Below, one piece after another: positions 1 to 64,000 of a DNA stretch of 64,000 nucleotides. The stretch comes from Bacteroidales bacterium. GTDB taxonomy: Bacteria; Bacteroidota; Bacteroidia; Bacteroidales; F082. Made by a program: the position numbers and the translations under genes. Each line of letters begins with the position of its first letter. The first letter of the stretch is position 1. Where the stretch lies: contig JAILBC010000087.1 in assembly GCA_024681295.1 (NCBI GenBank), positions 1 through 64,000 on the forward strand, read 5' to 3'. The notes beneath the pieces are model-generated. The model was not told where the DNA came from. It saw nothing but the letters and a program-made list of their open reading frames with translations, and searched no databases.

Positions 1-161
1 TGCAAGGTGATGGCCGTGAGGGCACAGAAAGCCACGGTCCAAGGATTGACCTCGGGGTTCTCGGCGAGGGCCAGGAAGCCACCCATCAACACACCAGACA
101 AAGAGAGCAGCACCGTCCGAGGACGGGCGGCGCGAAGCCAAGCTCGCAATGACGTTCTCAT
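1..161 (-). CDS. menA: 1,4-dihydroxy-2-naphthoate polyprenyltransferase, N-terminal part (runs off window)
   Basis: Reverse-strand translation from ATG at 161: MRTSLRAWLRAARPRTVLLSLSGVLMGGFLALAENPEVNPWTVAFCALTAITL, MenA-like N-terminus (RPRT...LSxxLxG). Start overlaps the helicase stop (ATGA). Confidence 0.7.
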   Translation of the reverse strand, partial: MRTSLRAWLRAARPRTVLLSLSGVLMGGFLALAENPEVNPWTVAFCALTAITL

Positions 162-2164
162 CTCCTCTTCCCGCGTTTCGGGGAATAGTAATCCTGATTA
201 CGGGCAGCGCCACGGCGACCACGGTTGGACTCACGAGTGGATGATCCTCTCGAAGAACGAGAAGCTTTCTCTTTCTTGGCGCCGAAACCTCTGGTCTCAT
301 TGCGTTGTTTGCGGGAAGGACGGACATCGTCGTCATCAAGGAAAACATCGATGTCATCAAGATGCTCACGCCAATCAGGGTCAAGCCATTCGTGACCGTC
401 ACGGGATTTCTCCACCTTATATTTCGGCTTTCTTTCCTCGTGATGTTCCTTCTTTTCGCGACGCTCTTTCTTTTCTTGACGTTCTTTCTTTTCGAAACCT
501 CCTTCTTTCTTCTCCTCTTTGGCCTTCTTCTCGCGTTTGGGTTGGTCCTTGGCCACCTCTACATGAATGCCTTTGGGGTTCTTGCGCGGGTCGGCGAAGC
601 ACTCCAGGAGCATGGGCACGAAGCTCTCCTCCACGTCCACGTATGAATAGTCCGGGAAGAGGTCGATGCGGCCCACGGGGATGTTCTTGGTGCGGGTCAC
701 ATCGTTGATCATGCCGATGAGTTTCTGCGGCAGGATATGGTCGTTCTTGCCCACACCGAAGAAGAGGCGCTTCATGGTCTCGTCGCGATGCTCACGTTCT
801 TTCTTGAGTTCCTTGCGCTCTTTCTTCTCGTCCTTTTCGTTCACATTAAGGTCGACGGCATCCTTGTAATAGTCGAGGAAGCGGTTGAAGTTGAGGGCCA
901 CCATACGGGTGATGAGTTCCTCACGCGACATCCATTCCAACTTCTTGAAGATGACTGGCAGATAGTCGTCGATGTCTTCACGGTTGATATCGACATGTTC
1001 AATTCTGTCGATATGATTGAAGAGTTGTTTTTCACAGACCTCTTTCCCAGTCGGGATCATAGCCCGCTCGATGGGACGGCCCACGATCTTTTCGATCTGT
1101 TTGACCTTGTGTTTCTCACGAAGGTGCACCAAACTGATGCAGATGCCCCGTTTGTCGGCACGGCCTGTACGACCGCTGCGATGTACGTAGGTCTCGATGT
1201 CATCGGGCAGATTGTAGTTGATGATATGGGTCAGTTCCTTGACGTCGATGCCACGGGCAGCCACGTCGGTAGCGACAAGCAGCTGAAGCGAGCGTTTACG
1301 GAAGTGGTCCATCACGTTATCGCGCATAGCCTGCGAGAGGTCGCCATGGAGGGCCGCGGCGTTGTAACCATCCTGGATGAGGCTGTCGGCAATCTCTTGG
1401 GTCTCGAGCTTGGTACGGCAGAAGATGATGCCATAGATGGACGGGGTGTAGTCGATGATGCGTTTCAGCACCGAGTAGCGGTCCTTAGCAGCCATCATGT
1501 AGTAGCGATGGTCCACATTGGCGGTACCCGAGTTGCGTTCACCCACAGCTACCTTCACGGGGTCGGTCATGTACTTGTTGAGGATGGCCTCCACCTCCTT
1601 CGGCATGGTGGCCGAGAAGAGCATGGTGTTGCGTTCCTTGGGCATGTACTCAAGGATGTCGTCGACCTCTTCCTGGAAGCCCATGTTGAGCATCTCGTCA
1701 GCTTCGTCGAGGATCATGGTGCGGACGTTGCTGAAGTCGACCTTATTGCGGCGGATCATGTCGCGCAGGCGGCCTGGAGTGGCCACGATGATCTGGGGCT
1801 TCTTGGCCAGGTCCTTAAACTGCAGTTCGATGCTGGCGCCACCGTAGACCGGCACGATGAGGATTTCGGGGATGTACTTCGCATCGTTGCGGCGGCCCTT
1901 GGTGATCTGCATGCAGAGCTCACGTGTAGGACAGAGGATCAGCGCTTGGATGCAGCGCTGTGAGGGGTCAATCTTCTGGAGCAGCGGCAATCCGAAAGCG
2001 GCTGTCTTTCCAGTTCCCGTTTGCGCGAGACCGACGAAGTCCGTGTCGCGTTCCAACAGTACAGGAATCGTTTGTTCCTGTATCGGCATAGGATTTTCGA
2101 ACCCCAGCTCCCCTATCGCCTTCAACAGAGCGGAGTCCAATCCAAAATCGGTAAATTGTGACAT
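158..2164 (-). CDS. DEAD-box ATP-dependent RNA helicase with DbpA-like RNA-binding region and basic C-terminal tail
   Basis: AQTGTGKT (Walker A), DEADEM, SAT, HRSGRTGRA motifs; Lys/Arg/Glu-rich C-terminus. Confidence 0.95.
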   Translation of the reverse strand: MSQFTDFGLDSALLKAIGELGFENPMPIQEQTIPVLLERDTDFVGLAQTGTGKTAAFGLPLLQKIDPSQRCIQALILCPTRELCMQITKGRRNDAKYIPEILIVPVYGGASIELQFKDLAKKPQIIVATPGRLRDMIRRNKVDFSNVRTMILDEADEMLNMGFQEEVDDILEYMPKERNTMLFSATMPKEVEAILNKYMTDPVKVAVGERNSGTANVDHRYYMMAAKDRYSVLKRIIDYTPSIYGIIFCRTKLETQEIADSLIQDGYNAAALHGDLSQAMRDNVMDHFRKRSLQLLVATDVAARGIDVKELTHIINYNLPDDIETYVHRSGRTGRADKRGICISLVHLREKHKVKQIEKIVGRPIERAMIPTGKEVCEKQLFNHIDRIEHVDINREDIDDYLPVIFKKLEWMSREELITRMVALNFNRFLDYYKDAVDLNVNEKDEKKERKELKKEREHRDETMKRLFFGVGKNDHILPQKLIGMINDVTRTKNIPVGRIDLFPDYSYVDVEESFVPMLLECFADPRKNPKGIHVEVAKDQPKREKKAKEEKKEGGFEKKERQEKKERREKKEHHEERKPKYKVEKSRDGHEWLDPDWREHLDDIDVFLDDDDVRPSRKQRNETRGFGAKKEKASRSSRGSSTRESNRGRRGAARNQDYYSPKRGKRR

Positions 2165-2230
2165 GAAAAGAAATGATGTTTGAAAAGTGCGGCAAAGATA
2201 CGAAAAAATCGCTATTTTTGCGTTTTTGAG

Positions 2231-3457
2231 ATGAAGATTCGGAGAGAGATCATATTAGTGTTGGGTTTAATGGGGTTGATGGGTTTAATGGGGGGGATGG
2301 GTTCGTGCAAGAAGAAGCCCAGAGGGCCATTGCCTGTGGTGAACGTCGACAGCCTCTTTGTGGACCTCGGCAAGGCCGATGTGGCCAAGCGTACCGCTAT
2401 GGCCGAGAAGGCCTTCCAGGAAATGCACAAGGAGCAAGGCTTGAACGGCACGGTGCTCTATGCCGAAGGCGGACAGGTGCTCTACCGTGGGGCCTTCGGG
2501 TGGCGCAACCTCATCAAGGCGAACGATTCGATACGCATCGACGACCAGTTTCAGCTTGCTTCGGTGTCGAAGATGTTCACCGCCGAGGCCATCATGCTGC
2601 TGTATTCGCAGGACAAGCTCGACTACGACGACGACCTCACGAAATACATCCCTGAATTTCCCTATAAAGGCATCACCATACGTCACCTGCTGAACCATCG
2701 CTCCGGCCTGTCGCGATACGAGACCTTGGCCGATGAGCAGTGGCCCGACCGTGGTGTGCCCGTCAACAACGAGGACATCATCAAGCTCTTTGCCCAATAC
2801 AAGCCCGACCCTTACAACCAGCCCAACGTCACCTTCCACTACACCAATGTGAACTACGTGCTGCTGGCCAGCGTGGTGGAACGCGTCAGCGGACAGCATT
2901 TCGAGGACTTCATGCGAGAGCAGGTGTTTACCCCCCTAGGCATGGAGCGGTCCTACATCTATTCACTGCGAGGCGTAGATCGGCTTCACACCTACGTCGA
3001 CACTGAGGTGCAGGGGCACGATTTGCTGCGCAAGGGCGCTCGGCGAGCCCAAGACGACTACCTGAACGGCGTGGTGGGTGACAAAGTAATGTTCTCCACT
3101 GTCGACGACCTGTACCGCTTCAGTCTGGCCATCGACTGTGGGCTGTTTTTGCCCGACAGCATCCAGCAAGAGGCCTTCAAGCCTGGCTCGCCTGAGTGGA
3201 AACGAGGTGAGAACTACGGCTTCGGATGGCGCTTGAATGAGAAACACCCTGGCGTAGTTTTCCATTTTGGATGGTGGAAGGGCTACCGTTCGTTCTTTAT
3301 CAGAGATGTCGAGAAAGGCCGTGTGCTCATCGTGCTCACCAACACCAACAGCAGCGCCATTGGCGAGCCGTTATGGGAATTTATCAACGACACCTCCGTG
3401 CAGCTTCCCGCCGCATGCCCCAACCGAAACCTGATGTTGGGGAACACCAATTTTTAA
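2231..3457 (+). CDS. Serine hydrolase, class C beta-lactamase-related lipoprotein
   Basis: Lipoprotein-like signal ending GMGSCKKK; SVSK (SxxK) motif, YTNVNY, HFGWWKGY. The ORF opens at 2180 but MKIRREIILVLG at 2231 is the likely start. Confidence 0.85.
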   Translation: MKIRREIILVLGLMGLMGLMGGMGSCKKKPRGPLPVVNVDSLFVDLGKADVAKRTAMAEKAFQEMHKEQGLNGTVLYAEGGQVLYRGAFGWRNLIKANDSIRIDDQFQLASVSKMFTAEAIMLLYSQDKLDYDDDLTKYIPEFPYKGITIRHLLNHRSGLSRYETLADEQWPDRGVPVNNEDIIKLFAQYKPDPYNQPNVTFHYTNVNYVLLASVVERVSGQHFEDFMREQVFTPLGMERSYIYSLRGVDRLHTYVDTEVQGHDLLRKGARRAQDDYLNGVVGDKVMFSTVDDLYRFSLAIDCGLFLPDSIQQEAFKPGSPEWKRGENYGFGWRLNEKHPGVVFHFGWWKGYRSFFIRDVEKGRVLIVLTNTNSSAIGEPLWEFINDTSVQLPAACPNRNLMLGNTNF

Positions 3458-3598
3458 TTTTTTTTCAGTCAAAAATTTGCGATATTCATTTTTTTTGTAT
3501 TTTTGCATCGGTTCTTATCATAATAACCATTCAGCTAAAGGCTGATTCCAGCCAATGGTTGAATTTAATGGTTTCATAAATTTTGGTTTTTGGTTCTA

Positions 3599-3626
3599 GA
3601 AAATCCCTGCTTTTGTAGGGATTTTC
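3599..3626. terminator. Intrinsic-terminator-like hairpin upstream of pgi
   Basis: GAAAATCCCTGC-TTTT-GTAGGGATTTTC followed by TTGTTTTT. Confidence 0.55.
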
Positions 3627-3637
3627 TTGTTTTTGAC

Positions 3638-3645
3638 TATATTTG
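3638..3645 (+). promoter_or_regulatory. Bacteroidetes-type -7 promoter element (TAnnTTTG) for pgi
   Basis: TATATTTG located 18 nt before the pgi ATG; no clear -33 element. Confidence 0.4.
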
Positions 3646-3662
3646 CATCAAATTCCTATGTT

Positions 3663-4997
3663 ATGAAACTCGAACTCACCTACACCAATTCCTTCGTCAG
3701 CAAGGAAGCCATCCAATCCTACGAATCCACGGTTGCTTCGACTTACAACACTGTTTACAACAAGACCGGCGCTGGCAACGACTTCCTCGGCTGGGTCAGC
3801 CTGCCCTCGGAAATCGACGAGAGCCTGCTGGCCGACATCGAAAAGACCGCTACGGAGCTTCGCAAGAAGTCGGAGATCTTTGTGGTCGTGGGCATCGGCG
3901 GCTCCTACCTAGGCGCCCGTGCCGTCATCGAGGCCCTTCAGAACCACTTCGCGCTTTTGGCAGGTGAGAAGCCTTTGATTGTGTATGCCGGCCATAACAT
4001 GAGCGAGGACTACCTCTATGAACTGATGGCCATCCTCGACAAGAAGGACTATTCGCTGGCGGTGATTTCCAAGTCAGGTACCACCACAGAACCAGCCATT
4101 GCCTTCCGCATCCTGAAGCAACATATCATTAATAAATACGGTGAGCAAGAAGCCGCTTCGCGCATTGTGGCCATCACCGACAAGGCCAAGGGTGCCTTGA
4201 AACAGTTGTCCAATGTGAAAGGTTACAAGACCTATATCGTTCCCGACGACGTGGGTGGCCGTTTTTCGGTGCTCACCCCGGTGGGACTGCTGCCCATCGC
4301 CATGGCGGGCATCGACATCCGCGCCTTGGTGAACGGCGCCATCGAGATGGAGAAACTGTGCAAGAACAACCCCACTTTGAATGGCAACATTGTGTCAGAA
4401 TACGCCGTGGTGCGTCACCTGCTCTATCAAGCTGGCAAGACTAACGAGATCATGGTGAACTACGAGCCTCGGCTGGTGTATTTCAGCGAGTGGTGGAAAC
4501 AGCTTTACGGTGAGAGCCACGGCAAGAACCACAAGGGTATCTTCCCTGCCTCGGTCACCTTCAGCACCGACCTGCATTCCATGGGACAGTACATCCAGGA
4601 CGGTCTGCGTAACCTCTTCGAGACGGTGATCTCTGTGGAGAACTCCAACCATGAATTGCACATCCCCATGGAGGATGAAGATCTCGACCAGCTCAACTAC
4701 ATCGCTGGCAAGCGCATCTCCGAGGTGAACCACAAAGCCGAGTTAGGCACCATGCTCGCCCACGTGGACGGCGGCGTGCCGGTGATCCGCATCGTCATCC
4801 CCGAGGTGTCGGCCTACGTGTTGGGACAACTGATCTACTTCTTCGAGATGGCTTGTGCCCTCAGTGGTTACATGCTTGAAGTCAATCCTTTCGACCAGCC
4901 CGGCGTGGAGGCCTACAAGAAGAACATGTTTGCCCTCCTGGGGAAGAAGGGTTACGAAGAAAAGACGGAGGCCCTGAATAAGAGGTTAGGGGTTTAG
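3663..4997 (+). CDS. pgi: Glucose-6-phosphate isomerase
   Basis: MKLELTYTNSFVSKE...VVVGIGGSYLGARAVIEAL...VISKSGTTTEPAIAFR; GPI signatures. Confidence 0.95.
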   Translation: MKLELTYTNSFVSKEAIQSYESTVASTYNTVYNKTGAGNDFLGWVSLPSEIDESLLADIEKTATELRKKSEIFVVVGIGGSYLGARAVIEALQNHFALLAGEKPLIVYAGHNMSEDYLYELMAILDKKDYSLAVISKSGTTTEPAIAFRILKQHIINKYGEQEAASRIVAITDKAKGALKQLSNVKGYKTYIVPDDVGGRFSVLTPVGLLPIAMAGIDIRALVNGAIEMEKLCKNNPTLNGNIVSEYAVVRHLLYQAGKTNEIMVNYEPRLVYFSEWWKQLYGESHGKNHKGIFPASVTFSTDLHSMGQYIQDGLRNLFETVISVENSNHELHIPMEDEDLDQLNYIAGKRISEVNHKAELGTMLAHVDGGVPVIRIVIPEVSAYVLGQLIYFFEMACALSGYMLEVNPFDQPGVEAYKKNMFALLGKKGYEEKTEALNKRLGV

Positions 4998-5033
4998 ATA
5001 AGAGATAAGAGATAAAAGTTGGAAGGTAGAATT

Positions 5034-5170
5034 TGACGCCCCGAAGGGGCAATATCCCACCAGCCCAGGGCAACGCCCTGGGGGAATGAAAAAAACAAAA
5101 AATAATATTATGACCGTTTACCCAGGGCGTTGCCCTGGGCTATAAGAAAATTGGCCCTGCGGGCCGTCAA
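5034..5170. repeat. Pair of inverted copies of a palindromic REP-like intergenic element
   Basis: gacgccccgaaggggcaat...agcccagggcaacgccctggg at 5034-5085 and its inverse cccagggcgttgccctgggct...ggccctgcgggcc at 5121-5167; a third copy at 6777-6823. Confidence 0.75.
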
Positions 5171-5419
5171 TTATTGTTGCGGTGGTTGCTGTTGGGGTTG
5201 TTCGTTGGGCTGTTGGGGTGGTTGATACCCTACGGGTTGTGAGGGAATGACAATGGCGCAAACGAAGTAACCCAACAAGGCGGCGCCACAGGAGATGAAG
5301 CCGAGGAGCACCCAAAGGAGGCGAACCAGCGTGGAGTCGACGTCAAAATAGTCGCCAAGACCACCACAGACACCGCAGATTTTCTTGTCCATGACGGAAC
5401 GATAGAGTTTCTTTGCCAT
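5171..5419 (-). CDS. PspC domain protein
   Basis: [59 protein letters not shown]. Confidence 0.9.
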
Positions 5420-5508
5420 TTTTCGAAGTTTTTTTGATTTCGGCGCAAAGATAACGGCTTTCCTAATTATTCCGCAAGGGTTCGTGGATATTTTTTACCT
5501 TTGCAGCC

Positions 5509-6744
5509 ATGAAAAAGAACATTGAGATTATGGCTCCCGTGGGCTCCTACGAGGCCCTATCCGCTGCCATCCAGGCTGGCGCGGGGAGCGTGTATTTTGG
5601 CATCGGGAAACTGAACATGAGGTCGCGCTCGGCGAAGAACTTCACTTTGGATGACCTACGCCAGTTGGCCGAAACTTGTAATAAACATGGCGTGAAGAGC
5701 TACGTCACCGTGAACACTGTGATTTACGATGAGGAGATGGACGAGATGCACCAGCTGTTGGACGCCATCAAGGCCAACGGCATCTCCGCCATCATCGCCT
5801 CCGACCAAAGTGTGATCCAATACGCCCGCCAGATCGGCGTGGAGGTCCACATGTCCACCCAATGCAACATCACCAACCTGGAGGCGGTGAAATATTATTC
5901 GCAGTTTGCCGACGTGATGGTGACCGCAAGGGAACTGAACATCGACCAAGTGAAACATATCACTGAAGAGATTGAAAGACAACAGATTCGTGGACCAAAA
6001 GGCGACTTAGTACGTATTGAGGTGTTCTGCCATGGAGCTTTGTGCATGGCCATCTCGGGCAAGTGCAATCTCAGCCAAGACCTGTACAACTCCTCATCGA
6101 ATAGAGGTGCCTGCTTGCAACTCTGTCGCCGTGGATATGACGTTAAGGAACGGGAAGAAGGTTATGAATTGGCGCTCGACAACGAGTACATCATGTCGCC
6201 CAAGGACCTCTGCACCCTACCCTTCTTGGATCGGGTGCTGGATGCCGGTGTGGAAGTGCTGAAGATTGAAGGTCGTGGCCGCTCGCCGGAGTATACCAAG
6301 ATGACGGTGGAGGTCTATCATGAGGCAGTGAAAGCCATTCAGGAAGGCACCTTCACCCAAGAGAAGATCGATGCTTGGATGGAACGGTTAAAGAGTGTCT
6401 ATAACCGCGGTTTCTGGGACGGCTATTATTTAGGTCGTCGCACCTTCGAGTGGTCGAAGCAATACGGCTCGCAGGCCACCCAGACAAAACTTTACATCGG
6501 CCAGGTGACCAACTATTTCAGCAGGATTGGCGTGGCGGAGATCAAGATCGAGACTTACGACCTCAACGTGGACGACCCTATCATGATCATCGGGCCCACC
6601 ACCGGCGTCTACGAGGACAGCATCGGGGAGATTCGATTGGATGACGGTCCCGTGCCGCAAGCCGTCAAGGGAGACATTTGTTCCATCCCAGTGAAATCGG
6701 TGGTGAGACGGGGAGATAAAGTTTATAAGATAGTTAAGAGTTAA
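5509..6744 (+). CDS. Peptidase U32 family protein (tRNA/rRNA hydroxylation-type)
   Basis: MAPVGSYEALSAAIQAGAGSVYFG..., CHGALCMAISGKCNLS, NRGACLQLCRR, LKIEGRGRSPEY. Confidence 0.9.
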   Translation: MKKNIEIMAPVGSYEALSAAIQAGAGSVYFGIGKLNMRSRSAKNFTLDDLRQLAETCNKHGVKSYVTVNTVIYDEEMDEMHQLLDAIKANGISAIIASDQSVIQYARQIGVEVHMSTQCNITNLEAVKYYSQFADVMVTARELNIDQVKHITEEIERQQIRGPKGDLVRIEVFCHGALCMAISGKCNLSQDLYNSSSNRGACLQLCRRGYDVKEREEGYELALDNEYIMSPKDLCTLPFLDRVLDAGVEVLKIEGRGRSPEYTKMTVEVYHEAVKAIQEGTFTQEKIDAWMERLKSVYNRGFWDGYYLGRRTFEWSKQYGSQATQTKLYIGQVTNYFSRIGVAEIKIETYDLNVDDPIMIIGPTTGVYEDSIGEIRLDDGPVPQAVKGDICSIPVKSVVRRGDKVYKIVKS

Positions 6745-6776
6745 GAGTTAAAAGTTAAAAGTTAAATGTTAAAAGT

Positions 6777-6823
6777 GCGCCCCGCAGGGGCAATAATCTA
6801 ATAGCCCAGGGCAACGCCCTGGG
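6777..6823. repeat. REP-like palindromic element (third copy)
   Basis: gcgccccgcaggggcaataatctaatagcccagggcaacgccctggg, near-identical to 5034-5085. Confidence 0.75.
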
Positions 6824-6831
6824 AACAGAAA

Positions 6832-7638
6832 ATGCAAAATTTTAATATTCATACCCACAGTATTTACAGTGACGGCAAATCCACACCTCGCGAACATGTG
6901 GAAGAGGCTATCCGTCAGGGATTGGTGAAACTGGGCTTTTCGGAACACGGGCCCCTACCCTTCGACAACACTTTTTCTGTGAAAGCGGAACGGATGCCTG
7001 ATTATTTGGCAGAGATTGCCCAGCTGAAGGAGGAATTCAAAGATCGAATCGAGATTTTATGCGGTCTGGAGGCGGATTATATCCCTGGAGTTTCGGAAAC
7101 TTTTGCCGTGACCAAAGAGAAATATCACCTTGATTATTTGATTGGTGGCGTTCATCTGGTGGGTCATTCGGCCAACCCTGAGGAACTTTGGTTTATCGAT
7201 GGACCCAAATGGGAGATTTATGACGAGGGGTTACAAAAGTTTTTCAATGGCGACATCAGAAAGGCGGTGAAGTGTTTCTTCGACCAGACCAACCAAATGA
7301 TTGAACACGAGGAATTCGACATCATTGCGCATTTCGACAAGATCAAGATGCACAACCGGGATCGGTATTTCCATGAGGACGAGGACTGGTACCGCAAGTT
7401 GGCCTTGGAGACCCTCGACCTGATTCATCAGAAGGGCTTGGTAGTGGAGGTCAACACCCGAGGTATTTACAAGAAACGGTATAACGGTTTCTATCCGTCG
7501 CCGTGGTTGATGACGGAGGCTCACAAGATGGGGGTTCCGATGATCATTTCGAGCGATGCGCATCATTACAGTGAACTCACGCTGGAGTTTGAGGCCGCTG
7601 AGGAAGCATTAATAAGTAGCGTGTCTCCGACACGCTGA
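6832..7638 (+). CDS. PHP-domain phosphatase (histidinol-phosphatase HisK-like)
   Basis: NIHTHSIYSDGKSTPREHVEEAIRQGL, SEHGP, SSDAHH. Confidence 0.85.
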   Translation: MQNFNIHTHSIYSDGKSTPREHVEEAIRQGLVKLGFSEHGPLPFDNTFSVKAERMPDYLAEIAQLKEEFKDRIEILCGLEADYIPGVSETFAVTKEKYHLDYLIGGVHLVGHSANPEELWFIDGPKWEIYDEGLQKFFNGDIRKAVKCFFDQTNQMIEHEEFDIIAHFDKIKMHNRDRYFHEDEDWYRKLALETLDLIHQKGLVVEVNTRGIYKKRYNGFYPSPWLMTEAHKMGVPMIISSDAHHYSELTLEFEAAEEALISSVSPTR

Positions 7639-7734
7639 TATTTTAGTGTGTTGTCCGAGACCCCAGGCTGCGCTTCGCTGGCCAGGGGTTATTAGAATAG
7701 CGCCTCTTCGAGGCGCCTTGAATGATACAAAAAA

Positions 7735-7759
7735 CCCCACCAGCACGAGGTTGGTGGGG
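7735..7759 (-). terminator. Intrinsic terminator for rpmF/yceD transcript
   Basis: On minus strand CCCCACCA..TGGTGGGG stem followed by TTTTTT. Confidence 0.65.
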
Positions 7760-7791
7760 AAAAACAATATAAAGATTATGAAAAAAATCCG

Positions 7792-7977
7792 TTATTGCTT
7801 GGCTGCGGTAAGCTGCTTGCCTTTGTAATAAAGGTCGCCGTCCACATAGTAAGCTCTATGTCTGACGTGCAAGGTGCCGGTGACGGGGTCGATGGTCACG
7901 TTGGGCGTTACAGCCTTGTAATGTGTTCTTCTCTTTGCGCCTCTGGTGTGAGACTGTCTACGTTTAGGATGTGCCAT
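7792..7977 (-). CDS. rpmF: 50S ribosomal protein L32
   Basis: MAHPKRRQSHTRGAKRRTHYKA; canonical L32. Confidence 0.95.
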   Translation of the reverse strand: MAHPKRRQSHTRGAKRRTHYKAVTPNVTIDPVTGTLHVRHRAYYVDGDLYYKGKQLTAAKQ

Positions 7978-8010
7978 TTTACTTTTATTTTAAAATGTTA
8001 AACCGTTTGT

Positions 8011-8532
8011 TTAATTATCTTCAAGCTTCACGTCCTTCAATGCCGCCCACCGGGGATCCGTCGCAGTCTCCTCGTCCGTGGGTTCCTCATCGTGAGAAAG
8101 CATCGCCAGCACTTGGGGGTTGCACTCACCTTCCGGATGAACCCGATGGATCGGTATGGAAAGGATAATGTATTCATAAATCAAAGAACGTATATCGTAG
8201 GCGTGCTCCTCAGCAGGCACCACGACCACGTCGTCTGACTCCTCGACTCCTTCGGCGCCGAACTTGATGTAGAACACTTGTTCGCTCTGGATCGGGATAT
8301 AGAACTCGTCGGCGCATCGGTCGCAGGGAACGAGAACCTTGCCTTCCAAATGGAAATCCAAGGTCATCATCAGCTCTTCCCTCAGCACTTCCAGATCCAC
8401 CGTCACGTCAGCTTGCTTCACCTCGGAGTAGTCCATATCGGCAAAGAAGTCGTCCTTGATGTCGAATTTAAAGCTGTGGACTCCAAGGGCGAGACCGCTG
8501 ACGGGGATCAAGAATTCGTTATCCTTTTCCAT
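8011..8532 (-). CDS. yceD: YceD/DUF177 family protein
   Basis: CDRCADEFYIPI motif; position next to rpmF. Confidence 0.85.
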   Translation of the reverse strand: MEKDNEFLIPVSGLALGVHSFKFDIKDDFFADMDYSEVKQADVTVDLEVLREELMMTLDFHLEGKVLVPCDRCADEFYIPIQSEQVFYIKFGAEGVEESDDVVVVPAEEHAYDIRSLIYEYIILSIPIHRVHPEGECNPQVLAMLSHDEEPTDEETATDPRWAALKDVKLEDN

Positions 8533-8627
8533 TTTGCCTCAAAATCGGGCTGCAAAAATACAAACTTTTTTTGAAATAGAAACAATGAGGGGATTTTTTT
8601 TTGAGAGAGGGGGGCGGGGGGGGTAAT

Positions 8628-8702
8628 GGGTTTAATGGGTTTAGTGGGTTTAGTGGGTTTAATGGGTTTAATGGGCTTAGTGGGTTTAATGGGTGGGGTG
8701 GG
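8628..8702. repeat. G-rich tandem 9-mer repeat (GGGTTTAAT/GGGTTTAGT), 7 units plus GGGTGGGGTGGG
   Basis: Direct reading of 8628-8702; runs of GGG spaced by 6 nt; overlaps the 3' end and stop codon of the S41 peptidase gene. Confidence 0.9.
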
Positions 8703-10293
8703 ATAAGATTTCCAAAGCTTTTTGGAGGACATCATCCATGGGGCGGTAGACGGGATAGAAGCCCTCATCGTCGAAGAGATTGCGGGCGATGTAGGCCTTC
8801 AGCAGGATGTCGGCATCACGGCGGGCCACCTCCTTTTCGGTGTCGTTGCCCTTGACACCTTTCTTCTCGGCCTCTTTCACCAACTCGTTGAACATGGCAT
8901 CGGTAACGTGGAACGAACGGTCGAAGTCATCCACGGTCTTGTAACGGTTCAGCGCCGAACGGTGGCTGTCACAATAGTCGAAGGCATATTGGTAGAGAAT
9001 GCCGAGGTTGACGATGCGGTTGAAGTAATACTCCGTGCTGTCGTTGACGAGAGGCACGTACACATCGGGCATGATGCCGCCACCGCCGTAGACCACCTTG
9101 CCTTTCGGGGTAACGTATTTCAATGTGGTATCCAGATGGATACTATCTTCCGAGAAGAGCTCACCGTTGGTATAACGGTCGAGTGACTCGTAGAGGTAGT
9201 CTTCCAGTTTTCCGCCGGTGAAAGGCTTCTGAATACAGCGTCCCGTGGGGGTATAGTAACGCGCCACGGTGACACGGATGGCCGAGTTGTCGCTCAGCAT
9301 GATCTGCTCCTGCACCAGTCCCTTGCCAAAGGAGCGGCGGCCCACGATGGTGCCGCGGTCGTTGTCCTGGAGTGCCCCGGCCACAATCTCGGAGGCGCTG
9401 GCCGACTCGTCGTCGATGAGCACCGCCACGGGCATATCTTCGAGGAGGCCTTTCTTGCGTGCTTTGTATTCGGACTTGGGACGGTAGCGGCCTTCGGTGA
9501 ACACCACCAGGCTGCCTTTGGGCAGGAACTCGTCAGCGATGTCGACGGCCTCACCGAGGTAGCCGCCTCCGTTGCCGCGGAGGTCGAGCACCATCTGGGT
9601 CATCCCTTGTTTCTTCAACTTCTTGGCCGCATCGACGAACTCACGATGGGTGGTCGCCGAGAACTTGCTCAGCTTGATGTAGCCCGTGGCGTCGTCGAGC
9701 AAATAGGCGATGTCGACGCTATAGGTGGGGATGACATCGCGGGTAATGGTGAACTCCATCAGTCCCTCAACGCCACGCCGGTAGTTCTTCACCTTGACTT
9801 TGGTACCTTTAGGCCCTTTCAGGAGGCGCATCACACCTTCGTTCTTAATCTTGACGCCTGCGACGAGCGAGTCATCGACATACACGATGCGGTCGCCCGC
9901 CATGATACCAACCTTCTCGGAGGGTCCGCCTTTGATGGTGTTGACGATGGTGATGGTATCCTCGACGATGCGGTACTGTACACCGATGCCTTCGAAGCTG
10001 CCCAGCAACGGATCATTGACGGCATCGAACTCCTCTTTCGAGATGTACACGCTATGGGGGTCAAGTTCCTCCAACATGGCAACGATAGCTTCCTCCTCGA
10101 GTTTCGAGGTATTCACCGTGTCGACATACATCTTATTAATATAGTGCATCACCTCGTCGTACTTGCTGGCAGCGACGACGCGGGGGGTGCGCTTGAGCAT
10201 GATGTTCTCGGTGATGAGGCTGACGAAGACGCCGATGAAGAGGCCCACGGCCACCATCACCAAGAAGGTGCGCGAAGAGTTTCCGTTATTCAT
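8686..10293 (-). CDS. S41 family C-terminal processing peptidase (PDZ domain)
   Basis: LDLRGNGGGYLGEAVDIADEFL, DDESASASEIVAGALQDNDRGTIVGRRSFGKGLVQ. Confidence 0.92.
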   Translation of the reverse strand: MNNGNSSRTFLVMVAVGLFIGVFVSLITENIMLKRTPRVVAASKYDEVMHYINKMYVDTVNTSKLEEEAIVAMLEELDPHSVYISKEEFDAVNDPLLGSFEGIGVQYRIVEDTITIVNTIKGGPSEKVGIMAGDRIVYVDDSLVAGVKIKNEGVMRLLKGPKGTKVKVKNYRRGVEGLMEFTITRDVIPTYSVDIAYLLDDATGYIKLSKFSATTHREFVDAAKKLKKQGMTQMVLDLRGNGGGYLGEAVDIADEFLPKGSLVVFTEGRYRPKSEYKARKKGLLEDMPVAVLIDDESASASEIVAGALQDNDRGTIVGRRSFGKGLVQEQIMLSDNSAIRVTVARYYTPTGRCIQKPFTGGKLEDYLYESLDRYTNGELFSEDSIHLDTTLKYVTPKGKVVYGGGGIMPDVYVPLVNDSTEYYFNRIVNLGILYQYAFDYCDSHRSALNRYKTVDDFDRSFHVTDAMFNELVKEAEKKGVKGNDTEKEVARRDADILLKAYIARNLFDDEGFYPVYRPMDDVLQKALEILSHPTH

Positions 10294-11176
10294 TGAACGA
10301 CGCGCTTGACATCACGAGGTTGCGGTCGACCTTCTTGAAGAGGCCTTGCAGCACGGTGCCGGGGCCCACCTCGGTGACGCTGTTGACGCCGTTGGCGATC
10401 ATGTTCTGCATGGTCTGGGTCCAGCACACCGGCGAGGTGAGTTGGGCCACCAGGTTCTTCTTGATGATCTCGGGGTCGGTGACCGACTGACCGGTAACGT
10501 TTTGGTAGATCGGGCAGATGCCGAGGTTGAACTTGGTGGCGTTGATGGCTTCGGCCAGTTCCACACGGGCCGGCTCCATGAGCGGGCTGTGGAAGGCGCC
10601 GCCCACCTTGAGCGGGAGCACCCTCTTGACGCCGGCTTCTTGAAGCTTGGTGGTGGCTTGGGCCACGCCTTCGATGGTGCCAGAGATGACAATCTGTCCT
10701 GGGGAGTTGTAGTTAGCTGGTACGACAACGGTGTCATGGATGGCGGCGCAGACGCTCTCCACGAGGCTGTCTTCCGCACCGATGACGGCGGCCATGGTGC
10801 CGGGCTGTTGTTCACAGGCCTTCTGCATGGCGTTGGCGCGTTTGGCCACCAGGCGGAGTCCGTCTTCGAAGGTCAGCACTTTGTTAGCCACCAAGGCGGA
10901 GAACTCGCCCAGCGAGTGGCCGGCGACCATATTGGGATCGAAGTCCTCCAGCACTGAGGCCAGCACGACCGAGTGGAGGAAGATGGCTGGCTGGGTGACC
11001 TTCGTCTGGCGAAGGTCCTCGTCGGTGCCTTCGAACATCAGTTCGGTAATCTTAAAATCCAAGATACGGTTGGCTTTGTGGAACATATCTCTTGCCTTCG
11101 ACGAATGGTCATAGAGATCTTTCCCCATGCCTACAAACTGGGCGCCTTGCCCAGGGAAAACATAAGCTTTTATCAT
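10286..11176 (-). CDS. fabD: Malonyl-CoA:ACP S-malonyltransferase
   Basis: YVFPGQGAQFVGMGKDL, VAGHSLGEFSAL, GGAFHSPLMEPA. Confidence 0.95.
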   Translation of the reverse strand: MIKAYVFPGQGAQFVGMGKDLYDHSSKARDMFHKANRILDFKITELMFEGTDEDLRQTKVTQPAIFLHSVVLASVLEDFDPNMVAGHSLGEFSALVANKVLTFEDGLRLVAKRANAMQKACEQQPGTMAAVIGAEDSLVESVCAAIHDTVVVPANYNSPGQIVISGTIEGVAQATTKLQEAGVKRVLPLKVGGAFHSPLMEPARVELAEAINATKFNLGICPIYQNVTGQSVTDPEIIKKNLVAQLTSPVCWTQTMQNMIANGVNSVTEVGPGTVLQGLFKKVDRNLVMSSASFNE

Positions 11177-11190
11177 TGAACTAAACTATT

Positions 11191-11571
11191 TCATTTTTGG
11201 GGTGAATGGGCTGATTGGGGTGATTGGGTCATCTGGCATTTGCCAGTGAAGACGGCGCCCACCTCGATGCAGAGTTGCTTGGTGTTCATGTCGATCTCGA
11301 CTCTCGAGGTAGATTTCAGGGTGGTGAGTTCCTCGCAGGTGAGGATGCCTTTGACCGAGCCGGAGATGTCGGCTTGCTTGCAAATGATGTCGCCTTCGAT
11401 GATGCCGGTCTGGCCGACGACGATTTTGCCATTCGATTTCAGAGAGCCGATGAGCTTCCCGTCCACTCTGATGTCACCGCTGGACTCGACGTCCCCTTTG
11501 ATGACGGTGTCTTTTCCGATTAAGTTTCTTACAGGTGATTCCATGGTTATATTATTTTGAATTCTCTTCAT
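11191..11571 (-). CDS. Bactofilin (polymer-forming cytoskeletal protein)
   Basis: GKDTVIKGDVESSGDIRVDGKLIGSLKSNGKIVVGQTGIIEGDI. Confidence 0.88.
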   Translation of the reverse strand: MKRIQNNITMESPVRNLIGKDTVIKGDVESSGDIRVDGKLIGSLKSNGKIVVGQTGIIEGDIICKQADISGSVKGILTCEELTTLKSTSRVEIDMNTKQLCIEVGAVFTGKCQMTQSPQSAHSPQK

Positions 11572-14206
11572 AGAAAGTTTTATAATCTTCGGTATTTTTT
11601 TCTTGGCAGTAGACGCTGAAATTGCTTATGGATATCGGCAGCACCCAGTAGGCGGTCTTGTCCATGCCGCCGAAAATGTAGTCGGTGAGGTACATCGAGG
11701 TGATGTAGTCTTTAGCAGCCTGTTCGTTTTCGAAGGAACTCAGATAGATGACGGCTTGGGTGTCGCTGAACAGGAGGTTCTTCATGTCGAAATTGCTGAA
11801 CCGGTATTGTTTCTTGTTGAAGTCGGTGATACGCACCTTCAGCGGCTCCGTCTTGGTGGTCTTGGGGTTGAACACCACCATGACCAGGTGTTTTTCATTC
11901 GGTGCATAGTGGTAGGGCGACTCGGGCTTTTTCTCTCCTTGTTCGTCTTTGCTGACGCCTGGAATGTCGTCGAGTTTGATGCCGAGGTTGTATTCGGTGT
12001 TGACCTCTTGCAGGAGGGTCAGCGCATAGGTACGGATGCCGCTGGTGGGATAGTCCTGTACCACGCGCAGCAGGGCGTAAGCCATGCTGTCGACGGTCTC
12101 GAGGCGACCGCGCGCCACTGCGTCGAGCAGGGCGAAGCGTGGTGCCAGGGCGGTGTCGTTGGCGTAGAGTTCCAGGGCACGTTCGGCATTCATCCTGACG
12201 CGGAAGAACTGTCCCTGCTGATAGGCATCGTATGTCTTGGTATAGAGTTCCGAAGCCTGCCGTGAGTCTTCCTGGAGCTTTTTGTAATAATTGGGGTCAA
12301 GGATGAAGTTGGCGTAGCTCGAATCGGGGTATTTGCTCAGAATCTTGCTCTTGTAGAGGTCGGCTTTCTCGGTATCGTGAGCGTCGTTGTACATCTTATA
12401 GAGCGCGTACCATGCCGGTAGCTCGTGTTCGTTGCCTGGGTAGCGTTTGTCGAGCCGTTCGTAAGCGTCGATGGAGCGTGGGTAGTCCGACAGGCGGTCG
12501 AGGTAGATGAAGCCCACGTTGTAGAGGGCGTTGGCGATTTGTTTATGGGCAACTTGTTGTTCCTCTTCGGTGAAGGGGAGTCCCACGAGGTAGTAGGCGC
12601 GGTCGTGGTTGGTAACCTCGTCGGAGACGGTGTCGTTCTCTTTGCCCTCGCCGCTTTCAGCACTGAAGTCGCCATCGGTAAGGCTGTTGCCTATGTTGCG
12701 TTTGTCAGAGATACGCCAGTTGTCTTCGAGCTTACGCATGCCCCATTTTCTGGAGAACTCCGTGAAACCGCTCTGGAGGGTGGTGGGATTGTAGAAATAC
12801 CAGTTTCCTGTGGTTTTGGAATCGTCGGGTTTGACTTCGGTCTTCCCGACGGCACCGCCCATCAGGGCCAGTTGTTCCTCGTATTCTGCTCTTTCCTTTT
12901 CTATTTTCTCTTGTTCGATGACGTCAGCTATGATTTTATCGATCAGTTTATTGCGTTCAATGGAGTCCATGTCTGCCACCCAGAGGAGGCTGTCCTGGTC
13001 GCGGATGATGGTGAGGTTAGCCACCAAGTCGTTGAGGGTTTGGGAGATATTGGCGATGCTGTCGTAGTAGGGATAGGTCTCTTTGTTCATGGCACGGACA
13101 GCCGTATCGTAGTAAGCTTGTGACAGCTCGTAGTTATTGCGGTCGAAGAGGATGGTAGCCACTTTGAGTGACGAGGTGGCGCGTTGGATCTGATTGGTTT
13201 TGGCGTTGGCCACCGATTCGCGGTAGTAGCCGATGGCTTTGTCAACATTGCCTTCGCGCATGGCCAGTTCGGCCATGGCGAAGTAGATGCGGTCGATGTA
13301 TTCCTCATTTTTCGACTCGTTGAGCATGCGGTTAAGCATCTTGTACATCTCTTTGGCGTTGCCGGCCGAGCCCATGCGGGCCATGTTCATCTTGGCCTCG
13401 AAGAGCATCTCGTACTGGGGGTTTTTCCTGACCACCTTGCGGAACCACTCGATGGCGTGCGGAGCATCGTCGAGTTGCATGTAAATCTGTCCCAGGATGA
13501 ACATGGAGCGGATGCGCAGGTCGCGGTCGTTGGTCTCCATCATACCCGACTTCAGGTAGTCGATGGCTTTGCGGTATTCGTTGGTGGCGATGTAGTAGTC
13601 GGCAATGGTGAGATCGAGGTTGCGGTAAAGCTCCTTGGGCAGTTTCTTCATGCCGGCGGTTTTGGCTTGGAGCAGCTCGATCATGGCGACGGCCTTGGAG
13701 TACTGTTGGGTTTGGATGTAGGTCTTGACAAGCCAAAGGTTGGCCACGAGGGCGATGTCGTTGTAGCTGAACTCGGTGCCGACGAAATCGAAAGTACGTT
13801 TGGCGGAGATGTAGTCTTGTTTGTAGAAATGCGCTTTGGCCATGACGAGGTAGGCGTCGTCGATCCACTTCACGCGTTCTTTACCGTTGAATTTCATGGA
13901 GTGTTTCTGAACGCAGATAGAGGTTTTCTGCAGGGCGCGGTCCATCTTGGGGTTCAGGGCCATGGCGTCATTTTTCGTGCCATAGTTATAAACACGCAAT
14001 ATTCTTGTATAATCGTCCTTAACAGCTGTTTTCAGTTGTTCGTCGCCTTCTTGGAGGCTGTACTGACCGTTCCAGTAGACGTTGTAGTGGCTGGTGAGGT
14101 TATGGTAGGCGCGTCGTGTGAAGGTGTTCTTTTTGGTGGAACAGCCGCACAGCAGCAGCGCCGTGGTCAGGACAAGGAAGGCTAGTTTATATTTATTGTA
14201 TTGCAC
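11552..14206 (-). CDS. TPR lipoprotein resembling type IX secretion PorW/SprE
   Basis: Lipoprotein signal LLLCGCSTKKNTFTRRAYHNLTSHYNVYWNG; multiple TPRs; C-terminal SPOR-like region. Confidence 0.7.
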   Translation of the reverse strand: MQYNKYKLAFLVLTTALLLCGCSTKKNTFTRRAYHNLTSHYNVYWNGQYSLQEGDEQLKTAVKDDYTRILRVYNYGTKNDAMALNPKMDRALQKTSICVQKHSMKFNGKERVKWIDDAYLVMAKAHFYKQDYISAKRTFDFVGTEFSYNDIALVANLWLVKTYIQTQQYSKAVAMIELLQAKTAGMKKLPKELYRNLDLTIADYYIATNEYRKAIDYLKSGMMETNDRDLRIRSMFILGQIYMQLDDAPHAIEWFRKVVRKNPQYEMLFEAKMNMARMGSAGNAKEMYKMLNRMLNESKNEEYIDRIYFAMAELAMREGNVDKAIGYYRESVANAKTNQIQRATSSLKVATILFDRNNYELSQAYYDTAVRAMNKETYPYYDSIANISQTLNDLVANLTIIRDQDSLLWVADMDSIERNKLIDKIIADVIEQEKIEKERAEYEEQLALMGGAVGKTEVKPDDSKTTGNWYFYNPTTLQSGFTEFSRKWGMRKLEDNWRISDKRNIGNSLTDGDFSAESGEGKENDTVSDEVTNHDRAYYLVGLPFTEEEQQVAHKQIANALYNVGFIYLDRLSDYPRSIDAYERLDKRYPGNEHELPAWYALYKMYNDAHDTEKADLYKSKILSKYPDSSYANFILDPNYYKKLQEDSRQASELYTKTYDAYQQGQFFRVRMNAERALELYANDTALAPRFALLDAVARGRLETVDSMAYALLRVVQDYPTSGIRTYALTLLQEVNTEYNLGIKLDDIPGVSKDEQGEKKPESPYHYAPNEKHLVMVVFNPKTTKTEPLKVRITDFNKKQYRFSNFDMKNLLFSDTQAVIYLSSFENEQAAKDYITSMYLTDYIFGGMDKTAYWVLPISISNFSVYCQEKNTEDYKTFYEENSK

Positions 14207-14227
14207 GTTGGGTACGGTTTAAAATGT

Positions 14228-15364
14228 TTAGGGTTGGGTAGCGAGGGTGTCGGCGGCTTGTTGGGCTTTCAGCAGGGCGTCATGGTCGTTTTGTCGGCTC
14301 GTCAGGATGGCTTGGCGTTGGTTTGCCAAGGTTTTTTCGGCCACCTGTCGGAGGCTGTCGACGTCCATGAAGCGGGCCAGTTGTTGAGTGAAGCGGACGC
14401 TGTCTTCCTTCCAAGCGGCAGGCAGGCTCACTGGCTCTTCAAGGGAAGTGAGTTTGTATTTCTCGCAGAGGGTGGCTGCCTCGGCGTTGATTTTCTCTAT
14501 CTCGTGGCTGAATTCCACTGCGAGGCGTTCCTCTTTCTCGATTCGTGACTTCTCGATGATTTTGGGCACATAGAAGAAGGCTACCGCCCCGATAATGAGG
14601 AGGACGAGGAGCACCAGGATAATCTTCAGGGCTGAGTTCCTCTTGGTAAGGAGCGAGCGGACTTCCATGATGCTGTCGAACCGCTGCTCTCTTGAAAACT
14701 GGGTGCAGTGGGTGGCCACGCTTGAGTATTGGCTGAGCATATTGCGCTCGATGATGAACTCTATGATTTTGCCGAGAGAGTAGATGTCGGAGCGTTGGTC
14801 GCCTTCTTCGCCTTTGAACAGTTCGGGAGCGATGAACTCGTTTTCCTTGATGAGCAGCTCATGGTCGGTCTTATAGTTGGTTTCGGGATGTCCGATATCG
14901 ATGATCTTGACGCGGTAGTCGTTGGCGGTCACCATGACGTTCTCCGGCTTGAGGTCGCAGTGGATGATGCCGCGTTGGTGCATATAGTTGAGGGCATCGC
15001 AGATGTCGATGAAGACGCTTTTGATCTGTTTCTCGTTGAGGGTGCCCACGCGCACGTGTTCGGCCAGGGACTTGCCGTCGACGAATTCGAAGACGATGCA
15101 GTCGCCGAGGTTGGGCACATTCTCGAAGCCGAGGGCCCTGCGGATGAACTTATGGTCGAGTTGGCTGGTGATTTCGTATTCTTCCTTCAATTCTTTCTGA
15201 CATTGTTCGTCAGCGGCGAATTCCTCTTTCAAAGTCTTGAGAATCACCTTTTTGCCGTTATATAGTGCGGTAAACAGCCTGCTATGCCCGTGTGACGAGG
15301 CATAGAAGGGTTTAATGTTGTCGTAGTTGTTTTCTGACATTTTCGAATAGGTATTTGGGTGCAA
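14228..15364 (-). CDS. Serine/threonine protein kinase with one C-terminal TM segment
   Basis: IIHCDLKPENVMVTANDYRVKIIDIG; start may be 15340 (MSENNYDN). Confidence 0.85.
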   Translation of the reverse strand: MHPNTYSKMSENNYDNIKPFYASSHGHSRLFTALYNGKKVILKTLKEEFAADEQCQKELKEEYEITSQLDHKFIRRALGFENVPNLGDCIVFEFVDGKSLAEHVRVGTLNEKQIKSVFIDICDALNYMHQRGIIHCDLKPENVMVTANDYRVKIIDIGHPETNYKTDHELLIKENEFIAPELFKGEEGDQRSDIYSLGKIIEFIIERNMLSQYSSVATHCTQFSREQRFDSIMEVRSLLTKRNSALKIILVLLVLLIIGAVAFFYVPKIIEKSRIEKEERLAVEFSHEIEKINAEAATLCEKYKLTSLEEPVSLPAAWKEDSVRFTQQLARFMDVDSLRQVAEKTLANQRQAILTSRQNDHDALLKAQQAADTLATQP

Positions 15365-15526
15365 AGATACTGCTTTTTCCCAAATACCTATTTAAAAAAC
15401 GAACGAAGAGCAAAAAAATCACAAAGAACGAATGGCTCCACTACTCTAAGCCTTACTCTTGAGCTAACATTACTGATAATTCTATTTTTGGGCCATGTAT
15501 TGATCACACTTTAAAACAATAGCCCT

Positions 15527-15700
15527 ATGAAAACAACAGAACAATTCAACCATGACTTCCGGGGGAATTCGTGGTTAAAGGACAAAGAAAGAAATTTCTA
15601 CGACTGCTTAATCCAAGGTTATGAGGATGCTAAAGAACGCCTCAATAACCTTCGCGCAAGGTGTAAAAATAAAAGAATCGTATCACCAGCCACTATCTAA
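15527..15700 (+). CDS. Small hypothetical protein (57 aa), first gene of the 15.5-23.8 kb cluster
   Basis: Not in ORF track; MKTTEQFNHDFRGNSWLKDKERNFYDCLIQGYEDAKERLNNLRARCKNKRIVSPATI*, immediately upstream and co-directional. Confidence 0.5.
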   Translation: MKTTEQFNHDFRGNSWLKDKERNFYDCLIQGYEDAKERLNNLRARCKNKRIVSPATI

Positions 15701-15721
15701 TAACCGTCAAAAACAACTGCC

Positions 15722-17023
15722 ATGAAAACACTATCACCCAACGAAAGAGAAGAGAAGAACATACTATCCGACACTCGCCTTATTACATCTGGAGGTATCA
15801 AACCACCTACTCGGGACGATTCTGGCATGCGATCCTACACTCCTGGCGAAGAAGCCATCCTTAATTCCCACAAAACAGACTATCGTCAAAACAAGGACAC
15901 TGTTAAGAAAGCCCAGAAAGACCTAGACGACTGCAATAGTGAGTATTTGCAGATTGAGCAAGATCTTGACAAGGCCTCTTCAAAGGACGCAAAAAACGAC
16001 CGTGAGTGGAACGACATGTATAACCAAAAAGGACAACAGCTTGAGCAGTTGGAGCACGAATATCCAACAGATGATCAAGAAGAAGACGACAACGACGAGC
16101 TTATGCGAAAAGAAAGAAGAGCAAGAGCCAAAAAAATTGCTTCTTTCGTGGTTATCGCTTTGGTTGCCGAGGCGGTCATCGCCGGTGCCACCATTCATCT
16201 ACAGCAGGAAACCATGTCCATGGACGTCATCCTATGGCGTTTGGGGTATATTTTTTCAATTTACATATTTACCTGTATCCTATATGCCAAATACTTAAAG
16301 ACCCGTATCAAAGCACTCAAATGGCTGCTGATTTCGACTTTTATGATGAGCTTCGCCTGTTTGGTTCACACCGTTGCGTTGGTCTTCTTCAACACCGATG
16401 TCACAGCTCCAGTTGTTGCTGCTGATTTCACCCTCAACACGGCTGAAACAGCCGCAGCTGAAATCAGCGAAGGTGGTTTTTTCACCAAACTCATGCAAAC
16501 CCCAGGTCTACTTGAGTTTATCATTTGTATAGCATTAGTTTTTATTGGAGAAGCCTTTGATCTTGACACTAAAGATAACGACGTCGCAGAAACCGAAACC
16601 AACGAAAGCTCCGCAAACAATGATGGCAAAGCCAACCACTATGAAGTGCGTAAAGCAATCGCCAAAAAGAGAAAAGCCCAAATCAAAAAAGAACTAAAAA
16701 CATTGTTGAAAGATCTTGAAGACCGGAAAGACCGTTTAACCGACATTGTAAACAAAACGGAAAGAAGGTTCAACATCATTGAAGAGAACGAATCCAAGGC
16801 TCGTGAAAAATCACAGCGGGCCAAGGACAAAAACGAGGCTCTTATTAACGAGCTGTTTCAAGAACTAACAGAATACGATCTCAGTTTAAAAGAAAACCTC
16901 GCATACGAGTTGTTTGTTGATGCTTCAACGATTATCATCGAGCCAATCACCAAGATGGATATCGAGGCTTATTACGAAGATCTTCTGGAACAAACAATGA
17001 ATAATAACAATATTAAACAATAA
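15722..17023 (+). CDS. Coiled-coil membrane protein
   Basis: Charged coiled-coil N- and C-termini flanking several hydrophobic helices (FVVIALVAEAVIAGATIH etc.). Confidence 0.7.
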   Translation: MKTLSPNEREEKNILSDTRLITSGGIKPPTRDDSGMRSYTPGEEAILNSHKTDYRQNKDTVKKAQKDLDDCNSEYLQIEQDLDKASSKDAKNDREWNDMYNQKGQQLEQLEHEYPTDDQEEDDNDELMRKERRARAKKIASFVVIALVAEAVIAGATIHLQQETMSMDVILWRLGYIFSIYIFTCILYAKYLKTRIKALKWLLISTFMMSFACLVHTVALVFFNTDVTAPVVAADFTLNTAETAAAEISEGGFFTKLMQTPGLLEFIICIALVFIGEAFDLDTKDNDVAETETNESSANNDGKANHYEVRKAIAKKRKAQIKKELKTLLKDLEDRKDRLTDIVNKTERRFNIIEENESKAREKSQRAKDKNEALINELFQELTEYDLSLKENLAYELFVDASTIIIEPITKMDIEAYYEDLLEQTMNNNNIKQ

Positions 17024-17027
17024 CATT

Positions 17028-17786
17028 ATGAAAAACACCATTATCCTTGTATGCCTTGCGGCTCTGAACTTCAGTGCCCCATGCGCCCCCGTCCAAAAAG
17101 CCGATGAAACGGCAATAACCTTATTGATTGATGTTACAGACCCTGTTCTCTTCGAAACAATCGAGGCCGACTTTTCTCAGAACCTGAATAAATTTTTTCA
17201 CAATACGGGCCTTGGCCACATCGATTTCGGCCAAAAATTGACCATCCGCATCGCGGCCATCGACGATAGCGGCCAACTGACATTGCAAAGCCGGTCGATT
17301 GCCCTGATCGACAAGAAAGTTTCACGCAAAGAAGCCGATCGTCTTCGCGACCCTCGTCCCCTACTGGAACTGATCCGCACCCAATTGGACCAATACAAGC
17401 AACTCAGCGAGAAAACGATGAGCTCATCGCCGATTATAGATGTGGTTTTAAAAAGTTTTTGCCAAATGGACCCCGAAGCCCGGGAAATCCTCGTCATCTG
17501 CAGCGATGGCGTGGAAAACAGCAACTACGGCAATTTCTACAAGAGCATTCCCACCACAGAACAGTCGGTTGGGAAAATGATCTCCAATGTCGTCGATCCA
17601 ATGCTTCTGGCCGAAGCCAAAGCGCAGATAGCCGACACCAACCCGGAGGTGATCCTTATCCTCAAAACGAACCCCAAGATTAAGAACATCATTGATTTGA
17701 AGAAGTTCTATAATGAGTTCTTGCATCAGCTGGGAGTTGAAACCTTCAGAGTCATCGACAATTTAAGCAACAACCCCAATCTTTAA
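17028..17786 (+). CDS. Exported vWA-like protein
   Basis: N-terminal signal; ITLLIDVTDP, SSPIIDVVLKSF, REILVICSDGVENSNYG pattern typical of a divergent vWA fold. Confidence 0.55.
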   Translation: MKNTIILVCLAALNFSAPCAPVQKADETAITLLIDVTDPVLFETIEADFSQNLNKFFHNTGLGHIDFGQKLTIRIAAIDDSGQLTLQSRSIALIDKKVSRKEADRLRDPRPLLELIRTQLDQYKQLSEKTMSSSPIIDVVLKSFCQMDPEAREILVICSDGVENSNYGNFYKSIPTTEQSVGKMISNVVDPMLLAEAKAQIADTNPEVILILKTNPKIKNIIDLKKFYNEFLHQLGVETFRVIDNLSNNPNL

Positions 17787-17792
17787 AAAGCC

Positions 17793-20768
17793 ATGGAAAG
17801 CATCCTAATTATCACATTAATCTCCTTTGTTGCGTTCCTGCTGCTCGCCGGATTCGTTGTCATGCGAGACTTCTCACGACTGTGGATCAAGCGTAGCAGG
17901 GAGATGTTCCGGGTCAAGCAGGGCATTAACTACTACAGCGAGATGGCCGTCACGTTAGTGGTCACCCTTCTTTTGGCCATCTCTGTATCACTCTTAAAAG
18001 GAGCATCCACTGTCCTAGTGGCCATGGTAACCACCGATGATATCGCTTCTTTTATGACGGCCTTGCGCGGTGTTTTCTCATCCTATACCACTGAGTTGCA
18101 GAGCCCCAAGAATCATCTTTTGTTGTTCTTCCTCAACCCCGCATTGAAAATGATGGCCGTCTATTTGTTAATGGGGAGCGTCAGGTTGTATTTCTCTTTG
18201 ATCAACAAAAAGGCAGGAGGTGAATGTTACAATGAAGGCGATGTCCTTTATTTCAGCTCACTTGGGGTTTTGTTTCTGATTGGTGTAGAGATTTTTTGCC
18301 ACATTCAGGACGTGAAAATCGCTAATATGGCAGGAAATATTTCTTATTTGTTGTTGGATAAATGTAGTTATCTCATCTACTTCCTAACTATTGAAGAGGT
18401 GCTGGTGCTTCGTTCCAACAAAAGCAATCTGAATAACGCGATTGAAAAATATCTGGTGACCAACCACATCGAGAAAAAGATGTTGCTGAGCGGCTGGAAG
18501 ATGATGGTCTTAGCATACGGCTTGGGGTTGTTGTTATCCACCCCCTGCTTCCTCGGCTTCCAATGGATCCGGGACAACACCGCTTTGATGACCACTTTCA
18601 TCATTGTGTTGAGTGTGGCTTTGTTTATCATGAAAAAGTTTTTCTCGGACTCGTGGAATTTGTTAGGCACTGTGCTTTTTTCCACCACTTTCTCGATGCC
18701 CATACATGGATTGGTGTTTTCCAGCGACAAGTCAAGGCGCCTAGTTGTAATAGGGCTGATCGTATATGGCGCCTTACTTGTTGCGTTTGGTTTTGTCTAC
18801 CCGAAACAATTGTTCATGCTGCTTTCAATCATGTCCGCCGCCGCTTGCCTAACTGTGATCGGCATTGTGCTGGCCTACTTCCTTACCATGGGTATTGGTT
18901 ATCTCGTGGCCTGCATCACCAGGGGCAACACAACCACCCCCACCATGAAGAAGTGTTTCACCTACACGGGGTGGGTGTTGTCCTCTCTGCCTAAAGCCGT
19001 CGCGGTTTCGGCATTCGTGGTGACCCTGGCCTTTATGTCGATAACCTGTTTCCCGAAAGAACTAAAATGTGATGATATTTTTGCAAACAGTTGCGTTGTG
19101 GACGCCAATGGAAATTGCCTATACGTGGATGAAGAGCATCCGCATTACTACGTCCCTGTGCGATTTGAGGAGTTGCCGTCCTTTTTCCGAAAGTGCATCA
19201 CAGCACAAGAGGACCGCGGTTTCTGGAAACAAAATAATCTCTGGCCCAACCCAAGTAACTGGCACGGGGTCAGCTTTTCAGCCTTCCGCGGAAGAGGAGG
19301 GTCTAACATCAACGCACAGTTATGTAAAAATATCACCTATATTAACGCTGATGGATTCCCTCGCGATATGTCCAGAAAAATTTCCGAATCTGTATCGGCA
19401 TATATGATTTCCCAGAAAAAAACACCCGAACAGCTTATGGAATTATACGCTAATATTGCCTCCTTTGATGGTAGTTTCGGTTTTCGCGGGGCAGCAGCGG
19501 CCTCTCTGTTTGCGTTTGGGAAACCATTGAATCAGTTAAATAACATTCAACAACTCTATCTAATACACACCCTTCCAAGAAGTAAATATTTAAAGACAGA
19601 AAACGGACTGATTCCTTACAATCTAGTACATGAAGACAGCGATGGCGCGGTGAAAAAAGCTCTTTTAAAGAAGGCAGAGCGATGGTTGGACGAGGGATTA
19701 ATCACCAAAAAAGAGTATAACACTTTACGACGTGAGGAGTTGGCCTTTGTCAACACAAGATATAAGTGCGGAATTCCTTTAAGCACACGCATCATGCTTG
19801 CAAAAAACTTCAAAGACCGGCCAGGCAGACATGACTGTTCCATCACTTTGGAAAACGAAAACGACTTGGCAGAGGCCTATCGCCTGTTAAAGACCAAGGA
19901 GGTGTTTAAAAAGAACGGATCCGAACTTCAAGTCGCCGCACTCGTCGTTGAGGCCAAAAGCGGTAAGATCATTGCCCACTTCTCTTCTTCAGAGGTACTT
20001 GACTATGCTAATTGTTACACTTATCCCATCGGTTCTATAGCAAAGCCCGCCATAGTCCTAGAGATGCTCAAGTCCGGAGTGCCGGCTGATTTCACACTGT
20101 TCGATGGACGCGTTGAGAAACGGAAAACACCCCATAACAGTCATGGATGGGGTAAACGCCCCGTCAGTTTAGAGGCCATTTTAGCGCTAAGTCTCAATGC
20201 TCCCTTCGCCAACCTGAAAGATTTGGGGTTAAACCCGAAAACTTTATACCAAAACCTAGAAAACGAATACGCCCTAATGAACATCACCAAAGACTCGATT
20301 AGCGCTTGCGATACATACAACTACCCATTAGGCCTCAGAGAGATGAGAGTGTTTGATATTGCACAAGTATACCAAACAATATTCAACGATGGTATTTTTA
20401 TTCCATTGTCATTAGAACAAAACTCCGACACTATCGTGACCAAAAGAATCTGGGCCGAAGAGCACACCAAGGTGGTTGTAAACGCCCTAAGCAAAACCAT
20501 AGAAAACAGCGATGGCACTTTGAACAGATACAAGAACGACCTACCTGCGGGAAAGAAATTCTACGGCAAGACTGGAACCAGCAGCAAAAACCGTGATTTC
20601 TGGACGGTGATTTCTGACGGAAACATTGTGATTACCAGTTGGGGCTCGTATGGCAAAAAAACTGGCGACAACATGGTTCTGGGCACGGAAAAATCGTGGG
20701 GAGCCACCGCCGCGGGATTGTTCGCCGTATTGATCTATAACGAACTTGCCAAGACAAACCATTATTAA
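17793..20768 (+). CDS. Polytopic membrane protein fused to bifunctional GT51/transpeptidase penicillin-binding protein
   Basis: About 450 aa multi-TM N-terminus; GT51-like ITAQEDRGF and GGSNINAQLCKN; transpeptidase SIAK, SLN and KTGT motifs. Confidence 0.85.
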   Translation: MESILIITLISFVAFLLLAGFVVMRDFSRLWIKRSREMFRVKQGINYYSEMAVTLVVTLLLAISVSLLKGASTVLVAMVTTDDIASFMTALRGVFSSYTTELQSPKNHLLLFFLNPALKMMAVYLLMGSVRLYFSLINKKAGGECYNEGDVLYFSSLGVLFLIGVEIFCHIQDVKIANMAGNISYLLLDKCSYLIYFLTIEEVLVLRSNKSNLNNAIEKYLVTNHIEKKMLLSGWKMMVLAYGLGLLLSTPCFLGFQWIRDNTALMTTFIIVLSVALFIMKKFFSDSWNLLGTVLFSTTFSMPIHGLVFSSDKSRRLVVIGLIVYGALLVAFGFVYPKQLFMLLSIMSAAACLTVIGIVLAYFLTMGIGYLVACITRGNTTTPTMKKCFTYTGWVLSSLPKAVAVSAFVVTLAFMSITCFPKELKCDDIFANSCVVDANGNCLYVDEEHPHYYVPVRFEELPSFFRKCITAQEDRGFWKQNNLWPNPSNWHGVSFSAFRGRGGSNINAQLCKNITYINADGFPRDMSRKISESVSAYMISQKKTPEQLMELYANIASFDGSFGFRGAAAASLFAFGKPLNQLNNIQQLYLIHTLPRSKYLKTENGLIPYNLVHEDSDGAVKKALLKKAERWLDEGLITKKEYNTLRREELAFVNTRYKCGIPLSTRIMLAKNFKDRPGRHDCSITLENENDLAEAYRLLKTKEVFKKNGSELQVAALVVEAKSGKIIAHFSSSEVLDYANCYTYPIGSIAKPAIVLEMLKSGVPADFTLFDGRVEKRKTPHNSHGWGKRPVSLEAILALSLNAPFANLKDLGLNPKTLYQNLENEYALMNITKDSISACDTYNYPLGLREMRVFDIAQVYQTIFNDGIFIPLSLEQNSDTIVTKRIWAEEHTKVVVNALSKTIENSDGTLNRYKNDLPAGKKFYGKTGTSSKNRDFWTVISDGNIVITSWGSYGKKTGDNMVLGTEKSWGATAAGLFAVLIYNELAKTNHY

Positions 20769-20792
20769 AACATACTTAAAAACTGCATTGCC

Positions 20793-21371
20793 ATGATTCT
20801 AATGAAACTCTTATCGCCCAAGTCGCTTCCCTTGCCGGAATCGGAATGGAAGTTTTACCACAAGCTCTACAGGGCCATGCTTAAGCTTTTGCTCTATGGC
20901 TATAAAAGAAAGGTGATTATTGACCGCATCATTCTTGGAGAAGGTGCGGAGCTGCTTCATTGTGTCAGGGATGAATGGTTTGAGAAACAGTTGATCCGCT
21001 TTCGTATAGCCTACTTCCCCCCTATCCGGGTGGTTTCCTTCTCAGCGACACACGAACTAAGATCAGGGGTCTTCAATTGGAAAGACACGATGACCCTGTT
21101 GCGTCCCCAGCGTTTGACACAAGCCAAAACCGAACCCGCCAAGCGGCCGATGAAAGCCAAACCCGTGGCAAAACAGGAAACAAAACTAGAAGTCAAGCCT
21201 GCCCCGAAGTCCGAGGCGAAACAGAAACCCCAACAAGAGGAAAAGCGAAGCAAAATCCGTTTCAACGACGGCGAGCTCAAGCCCCCTCGTTTCAAGAAAC
21301 AAAAAGAACTGGTGATTACCCGCGATGAATACACCCATCATTTGGGCTTCGATGAAAACGATATTTTTTAA
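20793..21371 (+). CDS. Hypothetical protein with Lys/Pro/Gln-rich linker
   Basis: Tight operon spacing; AKTEPAKRPMKAKPVAKQETKLEVKPAPKSEAKQKPQQEEKRSK. Confidence 0.7.
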   Translation: MILMKLLSPKSLPLPESEWKFYHKLYRAMLKLLLYGYKRKVIIDRIILGEGAELLHCVRDEWFEKQLIRFRIAYFPPIRVVSFSATHELRSGVFNWKDTMTLLRPQRLTQAKTEPAKRPMKAKPVAKQETKLEVKPAPKSEAKQKPQQEEKRSKIRFNDGELKPPRFKKQKELVITRDEYTHHLGFDENDIF

Positions 21372-21398
21372 TCAAACAAAATTAAATAAGTTATTATT

Positions 21399-23150
21399 AT
21401 GGAAAACATTGCTATTTCTCAAAAAACAAAAGAGGTCTTTCCCGAACTCTCCATCATGAAGGCACGTCGTTACGACTCTCTCTTCAAAGGAAGAAACCTC
21501 CCTTCGTTTGTGCGCGACTACATCCTACGTCGTTTCACTAACAACGAGGGCGTGGTAGACGAAAAGGCCGTAAAGGAGTACCTTAACACCAAGATGCCCT
21601 CGGATTCCGAGATCCTTAAGCAGCGCTTGCTGAACGGCGAGAGTGTCAACATTACCACACGCTTTACGGTGAGCACCGACATGGCCTTGGGCAGGGTGCG
21701 CTTTCACATGCCCGACGTGGGCATATCCTCAAGCACCTATGTCAGCCAGGAACTGTTGGAAAAAAGCGAGGACCCACTCACCGATGGCGAGCACTGGGGT
21801 AATATCACGTTGCTCTATGTGGAGCCGCAGGGTAAGCGAAAGGGATACGCACTTATGACCAGCTACAAGGCGTTTGAGCCCTACCGTATCGACCTTTCTT
21901 ATTACCTGGAAGCTCGCAGCAATTTTACCACCGAGGAGTGGATCGACTTTCTCATCGCTGCCATGGAGTACAACCCAGAGGAGTTCTCCGAAGAGCAGAA
22001 GCATGAGATCATTGCCCGTCTTCTCCCCCTTGTCGAGCCTCGCCTCAACATGATTGAGTTAGGCCCCAAGGGTACAGGAAAGTCGTACGTCTACAACAAT
22101 TTGAGCAAACACGCTTGGCTGTTGGCCGGAGGTCGCACCACGCGAGCCAAGTTGTTCTACAACAAGGCCACGAAGCAATTCGGCGTGATGAAGAACTACG
22201 ATGTGGTTGGCATTGATGAAATCACAACATTTCAGTTTTCTGACCCAGACGAGATGCAAAGTATCATGAAAAGTTATTTGGAGGCAGGAAAAGCAGCCGT
22301 TGACAATGTGATGTTTCAGTCGGAGTGCGGCCTGATGCTGATGGGCAATATTCCGCTCGACAAGGATATGAAACCACTGAATCCGTCCTATGCACAGAGC
22401 CTTCCCGAGATGTTCCGCGAGTCGGCCACGATGGATAGGTTCCACGGCTTCATCGAAGGCTGGAGGCTCCCGCGGCTTTCAAAGGACCACATCATCGAAG
22501 GCTGGGTGCTCAACTGCGAGTATTTCTCCTCGGTGTTGCATATCTTACGTTTTTCTTCGGAGTATGATCGTATTTTCACCGAACTGGTGGATATTCCTCA
22601 TGGTTGCGACCTGCGTGACAAGAAAGCCGTACAGCGCTTGGCCACCGCCTATCACAAGCTGTTGTTCCCCCACATCCGGTCGCTTGCCGACATTGAGCCT
22701 GATCAGGTGGACACTTTCAAACTGTTGTATGACCGCTATTGCTTGCAGCCCGCCATCTATCGGAGACAGATCATCCGCGACCAATGCCACCGCATCGACA
22801 AGGAATTCAAGCCCGAGGTCTCCGAGTTCTCAATTGTCGACCTGCCCTACATCGAGGATATCGAAAACGAACCCGTTGTGAATGAAGAGGTCGAAGACCT
22901 TCCCTTCGAAGACCTTCCCATCGAGGAAGAGATCATCGAGGAACAGACCGTCGAAGAAACCCCTGAAGAGGAAGCTTTTGAAGAGGAAGCACCTATCGAA
23001 GAGGAAGTGCCTGTTGAAGAGGAAGTCCCTATTGAAGAGGAATCCAGCGAGGAGGTTCCTGGTGTGGAAGATCCTATCGTTGAAGAGTACGATGAAGAAG
23101 ATAATGGCGAAGAGGAATTGGGGGAAGTGGCGAACAACCTTGTAGCTTGA
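21399..23150 (+). CDS. BrxL-like AAA+ ATPase lacking a recognisable Lon protease domain, Glu-rich C-terminal tail
   Basis: RRYDSLFKGRNLPSFVRDYILRRF; Walker A GPKGTGKSY; Walker B VVGIDEIT; PEMFRESATMDRFHGFIEGW; tail EEEVPVEEEVPIEEESSEEVP. Confidence 0.8.
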   Translation: MENIAISQKTKEVFPELSIMKARRYDSLFKGRNLPSFVRDYILRRFTNNEGVVDEKAVKEYLNTKMPSDSEILKQRLLNGESVNITTRFTVSTDMALGRVRFHMPDVGISSSTYVSQELLEKSEDPLTDGEHWGNITLLYVEPQGKRKGYALMTSYKAFEPYRIDLSYYLEARSNFTTEEWIDFLIAAMEYNPEEFSEEQKHEIIARLLPLVEPRLNMIELGPKGTGKSYVYNNLSKHAWLLAGGRTTRAKLFYNKATKQFGVMKNYDVVGIDEITTFQFSDPDEMQSIMKSYLEAGKAAVDNVMFQSECGLMLMGNIPLDKDMKPLNPSYAQSLPEMFRESATMDRFHGFIEGWRLPRLSKDHIIEGWVLNCEYFSSVLHILRFSSEYDRIFTELVDIPHGCDLRDKKAVQRLATAYHKLLFPHIRSLADIEPDQVDTFKLLYDRYCLQPAIYRRQIIRDQCHRIDKEFKPEVSEFSIVDLPYIEDIENEPVVNEEVEDLPFEDLPIEEEIIEEQTVEETPEEEAFEEEAPIEEEVPVEEEVPIEEESSEEVPGVEDPIVEEYDEEDNGEEELGEVANNLVA

Positions 23151-23201
23151 AAGTTTAAACAGAAAACAGTATATTTGCAAAATTGAAAGGAGGACGCAGC
23201 C

Positions 23202-23765
23202 ATGATATGGTTAACAAGTGACTTGCATTTATTCCACAACCATGGGTTTATTTATGAACCCAGAGGTTTTTCTTCCATCGAGGAAATGAACACGGCCATC
23301 GAGAGCAACTGGAACGAGATGGTTGATGAGGACGACGAAGTCTATGTTTTGGGCGACCTTATGGTTGGAGGGAAAGCCGTCAGCAACGATGTCGGCATGG
23401 AGATCGTAAGGCGGCTGAAAGGCAAGAAGCACATCATCATAGGCAATCACGACACGGATGCTCGAATCAAGCTTTACCAACAAGAAGCAAGCATCGTTGA
23501 TGTTCAATATGCCCTGATGATGCGTTATAAAGGCCGCAGCCTTTATCTGAGCCACTACCCCACGTTCACTTCCAGCTTAGAGCACGAAAAACCGAAGCAA
23601 TGGACCATAAACTTTTTTGGTCACACCCACTCCAAGGAGCGGTTCTTCGAAGGCATCCCATTCATGTACAACGTGGCCTTGGATGCTCATGAGAACCGGC
23701 CCGTGTCACTCGATGAAGCTTTGCGTGAAATCAAGGAATATTCCGCCGCATCAACAAAGGCATAA
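23202..23765 (+). CDS. Calcineurin-like metallophosphoesterase
   Basis: IWLTSDLHLFHNHG, VLGDLMVGG, IIGNHDTD, NFFGHTHS. Confidence 0.88.
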   Translation: MIWLTSDLHLFHNHGFIYEPRGFSSIEEMNTAIESNWNEMVDEDDEVYVLGDLMVGGKAVSNDVGMEIVRRLKGKKHIIIGNHDTDARIKLYQQEASIVDVQYALMMRYKGRSLYLSHYPTFTSSLEHEKPKQWTINFFGHTHSKERFFEGIPFMYNVALDAHENRPVSLDEALREIKEYSAASTKA

Positions 23766-23913
23766 TAAACCCTAGTTTTACGAAATCACTCCCCGAGAAG
23801 GGTTTCATACACCCTATCCGTCATTTCATACAGTACCCCGAAAAACGCCTTGTCAGTCTTTCAAGGATCATTTAATTTGCATCATAAAATAATAATAAAG
23901 AATAAGTAATACC

Positions 23914-24900
23914 ATGATTATGAAACCGCGACATTTGTTAATTGCGTTGCTGATGCTTGTCGGGGTCGGCTGCTCACCGACCCCACAGGCAGACAGCCGT
24001 TTGGGAAAAGAACTTGGACTACGCACCAAGGGAAACAGCATCTATTATTGGAAAACTGTTTTTGAGCTGAACAACGCCGAGCGAGATTTCCTTCAAACCC
24101 ACCAGGTAAAACGACTTTACCTGAGACTCTTTGATGTGGTGCCCGCCGACATCAACAACTACGAGTATGAGGTGATACCCAATGCCACCCTTGCCTTTCG
24201 CGAGGCGACGCCCAAAGGGGTGGAGATTGTGCCGGTAGTTTACATCACGATCGACGCGCTGCGCCTCATCAACAGTCCGAAACACAACTATGCCCAAATC
24301 ATCACCCAACGCATCCTGAACATGGTCGACTTCAACGACCTGGGCACCATCCATGAAATCCAGCTCGACTGCGACTGGACGCAACAAACGCAAGACGGCT
24401 ATTTTGCCTTCTGCCAAGCGGTGAAAGACCAGTTGGAACCTTACGGCATCCAACTCAGTTGTACCATTCGCCTTTGGCAGTTGGCTTGTGCCTGTCCGCC
24501 TGTCGACAGGGGCGTGCTGATGCTTTACAACACCGGAAGCATCACCAATCCCAAGACACAAAACTCCATTCTCGACCTCAACGATGTAAATGCGTACTTG
24601 AAAAACAAACCCTACGGGCTCCCCTTGGACTACGCCTACCCCACCTATAGCTGGTATGTTTGGTTCCACAACGACACCTATAAAGGGCTCTTCCACGACC
24701 AGCCCTCCATGAAGCTTGAAGCCGGTGATGTAGTACGCTATGAACACGTAAGCTTCGATGACCTCCACAAACTGGATAGCCTTGTAAGCTTGAAAATGCC
24801 CGGCGCCGAAAACGCCTCCATCATTCTTTATCATTTAGATTCCGCCAACCTTTCAAACTATACCACCGATGAAATACGTCAGATTTATAGCCGCATTTAG
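23914..24900 (+). CDS. Lipoprotein, hypothetical (glycosidase-like fold possible)
   Basis: MLVGVGCSPTPQADS lipobox. Confidence 0.6.
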   Translation: MIMKPRHLLIALLMLVGVGCSPTPQADSRLGKELGLRTKGNSIYYWKTVFELNNAERDFLQTHQVKRLYLRLFDVVPADINNYEYEVIPNATLAFREATPKGVEIVPVVYITIDALRLINSPKHNYAQIITQRILNMVDFNDLGTIHEIQLDCDWTQQTQDGYFAFCQAVKDQLEPYGIQLSCTIRLWQLACACPPVDRGVLMLYNTGSITNPKTQNSILDLNDVNAYLKNKPYGLPLDYAYPTYSWYVWFHNDTYKGLFHDQPSMKLEAGDVVRYEHVSFDDLHKLDSLVSLKMPGAENASIILYHLDSANLSNYTTDEIRQIYSRI

Positions 24901-26992
24901 CCTTTTTTTCGCCTCGTTCAACGCCTTCGCGTGCTCACCGAGTCTTTGCTCACCTTCGGAGTACTACCTGTTCCATCTGGTCAACCTGCCCGACGACCCA
25001 GAAAGCAGCTACAACCTCAACAGCCAACAGAACTGCCAGCTGTGGCAGCAACAAGCCTATGTGATGATTTCTTTGGAAGACATCTATCAGGTAGTCTATA
25101 AATACAACTTGCAAACACTGACGGATTTGAAAAACGGCAAAATCCCACCATGCGCAAGAGGCAACAGGATGGCCCAATGGTTGACAACCAACAGCGGCAA
25201 GGAAGCTTTGGATTTCTTGATTCTTGCCAAAAACTGCGAATGGCTGCGCCGTGAAAGCCTGTCGCCATGGTACTATCCCTCAAAGGAAGACCCCGTCAGA
25301 TACTCGCTCAACGAAGTAGCCGAAACGGCCAGGGAGAAAGCCAAGGGCTACTACTATGCCGACCGTTATGCGTTGCAGGCCGTCAGGGCGATGACCTCGC
25401 TCCGTCAATACGAGGACATCATCAGTTTTTGGAATGAAATTGAAAAACAGTTGCCTGATGGCTTCCTCAAGCAGATGACCCTCTCTTATGTGGCGGGGGC
25501 ATACGTACATCTCGACAATGTCGAATTGGCAAAAAGTTATTACAAGCTAGCCAACGATTTGAACGGGCTATTAGAATGCGACCTCCGTTACCGTTCTGGC
25601 ATGAGCCGGGTGGAGAAAATGGAGTTGCTGTATGAAGTTTATCCTGATTGCCCCGTTTTTCGCCTAAGGCTTTGGGAGATTTTGGGAAAAGTGGAGCCTG
25701 ACCGTAACTGGGAAGACGACTGGCGTTGGGATTTATATAGAGATGGGGAGAGGGCTGAGATCGATCAGCTTGCCCTTCTTTGCGACAAGGTCTTGAGCGA
25801 AGACACCGAAGCGGACAAAGCCTTATGGGCATACGCCGCCACTTACATCGCCCACCTGAAAGGAGACGACAACAAAGCCGACCAATACCTGAAAACGGCA
25901 GAAAGAACCGTCAAAGACAAAAACCTCGAAGAATCCATCAAAGTGATGCGGATTTTTATCGACGCACAGATTAGCACTTACGGCAAAGCCTACGAACAGA
26001 AACTATTTACTCAGCTGCGGTGGCTGCAAGAGAAAATAGAGCAGGACATTGACCAGAAAACCATAGATGGCTTCGACCTGTACAACTTGATCGGAAGCTT
26101 CAGTTGCTACTATTGGAACGACGCCATGCGTTGCATCCTGTTGGGCACGGTTTGCCCCAAGATGATCGAGCAAGGCAACACCACACTGGCCCTGCAGTTG
26201 GCCAACATGTCGAGTTACTCGCTGCCCAACGAGATTCCGACGGTCCTTGCTGAGTGCCGCAAAGACCATTCGTTCAACTACTATGACTATTGTTGCCATT
26301 TTGCCGAGATGATGGACTCCCTGTCGGCCAATGCACTGATTGCCTACACTGAGGTAGCCCAGAAGCCTCGGACGGAGTTCCAGCGTTTCCTCAACTCCCA
26401 CTCCTACAGCGACAGCGACTATCTCAACGAGATAATTGGTACCCATTGTTTGCGCGAGATGCGCTATGCAGACGCGGAGCACTACCTTTCCAAGGTCTCC
26501 TTTGATTATTTCATTCGCACCAATGTTTACAAGGAAGGCTTTTTGAACAACGACCCATTCAGTGTGTCGAGAAGGCGTTGGAACCACGGCGGTGATGCAA
26601 AGCTTCAGTTTGCAAAGACCATGAACATGTTGGAGTGTGAAATTGCCGCTGCCACCAATCCAAACCAGAAAGCCATGTTAATGATCGACCTTGGGCTTGG
26701 AATACGCAATTCGTTTAACCGTTGTTGGGCTTTGACGCAGTACGGTCGTGGTTGGGTTGATGACTCTGCATATGATTGGGAGACTGGAGGGTTAACCTGT
26801 CAAGCCATGAAACGTGCGGAGCAGCTCTTCAGCAAGGCTTTCAGCACCTTTACCGACGACGAATATGCTGCCCAAGCCCAGTTACTATTCTGTAATTTCA
26901 GGACCATCGAAGAGCGTTATCCCAAGACCCTTGCGGCGGACATTGTCCGAGGGCATTGCGATTATTATATAGACTACCATGGGGAAAGGTGA
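24869..26992 (+). CDS. Exported TPR-like hypothetical protein
   Basis: Signal peptide FIAAFSLFFASFNAFA; overlaps the preceding lipoprotein ORF by about 30 nt. Confidence 0.65.
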   Translation: MKYVRFIAAFSLFFASFNAFACSPSLCSPSEYYLFHLVNLPDDPESSYNLNSQQNCQLWQQQAYVMISLEDIYQVVYKYNLQTLTDLKNGKIPPCARGNRMAQWLTTNSGKEALDFLILAKNCEWLRRESLSPWYYPSKEDPVRYSLNEVAETAREKAKGYYYADRYALQAVRAMTSLRQYEDIISFWNEIEKQLPDGFLKQMTLSYVAGAYVHLDNVELAKSYYKLANDLNGLLECDLRYRSGMSRVEKMELLYEVYPDCPVFRLRLWEILGKVEPDRNWEDDWRWDLYRDGERAEIDQLALLCDKVLSEDTEADKALWAYAATYIAHLKGDDNKADQYLKTAERTVKDKNLEESIKVMRIFIDAQISTYGKAYEQKLFTQLRWLQEKIEQDIDQKTIDGFDLYNLIGSFSCYYWNDAMRCILLGTVCPKMIEQGNTTLALQLANMSSYSLPNEIPTVLAECRKDHSFNYYDYCCHFAEMMDSLSANALIAYTEVAQKPRTEFQRFLNSHSYSDSDYLNEIIGTHCLREMRYADAEHYLSKVSFDYFIRTNVYKEGFLNNDPFSVSRRRWNHGGDAKLQFAKTMNMLECEIAAATNPNQKAMLMIDLGLGIRNSFNRCWALTQYGRGWVDDSAYDWETGGLTCQAMKRAEQLFSKAFSTFTDDEYAAQAQLLFCNFRTIEERYPKTLAADIVRGHCDYYIDYHGER

Positions 26993-26996
26993 GTCT

Positions 26997-27734
26997 TTAC
27001 ACCTTCTCGATAAAGACTTCGAAGCACGATTTAATATCATCCTCTTCGGAAACCGGATTGCATATTGTTTTTTTGGTTAGGTCGTTACGAAAAGTCTGGA
27101 AATGTTGCAGACAGTCATTGAACTTTTTCAATGCTTTGCGATAGTCGCGCATACTTGTCTTGATCCAACTGCCATTACGTTCTATGATTTCAGGGAGTGG
27201 AACTATTCGAATCTTTTTCTCATTTGAAGGGCTATCCACTCCCCAGTAGCCGTATTTCGTGTCCCAGTAATTATAATAGAAGAACTCCAGGTGATGCCAA
27301 ATCTCTCCACCGTATTTAAAATTCTTGGCTGGGCCATCCCAATAGAGAAATCCATTGTTTTTAGGATCTTCCTCACGGCTTACCGAGTTCATAGCACCAT
27401 TTTGGGGTATTTTATTCAGACGTCTAAGTAACAATTGTTTTTGTCTAAGAGCTGATTCTTTTTTCTCATCAGTTAATACGTTTACTCTCACTTTGTTGCC
27501 TTCGGCATCCCTAACCCAGCGAAATCTGTTATTCTGACGCAAATCAGATTCTGGCATTCCCAGGAGCCATCTGTACACAAAACCTTTAGGGAACGCATAG
27601 ATTCCCCACATGGCAGGTGCTGTATGATATCCTCTTTTCTCGCTGTTGTAAGGCAGTTTGGCCTCTTCGTGTTTCTGTGGACTCAGTGCACCCCAGCGGA
27701 TGAAGTCCATTGTAATTTTCTTGTTCTTTACCAT
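26997..27734 (-). CDS. Hypothetical protein (copy 1 of duplicated gene)
   Basis: MVKNKKITMDFIRWGALSPQKHEEAKLPYNSEKRGY...; truncated homologue at 53162-53274. Confidence 0.6.
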   Translation of the reverse strand: MVKNKKITMDFIRWGALSPQKHEEAKLPYNSEKRGYHTAPAMWGIYAFPKGFVYRWLLGMPESDLRQNNRFRWVRDAEGNKVRVNVLTDEKKESALRQKQLLLRRLNKIPQNGAMNSVSREEDPKNNGFLYWDGPAKNFKYGGEIWHHLEFFYYNYWDTKYGYWGVDSPSNEKKIRIVPLPEIIERNGSWIKTSMRDYRKALKKFNDCLQHFQTFRNDLTKKTICNPVSEEDDIKSCFEVFIEKV

Positions 27735-27796
27735 GGCGATATATTTTGGAATTGATTCGATGCAAAGATAATCGTTTTCTACCAGAAAGAAGTCCA

Positions 27797-28080
27797 TCAA
27801 TCTTTCTCAAAAAACACGATGTCCATCAAGATGGGGAAATACGTTTTCTGCTTCCGTCCTTTTTATCCACAACACGCATCACCCCCACCTTTTCATTGGA
27901 AACGATGATAAAGTAATAGGTCGTCCATGGTTGTTCGAACTTCGCTATTATTTTGTCAATGGTTTCCGCACTGGGGCTCGTGTCAAAATCCTGATATTTT
28001 TCTAACAGGTCGGAAAACGCTTCGACCTGCATCTCCCACACGGTTTCGATGTCTGCTCTTTCTATAGGTTTTAATTCCAT
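27797..28080 (-). pseudogene. Internally deleted GNAT acetyltransferase, copy 1
   Basis: N-terminus MELKPIERADIETVWEMQVEAF...EKVGVMRVVDKKDGSRKRISP then only the tail ...MDIVFFEKD* remains, out of frame. Confidence 0.65.
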
Positions 28081-28118
28081 GAAAAAACGCCCTTCCTTTG
28101 ATTAACTGGCTTCCGTCA

Positions 28119-29678
28119 CTAATCTTCCTCACAAACCTGTCTCAGAGCCTTTTTATACCACTCCGCGGCTTCTTCGTCACTCTGTTGAACACCCAAGCCT
28201 TCCAAATAACAATCGCCCAAACGGCATTGGGCATACGAATCATCTTCTTCAGCAGCTTCAAGGAACCATTCAACGGCTTTCTCATAATCTTTAGACACGC
28301 CTTTGCCTTCCATATAAAAATCACCTAAGCGACACTGGGCATAAACATCGCCTTGTTCTGCTGCTCTGGTATACCACCAGACCGCCGTCTCATAGGTTTG
28401 CGACACGCCTCTACCTTCCGCAAAACAATCTCCCAAACGGCTTTGAGCACCTATTTGTATTCCTTCCCAATCAAAACAATCATCTTGTTGTGCGGCTTTT
28501 AAATACAACTCAACGGCTTTTGCCTCGTTTTTGATTACTCCTGTTCCATTGGCGTAGCAATCTCCCAACTGACATTGAGCCCACGGCCATCCGTGTTCTG
28601 CTGCAACGGCATAACATTCAACAGCCTTGTCGAACTCCTTCTTCTCTATATAGTTATCTCCTATACTAGTAATAGTTGCCAAAACATCGCAGTCTTCTGC
28701 CTGGTTTAAGGCCTTAATATACCATTCAACAGCTTTTTCAAGATTTTTGGGCAGTATTGTTCCTGATTCATAAAAATTTCCCATTTCTATCATCGCCCAG
28801 AATTCATTCTTATTAGCCGCCTTAGAAAACCAATCCAATGCTATTTTATGGTTTTGAGACACGCCCTCATCAACAGCTTGATAACAGCATCCTAATTTAC
28901 ACATGGCAACTGCATCATTTTGTTCCGCAGCCTTTGAATACCATTCTACCGCTTTTTCAGGACTTTTGGGAACAATCATTCCAGACGCGTAAAATTCACC
29001 CAATACCCACTGTGCATTTGCCACACCTTTTTCAGCACAATTAATAATATATCCAACTGCTCTCTTTGACATTAAAGAAAACCTTTTGTTTTGAGCAAAA
29101 TGCCCATCATCACTACGTTTATTCGTATATCTAGACACTGCTGTGAAATACCACTCCACCGCTTCCTCATCACTTTGTTGAACACCGGTACCCCATAAAA
29201 AACAATCTCCCAGTTTAAAACAGGGAAAAACAGCCTCCTCATGATCAGAGGCTTTTTTATACCATTCGACTGCTCTTTCGTGATTTTGTTCCACCCCCAC
29301 TCCATAGAAGTACATTGTCGCCAAACTGCATTGTGCATGTATGTGACCTTGTTTAGCGGCTTTAGTGTAACATTCAACGGCGGTTTCATAGGATTGCGAA
29401 ACGTTTATTCCTTTCGCAAAAAATTCTCCAAGATAAAACTGTGCTTGAGGGAGTCCCCTGTCCGCTTCTTTGGCATACACTTCCAATGCATTCTCAAACT
29501 TATTGATGGTCCCACTGCCTAAATGATTACAAATCGCAGAAACACTCTGCAGTACATTTGTGTCTGTTTGCTCGAACATCATTATGTCAAGCAATTCATA
29601 AAAATAGAGGTTTTCGTCTCCTTTTCGCATTTTCTTGTTTTCCATGATAATTAAGTTTAAATAGTCAAACAATGGCAA
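28119..29678 (-). CDS. Sel1-like repeat protein
   Basis: Many repeats of type EKAVEWYxKAAEQGDxxAQCRLGDCYxxGxGV. Confidence 0.9.
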   Translation of the reverse strand: MPLFDYLNLIIMENKKMRKGDENLYFYELLDIMMFEQTDTNVLQSVSAICNHLGSGTINKFENALEVYAKEADRGLPQAQFYLGEFFAKGINVSQSYETAVECYTKAAKQGHIHAQCSLATMYFYGVGVEQNHERAVEWYKKASDHEEAVFPCFKLGDCFLWGTGVQQSDEEAVEWYFTAVSRYTNKRSDDGHFAQNKRFSLMSKRAVGYIINCAEKGVANAQWVLGEFYASGMIVPKSPEKAVEWYSKAAEQNDAVAMCKLGCCYQAVDEGVSQNHKIALDWFSKAANKNEFWAMIEMGNFYESGTILPKNLEKAVEWYIKALNQAEDCDVLATITSIGDNYIEKKEFDKAVECYAVAAEHGWPWAQCQLGDCYANGTGVIKNEAKAVELYLKAAQQDDCFDWEGIQIGAQSRLGDCFAEGRGVSQTYETAVWWYTRAAEQGDVYAQCRLGDFYMEGKGVSKDYEKAVEWFLEAAEEDDSYAQCRLGDCYLEGLGVQQSDEEAAEWYKKALRQVCEED

Positions 29679-29816
29679 TAAAGATATTATTTAGCAATGT
29701 GACAAACTTAGTGGAATCATAGAGTAATGCATTAATGCCTTTTGTCTCGTTAGATAAGATGGGTACCTAGGCCAACCTCAACGACACACTGACCGAAACG
29801 AGAACCCATGAGTATC

Positions 29817-29904
29817 TGAAGTCAATAGGCTTCGGACACACTGGTTAAAACATTACCTAAACTGGTAGTGTTTCAAGTAGTGTGTCCGAAGTCTGCCGAC
29901 TTCA
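29817..29904. repeat. Long inverted repeat (about 26-nt arms) at IS256 left side
   Basis: TGAAGTCAATAGGCTTCGGACACACT (29817-29842) versus AGTGTGTCCGAAGTCTGCCGACTTCA (29879-29904). Confidence 0.7.
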
Positions 29905-31406
29905 GGGAAGCGGTGCAAATTTAGACAATTATTTTCATATCAAGCTTCGGTTTGTACATTTATCACTAATTTTGCCATGCGGCTGGACGAGGAAACGGGC
30001 TCTGCTGGGGAGCAACCCGCCAGCAACAAGGCCGCGCCTACACTGAAAGCCGTGGATGTGGAGAGCCGTCTGTAAAGGGCGGCTCCCATTGCATTCAGGA
30101 AGGCTGTTTCCGCTAAGAAAACCCGTTGCGTTGTCCAGGGAACAGCGTTTTGTCGGTGGTGATTCTGGGCAGTATTCTGTCGAAGGCCTTGTGTTCCATG
30201 GCGACGCTGCCCAGCAGAGTAAGGACCGAATCCTCGTTCGGCATCGCAGTCCTCATCCGCGTGACTCTGCGGAAGTCGCGGTTGAGCCGCTCTATCCAGT
30301 TGGTGGTGTAGATCATGCCCTGTATCTCCGGCGCATAGTTGAGATAGACCATGTGCGCCTTGTAGTCGGCTTTGTCACGCAGGGACTTGAAGGAACGGTA
30401 GTCCTTGCCCCATTTGTCGCACAGGTCCTGCCACCGTTTCCATGCCGCTTCAACCGTATAGTCGCGCTGGCCGGTGCGGAACACGTCACGAAGGTCCTCG
30501 GCCAATGCCGCCTTGTCGCCATGCCTGACCCTGGCGAGCATGTTGCGCTTAAGGTGCGTCACGCAGCGTTGGAGCGGCGTTCCCGGGAACTTCTTCCCAA
30601 CCACCGTGTCCAGTCCGGTGATGCCGTCCGCCACCGTCAAGCCTATGCGTTGCACCCCGCGTTCCTTCAACTCGTCGAATATCGTCCCCCAGCCCGTAGC
30701 ACTCTCCACGGGCATGTTGAAGATGCCGAGCACCTCCCGAGTGCCCTCGTCGGTCACTGCCAAGGCGACGTAGAACGCCTCTGTCGACACGGACCTGCTT
30801 CGGTGAATCTTGATGTGGACACAGTCCACGAACACGATGGGATAGTACTCGTCAAGCCCGCGTTCCAACCATTGGCTGACTTGGCCCCTTACACTCTCGA
30901 CCATCCTGCTGATGCTTGACTTGGAATAGTGTTGGCCATAGATCTCGTCGAAGACGTCGCCCACCTGTTCCTGCGTCAGCCCCTTGGTGTAGAGGACGCC
31001 CGCCAGACGGTCGCATTCCTCCTCCTGGTCGCGAAGGATGGCCAAAATGCGGGGATGGAAGTTGCCGTAACGGTCTCGGGGAATGCGGAACTCAAGTTTT
31101 TTTCCGTGTCCGTAGGCATGGCTGGGACGATATCCGTTCCCCTTATTGCCTTGATCCTCAGACAGAAACTCGCCTCGCTCGGCAACCATCATACTCTCAA
31201 TCATGATCTCCAACAAGTCGTGCAGACCATTTTCTTTCTGTGCATGCTTGCACATTAACTCAGAAATTTGTTCCTTTGTAAACTTCATTTTAAGTCTGTT
31301 TTTAGAGTTTATCGCACCCTAAAGATACAGACTTTTGGGATTGGCCCGCTTAGGCCAATCCCTTTTTTGCGCGTCAACGCTCAGACACACTTTTTGGGAC
31401 AGTATC
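29864..31406 (-). mobile_element. IS256-family element (tentative boundaries)
   Basis: Degenerate TIRs GGTAGTGTTTCAAGTAGTGTGTCCG (29864-29888) and CAGACACACTTTTTGGGACAGTATC (31382-31406), 18/25 matches by hand; encloses IS256 transposase. Confidence 0.5.
30113..31288 (-). CDS. IS256 family (Mutator-type) transposase
   Basis: VFVDCVHIKIH, ALAVTDEGTREVLG, VVADGITGL-type region, TTNWIERLNRDFRRVTRMRTAMPNEDSVLTLL. Confidence 0.93.
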   Translation of the reverse strand: MKFTKEQISELMCKHAQKENGLHDLLEIMIESMMVAERGEFLSEDQGNKGNGYRPSHAYGHGKKLEFRIPRDRYGNFHPRILAILRDQEEECDRLAGVLYTKGLTQEQVGDVFDEIYGQHYSKSSISRMVESVRGQVSQWLERGLDEYYPIVFVDCVHIKIHRSRSVSTEAFYVALAVTDEGTREVLGIFNMPVESATGWGTIFDELKERGVQRIGLTVADGITGLDTVVGKKFPGTPLQRCVTHLKRNMLARVRHGDKAALAEDLRDVFRTGQRDYTVEAAWKRWQDLCDKWGKDYRSFKSLRDKADYKAHMVYLNYAPEIQGMIYTTNWIERLNRDFRRVTRMRTAMPNEDSVLTLLGSVAMEHKAFDRILPRITTDKTLFPGQRNGFS

Positions 31407-31416
31407 TTTAAACTGG

Positions 31417-31556
31417 GTGGATATGCTCCGTTTTATACAGCCAACGAAGCCATCCGCAGGTTCGTGGAGAACTACAACCACCTGTGGCTGATATACCGGC
31501 TCGGCTACAAGTCGCCGGTAGAATATAGAAAGGAATATGAAGCAAAAGTGGCATAA
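31417..31556 (+). pseudogene. C-terminal fragment of an IS3-like transposase
   Basis: GGYAPFYTANEAIRRFVENYNHLWLIYRLGYKSPVEYRKEYEAKVA*. Confidence 0.45.
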
Positions 31557-31572
31557 CCCAAGCGCAACGGAA

Positions 31573-31645
31573 GGCAGTTATCCTCGGCAGAGCTCGGGGA
31601 GCCTTTCCTCAGAGCTCCCAAAAGCTCTGACGGGAGATAACTGCC
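31573..31645. repeat. Complex inverted repeat/hairpin
   Basis: GGCAGTTATC (31573-31582) perfect inverse of GATAACTGCC (31636-31645) with inner GAGCTC-containing stems. Confidence 0.6.
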
Positions 31646-31863
31646 CCATCCAAACAAGAACGCTAAAAAATAAAATCAAAAATCGCTCGGTTATTTGCGG
31701 TTAAAACATAATAATCTCAATATCAGAGAATGTTTGATTAATAATAGAATCTAGGCATCTTGGCAAATAGCTCGACACATTAAAACATGGAATAATTATG
31801 GAAAAATAATGCTTTCTCATCCTTATTTATTCTTTATTCTCTTGCTTAATTATATAACTGTTT

Positions 31864-32985
31864 TCAAAACTTTTCGCCTTCACATATTCTTTTTATTCTT
31901 TGGATTGCTTTAATTTTCAACGAAACTATTTCTTGATCATCGCATGCGTTTTTTTGACAAATCCTTTGTGCTATCAATGCTGCGCAATAATATGCTCTTA
32001 TTTTTACTAAATTGCACATAGACTTGTCCCTTTCTGATAATTTGCCGTTAGCCAGATAATTTGCACCGTAACAATTAGGACAAATTGGATAAAAGTAACA
32101 ATTGTGGAAGCAGTACTCATCAATAAGATTTTTATCATCTAAGAAATCTGAAATATGAATACTGTTGAGTTGCTCATTTGAAAAAGACATCGGCGTAAAA
32201 TAATTGCAGGGATACTCTTTCCCGTCACAATCATATGCCATAATGGTTTTGCCAGCACAATCTTTGTTTCTCACATACTGTCTGTCAAATTCACAATTCT
32301 CAATGGATAAATCTAACAATGGAGCCACCTCAATATCAGGATGTTCGAGGTAATAATTTACAAGTTTTTCCAATTCATTTTGCAGCGTTTTACAATACTC
32401 AGTTTTAGACCAATTTATCCCTTCTGCAAAATTTGTTCCGGCTAATTTAAACCCCAAATCATGTAAATAAATAATGTTTTCCGACAGATTAGAAAGGCTT
32501 TGAGGGGTTATGGTCATTTTTACGGGCTGATTAGGCCAATTCGATAAAAAGAAATTAATATCAATTTGGGCAAATGAGTTACACCTATTTTGATTATGGG
32601 TGTTTGGGGTACCATCTAGACTTAAACCACAACTAATTTGCCTATTGTGATTATGTAGCCACTTCTGGATTTCTCCGTGGATTAACGTGCCGTTTGTTGA
32701 AGTGAAAAATCGGTAATTATTTTTCCAATGCTGCCGCCAGGTCCATTCACAAATTTCTCTAATAACATCTTTCTTTATCCAAGGCTCACCGCCAAAAAAC
32801 TCAATTACAATATAATCATAGTCATCGGAGTTCAAATAAGTTGCAATTATTTCTTTAAATCGATTAACATCAACAATTACCGAATCACGTTTTTTTTCAT
32901 AGCAGTATACACAACTCAAATTGCACGCATGTGTTACAACAAGCATTATCTGAAACTGCCGGATTTCTGTTGGGTTTTTCACCAT
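31864..32985 (-). CDS. Radical SAM/SPASM peptide maturase
   Basis: THACNLSCVYCYEKKR (CxxxCxxC); multiple C-terminal Cys (CFHNCYFYPICPNCYG). Confidence 0.88.
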   Translation of the reverse strand: MVKNPTEIRQFQIMLVVTHACNLSCVYCYEKKRDSVIVDVNRFKEIIATYLNSDDYDYIVIEFFGGEPWIKKDVIREICEWTWRQHWKNNYRFFTSTNGTLIHGEIQKWLHNHNRQISCGLSLDGTPNTHNQNRCNSFAQIDINFFLSNWPNQPVKMTITPQSLSNLSENIIYLHDLGFKLAGTNFAEGINWSKTEYCKTLQNELEKLVNYYLEHPDIEVAPLLDLSIENCEFDRQYVRNKDCAGKTIMAYDCDGKEYPCNYFTPMSFSNEQLNSIHISDFLDDKNLIDEYCFHNCYFYPICPNCYGANYLANGKLSERDKSMCNLVKIRAYYCAALIAQRICQKNACDDQEIVSLKIKAIQRIKRICEGEKF

Positions 32986-33022
32986 TATTTATACTTAGAA
33001 TTAATGAATTAATTGACAAAAA

Positions 33023-33058
33023 AAGATAGGACGACCCAAAGCCAGGCCGCCCTATCTT
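33023..33058 (-). terminator. Intrinsic terminator/attenuator between small peptides and maturase
   Basis: Minus strand: AAGATAGGGCGGCCTGGCTTTGGGTCGTCCTATCTT followed by a T-run. Confidence 0.7.
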
Positions 33059-33065
33059 CATCATT

Positions 33066-33227
33066 TTAAATGACTGGTGTTGACAATCCTTCACAGGCGC
33101 CTCCGCAGCTCATCAAACCACAACCGCCTCTGGTATTTCTTCTATTAGTAGTGCCAGAAGCTTCTAAACCTTCACTCAAACGTGAAAGTTTGTTCATAAC
33201 AGAATCGTTTAAAAAGCTCGTATTCAT
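33066..33227 (-). CDS. Candidate RiPP precursor 3 (53 aa)
   Basis: MNTSFLNDSVMNKLSRLSEGLEASGTTNRRNTRGGCGLMSCGGACEGLSTPVI*; Gly/Cys-rich C-terminus. Confidence 0.65.
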   Translation of the reverse strand: MNTSFLNDSVMNKLSRLSEGLEASGTTNRRNTRGGCGLMSCGGACEGLSTPVI

Positions 33228-33310
33228 ACGAAATAGTTTTACTCCTACTCTTACGCCTTCGTAGGTCTTGGCTTGTATAGTTTGCAAATACGTCACTAAT
33301 TTATTTCTTA

Positions 33311-33412
33311 TCAATAATCTTCACAAGAACAAGTGTCGCAGGCGACATTACATCCACAATTGGGCTTCCAAGGATCATCACAACTACAATCCCATCTCCT
33401 TTCACAAACCAT
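33311..33412 (-). CDS. Candidate RiPP precursor 2 (33 aa, Cys-rich)
   Basis: Not in ORF track; MVCERRWDCSCDDPWKPNCGCNVACDTCSCEDY*; ATG overlaps the stop of precursor 1 (TAATG). Confidence 0.6.
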   Translation of the reverse strand: MVCERRWDCSCDDPWKPNCGCNVACDTCSCEDY

Positions 33413-33561
33413 TACCACGCATCACATTCAGAATCGCAACAATCACACTCTGAATCGCAGCACCAATCACAATCATGATCGCAATCGCACCATGGCTCAC
33501 ATCTAACGTCTTCTTGCGTTTCATTCACAAAAACAATTTCACTAACATAATATTTCTCCAT
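33412..33561 (-). CDS. Candidate RiPP precursor 1 (49 aa, Cys/Asp-rich)
   Basis: Not in ORF track; MEKYYVSEIVFVNETQEDVRCEPWCDCDHDCDWCCDSECDCCDSECDAW*. Confidence 0.65.
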   Translation of the reverse strand: MEKYYVSEIVFVNETQEDVRCEPWCDCDHDCDWCCDSECDCCDSECDAW

Positions 33562-33606
33562 AGTTATTCATGCCAGTTTTATCCCGTTGGCACTTCGGTT
33601 ATTAAT
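33559..33606 (-). promoter_or_regulatory. Leader shared with the second RiPP-like locus
   Basis: AACCGAAGTGCCAACGGGATAAAACTGGCATGAATAACTATG aligns with the leader at 58890-58932, about 31/42 positions by hand. Confidence 0.6.
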
Positions 33607-33610
33607 TAAA

Positions 33611-34882
33611 CTATTGATTGTTTTCTAGTCCTTTTAAAAGTGTTTCATATAATTCACGTACAATTATCCTTTTAGCAAATTCACATTTTGAACTAATCTG
33701 ATCTTCTGTTAATTCAACACGTTCCATTGAACAAATACCAGCACAATGCCAATATGCATAACAATAAAAACACTCTTCCCGCTTATTATATGTATGAGAC
33801 AAATACTTTTTTTCTGCAGCTTCATCAAAGACAACAGATTGGTTCACTTGACCATAATAAAAAACTGGGAATGCTCTTTCTTGTTCAGACGAAACCCTAT
33901 GACATGCAACGATTGCACCCGTGGGCGTAATACATAATTCTCCTCTACAAAAGCATCCCTTAATTTGATGTATGGATTTTGAAATCGAATTATACACAGA
34001 GATGCCCAACCGCCTTCCTACCTCCTTGGCCTTATAAAAGTATTCAATATACTCGTTGTAGAAGGCATAGCCATCTTCATTGGAATCTGTTACTTGCTCC
34101 AAATGAAGCCTCTTTAAATTTAGGTAGTGTTTAGCCACATACTCAACCATCTCTGGCATCCGTTTCACATTCAACCTTGTTATTGTTGAACGAATAGTAT
34201 AAGGGATGTTGTATTGAATTAGCTTTTTTATATTTGCGTCTACAATATCAAAAGAGGAAGCTTTTCCTCCTTGGTAAGGGCGTAAAGTGTTTTGAACATC
34301 TTCCAGTATTTCGAACGAAACACCAATATGAAGGTTGTGCTCCTTAACATATTGAAACTTGTCTTCGGTGAATAAGGTTGCATTAGTTGTAACCCCAATA
34401 TTCAATCGGTCATCTTGTTTTTTGTTTTTTTCCAAATACTCAACAGCCCACTGAATCAAACTCCACGAGACAAAAGGCTCCCCTCCACCAATAAAGGATA
34501 TGTTCTTTTTCTTTTCAGCACCATTTAAAACAAAATCAAGAGTGGTTTTTAAAACACCGATAGGCATATTCATTTGAGAATGTGCTTCTCGTGCATAACA
34601 ATATGTACACCCTAAATTACATATTTGTGTTGGTATTATTACTGCATTTGCTCCTTTTTTTATCTGTTGCTGTTCCGGCGGACTAACTTCAATGGCTTCA
34701 AGTTGTTTAATATGATTCCAAACTTGAGTGTTCTTGTCCGACTCATCACTTTTATTACTTATATAACGGTTGATGATTGCCACAGAAGCATCATCTGCAA
34801 AAAACAAAGCACGACGTAATGGAGAATAGACCATGTTCTTATTCTCATATTTAATAACATATAAATCGTCTTGCAACCTCAT
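33611..34882 (-). CDS. Radical SAM/SPASM peptide maturase
   Basis: QICNLGCTYCYAREAHS; FIGGGEPF; SPASM Cys cluster (CFCRGELCITPTG, CFYCYAYWHCAGIC). Confidence 0.9.
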   Translation of the reverse strand: MRLQDDLYVIKYENKNMVYSPLRRALFFADDASVAIINRYISNKSDESDKNTQVWNHIKQLEAIEVSPPEQQQIKKGANAVIIPTQICNLGCTYCYAREAHSQMNMPIGVLKTTLDFVLNGAEKKKNISFIGGGEPFVSWSLIQWAVEYLEKNKKQDDRLNIGVTTNATLFTEDKFQYVKEHNLHIGVSFEILEDVQNTLRPYQGGKASSFDIVDANIKKLIQYNIPYTIRSTITRLNVKRMPEMVEYVAKHYLNLKRLHLEQVTDSNEDGYAFYNEYIEYFYKAKEVGRRLGISVYNSISKSIHQIKGCFCRGELCITPTGAIVACHRVSSEQERAFPVFYYGQVNQSVVFDEAAEKKYLSHTYNKREECFYCYAYWHCAGICSMERVELTEDQISSKCEFAKRIIVRELYETLLKGLENNQ

Positions 34883-34894
34883 CTTATGTTAATA

Positions 34895-35932
34895 TTATTC
34901 GTTATTACAACAAAACTCAAATAGAATATCAACAACAGACTTCATATCATTAAACGTTGCAGTTTCTATTGGTGTATGCATATATCTACACGGAATACTA
35001 ATCAGCCCTGAACTACAACCTCCTCGCAACAATTGTATCTCTGCAATATCGGTCCCCGAATGACCAGGAAGAGATTCCGTTTGATACGGGTAACCATACT
35101 TATTTGCGATATCTCTTAAGCTTCTTTGCAATGCGAATGTAAAGTTTGAGCCAAATGGAATCACTGCACCACGGTTTAATCTAATATCTCCATATTTATT
35201 CTTGTTTATGGAAGGATAATCGGTAGCATGTGTTACATCTATCGCAATACACATATCAGGATTGATGTTGAATCCTGCTATTTTGGCACCACGTAATCCA
35301 AGTTCTTCTTGGCAAGAGAGCACAAAATAAATGCTTTTATAGTTAATGCTTACATCTTTAAGCTTTTCGTATAATGTAAACAATGAGGCAACGCCAACTC
35401 TATTATCAATACTCTTAGAAGTAAAAAAAACATCATTGAGTTCGGCATAATTTGGAGAAAAGGAAATCGGGTCGCCCACTGAAACCAATCCTCTAACATC
35501 CTCTTTATCAATCGCCCCAACGTCTATCCACAAATCCGAAACATCAATACTTTTGTCGTTACTATTTTTCGTGTTATTAATCATATGAATAGGCTTTGCA
35601 CCAATTACGCCATTAATAAAATGACCATTATGGGCAATCACCACTTTTTGGCCTCGTAATATGGATGTGTCAACACCGCCGATTGTAGAGAAATAAATAT
35701 ATCCGTTGTCATCAATATATTTGACAGAAAGGCCAATTTCATCATAATGTGCAACTAACATTAGGGTCTTTTCCCCTGGGCCTTTTTTTTGAAAAATAAT
35801 ATTCCCTATAACATCTTGTTCATAGGGAACGTTATGGTTCTTGAGATAATCTAACATGACATCATTCTGGTTTTGATTTTCATAACCAGAAACATAGGAT
35901 GAACAACATAGATTTTTGATTAAAGCCTTCAT
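34895..35932 (-). CDS. M42 family metallopeptidase
   Basis: MLVAHYDEIGLSVKYID, DNRVGVASLF, CQEELGLRGAKIA, PGHSGTDIAEIQ. Confidence 0.88.
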   Translation of the reverse strand: MKALIKNLCCSSYVSGYENQNQNDVMLDYLKNHNVPYEQDVIGNIIFQKKGPGEKTLMLVAHYDEIGLSVKYIDDNGYIYFSTIGGVDTSILRGQKVVIAHNGHFINGVIGAKPIHMINNTKNSNDKSIDVSDLWIDVGAIDKEDVRGLVSVGDPISFSPNYAELNDVFFTSKSIDNRVGVASLFTLYEKLKDVSINYKSIYFVLSCQEELGLRGAKIAGFNINPDMCIAIDVTHATDYPSINKNKYGDIRLNRGAVIPFGSNFTFALQRSLRDIANKYGYPYQTESLPGHSGTDIAEIQLLRGGCSSGLISIPCRYMHTPIETATFNDMKSVVDILFEFCCNNE

Positions 35933-36321
35933 ATAAAATTAAAATAGTGATAAAGAAAAAAAATGATTACATGTCGTCACACGTACGGTTTTTAGTTACA
36001 TTAGGTTGCAAAAATAAATCATTATTTCCAAATTTTCAATATTTAATGCAATGATTTCTAGACAAATCAACCACATAATCACAATTTATTGATATTGGGG
36101 CAAATTTAAGATATAATCTAAACCACTTCTTTTCTGAAACTTTTTCTCATCTTGTTGAAACTTAAAGATTTAGAACCATGTTTGCTCATTGTATTGCATG
36201 TCTACTTGAACATTTCAGGGCGTTCCAAGTGTTTCTTTGCAACAACGTCCGCCAGTAATTACCCATAATAACACGCCTAGTTATATCACATCAGGCTCAT
36301 CGGTTTTAATAGTTATGGTTT

Positions 36322-36873
36322 TTAAAAATTCATTTGTTTCAAATAGCCCAGCATGTTTTGCGCATCAACGTTACCAAGTTTTGCCGCCTTCTCATACCAG
36401 TAAGCAGCCGTTTCATAGTTTTTAGCCACGCCTCTGCCCAAATAATAGCAATCGCCGAGTAAGACTTGCGCCCAGTCGTCATCCTGAAGCGCGGCTTTTT
36501 CAAGCCAACAGGCTGCTTTTTTATAGTTTTTGTGGACGACATGCCCAAAATAGTATGTGCTGCCAAGCAGATATTGCGAGCTTTTGTTCCCTTTCTCACC
36601 GGCCAACTTCCACCATCTCATGGCCCTGCGATAGTTTTCTTCACACCTGAAGCCCCTGGCATAAAACATGCCGACAAGATAAATAAAACTAGCGTCGCCC
36701 ATTTCCGCCTCTTGTTTATAATTACAACGATCTGGGTCTATAGGTAGGAGTATTTGATGTTGAATGAAATAGTATTTTAACCATGCCTTATACTCTTCAT
36801 TGTCATCAAAACGAAAATGGTATTTCTTATGACGGTTGGCAAATACGTCTGGAAGGTTGATGGGCGCTTTCAT
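36322..36873 (-). CDS. Sel1-like repeat protein
   Basis: NYRRAMRWWKLAGEKGNKSSQYLLGSTYYFG; YETAAYWYEKAAKLGNVDAQNMLGYL. Confidence 0.85.
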   Translation of the reverse strand: MKAPINLPDVFANRHKKYHFRFDDNEEYKAWLKYYFIQHQILLPIDPDRCNYKQEAEMGDASFIYLVGMFYARGFRCEENYRRAMRWWKLAGEKGNKSSQYLLGSTYYFGHVVHKNYKKAACWLEKAALQDDDWAQVLLGDCYYLGRGVAKNYETAAYWYEKAAKLGNVDAQNMLGYLKQMNF

Positions 36874-36905
36874 GGTAGCCGGTTTTTGTGGTTTGACAAT
36901 AAGTT

Positions 36906-38042
36906 TTAATCAGGGCTTAATTTCCACGGCTCCTGCTCGGCATTCCACCATGATTGTATATCCTCCCAAGACCGTTTCTTAAACACGCAAGGCCTGATTT
37001 CTTCTTCCGTATCAATAGGCGGACACATATTCCCCACAAGAATGGAGTCCCAGTTGGCCCTATAGCCTGATAGGAGAAAATACGTGTCCTCCGAACCGGT
37101 ATATTCACAAATAAATGAAAAGTCAACGCAGTCAGGGGTTGGACCATAGTCGGTACCATACCCAACAAAAGTGGGTTCACTGCCAAGTTCCGGGAAACGA
37201 TACCCTCCTTTATACCAATAAACCGGCTGAAAAACCAAAACCCTTAAAGAAACTCCAAATTCATCAGAATGAACCATCTCCAGCTTCAGCACACTCGATG
37301 AACGCTCAGAGACATAACTACCCCAGGGATGTGATGTCCCATCGTCGTACATGAACTCGAAGTCCTTATTGTCCTTGTTGGTGTGTCGTTTTACTATGTT
37401 TTCAAGTAATTCTTTTTCAGGCACAAACCTTTCACCATTCCATATGTACTTGGAACAGCTATCGCCTTGATTGATATAAACCGTTAAATCCTCTTTGTTA
37501 TAATAAAACATTTCGTGTCTCTGGTCCTCGGCTCCCGACGGAATCTCTACACAAATGGTTTCTTCATATTCAAAGCCATCAAAGACAAATGTGGGGCACA
37601 AAAACCCATCTATCAACCTATAGGCTTTCAGGCACCATTCACTCCCATTACCCGTGTAGCCTCCATATCCATAGACCAGATATATGGTTGAGTTTTTATC
37701 TCTAACATGATAAATAGCTTCTGGTGTCAAACAAAGGTAGCAGTCCTCCACCGCCCCCATCTCCTCAACCCAATGGGTATTTCCATCGGCGGTATATCGG
37801 ATGATCATGTGTGGAGTCTCGCACCTGTGCGACCGAGAAAGCCCATAGCAACAAATCACGCCGTCGTCAGAGCACACGATCGTGTCGCACCCATACTCTT
37901 GTAACAGCTGTGGTATGTCGGAGGTTTCCTCATTGTGATGTTTTGCGTTTTTGTTGTGGCAGCCACACAGCACAACGGCAAACAATGCCAATAATGTAAT
38001 TACTGTTGTCTTTTTTACCTTTTTTGCTAAGTTCGTTTTCAT
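36906..38042 (-). CDS. Lipoprotein, hypothetical
   Basis: LFAVVLCGCHNKNAKH lipobox. Confidence 0.6.
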   Translation of the reverse strand: MKTNLAKKVKKTTVITLLALFAVVLCGCHNKNAKHHNEETSDIPQLLQEYGCDTIVCSDDGVICCYGLSRSHRCETPHMIIRYTADGNTHWVEEMGAVEDCYLCLTPEAIYHVRDKNSTIYLVYGYGGYTGNGSEWCLKAYRLIDGFLCPTFVFDGFEYEETICVEIPSGAEDQRHEMFYYNKEDLTVYINQGDSCSKYIWNGERFVPEKELLENIVKRHTNKDNKDFEFMYDDGTSHPWGSYVSERSSSVLKLEMVHSDEFGVSLRVLVFQPVYWYKGGYRFPELGSEPTFVGYGTDYGPTPDCVDFSFICEYTGSEDTYFLLSGYRANWDSILVGNMCPPIDTEEEIRPCVFKKRSWEDIQSWWNAEQEPWKLSPD

Positions 38043-38110
38043 AGTCTTGTGAGTTTAAATGGTTTGACGATCAATTACAGCACAAAGGTAAATTGGCTAT
38101 GGACAATGAA

Positions 38111-38722
38111 TCAAGAGGAATGATTAGAGGAAAAATGGCCAACTAGCAACTTCCGCAATTGTTCCAAATCCTCTTGATACCCATCAAAAGAATCACGTGA
38201 TTCATACACCTTTTTGAAATCTTCCAACGCTTTTTTTACTTCATCTTTTTGACACACTGTAATATAGGCGTTAGAATCATCCAGATTTTTTTTAGGGGAG
38301 AGGCATTCATTTAACAATTCGGCAACAGCTTCCTCATAAGTCATAAAAACAGCCTTGATAATACGCCCCACCTTATCTCCATCAGAATCAGCAATGATTT
38401 CAAATACCGGGAAATATAAGTCTTCTCGATTGTTCTCATGTTTTCCACGTTTTATGGAGCAGCGGTCCTTCCACTGATCAAATTTTTCATATTGATGGCC
38501 GTGCGTGTGAATCAAAATATAGAGATGGTCGTTTTGACTTTCATTAAACAATTGATTCAACCTGTTATCGTCAATGCTATCATACACAAGGTATATGCCT
38601 GGCACACATTGTAAGACGGGATTGTTCTCGTTAGGATAGGGATTCCATTTCACTCTATCCCTAATTTCTTCAGAAATATTACGCCAGCTGCTGATGTTGG
38701 TTAAAACAAACACTTTATCCAT
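38111..38722 (-). CDS. Hypothetical protein, last gene of the 38-52 kb operon
   Basis: ORF overlaps the upstream gene by 8 nt. Confidence 0.65.
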   Translation of the reverse strand: MDKVFVLTNISSWRNISEEIRDRVKWNPYPNENNPVLQCVPGIYLVYDSIDDNRLNQLFNESQNDHLYILIHTHGHQYEKFDQWKDRCSIKRGKHENNREDLYFPVFEIIADSDGDKVGRIIKAVFMTYEEAVAELLNECLSPKKNLDDSNAYITVCQKDEVKKALEDFKKVYESRDSFDGYQEDLEQLRKLLVGHFSSNHSS

Positions 38723-41576
38723 TTTTTCTTCTTGATTGATTTAACATGTTATTGATTAATAATTTATTTCTATTGTCGGTAAAAGCATAGAGGACGGATG
38801 ACAAGTTAGCAAAGCACACCGATGGCGGTAGCGTAAGGGAGTGTGATCCACGGCCGCTGGTTACAACAACCCGTTTAGCGGCTTTTGCCCAATCGTCAAG
38901 CTTTTTTGAGATTGCTGCTACATCTTTGTACATCCGCTCTAGAATACCATAATGGATCAGAACAAAAGCATTGGATAAATTATCTTCGATGAACTGCTCT
39001 ATGATTTCGACGGACGCTGCGTCAAAGGTGTTGGGGTCAAGAGGTGTTGGGGGAATAAGAACATTTGTGGATTTGAACAACTCGGAACATGGAATCGGGC
39101 CTTCCATATCATTGGAGGAACCTTCGTAGTTCTCATTGGAAAACCTCTGGATGCGCTCATCAAGAGCGATAACCTTGTTATGATACGCTTCAAAGATCTC
39201 ATATTTAACCGAATCCACTTTTCTAATATTTTCTACATAATCGCTGGTTGGTTCGACTTCACCAACAGCGTATTTATTGAACAAAGGCAATTTGGTACAA
39301 GTACGGCTGGAAAGATTCTCTATCCATGACTCAGAACTATTATCTCCACTCGCTTGTTTCCATTGTTTGGCATGGGTCTTTTTGTTCGCATGATTCAAGA
39401 ACACAACTTGATTGCTAACAAAAGCGCCCTGACTTTTGAAGGGATCGAAAGCAGTGCGTATTTTCAAACCAGGATGCTTCAAATCGACCAGTATCTTTTC
39501 TTTGAAATATTTATTCCACGCAAAAGCCTTTAATTGTTCAAGCATTCCACAATGATTATTACTTTTTATCGCGTTGATTATTTCCTTAACTTCATCTTGC
39601 GTTAGAGCCATTTTTCGTGTTGTCATCAATGTCTTGCTGTCGCTTTCGTCGGACAAAAACTCTTTGGTTCTTTCAGAAACACTGTCAAGATAAAAAAGGA
39701 AGGGTTGAGCAAATGATTTGCCTTCGCACACGGCATTGGCAAATTCCTCTTCGCCAACAAATAAAGCCCCTTCTCTGGCCATCATATCCTTTAAAGATTT
39801 TTCCACATCAAACGCACCTACAAAAAGGAATTCCTTGGGCTTTTGAAGAAAAAAGCGATAACCTAAGGCTCCATTTTTGTTGATGGCTTTGAGAAGTATA
39901 AGGTTGTGGTACTGATTCTCTAATCCATGATCATTCACGTCAAAGTGGTATTCGTAAGCATCCACTTTTGCAATATCGACTTGACGAAGAAATGCAGCCG
40001 AAGCTCCCATTTCAAGTAATCCAAGACTATGATTTCTAAGAGTGTTTTCTTTGTCGAGAACAGAAGTGTTGATACGTTGGTTTTGTTTTCTGACCAAATC
40101 ATCAAAGTCAACTTCAGCTATGCCGTTATCAATTTCTACACAGTAATATTCCGAATAGCCTTCAACATCAGAAAACTCTATGGTAAAAGTGACAACATCT
40201 TGAACATCGTTGCTCGCATGTTTCGCCGTGTTGCGGATTATGTTTTCAATGATGTTGTAAAACGCCTGGCATCCCAACACATCGCTTGGAAATGCTACCG
40301 CAATATCGTTTTCGTCAGTAATGCCAATGCCATCATGTTTCAAACAGAATTTATATTTAAAATCCGGAACACCTGAGATATAGTTCAATAGGATTCTCTC
40401 TCGGTCCAACTCCTTGAAAACATCACCGTAAACACTTCTAGTAGCAAGGACGTTGGAAATGCCAAAAGTAACCTCACTGAGATAGTCCATGCGATCCTTC
40501 AAATACTGAAATAAATATGGTAGTTGGAGGTTCTTGTTATCTTGATAAACAGTAGGATTTGACACATATTTTGTAAGAGTCCCTTTTATTTCTGCGTCGC
40601 TTAATTTAGTATAAACATTATCATTGGCTAAATTGCTAATCACATGCGCCCCATAATTATGTGCTAGGTTACGAGCCATTACCTGGGCGACGGATGTCCT
40701 GACGGCATTTTGACGTTTCTGATATTCCTTAATACATACAATGATATTCAATGAAGCGCTATCAATAAAAGCCTTGAATTGCTGCAAAAATGCTTTTATG
40801 CAGGCTTTATCAACCTTACTTCCGTCAATGCCAACATTAGCATATAGAACATATTGTTCATTCTCACCAAACAACTGATGGTTTCCACTTTCACCACGAA
40901 TGAAAAAAGCATTGGTCATGTTTGGATCCCCGTTGTTGCTTTTAGCTTCAAAACTATCCAACCATTGTTCCATCATTCCTCGTAATTCCAAATCATCTTT
41001 CCCGTCGAGCTGATCCCAAAAGAAATGACTGCTGAAGAATTTTCCAAATTGATATGTGTTTTTGTTGTTTTCTCGATTTGACAATATTGTTGAATATACA
41101 AGAGGATTATAAACAGCGCAATCAGCATCGTTACAGTATTCGATAAAATTACTTCCAGAAAAACCAATATTACCGAAAAACTTCACCAATGTGTCACTGT
41201 CGAATATGGCATTGCTTTTCCCCATATATTCCCTTGTGTCGGCCAAAAGGCCTTGAACAAAATCCAGATAAAGCTCAACAAACCCTACATCATGCTCATC
41301 GGCATAATTAAAGATGTGGATGTACTTGATAAAACTGAAATCAGAATTCAAAAGCACCTCCCTGTTGTTATAGAATGCATTCCAAAAGGCTTCGTTTATC
41401 GCCTTAGGATTCATCACCTCCAACTCTTCGTAGAAATCAGAGGATATGCTGCAAAAGACGATATTAAATGCATAGGCAATAATATCAGCGTTTTTAGGAG
41501 ATTCCAAATTGTCGTTGAGCTGTTTATCCATCAACGACTCATACTCCTGATTCAGGTTCTTACCTCTCTCTTCCAT
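38715..41576 (-). CDS. Histidine-kinase-like ATPase protein with conserved C-terminal domain
   Basis: MARNLAHNYGAHV (H-box-like), NIIRNTAKHA (N box), EIDNGI, LGLLEM; C-terminus RVVVTSGRGSHSLTLPPSVCFANLSSVLYAFTDNRNK. Confidence 0.75.
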   Translation of the reverse strand: MEERGKNLNQEYESLMDKQLNDNLESPKNADIIAYAFNIVFCSISSDFYEELEVMNPKAINEAFWNAFYNNREVLLNSDFSFIKYIHIFNYADEHDVGFVELYLDFVQGLLADTREYMGKSNAIFDSDTLVKFFGNIGFSGSNFIEYCNDADCAVYNPLVYSTILSNRENNKNTYQFGKFFSSHFFWDQLDGKDDLELRGMMEQWLDSFEAKSNNGDPNMTNAFFIRGESGNHQLFGENEQYVLYANVGIDGSKVDKACIKAFLQQFKAFIDSASLNIIVCIKEYQKRQNAVRTSVAQVMARNLAHNYGAHVISNLANDNVYTKLSDAEIKGTLTKYVSNPTVYQDNKNLQLPYLFQYLKDRMDYLSEVTFGISNVLATRSVYGDVFKELDRERILLNYISGVPDFKYKFCLKHDGIGITDENDIAVAFPSDVLGCQAFYNIIENIIRNTAKHASNDVQDVVTFTIEFSDVEGYSEYYCVEIDNGIAEVDFDDLVRKQNQRINTSVLDKENTLRNHSLGLLEMGASAAFLRQVDIAKVDAYEYHFDVNDHGLENQYHNLILLKAINKNGALGYRFFLQKPKEFLFVGAFDVEKSLKDMMAREGALFVGEEEFANAVCEGKSFAQPFLFYLDSVSERTKEFLSDESDSKTLMTTRKMALTQDEVKEIINAIKSNNHCGMLEQLKAFAWNKYFKEKILVDLKHPGLKIRTAFDPFKSQGAFVSNQVVFLNHANKKTHAKQWKQASGDNSSESWIENLSSRTCTKLPLFNKYAVGEVEPTSDYVENIRKVDSVKYEIFEAYHNKVIALDERIQRFSNENYEGSSNDMEGPIPCSELFKSTNVLIPPTPLDPNTFDAASVEIIEQFIEDNLSNAFVLIHYGILERMYKDVAAISKKLDDWAKAAKRVVVTSGRGSHSLTLPPSVCFANLSSVLYAFTDNRNKLLINNMLNQSRRKNG

Positions 41577-44500
41577 TTTTCCTCCTCGCTTGGTTCAATA
41601 AATTATTAATAATGAATTTGTTTCGGTTTTCAGTAAAAGCATAAAGGACCGACGAAAGATCAGCAAAACACACTGTTGGAGGGAGCGTGAGGGAGTGAGA
41701 ACCCCGACCACTGGTTACCACAATACGTGTTGCCATCCCCGCCCATTCGTTTAATTTATTTGTGATTTTCACTTCACTCTTATACATTCGTTCCACGACT
41801 CCATAATGAATTAACATAAACGCGTTGACCAAATTCTTCTTGATGAATTGTTCAATTTCTTCGATCATTTTTTCATCAAAAGTATTTGGGTCAAGAGGCG
41901 TATCCGGAATAAGAACATTTGTTGATTTAAACAAATCAGCACAAAGTATTGGTTCGTCTTTATCGACGGAAGACCCTTCGTGGTTTTCCAAGGAAAAGCG
42001 CTGGATTCGTTCATCAAGAACAACGACTTTGTTGTGATATGCCTCAAAAATTTCGTATTTTACCGAATCTACTTGTCTGATGTTCTCTATATAATCACTA
42101 ATAAGATCGACATCTCCGATAGAGTATTTGCTGAACAGAGGGAGCTTCGTGCTGGTGCGACTCGAGAGGTTTTCTATCCAAGCCTCAAAACTATTAGTTT
42201 CTGTTGATTGTTTCCATTGCTTGAAATGAGTACTTTTATTGGCGTGGTTTAAGAACACGACTTGATTGCTGACAAATGGATTCTTTCCTTTGACCGGATC
42301 GAAAGCAGTCCGTATTTTTAAGCTAGCATTCTTTGAATTCTTCAGTCCCTTCACTATTCTTTCCTTATAATATTTTGTCCAAGCAAAAACCTTTAACTGC
42401 GCAAGTATTCCGTCGGGTGTGGGTTCTTTTATTATTTTCATGATTTTCTGAACATCCCTGGACTTAAGTTCTATCTTTCTTGCTGTCAACAAAGTTTTGC
42501 AGTTGTTATTATTGGATAACAATTCCTTTATTTTGGATGATATGTTGACGGAATAAAACAGAAATGGGTGAGCGTGTGATATGCCTTTGCTCATTGCCGT
42601 TGCAAATTCGTCTTCGCTCATGAATTTTGAGCCCTCTTTAATCAATATGTCCTTGAAAGAATCAAGCGCGTCAAACCCTCCTATAAAAAGGAATTCTTTG
42701 GGTTTTTGCAGGAACAATCGATAGCCAAGGGCTCCGTTTTTATTAAAAGCACGAAGAAGAATCAGTCTTTTATATTTGTTACACAAACCATCATCAGCTT
42801 CAAAATGGTATTCATATGAATTTATCCTTGAAATTTCTATTTGACGCAAAAAAGCTGCAGCGACCGTCATTTCCAACAGGCCCAACCCATAATCGCGCAG
42901 TTTATAGTTATCATTAAGAACAGAGTCGTTGAGGATAGTATTTTGTTTGTATACTAATTGGTCTATATCTTTTTCACGTATACCATTATCTATTTCAAGG
43001 CAATAATACTCTGGATGATCTGGTATTTCTGCAAATTCCAAAGTAAACTCAACTTTATCACTTCCATGGGCAGAATGTTTGGCTGTGTTCCGAATAATAT
43101 TTTCCAGAATATTAAATAACGCCTGGCACCCAAGCACATCAGGCAATGCCACAGACAAATCGTTTTTATCATCCATTTTTACCCCATTATATTTCAAAAT
43201 AAAGCCATAACTAAACTCAGAAATACCTGCAATATGGTTAAGCAGCACACGCTCTCGATCTAACTCTTTCATTACATCGCCAAAAAAACGTTTTGTGGTA
43301 ATTGCAACTGTGGCTTCAAAAGTAATTTCACTCAAATAATTCTGACGATTGTTCTGATATTGTATAAAATAGGGTAATTGGAGGTTTTTGTCTTGTTGAA
43401 ACACTGGAGTTTCTTTGTCTAAAGACACATAACTATGCAAGTTTTGCTTAATGTAATCATCTTTGAATCTCTCATAAGAATAATCTGAGGTATAGTTGTT
43501 GGTTACATGCGACCAGTTGTGGCTCATGTTTCGTATCATGGCTTGAGAAATAGATCCATTTTTTGCAGTTTGAAGTATTTGTTGGTTTTTTAATTTGACA
43601 ATTATATCAAATGTTACTTGTTCCAAAAAATTACGGAATTCTTGAAGGAACAATCGTATTTGTTCGTAATCACCCTTTTTTTTATCTATTCCAATGTACG
43701 CTCGAACAACATAATCACTTATTTCATTATACCCCTTCATGTTTTTCCATGGGCTTCCAATAAAATAAAATGTATTGGTTACACCATTGTCAAACTTGTC
43801 ATAACAGGTATTAAAGCTATCAATCCATTGTTTTAATCGTAGCGTGTTTTTTTGCCATGAATAATCATTGCTTATCAATTCTGCCAGCAACTCATCGTAA
43901 ATATAATCATTTCTCGTACTAGTCCGATCTGATTTAATAGCATATAATCCCTGCGAATAAACAGGCATATCGAATGTGTGACAATATTCAAACTCTCTAT
44001 AAAATATACCATTTGACTGAAACAGTTGCTCTAAAGGAGATAACATGCCATCAAGCAGCTGGTTACCCTCACCTAAATCGACTTTGTCTATTGTATCAGT
44101 AATCAACTCTTTACCATCGGCAAGTCTATGTTTTCCACTTATACTATGAATAAAATCTGCATAAAACTCTAAACTCCCAACTTGCCCAGCCTCTATTAAA
44201 TTAAACACATCAATATACTTAACAAATCTCAAGGGATACCAGGCATACTGATTCATCGCTTCAAAAAATACTTTCCTTAATGTTTTTTCAGGATTATTAA
44301 AATCTACATTACTTTTTATTTCAAATAACAAAGAGTCAAAAAAGGCATAAATATTTATCTTTTCTGCTGCTACCATCGGCCCCGAAATCATAAGTCTATC
44401 AAGTTCGATTTTATTAGACTTTAAAAACTGTTCCATCGTGGTTTCATCCCAAGTATCCGCTGCTTCTTTTTCCACAATACCCGTCTTATCCTTTTTCTGC

Positions 44501-46755
44501 TTTTCGGTTTCAGCCAATAAGAAATCGTCTACAGTGACAATCTCTACATCCTTTGGAAGTATTCCTTTGTTTAGCGACGAATATTCTGTAACAAAGATTT
44601 TCAAAAGACCGACACATCCTTTAAAAATGTCTTTCCCAAAATTCACAACAGAATTGGGCATAAAAACAGTTTCCAAACTATCACACATGGCAAATGCTGA
44701 ATCACCAATTGTTGTTACTGTGTTAGAAATCACAACTTCGGTAAGATTGTGGCAATTACTGAACGCCTCGGTTTCTATTACAGCAACCGTATCCGGGATA
44801 ACAATTGAAGTAATTCGATTACAGTCTTGGAACGCATATTGCCCTATTGTTTTTATGGTTTTAGAAAGAACACTATGGTTACAACCCTGAACTAAAATAC
44901 CAGAATCAGACCTGATTATTGCATTGCAATTGTTCCTCGAATCATAAATTGGGTTGTCGCTGTCAACAATGATGGAAACTAGTTGTTTACAACTCGCAAA
45001 AGCCCTATTTCCAATTTCGACCACACCAGAAGGGATGACAACCCTTTTAATTCTTGAACACCCCCAAAAAGCTTTTTGACCAATAGTATTCAATGAATTT
45101 GGCAAAACAAAATCGACTATGTTGCTACAGTTCATGAAAGCCTCATCCTCAATGTTAATTATGGATTCGGGCAAAGAAACTTTACTCAAGCCATAACAGC
45201 CTCGAAAGGTTCCTTCGCATATTTCTGTTACGGATTGCGGAATAACTACCGCATTTAATCCAGAACAATCACAAAATGCTCTTAATCCAATGTTTCTTAC
45301 CGAGTCCGGTATGCTTAGGTGGTTCAGGTGTTTACAGCCACAGAACGCACTGTCTCCTATTTCAATTACAGATTCTGATAAAATGCATTCTCTTAATTGC
45401 AAACAATTATAAAACAATTCATCAGGTATTCTGGTAACGCCATCAGGAATCTTCACCGAGACTAGACTTTTACAATCCTTAAACGCAAGATCCCCCAGCT
45501 CCACCAATTTATCCGGCAATTTAATCGCCTTTACACCTGAGCAGCCCTCAAAGGCACTTTGACCAATTGTCGTTATGGAATTGGGAAAATCTATCTCCGC
45601 TAGTTTTGAACACCCAAAAAAAGTGCCTGGACTTATGGTTAATATGGATCCTAAAATCTTTATCATCCTTAATTCCAAACAACCAAAAAAAGCATAATCT
45701 CCTATTTGGGTTACAGAATCAGGAACAATTATTTCACTTAAGCCATAACAATCCCAAAAAGCTCTTTGCCCTATTGAAACCAAACTGTTAGGAAGGTTTA
45801 TTTTTTTTAAGTTGGCACAGTACATGAATGCTCTCTGTCCTATAGCAACAATAGATTGAGGAATGGATATTTCTTTTAAACTTTCACAACCCCAAAAAGC
45901 ATTATCAACAATCCCAGTCATAGACTCAGGAATTTTAATGCTTTCTATTTTTTTGCAATTTCTAAGCACCATTGGCCCTTTTATCAGTGCATTACTTGAC
46001 AGCGACAAAGCTTTTAAGCTTTCACAATCATTAAGTAAACAATCCCCCATTTCAAGCACAGAATCCGGGATGATCAATTGTTTTAGTTTTGTACATTTAG
46101 AAAAGACCTGCTGTCCTATAATTTTAACTGAACGAGGAATACCTATAGAAGTCAAACTCTTACAGGAATAAAACGCCAAATCTCCTATCTCTATCACAGA
46201 ATCGGGAATGACTATTTTTTTTAAACTTGAGCAGCAGCCAAATAAACTATGCCCAATCTTATTTAAAGTTTGGGGAATAGTAATTGTTTTCAGGTTCTTG
46301 CAGCCGTGAAATGCATAATCACCTATAGTCGTTACCGAATTAGGAATACTAATCTCTCTCAAATTACCACAGCCATAAAACGCTTTTGTACCAATTCGAG
46401 TTACACCTTCGGGAACAACAGCAGCCGCCAATTTGCTGCACCATTTAAAAGCGCCGTCATCTATTTCAGTAATAGATTCTGGGAGAGATACACTTCTAAC
46501 AAACTTTTGATTTTGAAAGGCATGATTCCCTATACGATTAACAATGTAGCCATCAACAGATGAAGGAATCAACAAATCCACAAGCTTATGGTTGGATTCG
46601 TCTAGCCTTTTCAAGCCCACAAGCCTTGCCTCCCCTAAGCTTTCATTAACTATAAAATACAAATTATAGTCATTACTGCCAGCATAACTAACCAATCTCT
46701 CACCCCCTTCGTGTTGTGGAATATCGTTGACGTCAAGACTTGAATATACTTTCAT
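41560..46755 (-). CDS. BspA-type leucine-rich repeat protein fused to histidine-kinase-like ATPase
   Basis: More than 20 repeats of CxxLxxIxIPxSVxxIGxxAF; then the same MIRNMSHNWSHV / NIIRNTAKH / SGRGSHSLTLPPTVCFADLSSVLYAFTENRNK block as the downstream gene; no signal peptide. Confidence 0.85.
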   Translation of the reverse strand: MKVYSSLDVNDIPQHEGGERLVSYAGSNDYNLYFIVNESLGEARLVGLKRLDESNHKLVDLLIPSSVDGYIVNRIGNHAFQNQKFVRSVSLPESITEIDDGAFKWCSKLAAAVVPEGVTRIGTKAFYGCGNLREISIPNSVTTIGDYAFHGCKNLKTITIPQTLNKIGHSLFGCCSSLKKIVIPDSVIEIGDLAFYSCKSLTSIGIPRSVKIIGQQVFSKCTKLKQLIIPDSVLEMGDCLLNDCESLKALSLSSNALIKGPMVLRNCKKIESIKIPESMTGIVDNAFWGCESLKEISIPQSIVAIGQRAFMYCANLKKINLPNSLVSIGQRAFWDCYGLSEIIVPDSVTQIGDYAFFGCLELRMIKILGSILTISPGTFFGCSKLAEIDFPNSITTIGQSAFEGCSGVKAIKLPDKLVELGDLAFKDCKSLVSVKIPDGVTRIPDELFYNCLQLRECILSESVIEIGDSAFCGCKHLNHLSIPDSVRNIGLRAFCDCSGLNAVVIPQSVTEICEGTFRGCYGLSKVSLPESIINIEDEAFMNCSNIVDFVLPNSLNTIGQKAFWGCSRIKRVVIPSGVVEIGNRAFASCKQLVSIIVDSDNPIYDSRNNCNAIIRSDSGILVQGCNHSVLSKTIKTIGQYAFQDCNRITSIVIPDTVAVIETEAFSNCHNLTEVVISNTVTTIGDSAFAMCDSLETVFMPNSVVNFGKDIFKGCVGLLKIFVTEYSSLNKGILPKDVEIVTVDDFLLAETEKQKKDKTGIVEKEAADTWDETTMEQFLKSNKIELDRLMISGPMVAAEKINIYAFFDSLLFEIKSNVDFNNPEKTLRKVFFEAMNQYAWYPLRFVKYIDVFNLIEAGQVGSLEFYADFIHSISGKHRLADGKELITDTIDKVDLGEGNQLLDGMLSPLEQLFQSNGIFYREFEYCHTFDMPVYSQGLYAIKSDRTSTRNDYIYDELLAELISNDYSWQKNTLRLKQWIDSFNTCYDKFDNGVTNTFYFIGSPWKNMKGYNEISDYVVRAYIGIDKKKGDYEQIRLFLQEFRNFLEQVTFDIIVKLKNQQILQTAKNGSISQAMIRNMSHNWSHVTNNYTSDYSYERFKDDYIKQNLHSYVSLDKETPVFQQDKNLQLPYFIQYQNNRQNYLSEITFEATVAITTKRFFGDVMKELDRERVLLNHIAGISEFSYGFILKYNGVKMDDKNDLSVALPDVLGCQALFNILENIIRNTAKHSAHGSDKVEFTLEFAEIPDHPEYYCLEIDNGIREKDIDQLVYKQNTILNDSVLNDNYKLRDYGLGLLEMTVAAAFLRQIEISRINSYEYHFEADDGLCNKYKRLILLRAFNKNGALGYRLFLQKPKEFLFIGGFDALDSFKDILIKEGSKFMSEDEFATAMSKGISHAHPFLFYSVNISSKIKELLSNNNNCKTLLTARKIELKSRDVQKIMKIIKEPTPDGILAQLKVFAWTKYYKERIVKGLKNSKNASLKIRTAFDPVKGKNPFVSNQVVFLNHANKSTHFKQWKQSTETNSFEAWIENLSSRTSTKLPLFSKYSIGDVDLISDYIENIRQVDSVKYEIFEAYHNKVVVLDERIQRFSLENHEGSSVDKDEPILCADLFKSTNVLIPDTPLDPNTFDEKMIEEIEQFIKKNLVNAFMLIHYGVVERMYKSEVKITNKLNEWAGMATRIVVTSGRGSHSLTLPPTVCFADLSSVLYAFTENRNKFIINNLLNQARRKNGRER

Positions 46756-46851
46756 TGTGTTAATCTATTAAAACATTAGTAACAAAACGAATTATGCCGC
46801 AATAATACGGCGATTGCTTTTTTATGATTAAGAGTAATGTTCAGAGTAACT

Positions 46852-49155
46852 CTAATAATCAAACTTGAGCTTCTCGGTTTTCTGCGTCGAAAAGAAGTCA
46901 AACACAACACTTTCTTGTTGTACCAAGTACTTGATAAACTCTTTTTCTTCATCCGTCAACATACTTCCGATTCTATTGTCGTCTTCAGTAAGCATTAGTG
47001 TTTCGGTAAGGCATTTTGATTGTTTGGATTCATTTTCTTCATATCCTTTATAGGCTCCCTTCGTTCCATTTACAGCTCTACAGGCAAGATCACTTTCGGA
47101 AACACCGCGGTCTTTCCCATACAACATCTCCCCTATTTCCTTCAAGTGATGATACTTTACAAATTCCCTAACATAGACAAAGAACCGTCTCAAAATCAAC
47201 CTAACTATAAAGGCGTTGACGATTGCTGAGGAGGGAACTTCGTTTTTTCGCTTCATCACGGTAGAAACCATCTTACCATTCCCCTTGCCAAGCCTTCCTG
47301 GATTGCTGCCAATATAATCTTGGGTTTCTTTGCTGGCATCATCAAAAATATCAAAGCAATCTCCATCTTCAAGTTGATTGCTGTATTCTTTACGCTGTTT
47401 TATGCAACTCGATAGAAAATAATTAACCAGCACTTGGGTTTCGCTTCTCACGAGTTCCTCCAATTCCTCGAAACACTGTAAAACTTTTCCTTCGGGCATA
47501 TAATTGAACTTGTAATGGATGGGATAGTTAGACCCATTATTGACATAAGCGTCTAACATATCAAAGACGCTCTGGCAATCAGAAGCGGGGGCTTTTTTGC
47601 TCTCCACCGCTTCTTTTATGCCATATAGGAATCTTTCTATCTTATCATCCGTACCAAAAACTTCCTCCTTGAGTCTGATATGCTTTATTCCCGGTATTTT
47701 GATTTGGTCGTAGAAACTGCGCGTGACGTTCGTAACAATGTAATAGGCATGACTTGTGGCTTTTAAATCTTCAATAAGATGCCGCATCACCTCAAAGCCA
47801 AGCGCTACAAGTTCGTTGTTGTCGTTTCTAATATCAATATCAACAATAATAACATCATGGGTTTTATAACACCTTTCCAATGCCTCAACGTTGTTGACAA
47901 TAGTAGGATTAGCAAATTTGTATTTTTCCTTTTTTTCTTTCTTCTTTCCTTCCTTCTCCCTATTTCTTTTGTCAATTTCTACATTCCTTTTCTTTACCTC
48001 TTTGTTCCTGTCATCAATAAACTTTATGAAATTAGCGACATTCTCATCGTCAGGATTATCTTCTAAATAAACAATTCTGATTGGTTCCTCCTCTTCGGAG
48101 CACAAAAAATCAGGGGCAATGTCTTTCTTTTCGTTCAATTCGTCACTATTATTCAAACACTTAATCAACTTTTCGCAGAACAACTCCAAATCATCCGTCT
48201 TGTGGAACTCTTCTTGTAGCTTATGATCATTATTGAAAGCTTGCTCGAGAACATATTCGATTTGTTCTCTGTATTCATCCTTATTGGAGCTGCTTCTAAT
48301 GGAGTGCTTAATCTGTTTCAACATGCCTTCCAAACTGCAATAAAGCAATTGGGTATATTTTAATTCCGTATCATTCAAAAGGCGCATTCCATCAAATGCA
48401 TTAACAACCGTTTCCCAACCAGCAAACCTATCCACGATTTTATGTTGCAATGCTGGCGTACTTACAATGCCCGCATCTTTTCGTATCTTAACAATATCTT
48501 TAACACCCAGAACAGAGGTGAACACAACGGGAATTGCAACACCCTCTTCCCGTAGATGCTGCACAAGTGTAATTCCCATAAAATCAGAATTCTGGAAAAT
48601 CCCCTTTTCATTTGCCCAACGCAGCTCACAAGGAACCACTAAACCATAATACTCGTTCTTTTTCTGAATATTTTTCAGTTCATCATATTTTTTACATATA
48701 ATGAACTCAACATTCTTTTTTGAGTCGTTTTCAATGGTTTTTGACAACTCCTTTTTTTCAACATTCAACAAACGTTTCAATTCTTCGAGACGTGCACTAT
48801 CTTTAACTTCCAAATCGCCAAATAAATCTCTAATTTTCTTGAAACTTTGATATTCAAAACTTTCTTTCAGTTCCTTTAATTCAGCACTTGAATAATCCAT
48901 GAGGCAATTCTGAAAAACAGTATCATCCACCCTAATCTTACCTCGCTCAATCATTTTTCTTTGTTGCTCCAGTTCTTCAACTTGTGCTCCCAATCTTTCC
49001 AGTAAATGAAAACGACACGCGTCGCTCGTTCCACTGTTTTGGGTAAGGGTTTCCTTATATCTCATTAATGATACAACATCGTCTTCTCTGTCGCAGCAGA
49101 CTATTATTTTTCTGGTCTTCATTGTTAAAAAGTTCAAATTGTTATTTATAATCAT
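46852..49155 (-). CDS. Receiver-like signalling protein (one clear, one possible REC-like domain)
   Basis: IRIVYLEDNPDDEN...HDVIIVDIDIRNDNNELVALGFEVMRHLI...YIVTNVTRS; N-terminal FMGITLVQHLREEGVAIPVVFTSVLG. Likely start MKTRKIIVCCDREDD at 49122. Confidence 0.6.
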   Translation of the reverse strand: MIINNNLNFLTMKTRKIIVCCDREDDVVSLMRYKETLTQNSGTSDACRFHLLERLGAQVEELEQQRKMIERGKIRVDDTVFQNCLMDYSSAELKELKESFEYQSFKKIRDLFGDLEVKDSARLEELKRLLNVEKKELSKTIENDSKKNVEFIICKKYDELKNIQKKNEYYGLVVPCELRWANEKGIFQNSDFMGITLVQHLREEGVAIPVVFTSVLGVKDIVKIRKDAGIVSTPALQHKIVDRFAGWETVVNAFDGMRLLNDTELKYTQLLYCSLEGMLKQIKHSIRSSSNKDEYREQIEYVLEQAFNNDHKLQEEFHKTDDLELFCEKLIKCLNNSDELNEKKDIAPDFLCSEEEEPIRIVYLEDNPDDENVANFIKFIDDRNKEVKKRNVEIDKRNREKEGKKKEKKEKYKFANPTIVNNVEALERCYKTHDVIIVDIDIRNDNNELVALGFEVMRHLIEDLKATSHAYYIVTNVTRSFYDQIKIPGIKHIRLKEEVFGTDDKIERFLYGIKEAVESKKAPASDCQSVFDMLDAYVNNGSNYPIHYKFNYMPEGKVLQCFEELEELVRSETQVLVNYFLSSCIKQRKEYSNQLEDGDCFDIFDDASKETQDYIGSNPGRLGKGNGKMVSTVMKRKNEVPSSAIVNAFIVRLILRRFFVYVREFVKYHHLKEIGEMLYGKDRGVSESDLACRAVNGTKGAYKGYEENESKQSKCLTETLMLTEDDNRIGSMLTDEEKEFIKYLVQQESVVFDFFSTQKTEKLKFDY

Positions 49156-49221
49156 TTTTATTATTTCTAATTCAAACAGAATGAATTAGTGTTTTTGCAA
49201 AGATAACATTATTTCTTTTCG

Positions 49222-50286
49222 TTAGAGCCGATACAAATAAGTTTGAATATCACATCCTTTTATCCTCGCATACAACATTTCAAAGAACTCCCTATCTTCT
49301 TCTGTAGCCGTATAAGGAACGAAGTTGTGTAATCTGAAGAACTGCTCTTTGGTAATCAATTGGCCAACCGACCATTCGAGCTCACTCTCGGACGCTTTAG
49401 TACTACGAAACAAAAGCTTTACAGAAACTTCGATAAGAGCATCAGTCAGCAAATCAAAAAGCAGGTCGCTTAAATCAGCAAAATCGAGTTCAGAAACTTG
49501 ATAATCGCAGTATTTCTTATAACAAAACTTCAACTCTGGAAGACCCTTTTTGCTATTGATCAATTCGCACTTTGCTTTGGGGTTGCCAAAAAGGAGGCGG
49601 AACAACATGGGCCACAAATTAGGGTCACAACCATCTATTTCAGGGTAATGGTAAGGTATAGGTGAGATGAAACGATAATAGGTTTGAAAAGTCGGCAATT
49701 GCTCAAAACTGCTAAAGCCCAAAATGTCGGTTTTCAAGGCGCGGCTATAGTTTTTTAGAAACTCGGCACCCTCATCGAATGAATTCATTTCACTAATGAC
49801 AGTGTGAAAACTCAAAGAATAATCTTCAGAGCCATTTTTGTTGTCATAACCATTTTCATCGCCATTGACTAACTGGCCGAAAGTGTCGTCATTCAGCATC
49901 AACGGAAAGTCTGTTTCTCGCGTTATCCGCCAAACAACATTTCGGATATAGCTGAGCAACTGTTGAGGGACGTCCAAATGCAGTATCTTGTGCAATTCTT
50001 CATCCGTAATACGCTCACCACCCACCGCAACAACCGCTGAATACACCATAGACAGCCTAAAAACAGGAGTATTTGTGTCTGTCATTATAGAAATGTTCAT
50101 CTCAACTTTCACCAAATGATATCGGCCGTCTTCATGACTAGCAGAACTTACCGAAGGTTTTATCTCTGTTCGAAAGTCAGAATTGGGCTGAAACACCAAA
50201 GGGGTTTCAAACGTAAGATGTTCCAAGAATTGTTTTATTAAGCAACATGTAGGCTCAGAGCCTTGGGAGTTCTTTTGACTTTTCAT
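49222..50286 (-). CDS. Protein with N-terminal SecB-like chaperone domain
   Basis: FLEHLTFETPLVFQ...YHLVKVEMNISIMTDTNTPVFRLSMVYSAVVAV...PQQLLSYIRNVVWRITRETDFPLMLNDDTF follows the SecB pattern (FEAP...VF, [32 protein letters not shown]). Confidence 0.65.
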   Translation of the reverse strand: MKSQKNSQGSEPTCCLIKQFLEHLTFETPLVFQPNSDFRTEIKPSVSSASHEDGRYHLVKVEMNISIMTDTNTPVFRLSMVYSAVVAVGGERITDEELHKILHLDVPQQLLSYIRNVVWRITRETDFPLMLNDDTFGQLVNGDENGYDNKNGSEDYSLSFHTVISEMNSFDEGAEFLKNYSRALKTDILGFSSFEQLPTFQTYYRFISPIPYHYPEIDGCDPNLWPMLFRLLFGNPKAKCELINSKKGLPELKFCYKKYCDYQVSELDFADLSDLLFDLLTDALIEVSVKLLFRSTKASESELEWSVGQLITKEQFFRLHNFVPYTATEEDREFFEMLYARIKGCDIQTYLYRL

Positions 50287-50288
50287 AA

Positions 50289-51724
50289 TTATTTAATTTT
50301 AAGTTGTTGATTCACAAATTCCTTGTCAATAACGACCGTCGTAGTGTTCTGTTGGGTCGTCATAGATGAGTGTTCAAAATAGACTGGTTTCATAATCTTG
50401 GCAAAAGCCTTTTCCGCTGAGCGGAATCCGTATTTATGATGGGCGATATAGTCGGCTACGGTCATCAAGGCATCGTCTGTAAACTTCAAGTCAATATGGT
50501 TTAACTTGCAAAGATCAATGTGTTTTTGGAGTTCGCACTCCTTCGCTCGGGTCAAGATTTGATAGGCCACCTCTTTAGTGATGGGGTTCAGCACACAAAT
50601 CTCAGTGATTCTACTCACAAGCTCCGTCAAGAAGCCCCACCGAACTAAATCATCCGGCTCAATGTATTTGAGGAGGTCTTGGGGAACGTTCTTAGCTACT
50701 GTAGATTGGGAAAAACCTATAGTATCCTGAAGTTGGAGCCTTTTTTTGATGATCTCCTCCATACCCTCGAAGGCACCGTCCAATACAACCAACCAATTGT
50801 CTGTACAGATTCTAATATTACTCATAGTACCAGTTTCCCTGTCGTAGCCACCTTCCAGCATGATATGATTTCCTTTGTCAAACAGATCCATAATCTGCCT
50901 CATTTGGTCGTGGTCGCCATCAGTTCCACTTTCTCCAACTATCCTACTCCCATGATGGGCAATTTTGTCAAACTCAGTTATGACCAACACAAGATATTTC
51001 AGTCTTCGGGTTGATAACCATGCGTTTTCATGAACTGAAGAACAATGTCTGACAAGTTTGGGCCTTTCCAACCCAATGCGGTAAAATGGTTCGAGTTGAC
51101 AATGAGAACAGGAAGGTCGCATATCATCCCCATCCTTCTATATGACTCGCTTTTTCCGCAACCAGTAGGTCCAATTGACAACATTGATCGAGCTATCGTG
51201 TCAATATTTTTGTCTCTACAAATAGTTTGAAGATAAAACACCACTGCCTGTTTTTTCAGTGCCTCATCCTGGCCAATGATATATTGTCGCGCAGCTGAAA
51301 ACAGCTCTTTCGGACTATTGAACCGACACTTCTTCGGGAAAGCTGCCAGCAATTGGTTTTGCTGGATGCCATAGTGTTTCTCGATGTAATCATATTCATC
51401 TGAAGTGAGTTCGCCAAAAGCCTCAAACCAATCCTTCATTTTCTCTGTCATAGAACGAGGAATGGCATCTTTATGATCAATCAAATTTTGAACCTCCCCT
51501 AATGTCAACTTATTGATATGCTCGAGCGAAAGCAAGCCGTCTTCAAATCGTTCAACGAAATACTTTGCATGCTCAGAAGAAATACTTGGGCAAAGAAACA
51601 GCCTTGCTCCAAAAGTCATAAGAGCGGCATCTCGATACTTTCTGTTGTGGATAGAGAGACCAAAATACTTTTTCTCTGAAGGACATTTCTGACTTACCGT
51701 TTTTGTTTCAATTTGCTTTTTCAT
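50289..51724 (-). CDS. ClpX-like AAA+ ATPase, split by an apparent -1 frameshift near 51000-51020
   Basis: Frame A: YIIGQDEALKKQ, SIGPTGCGKSESYRRM, FTALGWKGPNLSDIVLQFM; frame B: YLVLVITEFDKIA, LDGAFEGMEEII, GFLTELVSRI, YGFRSAEKAF. Collinear with ClpX. Confidence 0.75.
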
Positions 51725-51852
51725 GGTTGTATGTGTTTATGATTTGTGAATATTGATTTCTAGGCGCTAAATTACTCCTATCATCAACCATGAGCAGAGA
51801 GTAACCCTAAGAGGAATAAAAACAAAAGAAACTGCAGAGTTCTTAAAAAATG

Positions 51853-53161
51853 TCCTGACTTTGACAGCTTGTTTTTCCAATCCTTGTAACATACTGTAAA
51901 ACAACAACATCCAAAAACGGTATTGGTGCCTTGGGTGTCTCGCGTCGAAAAACGCCTATCTTTGCGGCATGTTTGTGCGCAAAAAGGTCAACAAAAGCGG
52001 TTTGACGAGGACGTGAAGCTCCACAGCATCTACCGATACATGGACAAGCTCTATTCCACGCAACGGGAACTTGTCCAAAGGATAAGCGTCGAACACACGA
52101 TGAAGGTTCTTGGTGGCAGGATAGGCCTGGTCTTCTACGATGTCACCACGCTCTACTTCGAGTCTGCGCCCGACCCCTCGGACGAGCTCCGCCAGAACGG
52201 GTTCTCCAAGGACGGCAAGACCGCAGAGTCGCAAGTCTTCCTCGGCCTGCTGGTGAGCGAGGACGGACACCCGCTTTCCTACTCCATCTTCAACGGGAAG
52301 TAGTACGAGGGCTACACGATGATACCGATCATCGACGACTTCGTCCGGCGGTTCTCGCTGACAGACTTCATCGTGGTGGCCGATGCGGGTCTCATGAGCG
52401 AGGCCAACGTGAGGCTTCTCGAGGAGGCCGGCTACAAGTACGTCATCGGCGCCCGCATCCGCAAGGAGTCCCCAGCGGTCAAGGAGTGGATGCTGTCGAT
52501 CAAAAAGGTGGACGGTCACATGGAGGAGTACCGCAAAAGAGGCGGGCGCAGGCTTGTCGTCAGCTACTCCGAGTCCAGGGCCAAGAAAAACGCCCACAAC
52601 CGTAACGAAGGAGTGGATCGGCTTCGCCATGCTTACGCCAAGGGAACGCTGACCAAGGACAAGGTAAACCGACGGGGATACAACAAGTTCCTCGACATCA
52701 GCAAGGACATAACGGTCACCATCAACGAGGACAAGATACTTGAGGATGCCCGCTGGGACGGGTTGAAGGGCTACGTGACAAACACCGACCTTGACATGGC
52801 AGAGGTCATCCGCCAATATCATGGCCTTTGGGTGGTCGAGCGAGCCTTCCGCATCGGCAAGGGACAGCTGGAGATGAGGCCGATGTTCCACTTCACCGAG
52901 AAGCGCATAGAGGATCACATCTGCATATGCTTCGTGGCCTACAAGATGTACAAGGAGCTTGAGCGAAACATCCGACAGTTGGGCATCCCGATGAGTGTTG
53001 ACAAGGTGCTAAGCGTCGCAAAAACCATCACAACCATCCGCTTGCGCCTTCCCAATGGAGAACTGTATACTGAAACACTCTATACCACACCTCAGCAGAA
53101 GGCTATTAAATCCCTAATTGAACCAGATTTTGGGTAGGGTGCCTCATTGTCAAAGTCAGGA
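51853..53161 (+). mobile_element. Defective IS1634-type (IS4 superfamily) insertion sequence
   Basis: Perfect 14-bp TIRs TCCTGACTTTGACA (51853-51866) and TGTCAAAGTCAGGA (53148-53161). Confidence 0.85.
51969..53137 (+). pseudogene. IS1634-family transposase with internal deletion and amber stop
   Basis: MFVRKKVNKSG then frame change into FDEDVKLHSIYRYMDKLY; FYDVTTLYFE, ADAGLM; TAG at 52301-52303 within FNGK*YEGYT. Confidence 0.85.
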
Positions 53162-53274
53162 TACCCTCTTTTCTCGCTGTTATATGGCAGTTTGGCCTCT
53201 TCGTGTTTTTGTGGACTCAGCGCTCCCCAGCGGATGAAGTCCATTGTCATTTTCTTGTTCTTGCTCTTTGCCAT
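53162..53274 (-). pseudogene. 5' fragment of hypothetical gene, copy 2, interrupted by the IS
   Basis: MAKSKNKKMTMDFIRWGALSPQKHEEAKLPYNSEKRGY matches copy 1 until the IS end. Confidence 0.8.
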
Positions 53275-53347
53275 GGCGATTCTATTTTGGAATTGATTCG
53301 ACGCAAAGATAATCGTTTTCTACCACATAGGATAGAGAAACCTACGG

Positions 53348-53715
53348 TCAATCTTTCTCAAAAAACACCATGTCCATCTGGTCGTTAATCTTCTCGACCC
53401 TACCGGTCCGGTGATAACCTAGTTTTTCGTATAGGTGAAGATGGGGGAAATACGTTTTCTGCTTCCGTCCTTTTTGTCCACAACACGTATCACCCCCACC
53501 TTTTCATTGGCAACAATGATAAAGTAATAGGTTGTCCATGGTTGTTCAAACTTCGCTATTATTTCGTCAATGGTTTCCGCACCAGGGCTTGTGTTAAAAT
53601 CCTGGTATTTTTCTAGCAGGTCGGAAAACGCTTTAACCTGCATCTCCCATACGGTTTCGACATCAGCTCTTTCTATTGGCCTTAATTCCACGTCCATCCT
53701 GTATACGGCTACCAT
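53348..53715 (-). pseudogene. Internally deleted GNAT acetyltransferase, copy 2
   Basis: MELRPIERADVETVWEMQVKAF...DGSRKRISP then, in another frame, HLYEKLGYHRTGRVEKINDQMDMVFFEKD*. Confidence 0.7.
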
Positions 53716-53762
53716 TGGGAAAGGTGAGACAAATTAATCATGGGCATATCACAACAATTGTT

Positions 53763-55121
53763 TTATTCTATTTTGACTATTTTAAGATGACGCTTATTAC
53801 TTTTTATATCTTTCACAACACTCTCCAATTGTGTAGTATAGCAGCGACATGTGTTAATGTCATCACCTATAAAAGCCCTATAGTCTGAGCAAGAAGCGTA
53901 CTTACATATCGGATACAACTCACATTTCTTGCATCTTATGTCAATCCTGTCTTCCGTATAAATATGCATGGGGCCGATGTCTTGGCGGACACCATTGAAC
54001 ACATCACCAATGATGTATTCCAATTCTCCAAAATGATGTTCACACTTATACAAATTTCCTTTCGGATCTATTGCGACATTATCGTAAAGGAAATATTTAC
54101 ACCCAATAGGGTAAAAACGTTCTGTGTAATAACAATCAATAGGGAAGCCCAAGGAATGAAGATGTGTTGCGAAAGCGCGGTAGACTGTCTTAAAAGAACC
54201 AGCAGGAAATACTTTAATTACTGAGTCCCGTGAATAGTCCATGACTTCCGACAATCTGACATCCAAGTTCTTCTTATCAACAACTCTTTGGTCTAATATT
54301 TCGACAAACTTATATAGTTCGTCAAGGTTGTCTGGCGTGGCATTTAACCTTACTATGGTATGTATTGTTTCACAGCAAAACACTATATTGTCGATAACAC
54401 GCTCATAACAATCTCCTTTAACATTTCTTATTCTCGAATACCTGTCTTTTAAGCCGTCTATTGATATTTGGACAGATTGGAGGTTACATACCGCCACTAA
54501 CTCCTGAACTCTCTTCGGCGACAACAATAAACCATTGGTTATCAACTTTGTATTTAGTCCCACTTCAGGTCGGATTCTTTGCAACAGATCTCGTGTCATA
54601 CGAACAATTAATGGATACTGCAACATAGGTTCTCCACCAAACCAAACCAAACACAGTTTTTTCACTCCTTCACGTTTTGTAAGACCCAGAATATAATCAA
54701 TCGTGGCATTCGCTGTTTCGGACGACATCACAGAGTCATCTAACAGATATCTTTTATCCTTTTCGAAACAATAGGCGCAGTGCATGTTGCAAATCAGAGA
54801 TGGCGCTATCGTCACTTCTATGTCCGACCTGTCTCTTTTTTCTGCAAACGATGAGCTTTCTTTGAGCAATGCGTTGAACTCATCAATGTTTTTTTCAACA
54901 ATAAAACCGCCTCGGAGTAACGTCTCTGCATCCGAGATAGTAGCGATTGTATTTTCTGTCGCTTTGCTGTATTTGTTGTATGGAAAGCTACAAATATTGC
55001 CCGACTTGGTGTTGTATACGAAATAATTGTCGCCTTCTGCTTTTATGAGAATATTATACAAAGACCACTTGTATCGTGACTCATCCAATGTTTTGGCGAA
55101 TAAATTGTTGCATTTGTTCAT
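53763..55121 (-). CDS. Radical SAM/SPASM protein
   Basis: LICNMHCAYCFEKDKRY; WFGGEPML; CKKCELYPICKYASC. Confidence 0.9.
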   Translation of the reverse strand: MNKCNNLFAKTLDESRYKWSLYNILIKAEGDNYFVYNTKSGNICSFPYNKYSKATENTIATISDAETLLRGGFIVEKNIDEFNALLKESSSFAEKRDRSDIEVTIAPSLICNMHCAYCFEKDKRYLLDDSVMSSETANATIDYILGLTKREGVKKLCLVWFGGEPMLQYPLIVRMTRDLLQRIRPEVGLNTKLITNGLLLSPKRVQELVAVCNLQSVQISIDGLKDRYSRIRNVKGDCYERVIDNIVFCCETIHTIVRLNATPDNLDELYKFVEILDQRVVDKKNLDVRLSEVMDYSRDSVIKVFPAGSFKTVYRAFATHLHSLGFPIDCYYTERFYPIGCKYFLYDNVAIDPKGNLYKCEHHFGELEYIIGDVFNGVRQDIGPMHIYTEDRIDIRCKKCELYPICKYASCSDYRAFIGDDINTCRCYTTQLESVVKDIKSNKRHLKIVKIE

Positions 55122-55977
55122 AAGTCTTGAAATCTACACCGTATTGTCCATATGTAATATCTGGAAGAGTGTTGCAGTATAACAAACGTCCGAAAGTATC
55201 GAAAGCCAAAGGTACCAATTTATGGTTTTTGCATGAACAGTGGAACCTCCCGTCAAAAAAGTACTCGATCTCTTTTTCTAATTCTGTTATCGGACAGCAA
55301 CACTCTACCAACCATTTCATTGTCTTTGCCGCAGCTACTGTCTTTAGTTTGTCATAAAACATAGGCAGCAGTATTTCCGGACTGTTTGCCTCAAAAAAAG
55401 CACGGTCACACTCTGCGCCCTGTGGTTCTTTCAAAAAAGAGAAAACAATCAGTCGGGCTCCTTTTTCCGACAACAGTTCCATCAAGTCATCAAGATGTTC
55501 GATAAAAGACGCTGTCAACACAGCTGACAATCCAAATTTAATTCCACATCCCGACAGGTTGTCGATGGCTTTGACGATGGAGTCAAAACAATCTATACCC
55601 GTTGTGTGAATATAATTATCTCTATTGCTTCCTTTTAACGAGAGCATTACAGAATCAAGACCCGCCTGAAGGAGAGCGTCAAGGTGGGTTTTATCCGACA
55701 ACAAAAGGCCATTTGTGGTTATCTCCGCCAGCATGCCTTTTTCCTTACATCTTTTGAGACCATCTGACAGATAAGGATATATCAAGGGTTCCCCTCCGAG
55801 AAACACGACTTTTTTCACTCCACCCTCACCACACATGTCTATCAGGTCAAACAATAAATCTTTATGCATGTTGAGTTCCGCTTTCTCCCCATACCTGTCA
55901 TAGCACCAAAAACAGTCCATGTTGCACAGCCTATTCACGGTAATCCAAGAGCAATAATGTCTTACTATCTCATCCAT
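55081..55977 (-). CDS. Radical SAM protein
   Basis: NRLCNMDCFWCYDRYG; FLGGEPLIYP; likely start MDEIVRHYCSW overlapping the GT8 stop. Confidence 0.85.
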   Translation of the reverse strand: MDEIVRHYCSWITVNRLCNMDCFWCYDRYGEKAELNMHKDLLFDLIDMCGEGGVKKVVFLGGEPLIYPYLSDGLKRCKEKGMLAEITTNGLLLSDKTHLDALLQAGLDSVMLSLKGSNRDNYIHTTGIDCFDSIVKAIDNLSGCGIKFGLSAVLTASFIEHLDDLMELLSEKGARLIVFSFLKEPQGAECDRAFFEANSPEILLPMFYDKLKTVAAAKTMKWLVECCCPITELEKEIEYFFDGRFHCSCKNHKLVPLAFDTFGRLLYCNTLPDITYGQYGVDFKTYEQMQQFIRQNIG

Positions 55978-56887
55978 AAACTCTATATGTTTCCAACATT
56001 TCTTCTGGTAACTGTCGGGCATAAGACCACCACAACTCATAGTAACAATAGAACGGTGTGGTAGAAATAGCGTCCGTTTCACCTTTCATGAAATGATTAT
56101 AGTAACGCCATGGCTTGTCATAGATTGTCGAGCCGTTAGAATTCAGGAAGTGAACAATCCGTCGCTTAGGAATAATGCCTTTGCAGCTACAGAAAGAGTC
56201 ATACAACTCTTTTGCGGAAAGATTGTAATTATAATCAAATGGCATTATTAGTTTACATCTTCCCCTCAAGGTGTTTGCCATCACCCACTCCTCAAATTGT
56301 TCTTGCTTCTTACCCGTCGACAGATACGCATCAAGCCACTGCCTATAGGTGCGGATTGTAATGTCTCGCCTCATTAAATCGAGATTGTACAATATCACTC
56401 CTCCATTAAAACCATCTCTGTAATTTGGGTCTTCAACATGGTTTTTAAGAAGGAGGTTATTCAATGTTCTTCTATTATGGCATCCCACCACGTAATTGTC
56501 GCGGAAATCAACACAATAAAGTTCGCTGATGTCACCAGTGACCAATGTATCGGCATCCAAGCCCAGAACACGATCCATATCGACTGGAAGATACTTGTGT
56601 GGCACCATTTTAGAATAGAGGAACCCAGGGTACCTATCTGTGTTTAGAAAACCCTTACCATCATCTTCATCGCAATGAAAATAATTAGACTCCGCCCCCA
56701 ATGAATCGATAAACGCAGTCATGACCTTTTTGCGATCTTCCGATATGTCTGGTGTTATAAAATTGAAAACCACTTTCAACGATGGAGCATTTTTAATTAT
56801 CGATATAATCAAAGGCCCCACACTGAAAATGTACGAATCTGTCAACACAAAAAGTATATTAGTGGTCTTCATGACTAACCCTCTCAA
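55970..56887 (-). CDS. Glycosyltransferase family 8-like
   Basis: TTNILFVLTDSYIFSVGPLIISI; RVLGLDADTLVTGDISELY (DxD); FNGGVILYNLDLMR. Confidence 0.88.
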   Translation of the reverse strand: MRGLVMKTTNILFVLTDSYIFSVGPLIISIIKNAPSLKVVFNFITPDISEDRKKVMTAFIDSLGAESNYFHCDEDDGKGFLNTDRYPGFLYSKMVPHKYLPVDMDRVLGLDADTLVTGDISELYCVDFRDNYVVGCHNRRTLNNLLLKNHVEDPNYRDGFNGGVILYNLDLMRRDITIRTYRQWLDAYLSTGKKQEQFEEWVMANTLRGRCKLIMPFDYNYNLSAKELYDSFCSCKGIIPKRRIVHFLNSNGSTIYDKPWRYYNHFMKGETDAISTTPFYCYYELWWSYARQLPEEMLETYRVYG

Positions 56888-57522
56888 AGAGAACTTATCA
56901 CATTCTCCATCTCTTTTACAAACAACGCTATATGATACCCATCACTTGCAGCATGGTTCACTTGTACCGAACATGGCAGCATTTGTTTCCCCTGCTTCTC
57001 ACAAATACGCCCCATAGCTATTATCGGGGACAATGGCATCCGCTGGACTTCGACACTCATAGTAATACTCGAGAAACAGAGTTCGGAGGATGCCGATACA
57101 GCGAACGTGTTCTTTGGTGATGGAAAACCTTGTGGAAACATCGTCTTGTTATTATTGCTTTCAATATCATTAACACAGTTTTTGTAAAACTCCATCAGGT
57201 CCGGCACATATTTGGTCGTCAAACAATAGAAGGTTTTTTTCTCTTTATTGAATGCAATGTAAGAAGGATCTACTCTCTCATATCGCGCCAAACAACCTTG
57301 TTCGTTGATTGTCAGCCTGAAATCTGGAATAGCGTTGACCGCCTTCGACACTACCCAAATTAATACAGGGTATGTTTTTAGCTTGTGTGCCTTTGTAAAA
57401 CAACACAACCTGGAAACATCAATATCTGATGTAATCGATATAGAACATTTGTGTTCCATAAAATGCTTGAAATGCTCTGCCCGATAATACGTGTCCAGGT
57501 CAATTATCTCCAAACTATTCAC
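56884..57522 (-). CDS. Chloramphenicol acetyltransferase-like acyltransferase
   Basis: RAEHFKHFME; VQVNHAASDGYHIALFVKEME (catalytic HxxxDG). Confidence 0.85.
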   Translation of the reverse strand: MNSLEIIDLDTYYRAEHFKHFMEHKCSISITSDIDVSRLCCFTKAHKLKTYPVLIWVVSKAVNAIPDFRLTINEQGCLARYERVDPSYIAFNKEKKTFYCLTTKYVPDLMEFYKNCVNDIESNNNKTMFPQGFPSPKNTFAVSASSELCFSSITMSVEVQRMPLSPIIAMGRICEKQGKQMLPCSVQVNHAASDGYHIALFVKEMENVISSL

Positions 57523-58747
57523 TTACACACAATTTATATTTCAACAACGCTAAATCTTTAATATACTTACGTTTACTCTCACAATTCGACGTATTCCAAT
57601 GTGTTGGACAACCTCCTCTACAGAGCGGGAAAATACTGCAAATCTGACAGGTTTCCCGCATTGTTAGACGACTCCGGTCTATCAGATTTATACATCCTTC
57701 AACATCCGACACACTAATGGGTGAACTTTTTCCGACAGAATCCTCACATTTATGACAAAAGCCCTTACTATCAACAACTATGGCTCCCGAATCCATAATG
57801 GCACACGCCCTATCTATTGAAATCAGTTCCTTAAACAAACTATCGTCATTGTTATAATGAAGATTATCATATAGATAATTCACTATCTCTAATTTCTTCT
57901 GGCAATACTCATTATATGTAAGCGACAACTCTGGATTATCCGTATCTATAAGCGCTATCGTGATATCAAGACTGTCAAGAATATTATCCTGACCAAGTTT
58001 CGACAAAAACACTTTGATGGAATTCATATTTCTCTTGTCCAAATTTATCCTCAAGGTCACATCGCATTTGTCATGCAACAAACGCAAAGCATTGTATAGC
58101 CTCGACCACAACAACTCGTTACCTTGCTTGTTTTCCACAAAGGCATCCAGCCCCCCGTCGACAGTAATCTGCACATGTCTTATATGACACCTGTCCATTC
58201 CATTGATGAAATCGTCGGAAAACAACGTCCCATTAGTGATTATCGATGACTCGTACTCAATCCCCTTTTTCTCACATACACTGATAAACAACGATGACAG
58301 GCGGGTTATCTCATCTTTTTTCAGTAGAGGCTCTCCACCGAACCATACCACATTAACAGCGCAAATATTGGGATTTATGGACATTTCCTTTCCCAAAACA
58401 GCCAAAAGGCTATCCGACAGTTCCTTCTCTGTCACATCGGAAGCTGAATTCCTCTTTTCAAAACAATAATAACAAGATAAATTACACTTTTCTGACAAAG
58501 ATAAAACCATCGTGAGGGTATCTTTTGGGACGCCCTTAGCCTCAATAACATCATCAAATGGGGTCAAGAACCCCAACTCTATAAACTCATTGAGATAGGG
58601 CAAGTCGTCACCTATCGACGTTCTGTTGTCCACATACAAGTCATAAACTTCTCTCTCAATCTCACAGATTGCGCCAGTTTGAGAGTTAAAAAGAATAACA
58701 GTATCGGTATTCTCTTCTAGAACAATATTATAATGAGAAATAAACAA
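57515..58747 (-). CDS. Radical SAM/SPASM peptide maturase
   Basis: SEKCNLSCYYCFEKRN; WFGGEPLLKK; CQICSIFPLCRGGCP. Confidence 0.92.
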   Translation of the reverse strand: MFISHYNIVLEENTDTVILFNSQTGAICEIEREVYDLYVDNRTSIGDDLPYLNEFIELGFLTPFDDVIEAKGVPKDTLTMVLSLSEKCNLSCYYCFEKRNSASDVTEKELSDSLLAVLGKEMSINPNICAVNVVWFGGEPLLKKDEITRLSSLFISVCEKKGIEYESSIITNGTLFSDDFINGMDRCHIRHVQITVDGGLDAFVENKQGNELLWSRLYNALRLLHDKCDVTLRINLDKRNMNSIKVFLSKLGQDNILDSLDITIALIDTDNPELSLTYNEYCQKKLEIVNYLYDNLHYNNDDSLFKELISIDRACAIMDSGAIVVDSKGFCHKCEDSVGKSSPISVSDVEGCINLIDRSRLTMRETCQICSIFPLCRGGCPTHWNTSNCESKRKYIKDLALLKYKLCVSE

Positions 58748-58772
58748 AATTTATTATTATTCTGATATTCTG

Positions 58773-58808
58773 AAAATGGTCGGCAACATTCAGATTACCG
58801 ACCATTTT
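58773..58808 (-). terminator. Intrinsic terminator/attenuator between small peptide and maturase
   Basis: Perfect 11-bp stem AAAATGGTCGG / CCGACCATTTT with 14-nt loop; T-run on the minus strand. Confidence 0.75.
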
Positions 58809-58826
58809 GTTTCATTTAACCATATC

Positions 58827-58892
58827 TCAATCACAATAGTGAGAGCAGGCCGTTACTTTTCTGTTCTTCTTAGATTTAACGATAACCTTCAT
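58827..58892 (-). CDS. Candidate RiPP precursor (21 aa)
   Basis: Not in ORF track; MKVIVKSKKNRKVTACSHYCD*; preceded by the leader shared with 33559-33606. Confidence 0.6.
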   Translation of the reverse strand: MKVIVKSKKNRKVTACSHYCD

Positions 58893-58940
58893 ACTTATTG
58901 TTCCCTGTTATATCCCATCGGGCCATCGGTTCTAAATTAA
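58890..58940 (-). promoter_or_regulatory. Leader shared with RiPP-like locus 1
   Basis: AACCGATGGCCCGATGGGATATAACAGGGAACAATAAGTATG. Confidence 0.6.
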
Positions 58941-58944
58941 TTAA

Positions 58945-60984
58945 CTATTTCACCTCGCATCCCGAGGGAACATTATTGTCAGCAAAGAGCACTTTACAAT
59001 GATCGTTGTATGTGGTGGCAAGAAGCATGCCTTCACTGGTAACACCAGCAATTCGCGTCGGAGTAAGATTGACCAACACTAAAATGTTCTTGCCAATAAG
59101 CTCTTCGGGCGTGTATTTGTTCTTGATGCTGGAGACAATCGTACGCTTGTCTTTTCCATCATCAACGGTTATTTTGTAACAACTATGCGATTTCCTGATT
59201 TCCTGGCATTTCAAAACCTTACATACGCGAATGTCCATTTTTGCAAAATCGTCTATGCTAATGCCAGACTTGAAGGCGGGAACTTCATAGTTGACAACAT
59301 CAGATTCCGTTTCTTCTGGTGTTTCCTGCTCCTCAATCACGGGCTGCATCTCGGCTTGAATCTCCTCCTCGGTCTTGGGATAAGAAAAATCGAGCAAATG
59401 CAGATAACTGTCAGGTGAGATGGCATACAAGAACAAGTAAAGTCTAGGCCCTTTTTCTTTGTCTATCAAAAGTTTATAAACATTCGAGAAAAACTGTCCT
59501 TGCACAGTTTTCAAGGCCTTATCTTCACGTGTAATCCCTCTAATCTGGCGAGGTATGGCGTATAATTCGGTCTGCAACTCATCCAAAGTATAATTGCCTT
59601 TAGCAATATATTTATAAACCAGCTCTATTTCTTTCTTTTCTTCATCGGTGAAAGTATCAAACACATCCCAGTTTCTATGTGTTCTAATCCGATTCATGTT
59701 TTCTGGAGAGCATTCTTCCAACCAGCATTTGGCCAACCCAAGACGCTCTGACATCTCTTCAATCGAATAATCGTATCCAATCTTTGATAAAACATGTTTA
59801 AGCAATTCCGGATTAAAATCAACCACAGAACCAAGTTGAACCAACAAATTGAACGGGACGGGAACTATTTCTCTGCCGTTGATCTTGACGAACGACATGG
59901 TCGTCTTCGTCAATTCTTCCGCATCAGGCTTCTTCAAATCATTATACATGCGGTCAAATTCATGATACTGGCGAAGGATTCCATCATCAAAACAGAAATC
60001 AAATTCCTTGCTGGGTTCGGTTTTAGCGTATAACCATAACAAAACTTCGGGCTGATAGATGCGAAGGAGGGTTTTGGGAGTTAGATTCAATCCAGAAGAA
60101 CTGGACATTTTTCCAGCTAAACCTTTAAGTCCGATAAACCCATAACCTTGGAAAATAGGAGGTTCGTATCCAAAAATTTCCCTTGAAATATCTTTGCCGG
60201 CATCATAACTTCCGTGAGGTGTAGCATGATCGATCCCTCCTGGCTCAAAATCAACTTGTTCATATCTCCATCTCATAGCCCAGTCAACCTTCCATTGTAA
60301 TTTACAATTGAAATCGGTTGTGAAATCAAACTCACCTGTATGTCCACACGCACATTTGTATTGAGCCTTTGTGTTATCTTCCGATAGGTTTATGATTTTT
60401 GTGGTATCCCTGCCACAATGAGGACAGTATATACTGACGGGATAATAATTGTTTCGCTCTTCTTCCGTGGAGTCTTGGGTTCTATGTCTGTCAAGGATAT
60501 CAAATATTTCTTTCCTCTTACTCAAGGCAAAAATGATATCTTTCGCATATTTTCCAGTTCTGTACATGGCAGCTTGATGGCGAAAATCCAGCTTGATATC
60601 GAAAGGCTTTATGGACTCTTCAAATTCTTTTTCAAAATGCTCCGCGTATGTACTGCTCTCCGTATCGTCTTTGAAAGGGTTCTCGATATCCACGTATGCG
60701 CGCCCGATATTTTCTTCAAAGTTCTCTGTTACTGCAGCGACATTGCTAGGCACCTTGCGCAAACGATCCAACTCATCCCAAGAAAAAAGCAAACGAGCCT
60801 TTTTCCCTTTCTTCTCCAACGCTTTCACGACAAACAAACTTGTAGCAACATCTCTAAAGTTGCCAATGTGAACGGAACCAGAAGGGCTAATGCCCGCAGC
60901 ACAGACGTATTCTTCCTTGTCAGGATTTTTATTGATGATTTGCTGGGCAATCTTTTCTGCCCAATGTGTCTTTTCTTCCATCAT
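58945..60984 (-). CDS. lysK: Class I lysyl-tRNA synthetase with C-terminal EMAPII/MetG-type tRNA-binding domain
   Basis: GISPSGSVHIGNFRD (HIGH), KMSSSSG (KMSKS), DHATPHGSYDAGKDI; C-terminal FAKMDIRVCKVLKCQEIRKSHSCYKITVDDG...GITSEGMLLA-type domain. Confidence 0.88.
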   Translation of the reverse strand: MMEEKTHWAEKIAQQIINKNPDKEEYVCAAGISPSGSVHIGNFRDVATSLFVVKALEKKGKKARLLFSWDELDRLRKVPSNVAAVTENFEENIGRAYVDIENPFKDDTESSTYAEHFEKEFEESIKPFDIKLDFRHQAAMYRTGKYAKDIIFALSKRKEIFDILDRHRTQDSTEEERNNYYPVSIYCPHCGRDTTKIINLSEDNTKAQYKCACGHTGEFDFTTDFNCKLQWKVDWAMRWRYEQVDFEPGGIDHATPHGSYDAGKDISREIFGYEPPIFQGYGFIGLKGLAGKMSSSSGLNLTPKTLLRIYQPEVLLWLYAKTEPSKEFDFCFDDGILRQYHEFDRMYNDLKKPDAEELTKTTMSFVKINGREIVPVPFNLLVQLGSVVDFNPELLKHVLSKIGYDYSIEEMSERLGLAKCWLEECSPENMNRIRTHRNWDVFDTFTDEEKKEIELVYKYIAKGNYTLDELQTELYAIPRQIRGITREDKALKTVQGQFFSNVYKLLIDKEKGPRLYLFLYAISPDSYLHLLDFSYPKTEEEIQAEMQPVIEEQETPEETESDVVNYEVPAFKSGISIDDFAKMDIRVCKVLKCQEIRKSHSCYKITVDDGKDKRTIVSSIKNKYTPEELIGKNILVLVNLTPTRIAGVTSEGMLLATTYNDHCKVLFADNNVPSGCEVK

Positions 60985-61092
60985 ATGTCAAGTTTCAGAA
61001 TTAATAACTTGCAAAGATACATCATTTCTTTTAAATGCCCAAACTGTTGAGATATTTCTTTTAGCCATATGTGACATTTTGTCAGATTTTCG

Positions 61093-61100
61093 TATATTTG
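61093..61100 (+). promoter_or_regulatory. Bacteroidetes-type -7 element upstream of pheT
   Basis: TATATTTG 26 nt before the ATG; no clear -33 at the expected spacing. Confidence 0.35.
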
Positions 61101-61126
61101 CCGCCCGAAACTAAAATTAAAGAAGA

Positions 61127-63592
61127 ATGAAAATCTCCTATAACTGGTTGAAACAGTATGTCAACTGCGACTACTCAGCCGAGAAAGTCAGCGAAATATT
61201 GACCTCGACAGGCCTCGAAGTGGAAGACCTCACCCCGTTCGAGTCGGTGAAAGGCGCCCTCAAAGGCGTGGTCGTGGGCAAAGTGCTCACCTGCATCGAT
61301 CACCCTAACTCAGACCATCTGCATATCACCACCGTCGACTGCGGCGGCGAGGAACCCCTGCATATCGTGTGCGGCGCGCCTAACGTGGCAGCCGGACAGA
61401 AAGTGCTTGTGGCCACCATCGGCACGGAACTATGGAGCGGCGACGAACATTTCACCATCAAGAAAGGCAAAATCCGTGGTGAAGTGTCCGAAGGTATGAT
61501 CTGCGCCGAAGACGAGCTCCAACTGGGCGAATCGCACGATGGCATCATGGTGCTGCCTGACGACTATGAAGTGGGCAAGCCTGCCTCATTCTACTTCCCC
61601 GTGGAAGAGGACTACACCATCGAGATCGGCCTCACCGCCAACCGCAGCGATGCCACCTCGCATATCGGCTCCGCACGCGACCTGGTGGCCGCCCTCAACC
61701 AGCGCGAGAACACCACAAAATACCACCTCATCACCCCTTTGGTGGATGACTTCAAGGTGGAAAGCCACGACAACGACATTGAGGTTATCGTGGAAGACAC
61801 TGCCGCCTGCCCCCGCTATTCAGGCTTGAGCATCAGCGGCGTGAAGGTAGGTCCCTCACCGGAATGGCTTAAGAACCGCCTCGCTGCCGTCGGCCTCCGC
61901 AGCATCAACAACATCGTGGACATCTCCAACTACGTGTTGATGGAAGTGGGCCAGCCCATGCACATCTTCGATGCCGATAAAATTACGGGTAAGAAGGTCA
62001 TCGTGAAATGCCTTCCCGAAAACACTCCTTTCGTCACCTTGGACGGTGTAGAGCGCAAACTCAACGGTCGTAACCTCATGATTTGCAACGCCGAAGAGCC
62101 CATGTGCATCGCCGGCGTGTTCGGCGGACTCAAGTCAGGCGTCACCGAGGAGACCACCAACATCTTCCTCGAAAGCGCTTATTTCAACCCCACCAGCATC
62201 CGCAAGACGGCCAAGTTCCACGGCCTGCAGACTGATGCCTCGTTCCGTTACGAGCGTGGTGCCGACCCGAACATCACCCTCTACGCCCTGAAACGCGCCG
62301 CGCTGCTGGTGAAAGAACTGGCCGGAGGCACCATCAGCTCGGAAATCAAAGACGTCAAGAACGGTGATTTCGCCCCCACCCGTGTAGACCTGAAGTTCGA
62401 CTACCTCAACAAGGTGGCCGGCCAGGACATCGACAAGACCCAGGCCGTCAACATCCTGAAGAGCCTCGAATGCAAGGTGATTGAACAAAACGATGAGCAT
62501 GTGGTCATCGACATCCCGACCTGCAAGGTCGATGTGACCCGTCCCGCCGATGTGGTGGAAGAGATACTCCGCATTTACGGATACGACAACATCGCTATCC
62601 CGAGCCGCATCCACGCCTCTATCAGCCGCGCCGTGAAGCCCGACAGCGACAAGCTGCAGCAGAAGATCAGCGATATGCTGGTGGCCAACGGCTTCTATGA
62701 AATCATGAACAACTCGCTCACCAAGGCCGCCTACAGCGAGGCCTTCGCTGACTTCGATCCCGAGCGCAACGTGAAGATCATGAACCCGCTCAGCAGCGAC
62801 CTCAACGTGATGCGCCAGACCCTGCTTTGGGGCGGACTCGAGAGCATCGCCTTCAACCAGAACCGCAAGGTGACCGACATGAAGTTCTTCGAGTTCGGCA
62901 ACGTGTATTTCTACAACGGCAAGGCCGACGACAGCCAGAACCCCCTGGCCCCCTATTCGGAATACTGCCACTTGGACCTCTTCCTCACCGGCAACCGCCA
63001 GGCAGAACTCTGGAACCACCAGCCCCAACCTATCGACTTCTTCGACCTGAAGCAGTATGTGATGGGCATCCTGCGCCTGCTGCGCGTAGATCAAAACCAA
63101 CTGGAGGTGAAGGAAGGCACGCTGAAACACTATGAATACTCGCTCGAGCTCTATCTCGACGACAAGCGCATAGCTACCTTCGGCAAACTCGACAAGAAAA
63201 CCCTGAAACTGTTTGACATCAAGAAGGATGTGTTCCACGCCACCCTGTGCTGGAACAGCCTGATGAGCCACTACGGCAAAGCCCCCGAGGTCCACTTCGA
63301 GCCCCTCTCGAAGTTCCCGTCGGTGCGCCGTGACCTGGCCATGATCTTCGACAAGAACGTCACCTTCGAGCAGGTGAAGAAAGTGGCCATGGCCGCTGAG
63401 AACAAGCTCCTCCAGGAAATGAGCCTCTTCGACGTTTACGAAGGCGACAAGATCCCGGCTGGCAAGAAACAGTACGCCATGAGCTTCATCCTGATGTCGA
63501 CCACCGCCACCCTCACCGACAAGGCGATTGAGAAGTCGATGGCGAGAATCCAACAGGCGATTGAAAAAGAACTTAATGGAGTGCTGAGATGA
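61127..63592 (+). CDS. pheT: Phenylalanyl-tRNA synthetase beta subunit
   Basis: MKISYNWLKQYVNCDYSAEKVSEILTSTGLEVED; B3/B4, B5 and FDX-ACB regions recognisable. Confidence 0.96.
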   Translation: MKISYNWLKQYVNCDYSAEKVSEILTSTGLEVEDLTPFESVKGALKGVVVGKVLTCIDHPNSDHLHITTVDCGGEEPLHIVCGAPNVAAGQKVLVATIGTELWSGDEHFTIKKGKIRGEVSEGMICAEDELQLGESHDGIMVLPDDYEVGKPASFYFPVEEDYTIEIGLTANRSDATSHIGSARDLVAALNQRENTTKYHLITPLVDDFKVESHDNDIEVIVEDTAACPRYSGLSISGVKVGPSPEWLKNRLAAVGLRSINNIVDISNYVLMEVGQPMHIFDADKITGKKVIVKCLPENTPFVTLDGVERKLNGRNLMICNAEEPMCIAGVFGGLKSGVTEETTNIFLESAYFNPTSIRKTAKFHGLQTDASFRYERGADPNITLYALKRAALLVKELAGGTISSEIKDVKNGDFAPTRVDLKFDYLNKVAGQDIDKTQAVNILKSLECKVIEQNDEHVVIDIPTCKVDVTRPADVVEEILRIYGYDNIAIPSRIHASISRAVKPDSDKLQQKISDMLVANGFYEIMNNSLTKAAYSEAFADFDPERNVKIMNPLSSDLNVMRQTLLWGGLESIAFNQNRKVTDMKFFEFGNVYFYNGKADDSQNPLAPYSEYCHLDLFLTGNRQAELWNHQPQPIDFFDLKQYVMGILRLLRVDQNQLEVKEGTLKHYEYSLELYLDDKRIATFGKLDKKTLKLFDIKKDVFHATLCWNSLMSHYGKAPEVHFEPLSKFPSVRRDLAMIFDKNVTFEQVKKVAMAAENKLLQEMSLFDVYEGDKIPAGKKQYAMSFILMSTTATLTDKAIEKSMARIQQAIEKELNGVLR

Positions 63593-64000
63593 TCGACGTT
63601 CAAAGTATAAAACGAAACTTCGGCATCGTCGGCAACGACCCACAGTTGCTCCATGCCATCGAGATTGCAGCGCAAGTAGCCAACACCGACCTCACCGTGC
63701 TCATCACCGGCGAGAGCGGCACGGGTAAGGACGTGTTCCCGAAGATCATACATCAAAACAGTGCACGCAAGCACGGACAGTATTTCGCCGTGAACTGCGG
63801 TGCCATCCCTGAAGGCACCATCGATTCGGAGCTGTTCGGCCACGAGAAAGGCTCCTTCACCGGCGCCATCGCCGAGCGCAAGGGCTATTTCGAGGTCGCC
63901 AACGAAGGCACCCTCTTCCTCGACGAGGTCGCTGAACTGCCGCTGTCGACCCAAGCCCGCCTGCTCCGCGTGTTGGAGAACGGCGAATATATCCGCGTGG
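63589..64000 (+). CDS. Sigma-54-dependent transcriptional activator (partial)
   Basis: MIDVQSIKRNFGIVGNDPQLLHAIEIAAQVANTDLTVLITGESGTGKDVFPKIIHQNS...GAFTGA-type ELFGHEKGSFTGAIAERKGYFE; ATGA overlap with pheT. Confidence 0.92.
   Translation, partial: MIDVQSIKRNFGIVGNDPQLLHAIEIAAQVANTDLTVLITGESGTGKDVFPKIIHQNSARKHGQYFAVNCGAIPEGTIDSELFGHEKGSFTGAIAERKGYFEVANEGTLFLDEVAELPLSTQARLLRVLENGEYIRV

Follow-up and report, generated by a model that had tools for sequence, protein, structure and literature searches.

The preQ1-I riboswitch is an H-type pseudoknot of very small size whose loop 3 is rich in A, and its 3' strand lies at the ribosome-binding site just upstream of the start codon. In the S6:S18 ribosomal protein leader, recognition involves an invariant, unpaired CCG. 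The preQ1-I riboswitch (class I pseudoknot) has been reviewed (PMC11625349), a structure of SAM-V is available (PMC6061858), and long-loop forms of SAM-II are present in Bacteroidetes and marine sequences (PMC2864571, Table 1). In this study, we analyzed a window of 64,000 nt (contig JAILBC010000087.1 of a Bacteroidales bacterium) and observed a leader element that resembles these systems in part. Like preQ1-I, the element is predicted to be an H-type pseudoknot whose loop 3 (AUAUAAC) is A-rich and which lies next to the translation start; however, its conserved loop letters are different, its stem 2 varies freely, and its targets are diverse secreted proteins rather than queuosine biosynthesis or transport genes. 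SAM-II and SAM-V are likewise H-type pseudoknots that control translation, but the targets of the element are not methionine or SAM genes. Rfam gave no credible match to these or other families, either with cmscan at the gathering threshold or at a relaxed threshold on eight stretches. By analogy, preQ1-I and SAM-V may be the closest models of how the element could work, while the Rfam scans place it in neither class. The element may be previously unlisted, or may stand as an unnamed entry among earlier candidate lists (PMC8040213, with thousands of human-microbiome RNA candidates). In contrast to the CCG of the S6:S18 leader, that of the element is paired and changes together with its partner to CUG, ACG, GCG or UCG.

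In the window, two minus-strand sites, 33600-33559 (AACCGAAGTGCCAACGGGATAAAACTGGCATGAATAACTATG) and 58931-58890 (AACCGATGGCCCGATGGGATATAACAGGGAACAATAAGTATG), are identical at 31 of 42 positions without a gap, which agrees with the approximate 31/42 of the initial annotation. The consensus written there was off by one, as three bases and not four separate CC from GGGATA at both sites, while its statement that the upstream genes are unrelated holds: one encodes a radical SAM/SPASM maturase-like protein and the other a class I lysyl-tRNA synthetase (PF01921). A third site on the same strand (36305-36277) had been missed and was recovered by the written pattern when mismatches were allowed. The likeness of the leaders is far beyond chance, because 0.00 matches to the written pattern with up to three mismatches were expected in shuffled windows, and because some 260 occurrences of the leader are present in relatives, with strong compensatory base changes.

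All three copies are on the minus strand and directly follow the stop codon of the upstream gene. Copy 2 (58890..58941), recognized by the covariance models R1 (built from three sequences) and R2 (a second model), by covariation and by its sequence, is a complete element with its start codon at 58892-58890. Its stem 1 would be formed by ACCG (S1a, 58930-58927) and UGGG (S1b, 58917-58914), its stem 2 by CCC (S2a, 58922-58920) and GGG (S2b, 58905-58903), and loop 3 is AUAUAACA (58913-58906). Copy 1 (33559..33610; covariance models and sequence), also complete, has its start codon at 33561-33559, with ACCG (33599-33596) opposite CGGG (33586-33583) in stem 1, UGCC (33592-33589) opposite GGCA (33574-33571) in stem 2, and AUAAAACU (33582-33575) as loop 3. 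The three core pairs of stem 1 and the whole of stem 2 are intact in both, and stem 1 of copy 1 carries a G-C variant (UGG to CGG). Copy 3 (36264..36317; pattern match and covariance models) retains stem 2 (GCCU, 36296-36293; AGGC, 36278-36275), and in its stem 1 (ACCG, 36304-36301; UGUG, 36290-36287) one pair is broken as C.U. It is probably decaying, given this mismatch and the doubtful ORF of only 26 codons behind it (ATG at 36266-36264).

Copy 2 precedes a gene for a 21-aa peptide, MKVIVKSKKNRKVTACSHYCD (58827..58892, minus strand). This candidate RiPP precursor is followed by the gene for a radical SAM/SPASM peptide maturase-like enzyme (57515..58747, minus strand; NCBIfam TIGR04463/TIGR04334, below curated cut-offs); a family search with this peptide gave no match. 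Copy 1 precedes a Cys-rich peptide of 49 aa, MEKYYVSEIVF...CDAW (33412..33561, minus strand), located between two radical SAM enzymes: a maturase-like radical SAM/SPASM protein whose stop codon adjoins the copy (33611..34882, minus strand; NF047865 and others, below cut-off) and a second radical SAM/SPASM protein at 31864-32985. The initial annotation had regarded both tiny ORFs as real genes, and this is borne out for their starts, since nearly all intact copies end just 5' of an ORF start codon, which supports the ATGs at 33561 and 58892 as translation starts. The RiPP identity of the two ORFs rests on the neighboring radical SAM/SPASM genes and not on the element. The two RiPP-like neighborhoods (window 31864-34882 and 53763-58747) encode four or more radical SAM enzymes between them. 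Also seen there were small ORFs rich in Cys (33311-33561), a peptide containing GG (33066-33227) and an M42 aminopeptidase (34895-35932); a CAT-family acyltransferase and a GT8 glycosyltransferase lie 3' of the 21-aa peptide, and a transposase-like ORF (52319-53137; by eye, IS4/IS1634-type) stands beside the second locus.

Covariation among the copies describes an H-type pseudoknot of about 33 nt with the topology S1a-L1-S2a-L2-S1b-L3-S2b. From 5' to 3' the proposed element would thus read NCCG (S1a), A-Y-G plus 0-3 nt (loop 1), S2a, R-A (loop 2), UGGN (S1b, pairing with NCCG), A-U-A-U-A-A-C-N (loop 3) and S2b, followed by 8-10 A-rich nt and the AUG. With few exceptions, the A and G of loop 1, the A of loop 2 and the A-U-A-U-A-A-C of loop 3 are nearly invariant, and the sequence of stem 2 (3-6 bp) changes freely while its pairing is kept. 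In alignment A3, which was fitted to a model already containing stem 2, 91.2% of the stem 2 cells are paired (55% when shuffled) and the covariation score is 0.822, against 0.202 for shuffled and at most 0.083 for slid controls. This covariation is not circular, since in a set picked by loop pattern regardless of the stem the three inner pairs (1-3) of stem 2 are still Watson-Crick in 82-88% of the 136 matches listed, compared with 40-56% after shuffling.

Stem 1 co-varies as well. Among 257 distinct copies, CCG/UGG is replaced by CUG with CAG (4), ACG with UGU (2) and GCG with UGC (1), plus wobbles; by pair, C-G changes to A-U (2) or G-C (1), C-G to U-A (4), and G-U to G-C or A-U. The double changes, 3 and 4, compare with shuffle means of 0.05 and 0.08 and a maximum of 2 in 5000 shuffles, in counts that ignore phylogeny and comprise few events (7 in 257, plus 2 prospective). 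At the fourth position of stem 1 the common A.G combination is non-standard; where the 5' base is not A, 40 of 42 copies retain the pair (on average 20 after shuffling, at most 31). Both helices taken together score 0.363 in alignment A6, against 0.137 when shuffled. A prospective search of 100 genomes of the genus, with the central stem 1 bases left free, returned further copies; stem 1 was paired in each fetched copy whose stem 2 was intact and whose AUG was close by, and two new genomes (G700 and G714) pair it through CUG/CAG. Our first model was a simple hairpin whose 14-nt loop stayed unpaired; it was discarded when a copy in the window's own genome, on contig C137 (AGCG...UGCG), showed the loop pairing back. 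In a subgroup of copies (L317, L319, L324, L325, L329, L332, L334, L335 and L337), stem 2 resembles CCCC/GCGGC with an internal mismatch and S1b is UGGU; a copy resembling this subgroup (L031) precedes an apparent DUF2807-type lipoprotein.

The position of the element relative to the gene is equally constant. In most intact copies it ends 8-10 nt 5' of the AUG; the distance from the first base of S2b is 12-16 nt for 180 of 197 starts, and 193 of the 197 are AUG. By its compensatory helix covariation and its fixed 5' position and orientation, the element is, on sequence grounds, a probable cis-regulatory structured RNA. A function at the level of DNA, as a promoter, an operator or a recombination or insertion site of the REP- or attC-like hairpin kind, would suit its multicopy and patchy occurrence, which in places includes tandem gene arrays and a prophage-like region. 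However, compensatory changes in two interleaved helices, the constant orientation with an end near the start codon and the likely -7 box upstream make such a function extremely unlikely. The Bacteroidetes -7 box (TAnnTTTG) occurs within -45..-8 in 48 of 162 copies, compared with 12 in a control stretch, and, where found, peaks 29-35 nt upstream of CCGA, so that transcription would start just before the element. The transcript context of the copies is varied, as many lack a recognizable promoter and about 10% of the intact copies directly follow the stop codon of the upstream gene. The initial annotation had proposed a promoter/5' UTR or regulatory element; a shared 5' leader element it is, but not a promoter, since the -7 box, where present, is located some 30 nt further upstream and, in the window, stop codons come immediately before the copies. 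This varied context bears also on a role in mRNA stability, in which the pseudoknot, being compact and, in promoter-bearing copies, some 20 nt away from the inferred start of the transcript, would block exonucleases at the 5' end. We regard this as distinctly improbable, because many copies are without a recognizable promoter or directly behind an upstream stop codon, and the AUG spacing is tightly kept in all contexts. An upstream ORF or leader peptide within the loop (AUG GGA UAU AAC, M-G-Y-N) was rejected: at the most frequent spacing its frame differs from that of the gene, some loops contain stops (UAG, UAA), and there is also an ACG variant.

The target genes are diverse. The 153 target proteins fall into 90 sequence clusters and match 31 Pfam families, mostly once each, and 84% of them begin with a signal-peptide-like sequence (by our own heuristic), compared with 26% of other ORFs at the same loci. 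The initial annotation had read the leader as a feature of RiPP-like, Cys-containing peptide loci and had named its occurrence upstream of unrelated genes as the finding that would speak against this; such occurrence is indeed widespread. Both copies noted at first precede Cys-containing peptides near radical SAM enzymes, and the targets also include a family of CXXX-repeat radical SAM targets (TIGR04117/TIGR04114), but RiPP-like proteins are a minority, and we give hardly any credence to a RiPP-specific leader. In tandem arrays of small secreted-protein genes, most genes have a copy of their own. Such arrays comprise three to seven genes (L209:4595-8524, L242 and L220), and small helix-turn-helix-like proteins (HIGxLI...) are encoded repeatedly at no more than a few kb from element clusters (L209:3160-3387, L239:8211-8495 and L224:9205-9411).

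Overall, covariance models and pattern searches yielded about 260 distinct copies. Among 61 genomes of the genus of the window, R1 was positive in 29, with up to 10 copies each, and R2 in 47 (14 without), with 0-10 copies per genome. Distribution across the order is patchy, with R2 matches in at least 12 of 247 genomes and at least 8 of 173 genera, and two genomes of a second Bacteroidales family carry 10-11 copies each. In a phylum sample, at least 2 of 397 genomes matched, namely the window's own and one other (G439) that is probably false, its pairs being broken; these order and phylum counts are lower bounds because the search filters were strict. In this sample, the element is essentially absent from the rest of the phylum beyond Bacteroidales. 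A pattern scan of contigs agrees in that, among the matches listed, almost all are from uncultured rumen or gut Bacteroidales, and the scattered ones in other phyla are attributed to chance, with no stem and no suitable start codon.

The same element stands before the start codons of genes for unrelated, mostly secreted proteins and of phage genes, and it is therefore probably a shared device that controls when the downstream proteins are made. We consider it likely that it is a cis-acting pseudoknot at a fixed distance 5' of the AUG whose folding state controls translation initiation. An action on translation is suggested by the AUG spacing, which is conserved with or without an adjacent promoter. 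Potentially, the folding state would set ribosome loading at the adjacent start codon, and a trans factor or ligand might read the invariant loops and thereby stabilize or open the knot, so that recognition would coordinate genes for envelope and secreted proteins and for some peptides as one regulon. Either a small ligand, like those of the preQ1-I or SAM-II switches, or an RNA-binding protein could be this partner. It is tempting to speculate on a new riboswitch class, among the smallest known, that senses a signaling molecule, sets the translation of a surface and secreted-protein regulon in uncultured Bacteroidales and has been borrowed by their phages, which we hold to be possible but doubtful; the 153 targets point to no single metabolite.

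A more specific form of the pseudoknot account is a translational operator, in which a dedicated RNA-binding protein on the invariant loops blocks or recruits the ribosome, by analogy with the operators of CsrA or phage coat proteins. Loops that stay invariant while the stems vary, the many unrelated targets and the regulon-like multicopy spread would fit such a protein, and ligand binding fits equally. Like the GGA-loop hairpins of CsrA/Rsm, the element has a hairpin with GGGA in its loop directly 5' of the start codons of many unrelated genes; however, the GG pairs with CC in stem 1, where compensated replacements by AG, GU or GC are seen, and csrA was found in 0 of 21 relative genomes, with positive controls. 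The RbpB-FopS/GibS system of Bacteroides also exerts post-transcriptional control at Bacteroidales translation initiation regions, with envelope proteins among its targets (PMC11697453), but it acts by trans sRNA pairing through single-stranded seeds (PMC11697453), whereas the element is a pseudoknot in cis, and major carriers lack RRM proteins. RRM_1 proteins were absent from six carriers (G535, G638, G039, G671, G604 and G636), several of them heavy ones. CsrA and RRM proteins were thus rejected as universal partners, and the loci read showed no RNA-binding regulator alongside the element. A protein operator is a realistic candidate all the same, if somewhat short of probable. A loop-complementary sRNA was rejected: in 14 genomes, most exact matches to ATGGGATATAAC are copies of the element, and the few others have no evident shared locus.

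Bacteroidota ribosomes ignore Shine-Dalgarno sequences, the 16S tail being sequestered on the 30S platform (PMC9976891, PMC6847099), and initiation relies on a Kozak-like context (PMC6847099). The hidden tail and this context fit an alternative signal at the position of the element, which could then be a ligand-free translation enhancer or ribosome-docking element that replaces the Shine-Dalgarno signal. Its fixed AUG distance and its portability between gene families and phages would be expected of such a device. However, complementarity to Bacteroidales 16S rRNA, taken from other Bacteroidales since a search of MAGs of the window's genus gave no rRNA, is not above that of shuffled sequence, and a generic device need not be patchy across families or so biased to secretion. 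We therefore find an enhancer rather unlikely and prefer a regulatory pseudoknot. In a phylum without Shine-Dalgarno pairing, where little is known of how the translation of single genes is tuned, a portable pseudoknot with a fixed AUG distance that is common to hundreds of unrelated envelope genes and to phages offers a short, testable RNA. It also flags the start codons of unannotated small genes, including candidate RiPP precursors.

In IMG/VR, 15 viral contigs, probably from phages of Bacteroidota, match R2 with E values of about 1e-10 to 6e-8. Most of these copies precede an amidotransferase-like gene whose protein starts with Met-Cys and shares 27-40% identity with phage proteins, among which one bears the annotation putative glutamine amidotransferase. 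In one such contig the terminase is related to proteins of Flavobacterium, Cellulophaga, Maribacter and Bacteroides phages, which points to a probable host within the Bacteroidota. Three records, one of a Methylophilales phage and two of phages of unknown host, have homologous genes that lack the element, which is thus a separable module. The genome of the window has a fourth copy, on contig C137 near an integrase (PF00589), and the gene behind it is homologous to a target in a viral contig (E 7e-13). The integrase and phage-like genes (L248:5854-6570 and 7422-7841) suggest that this region is a prophage or an integrative element. On another contig, a match to the twister-P1 ribozyme (L154:957-1039, minus strand; 47.9 bits, E 1.2e-7, below the gathering score) lies about 28 nt upstream of a viral copy of the element on the same strand.
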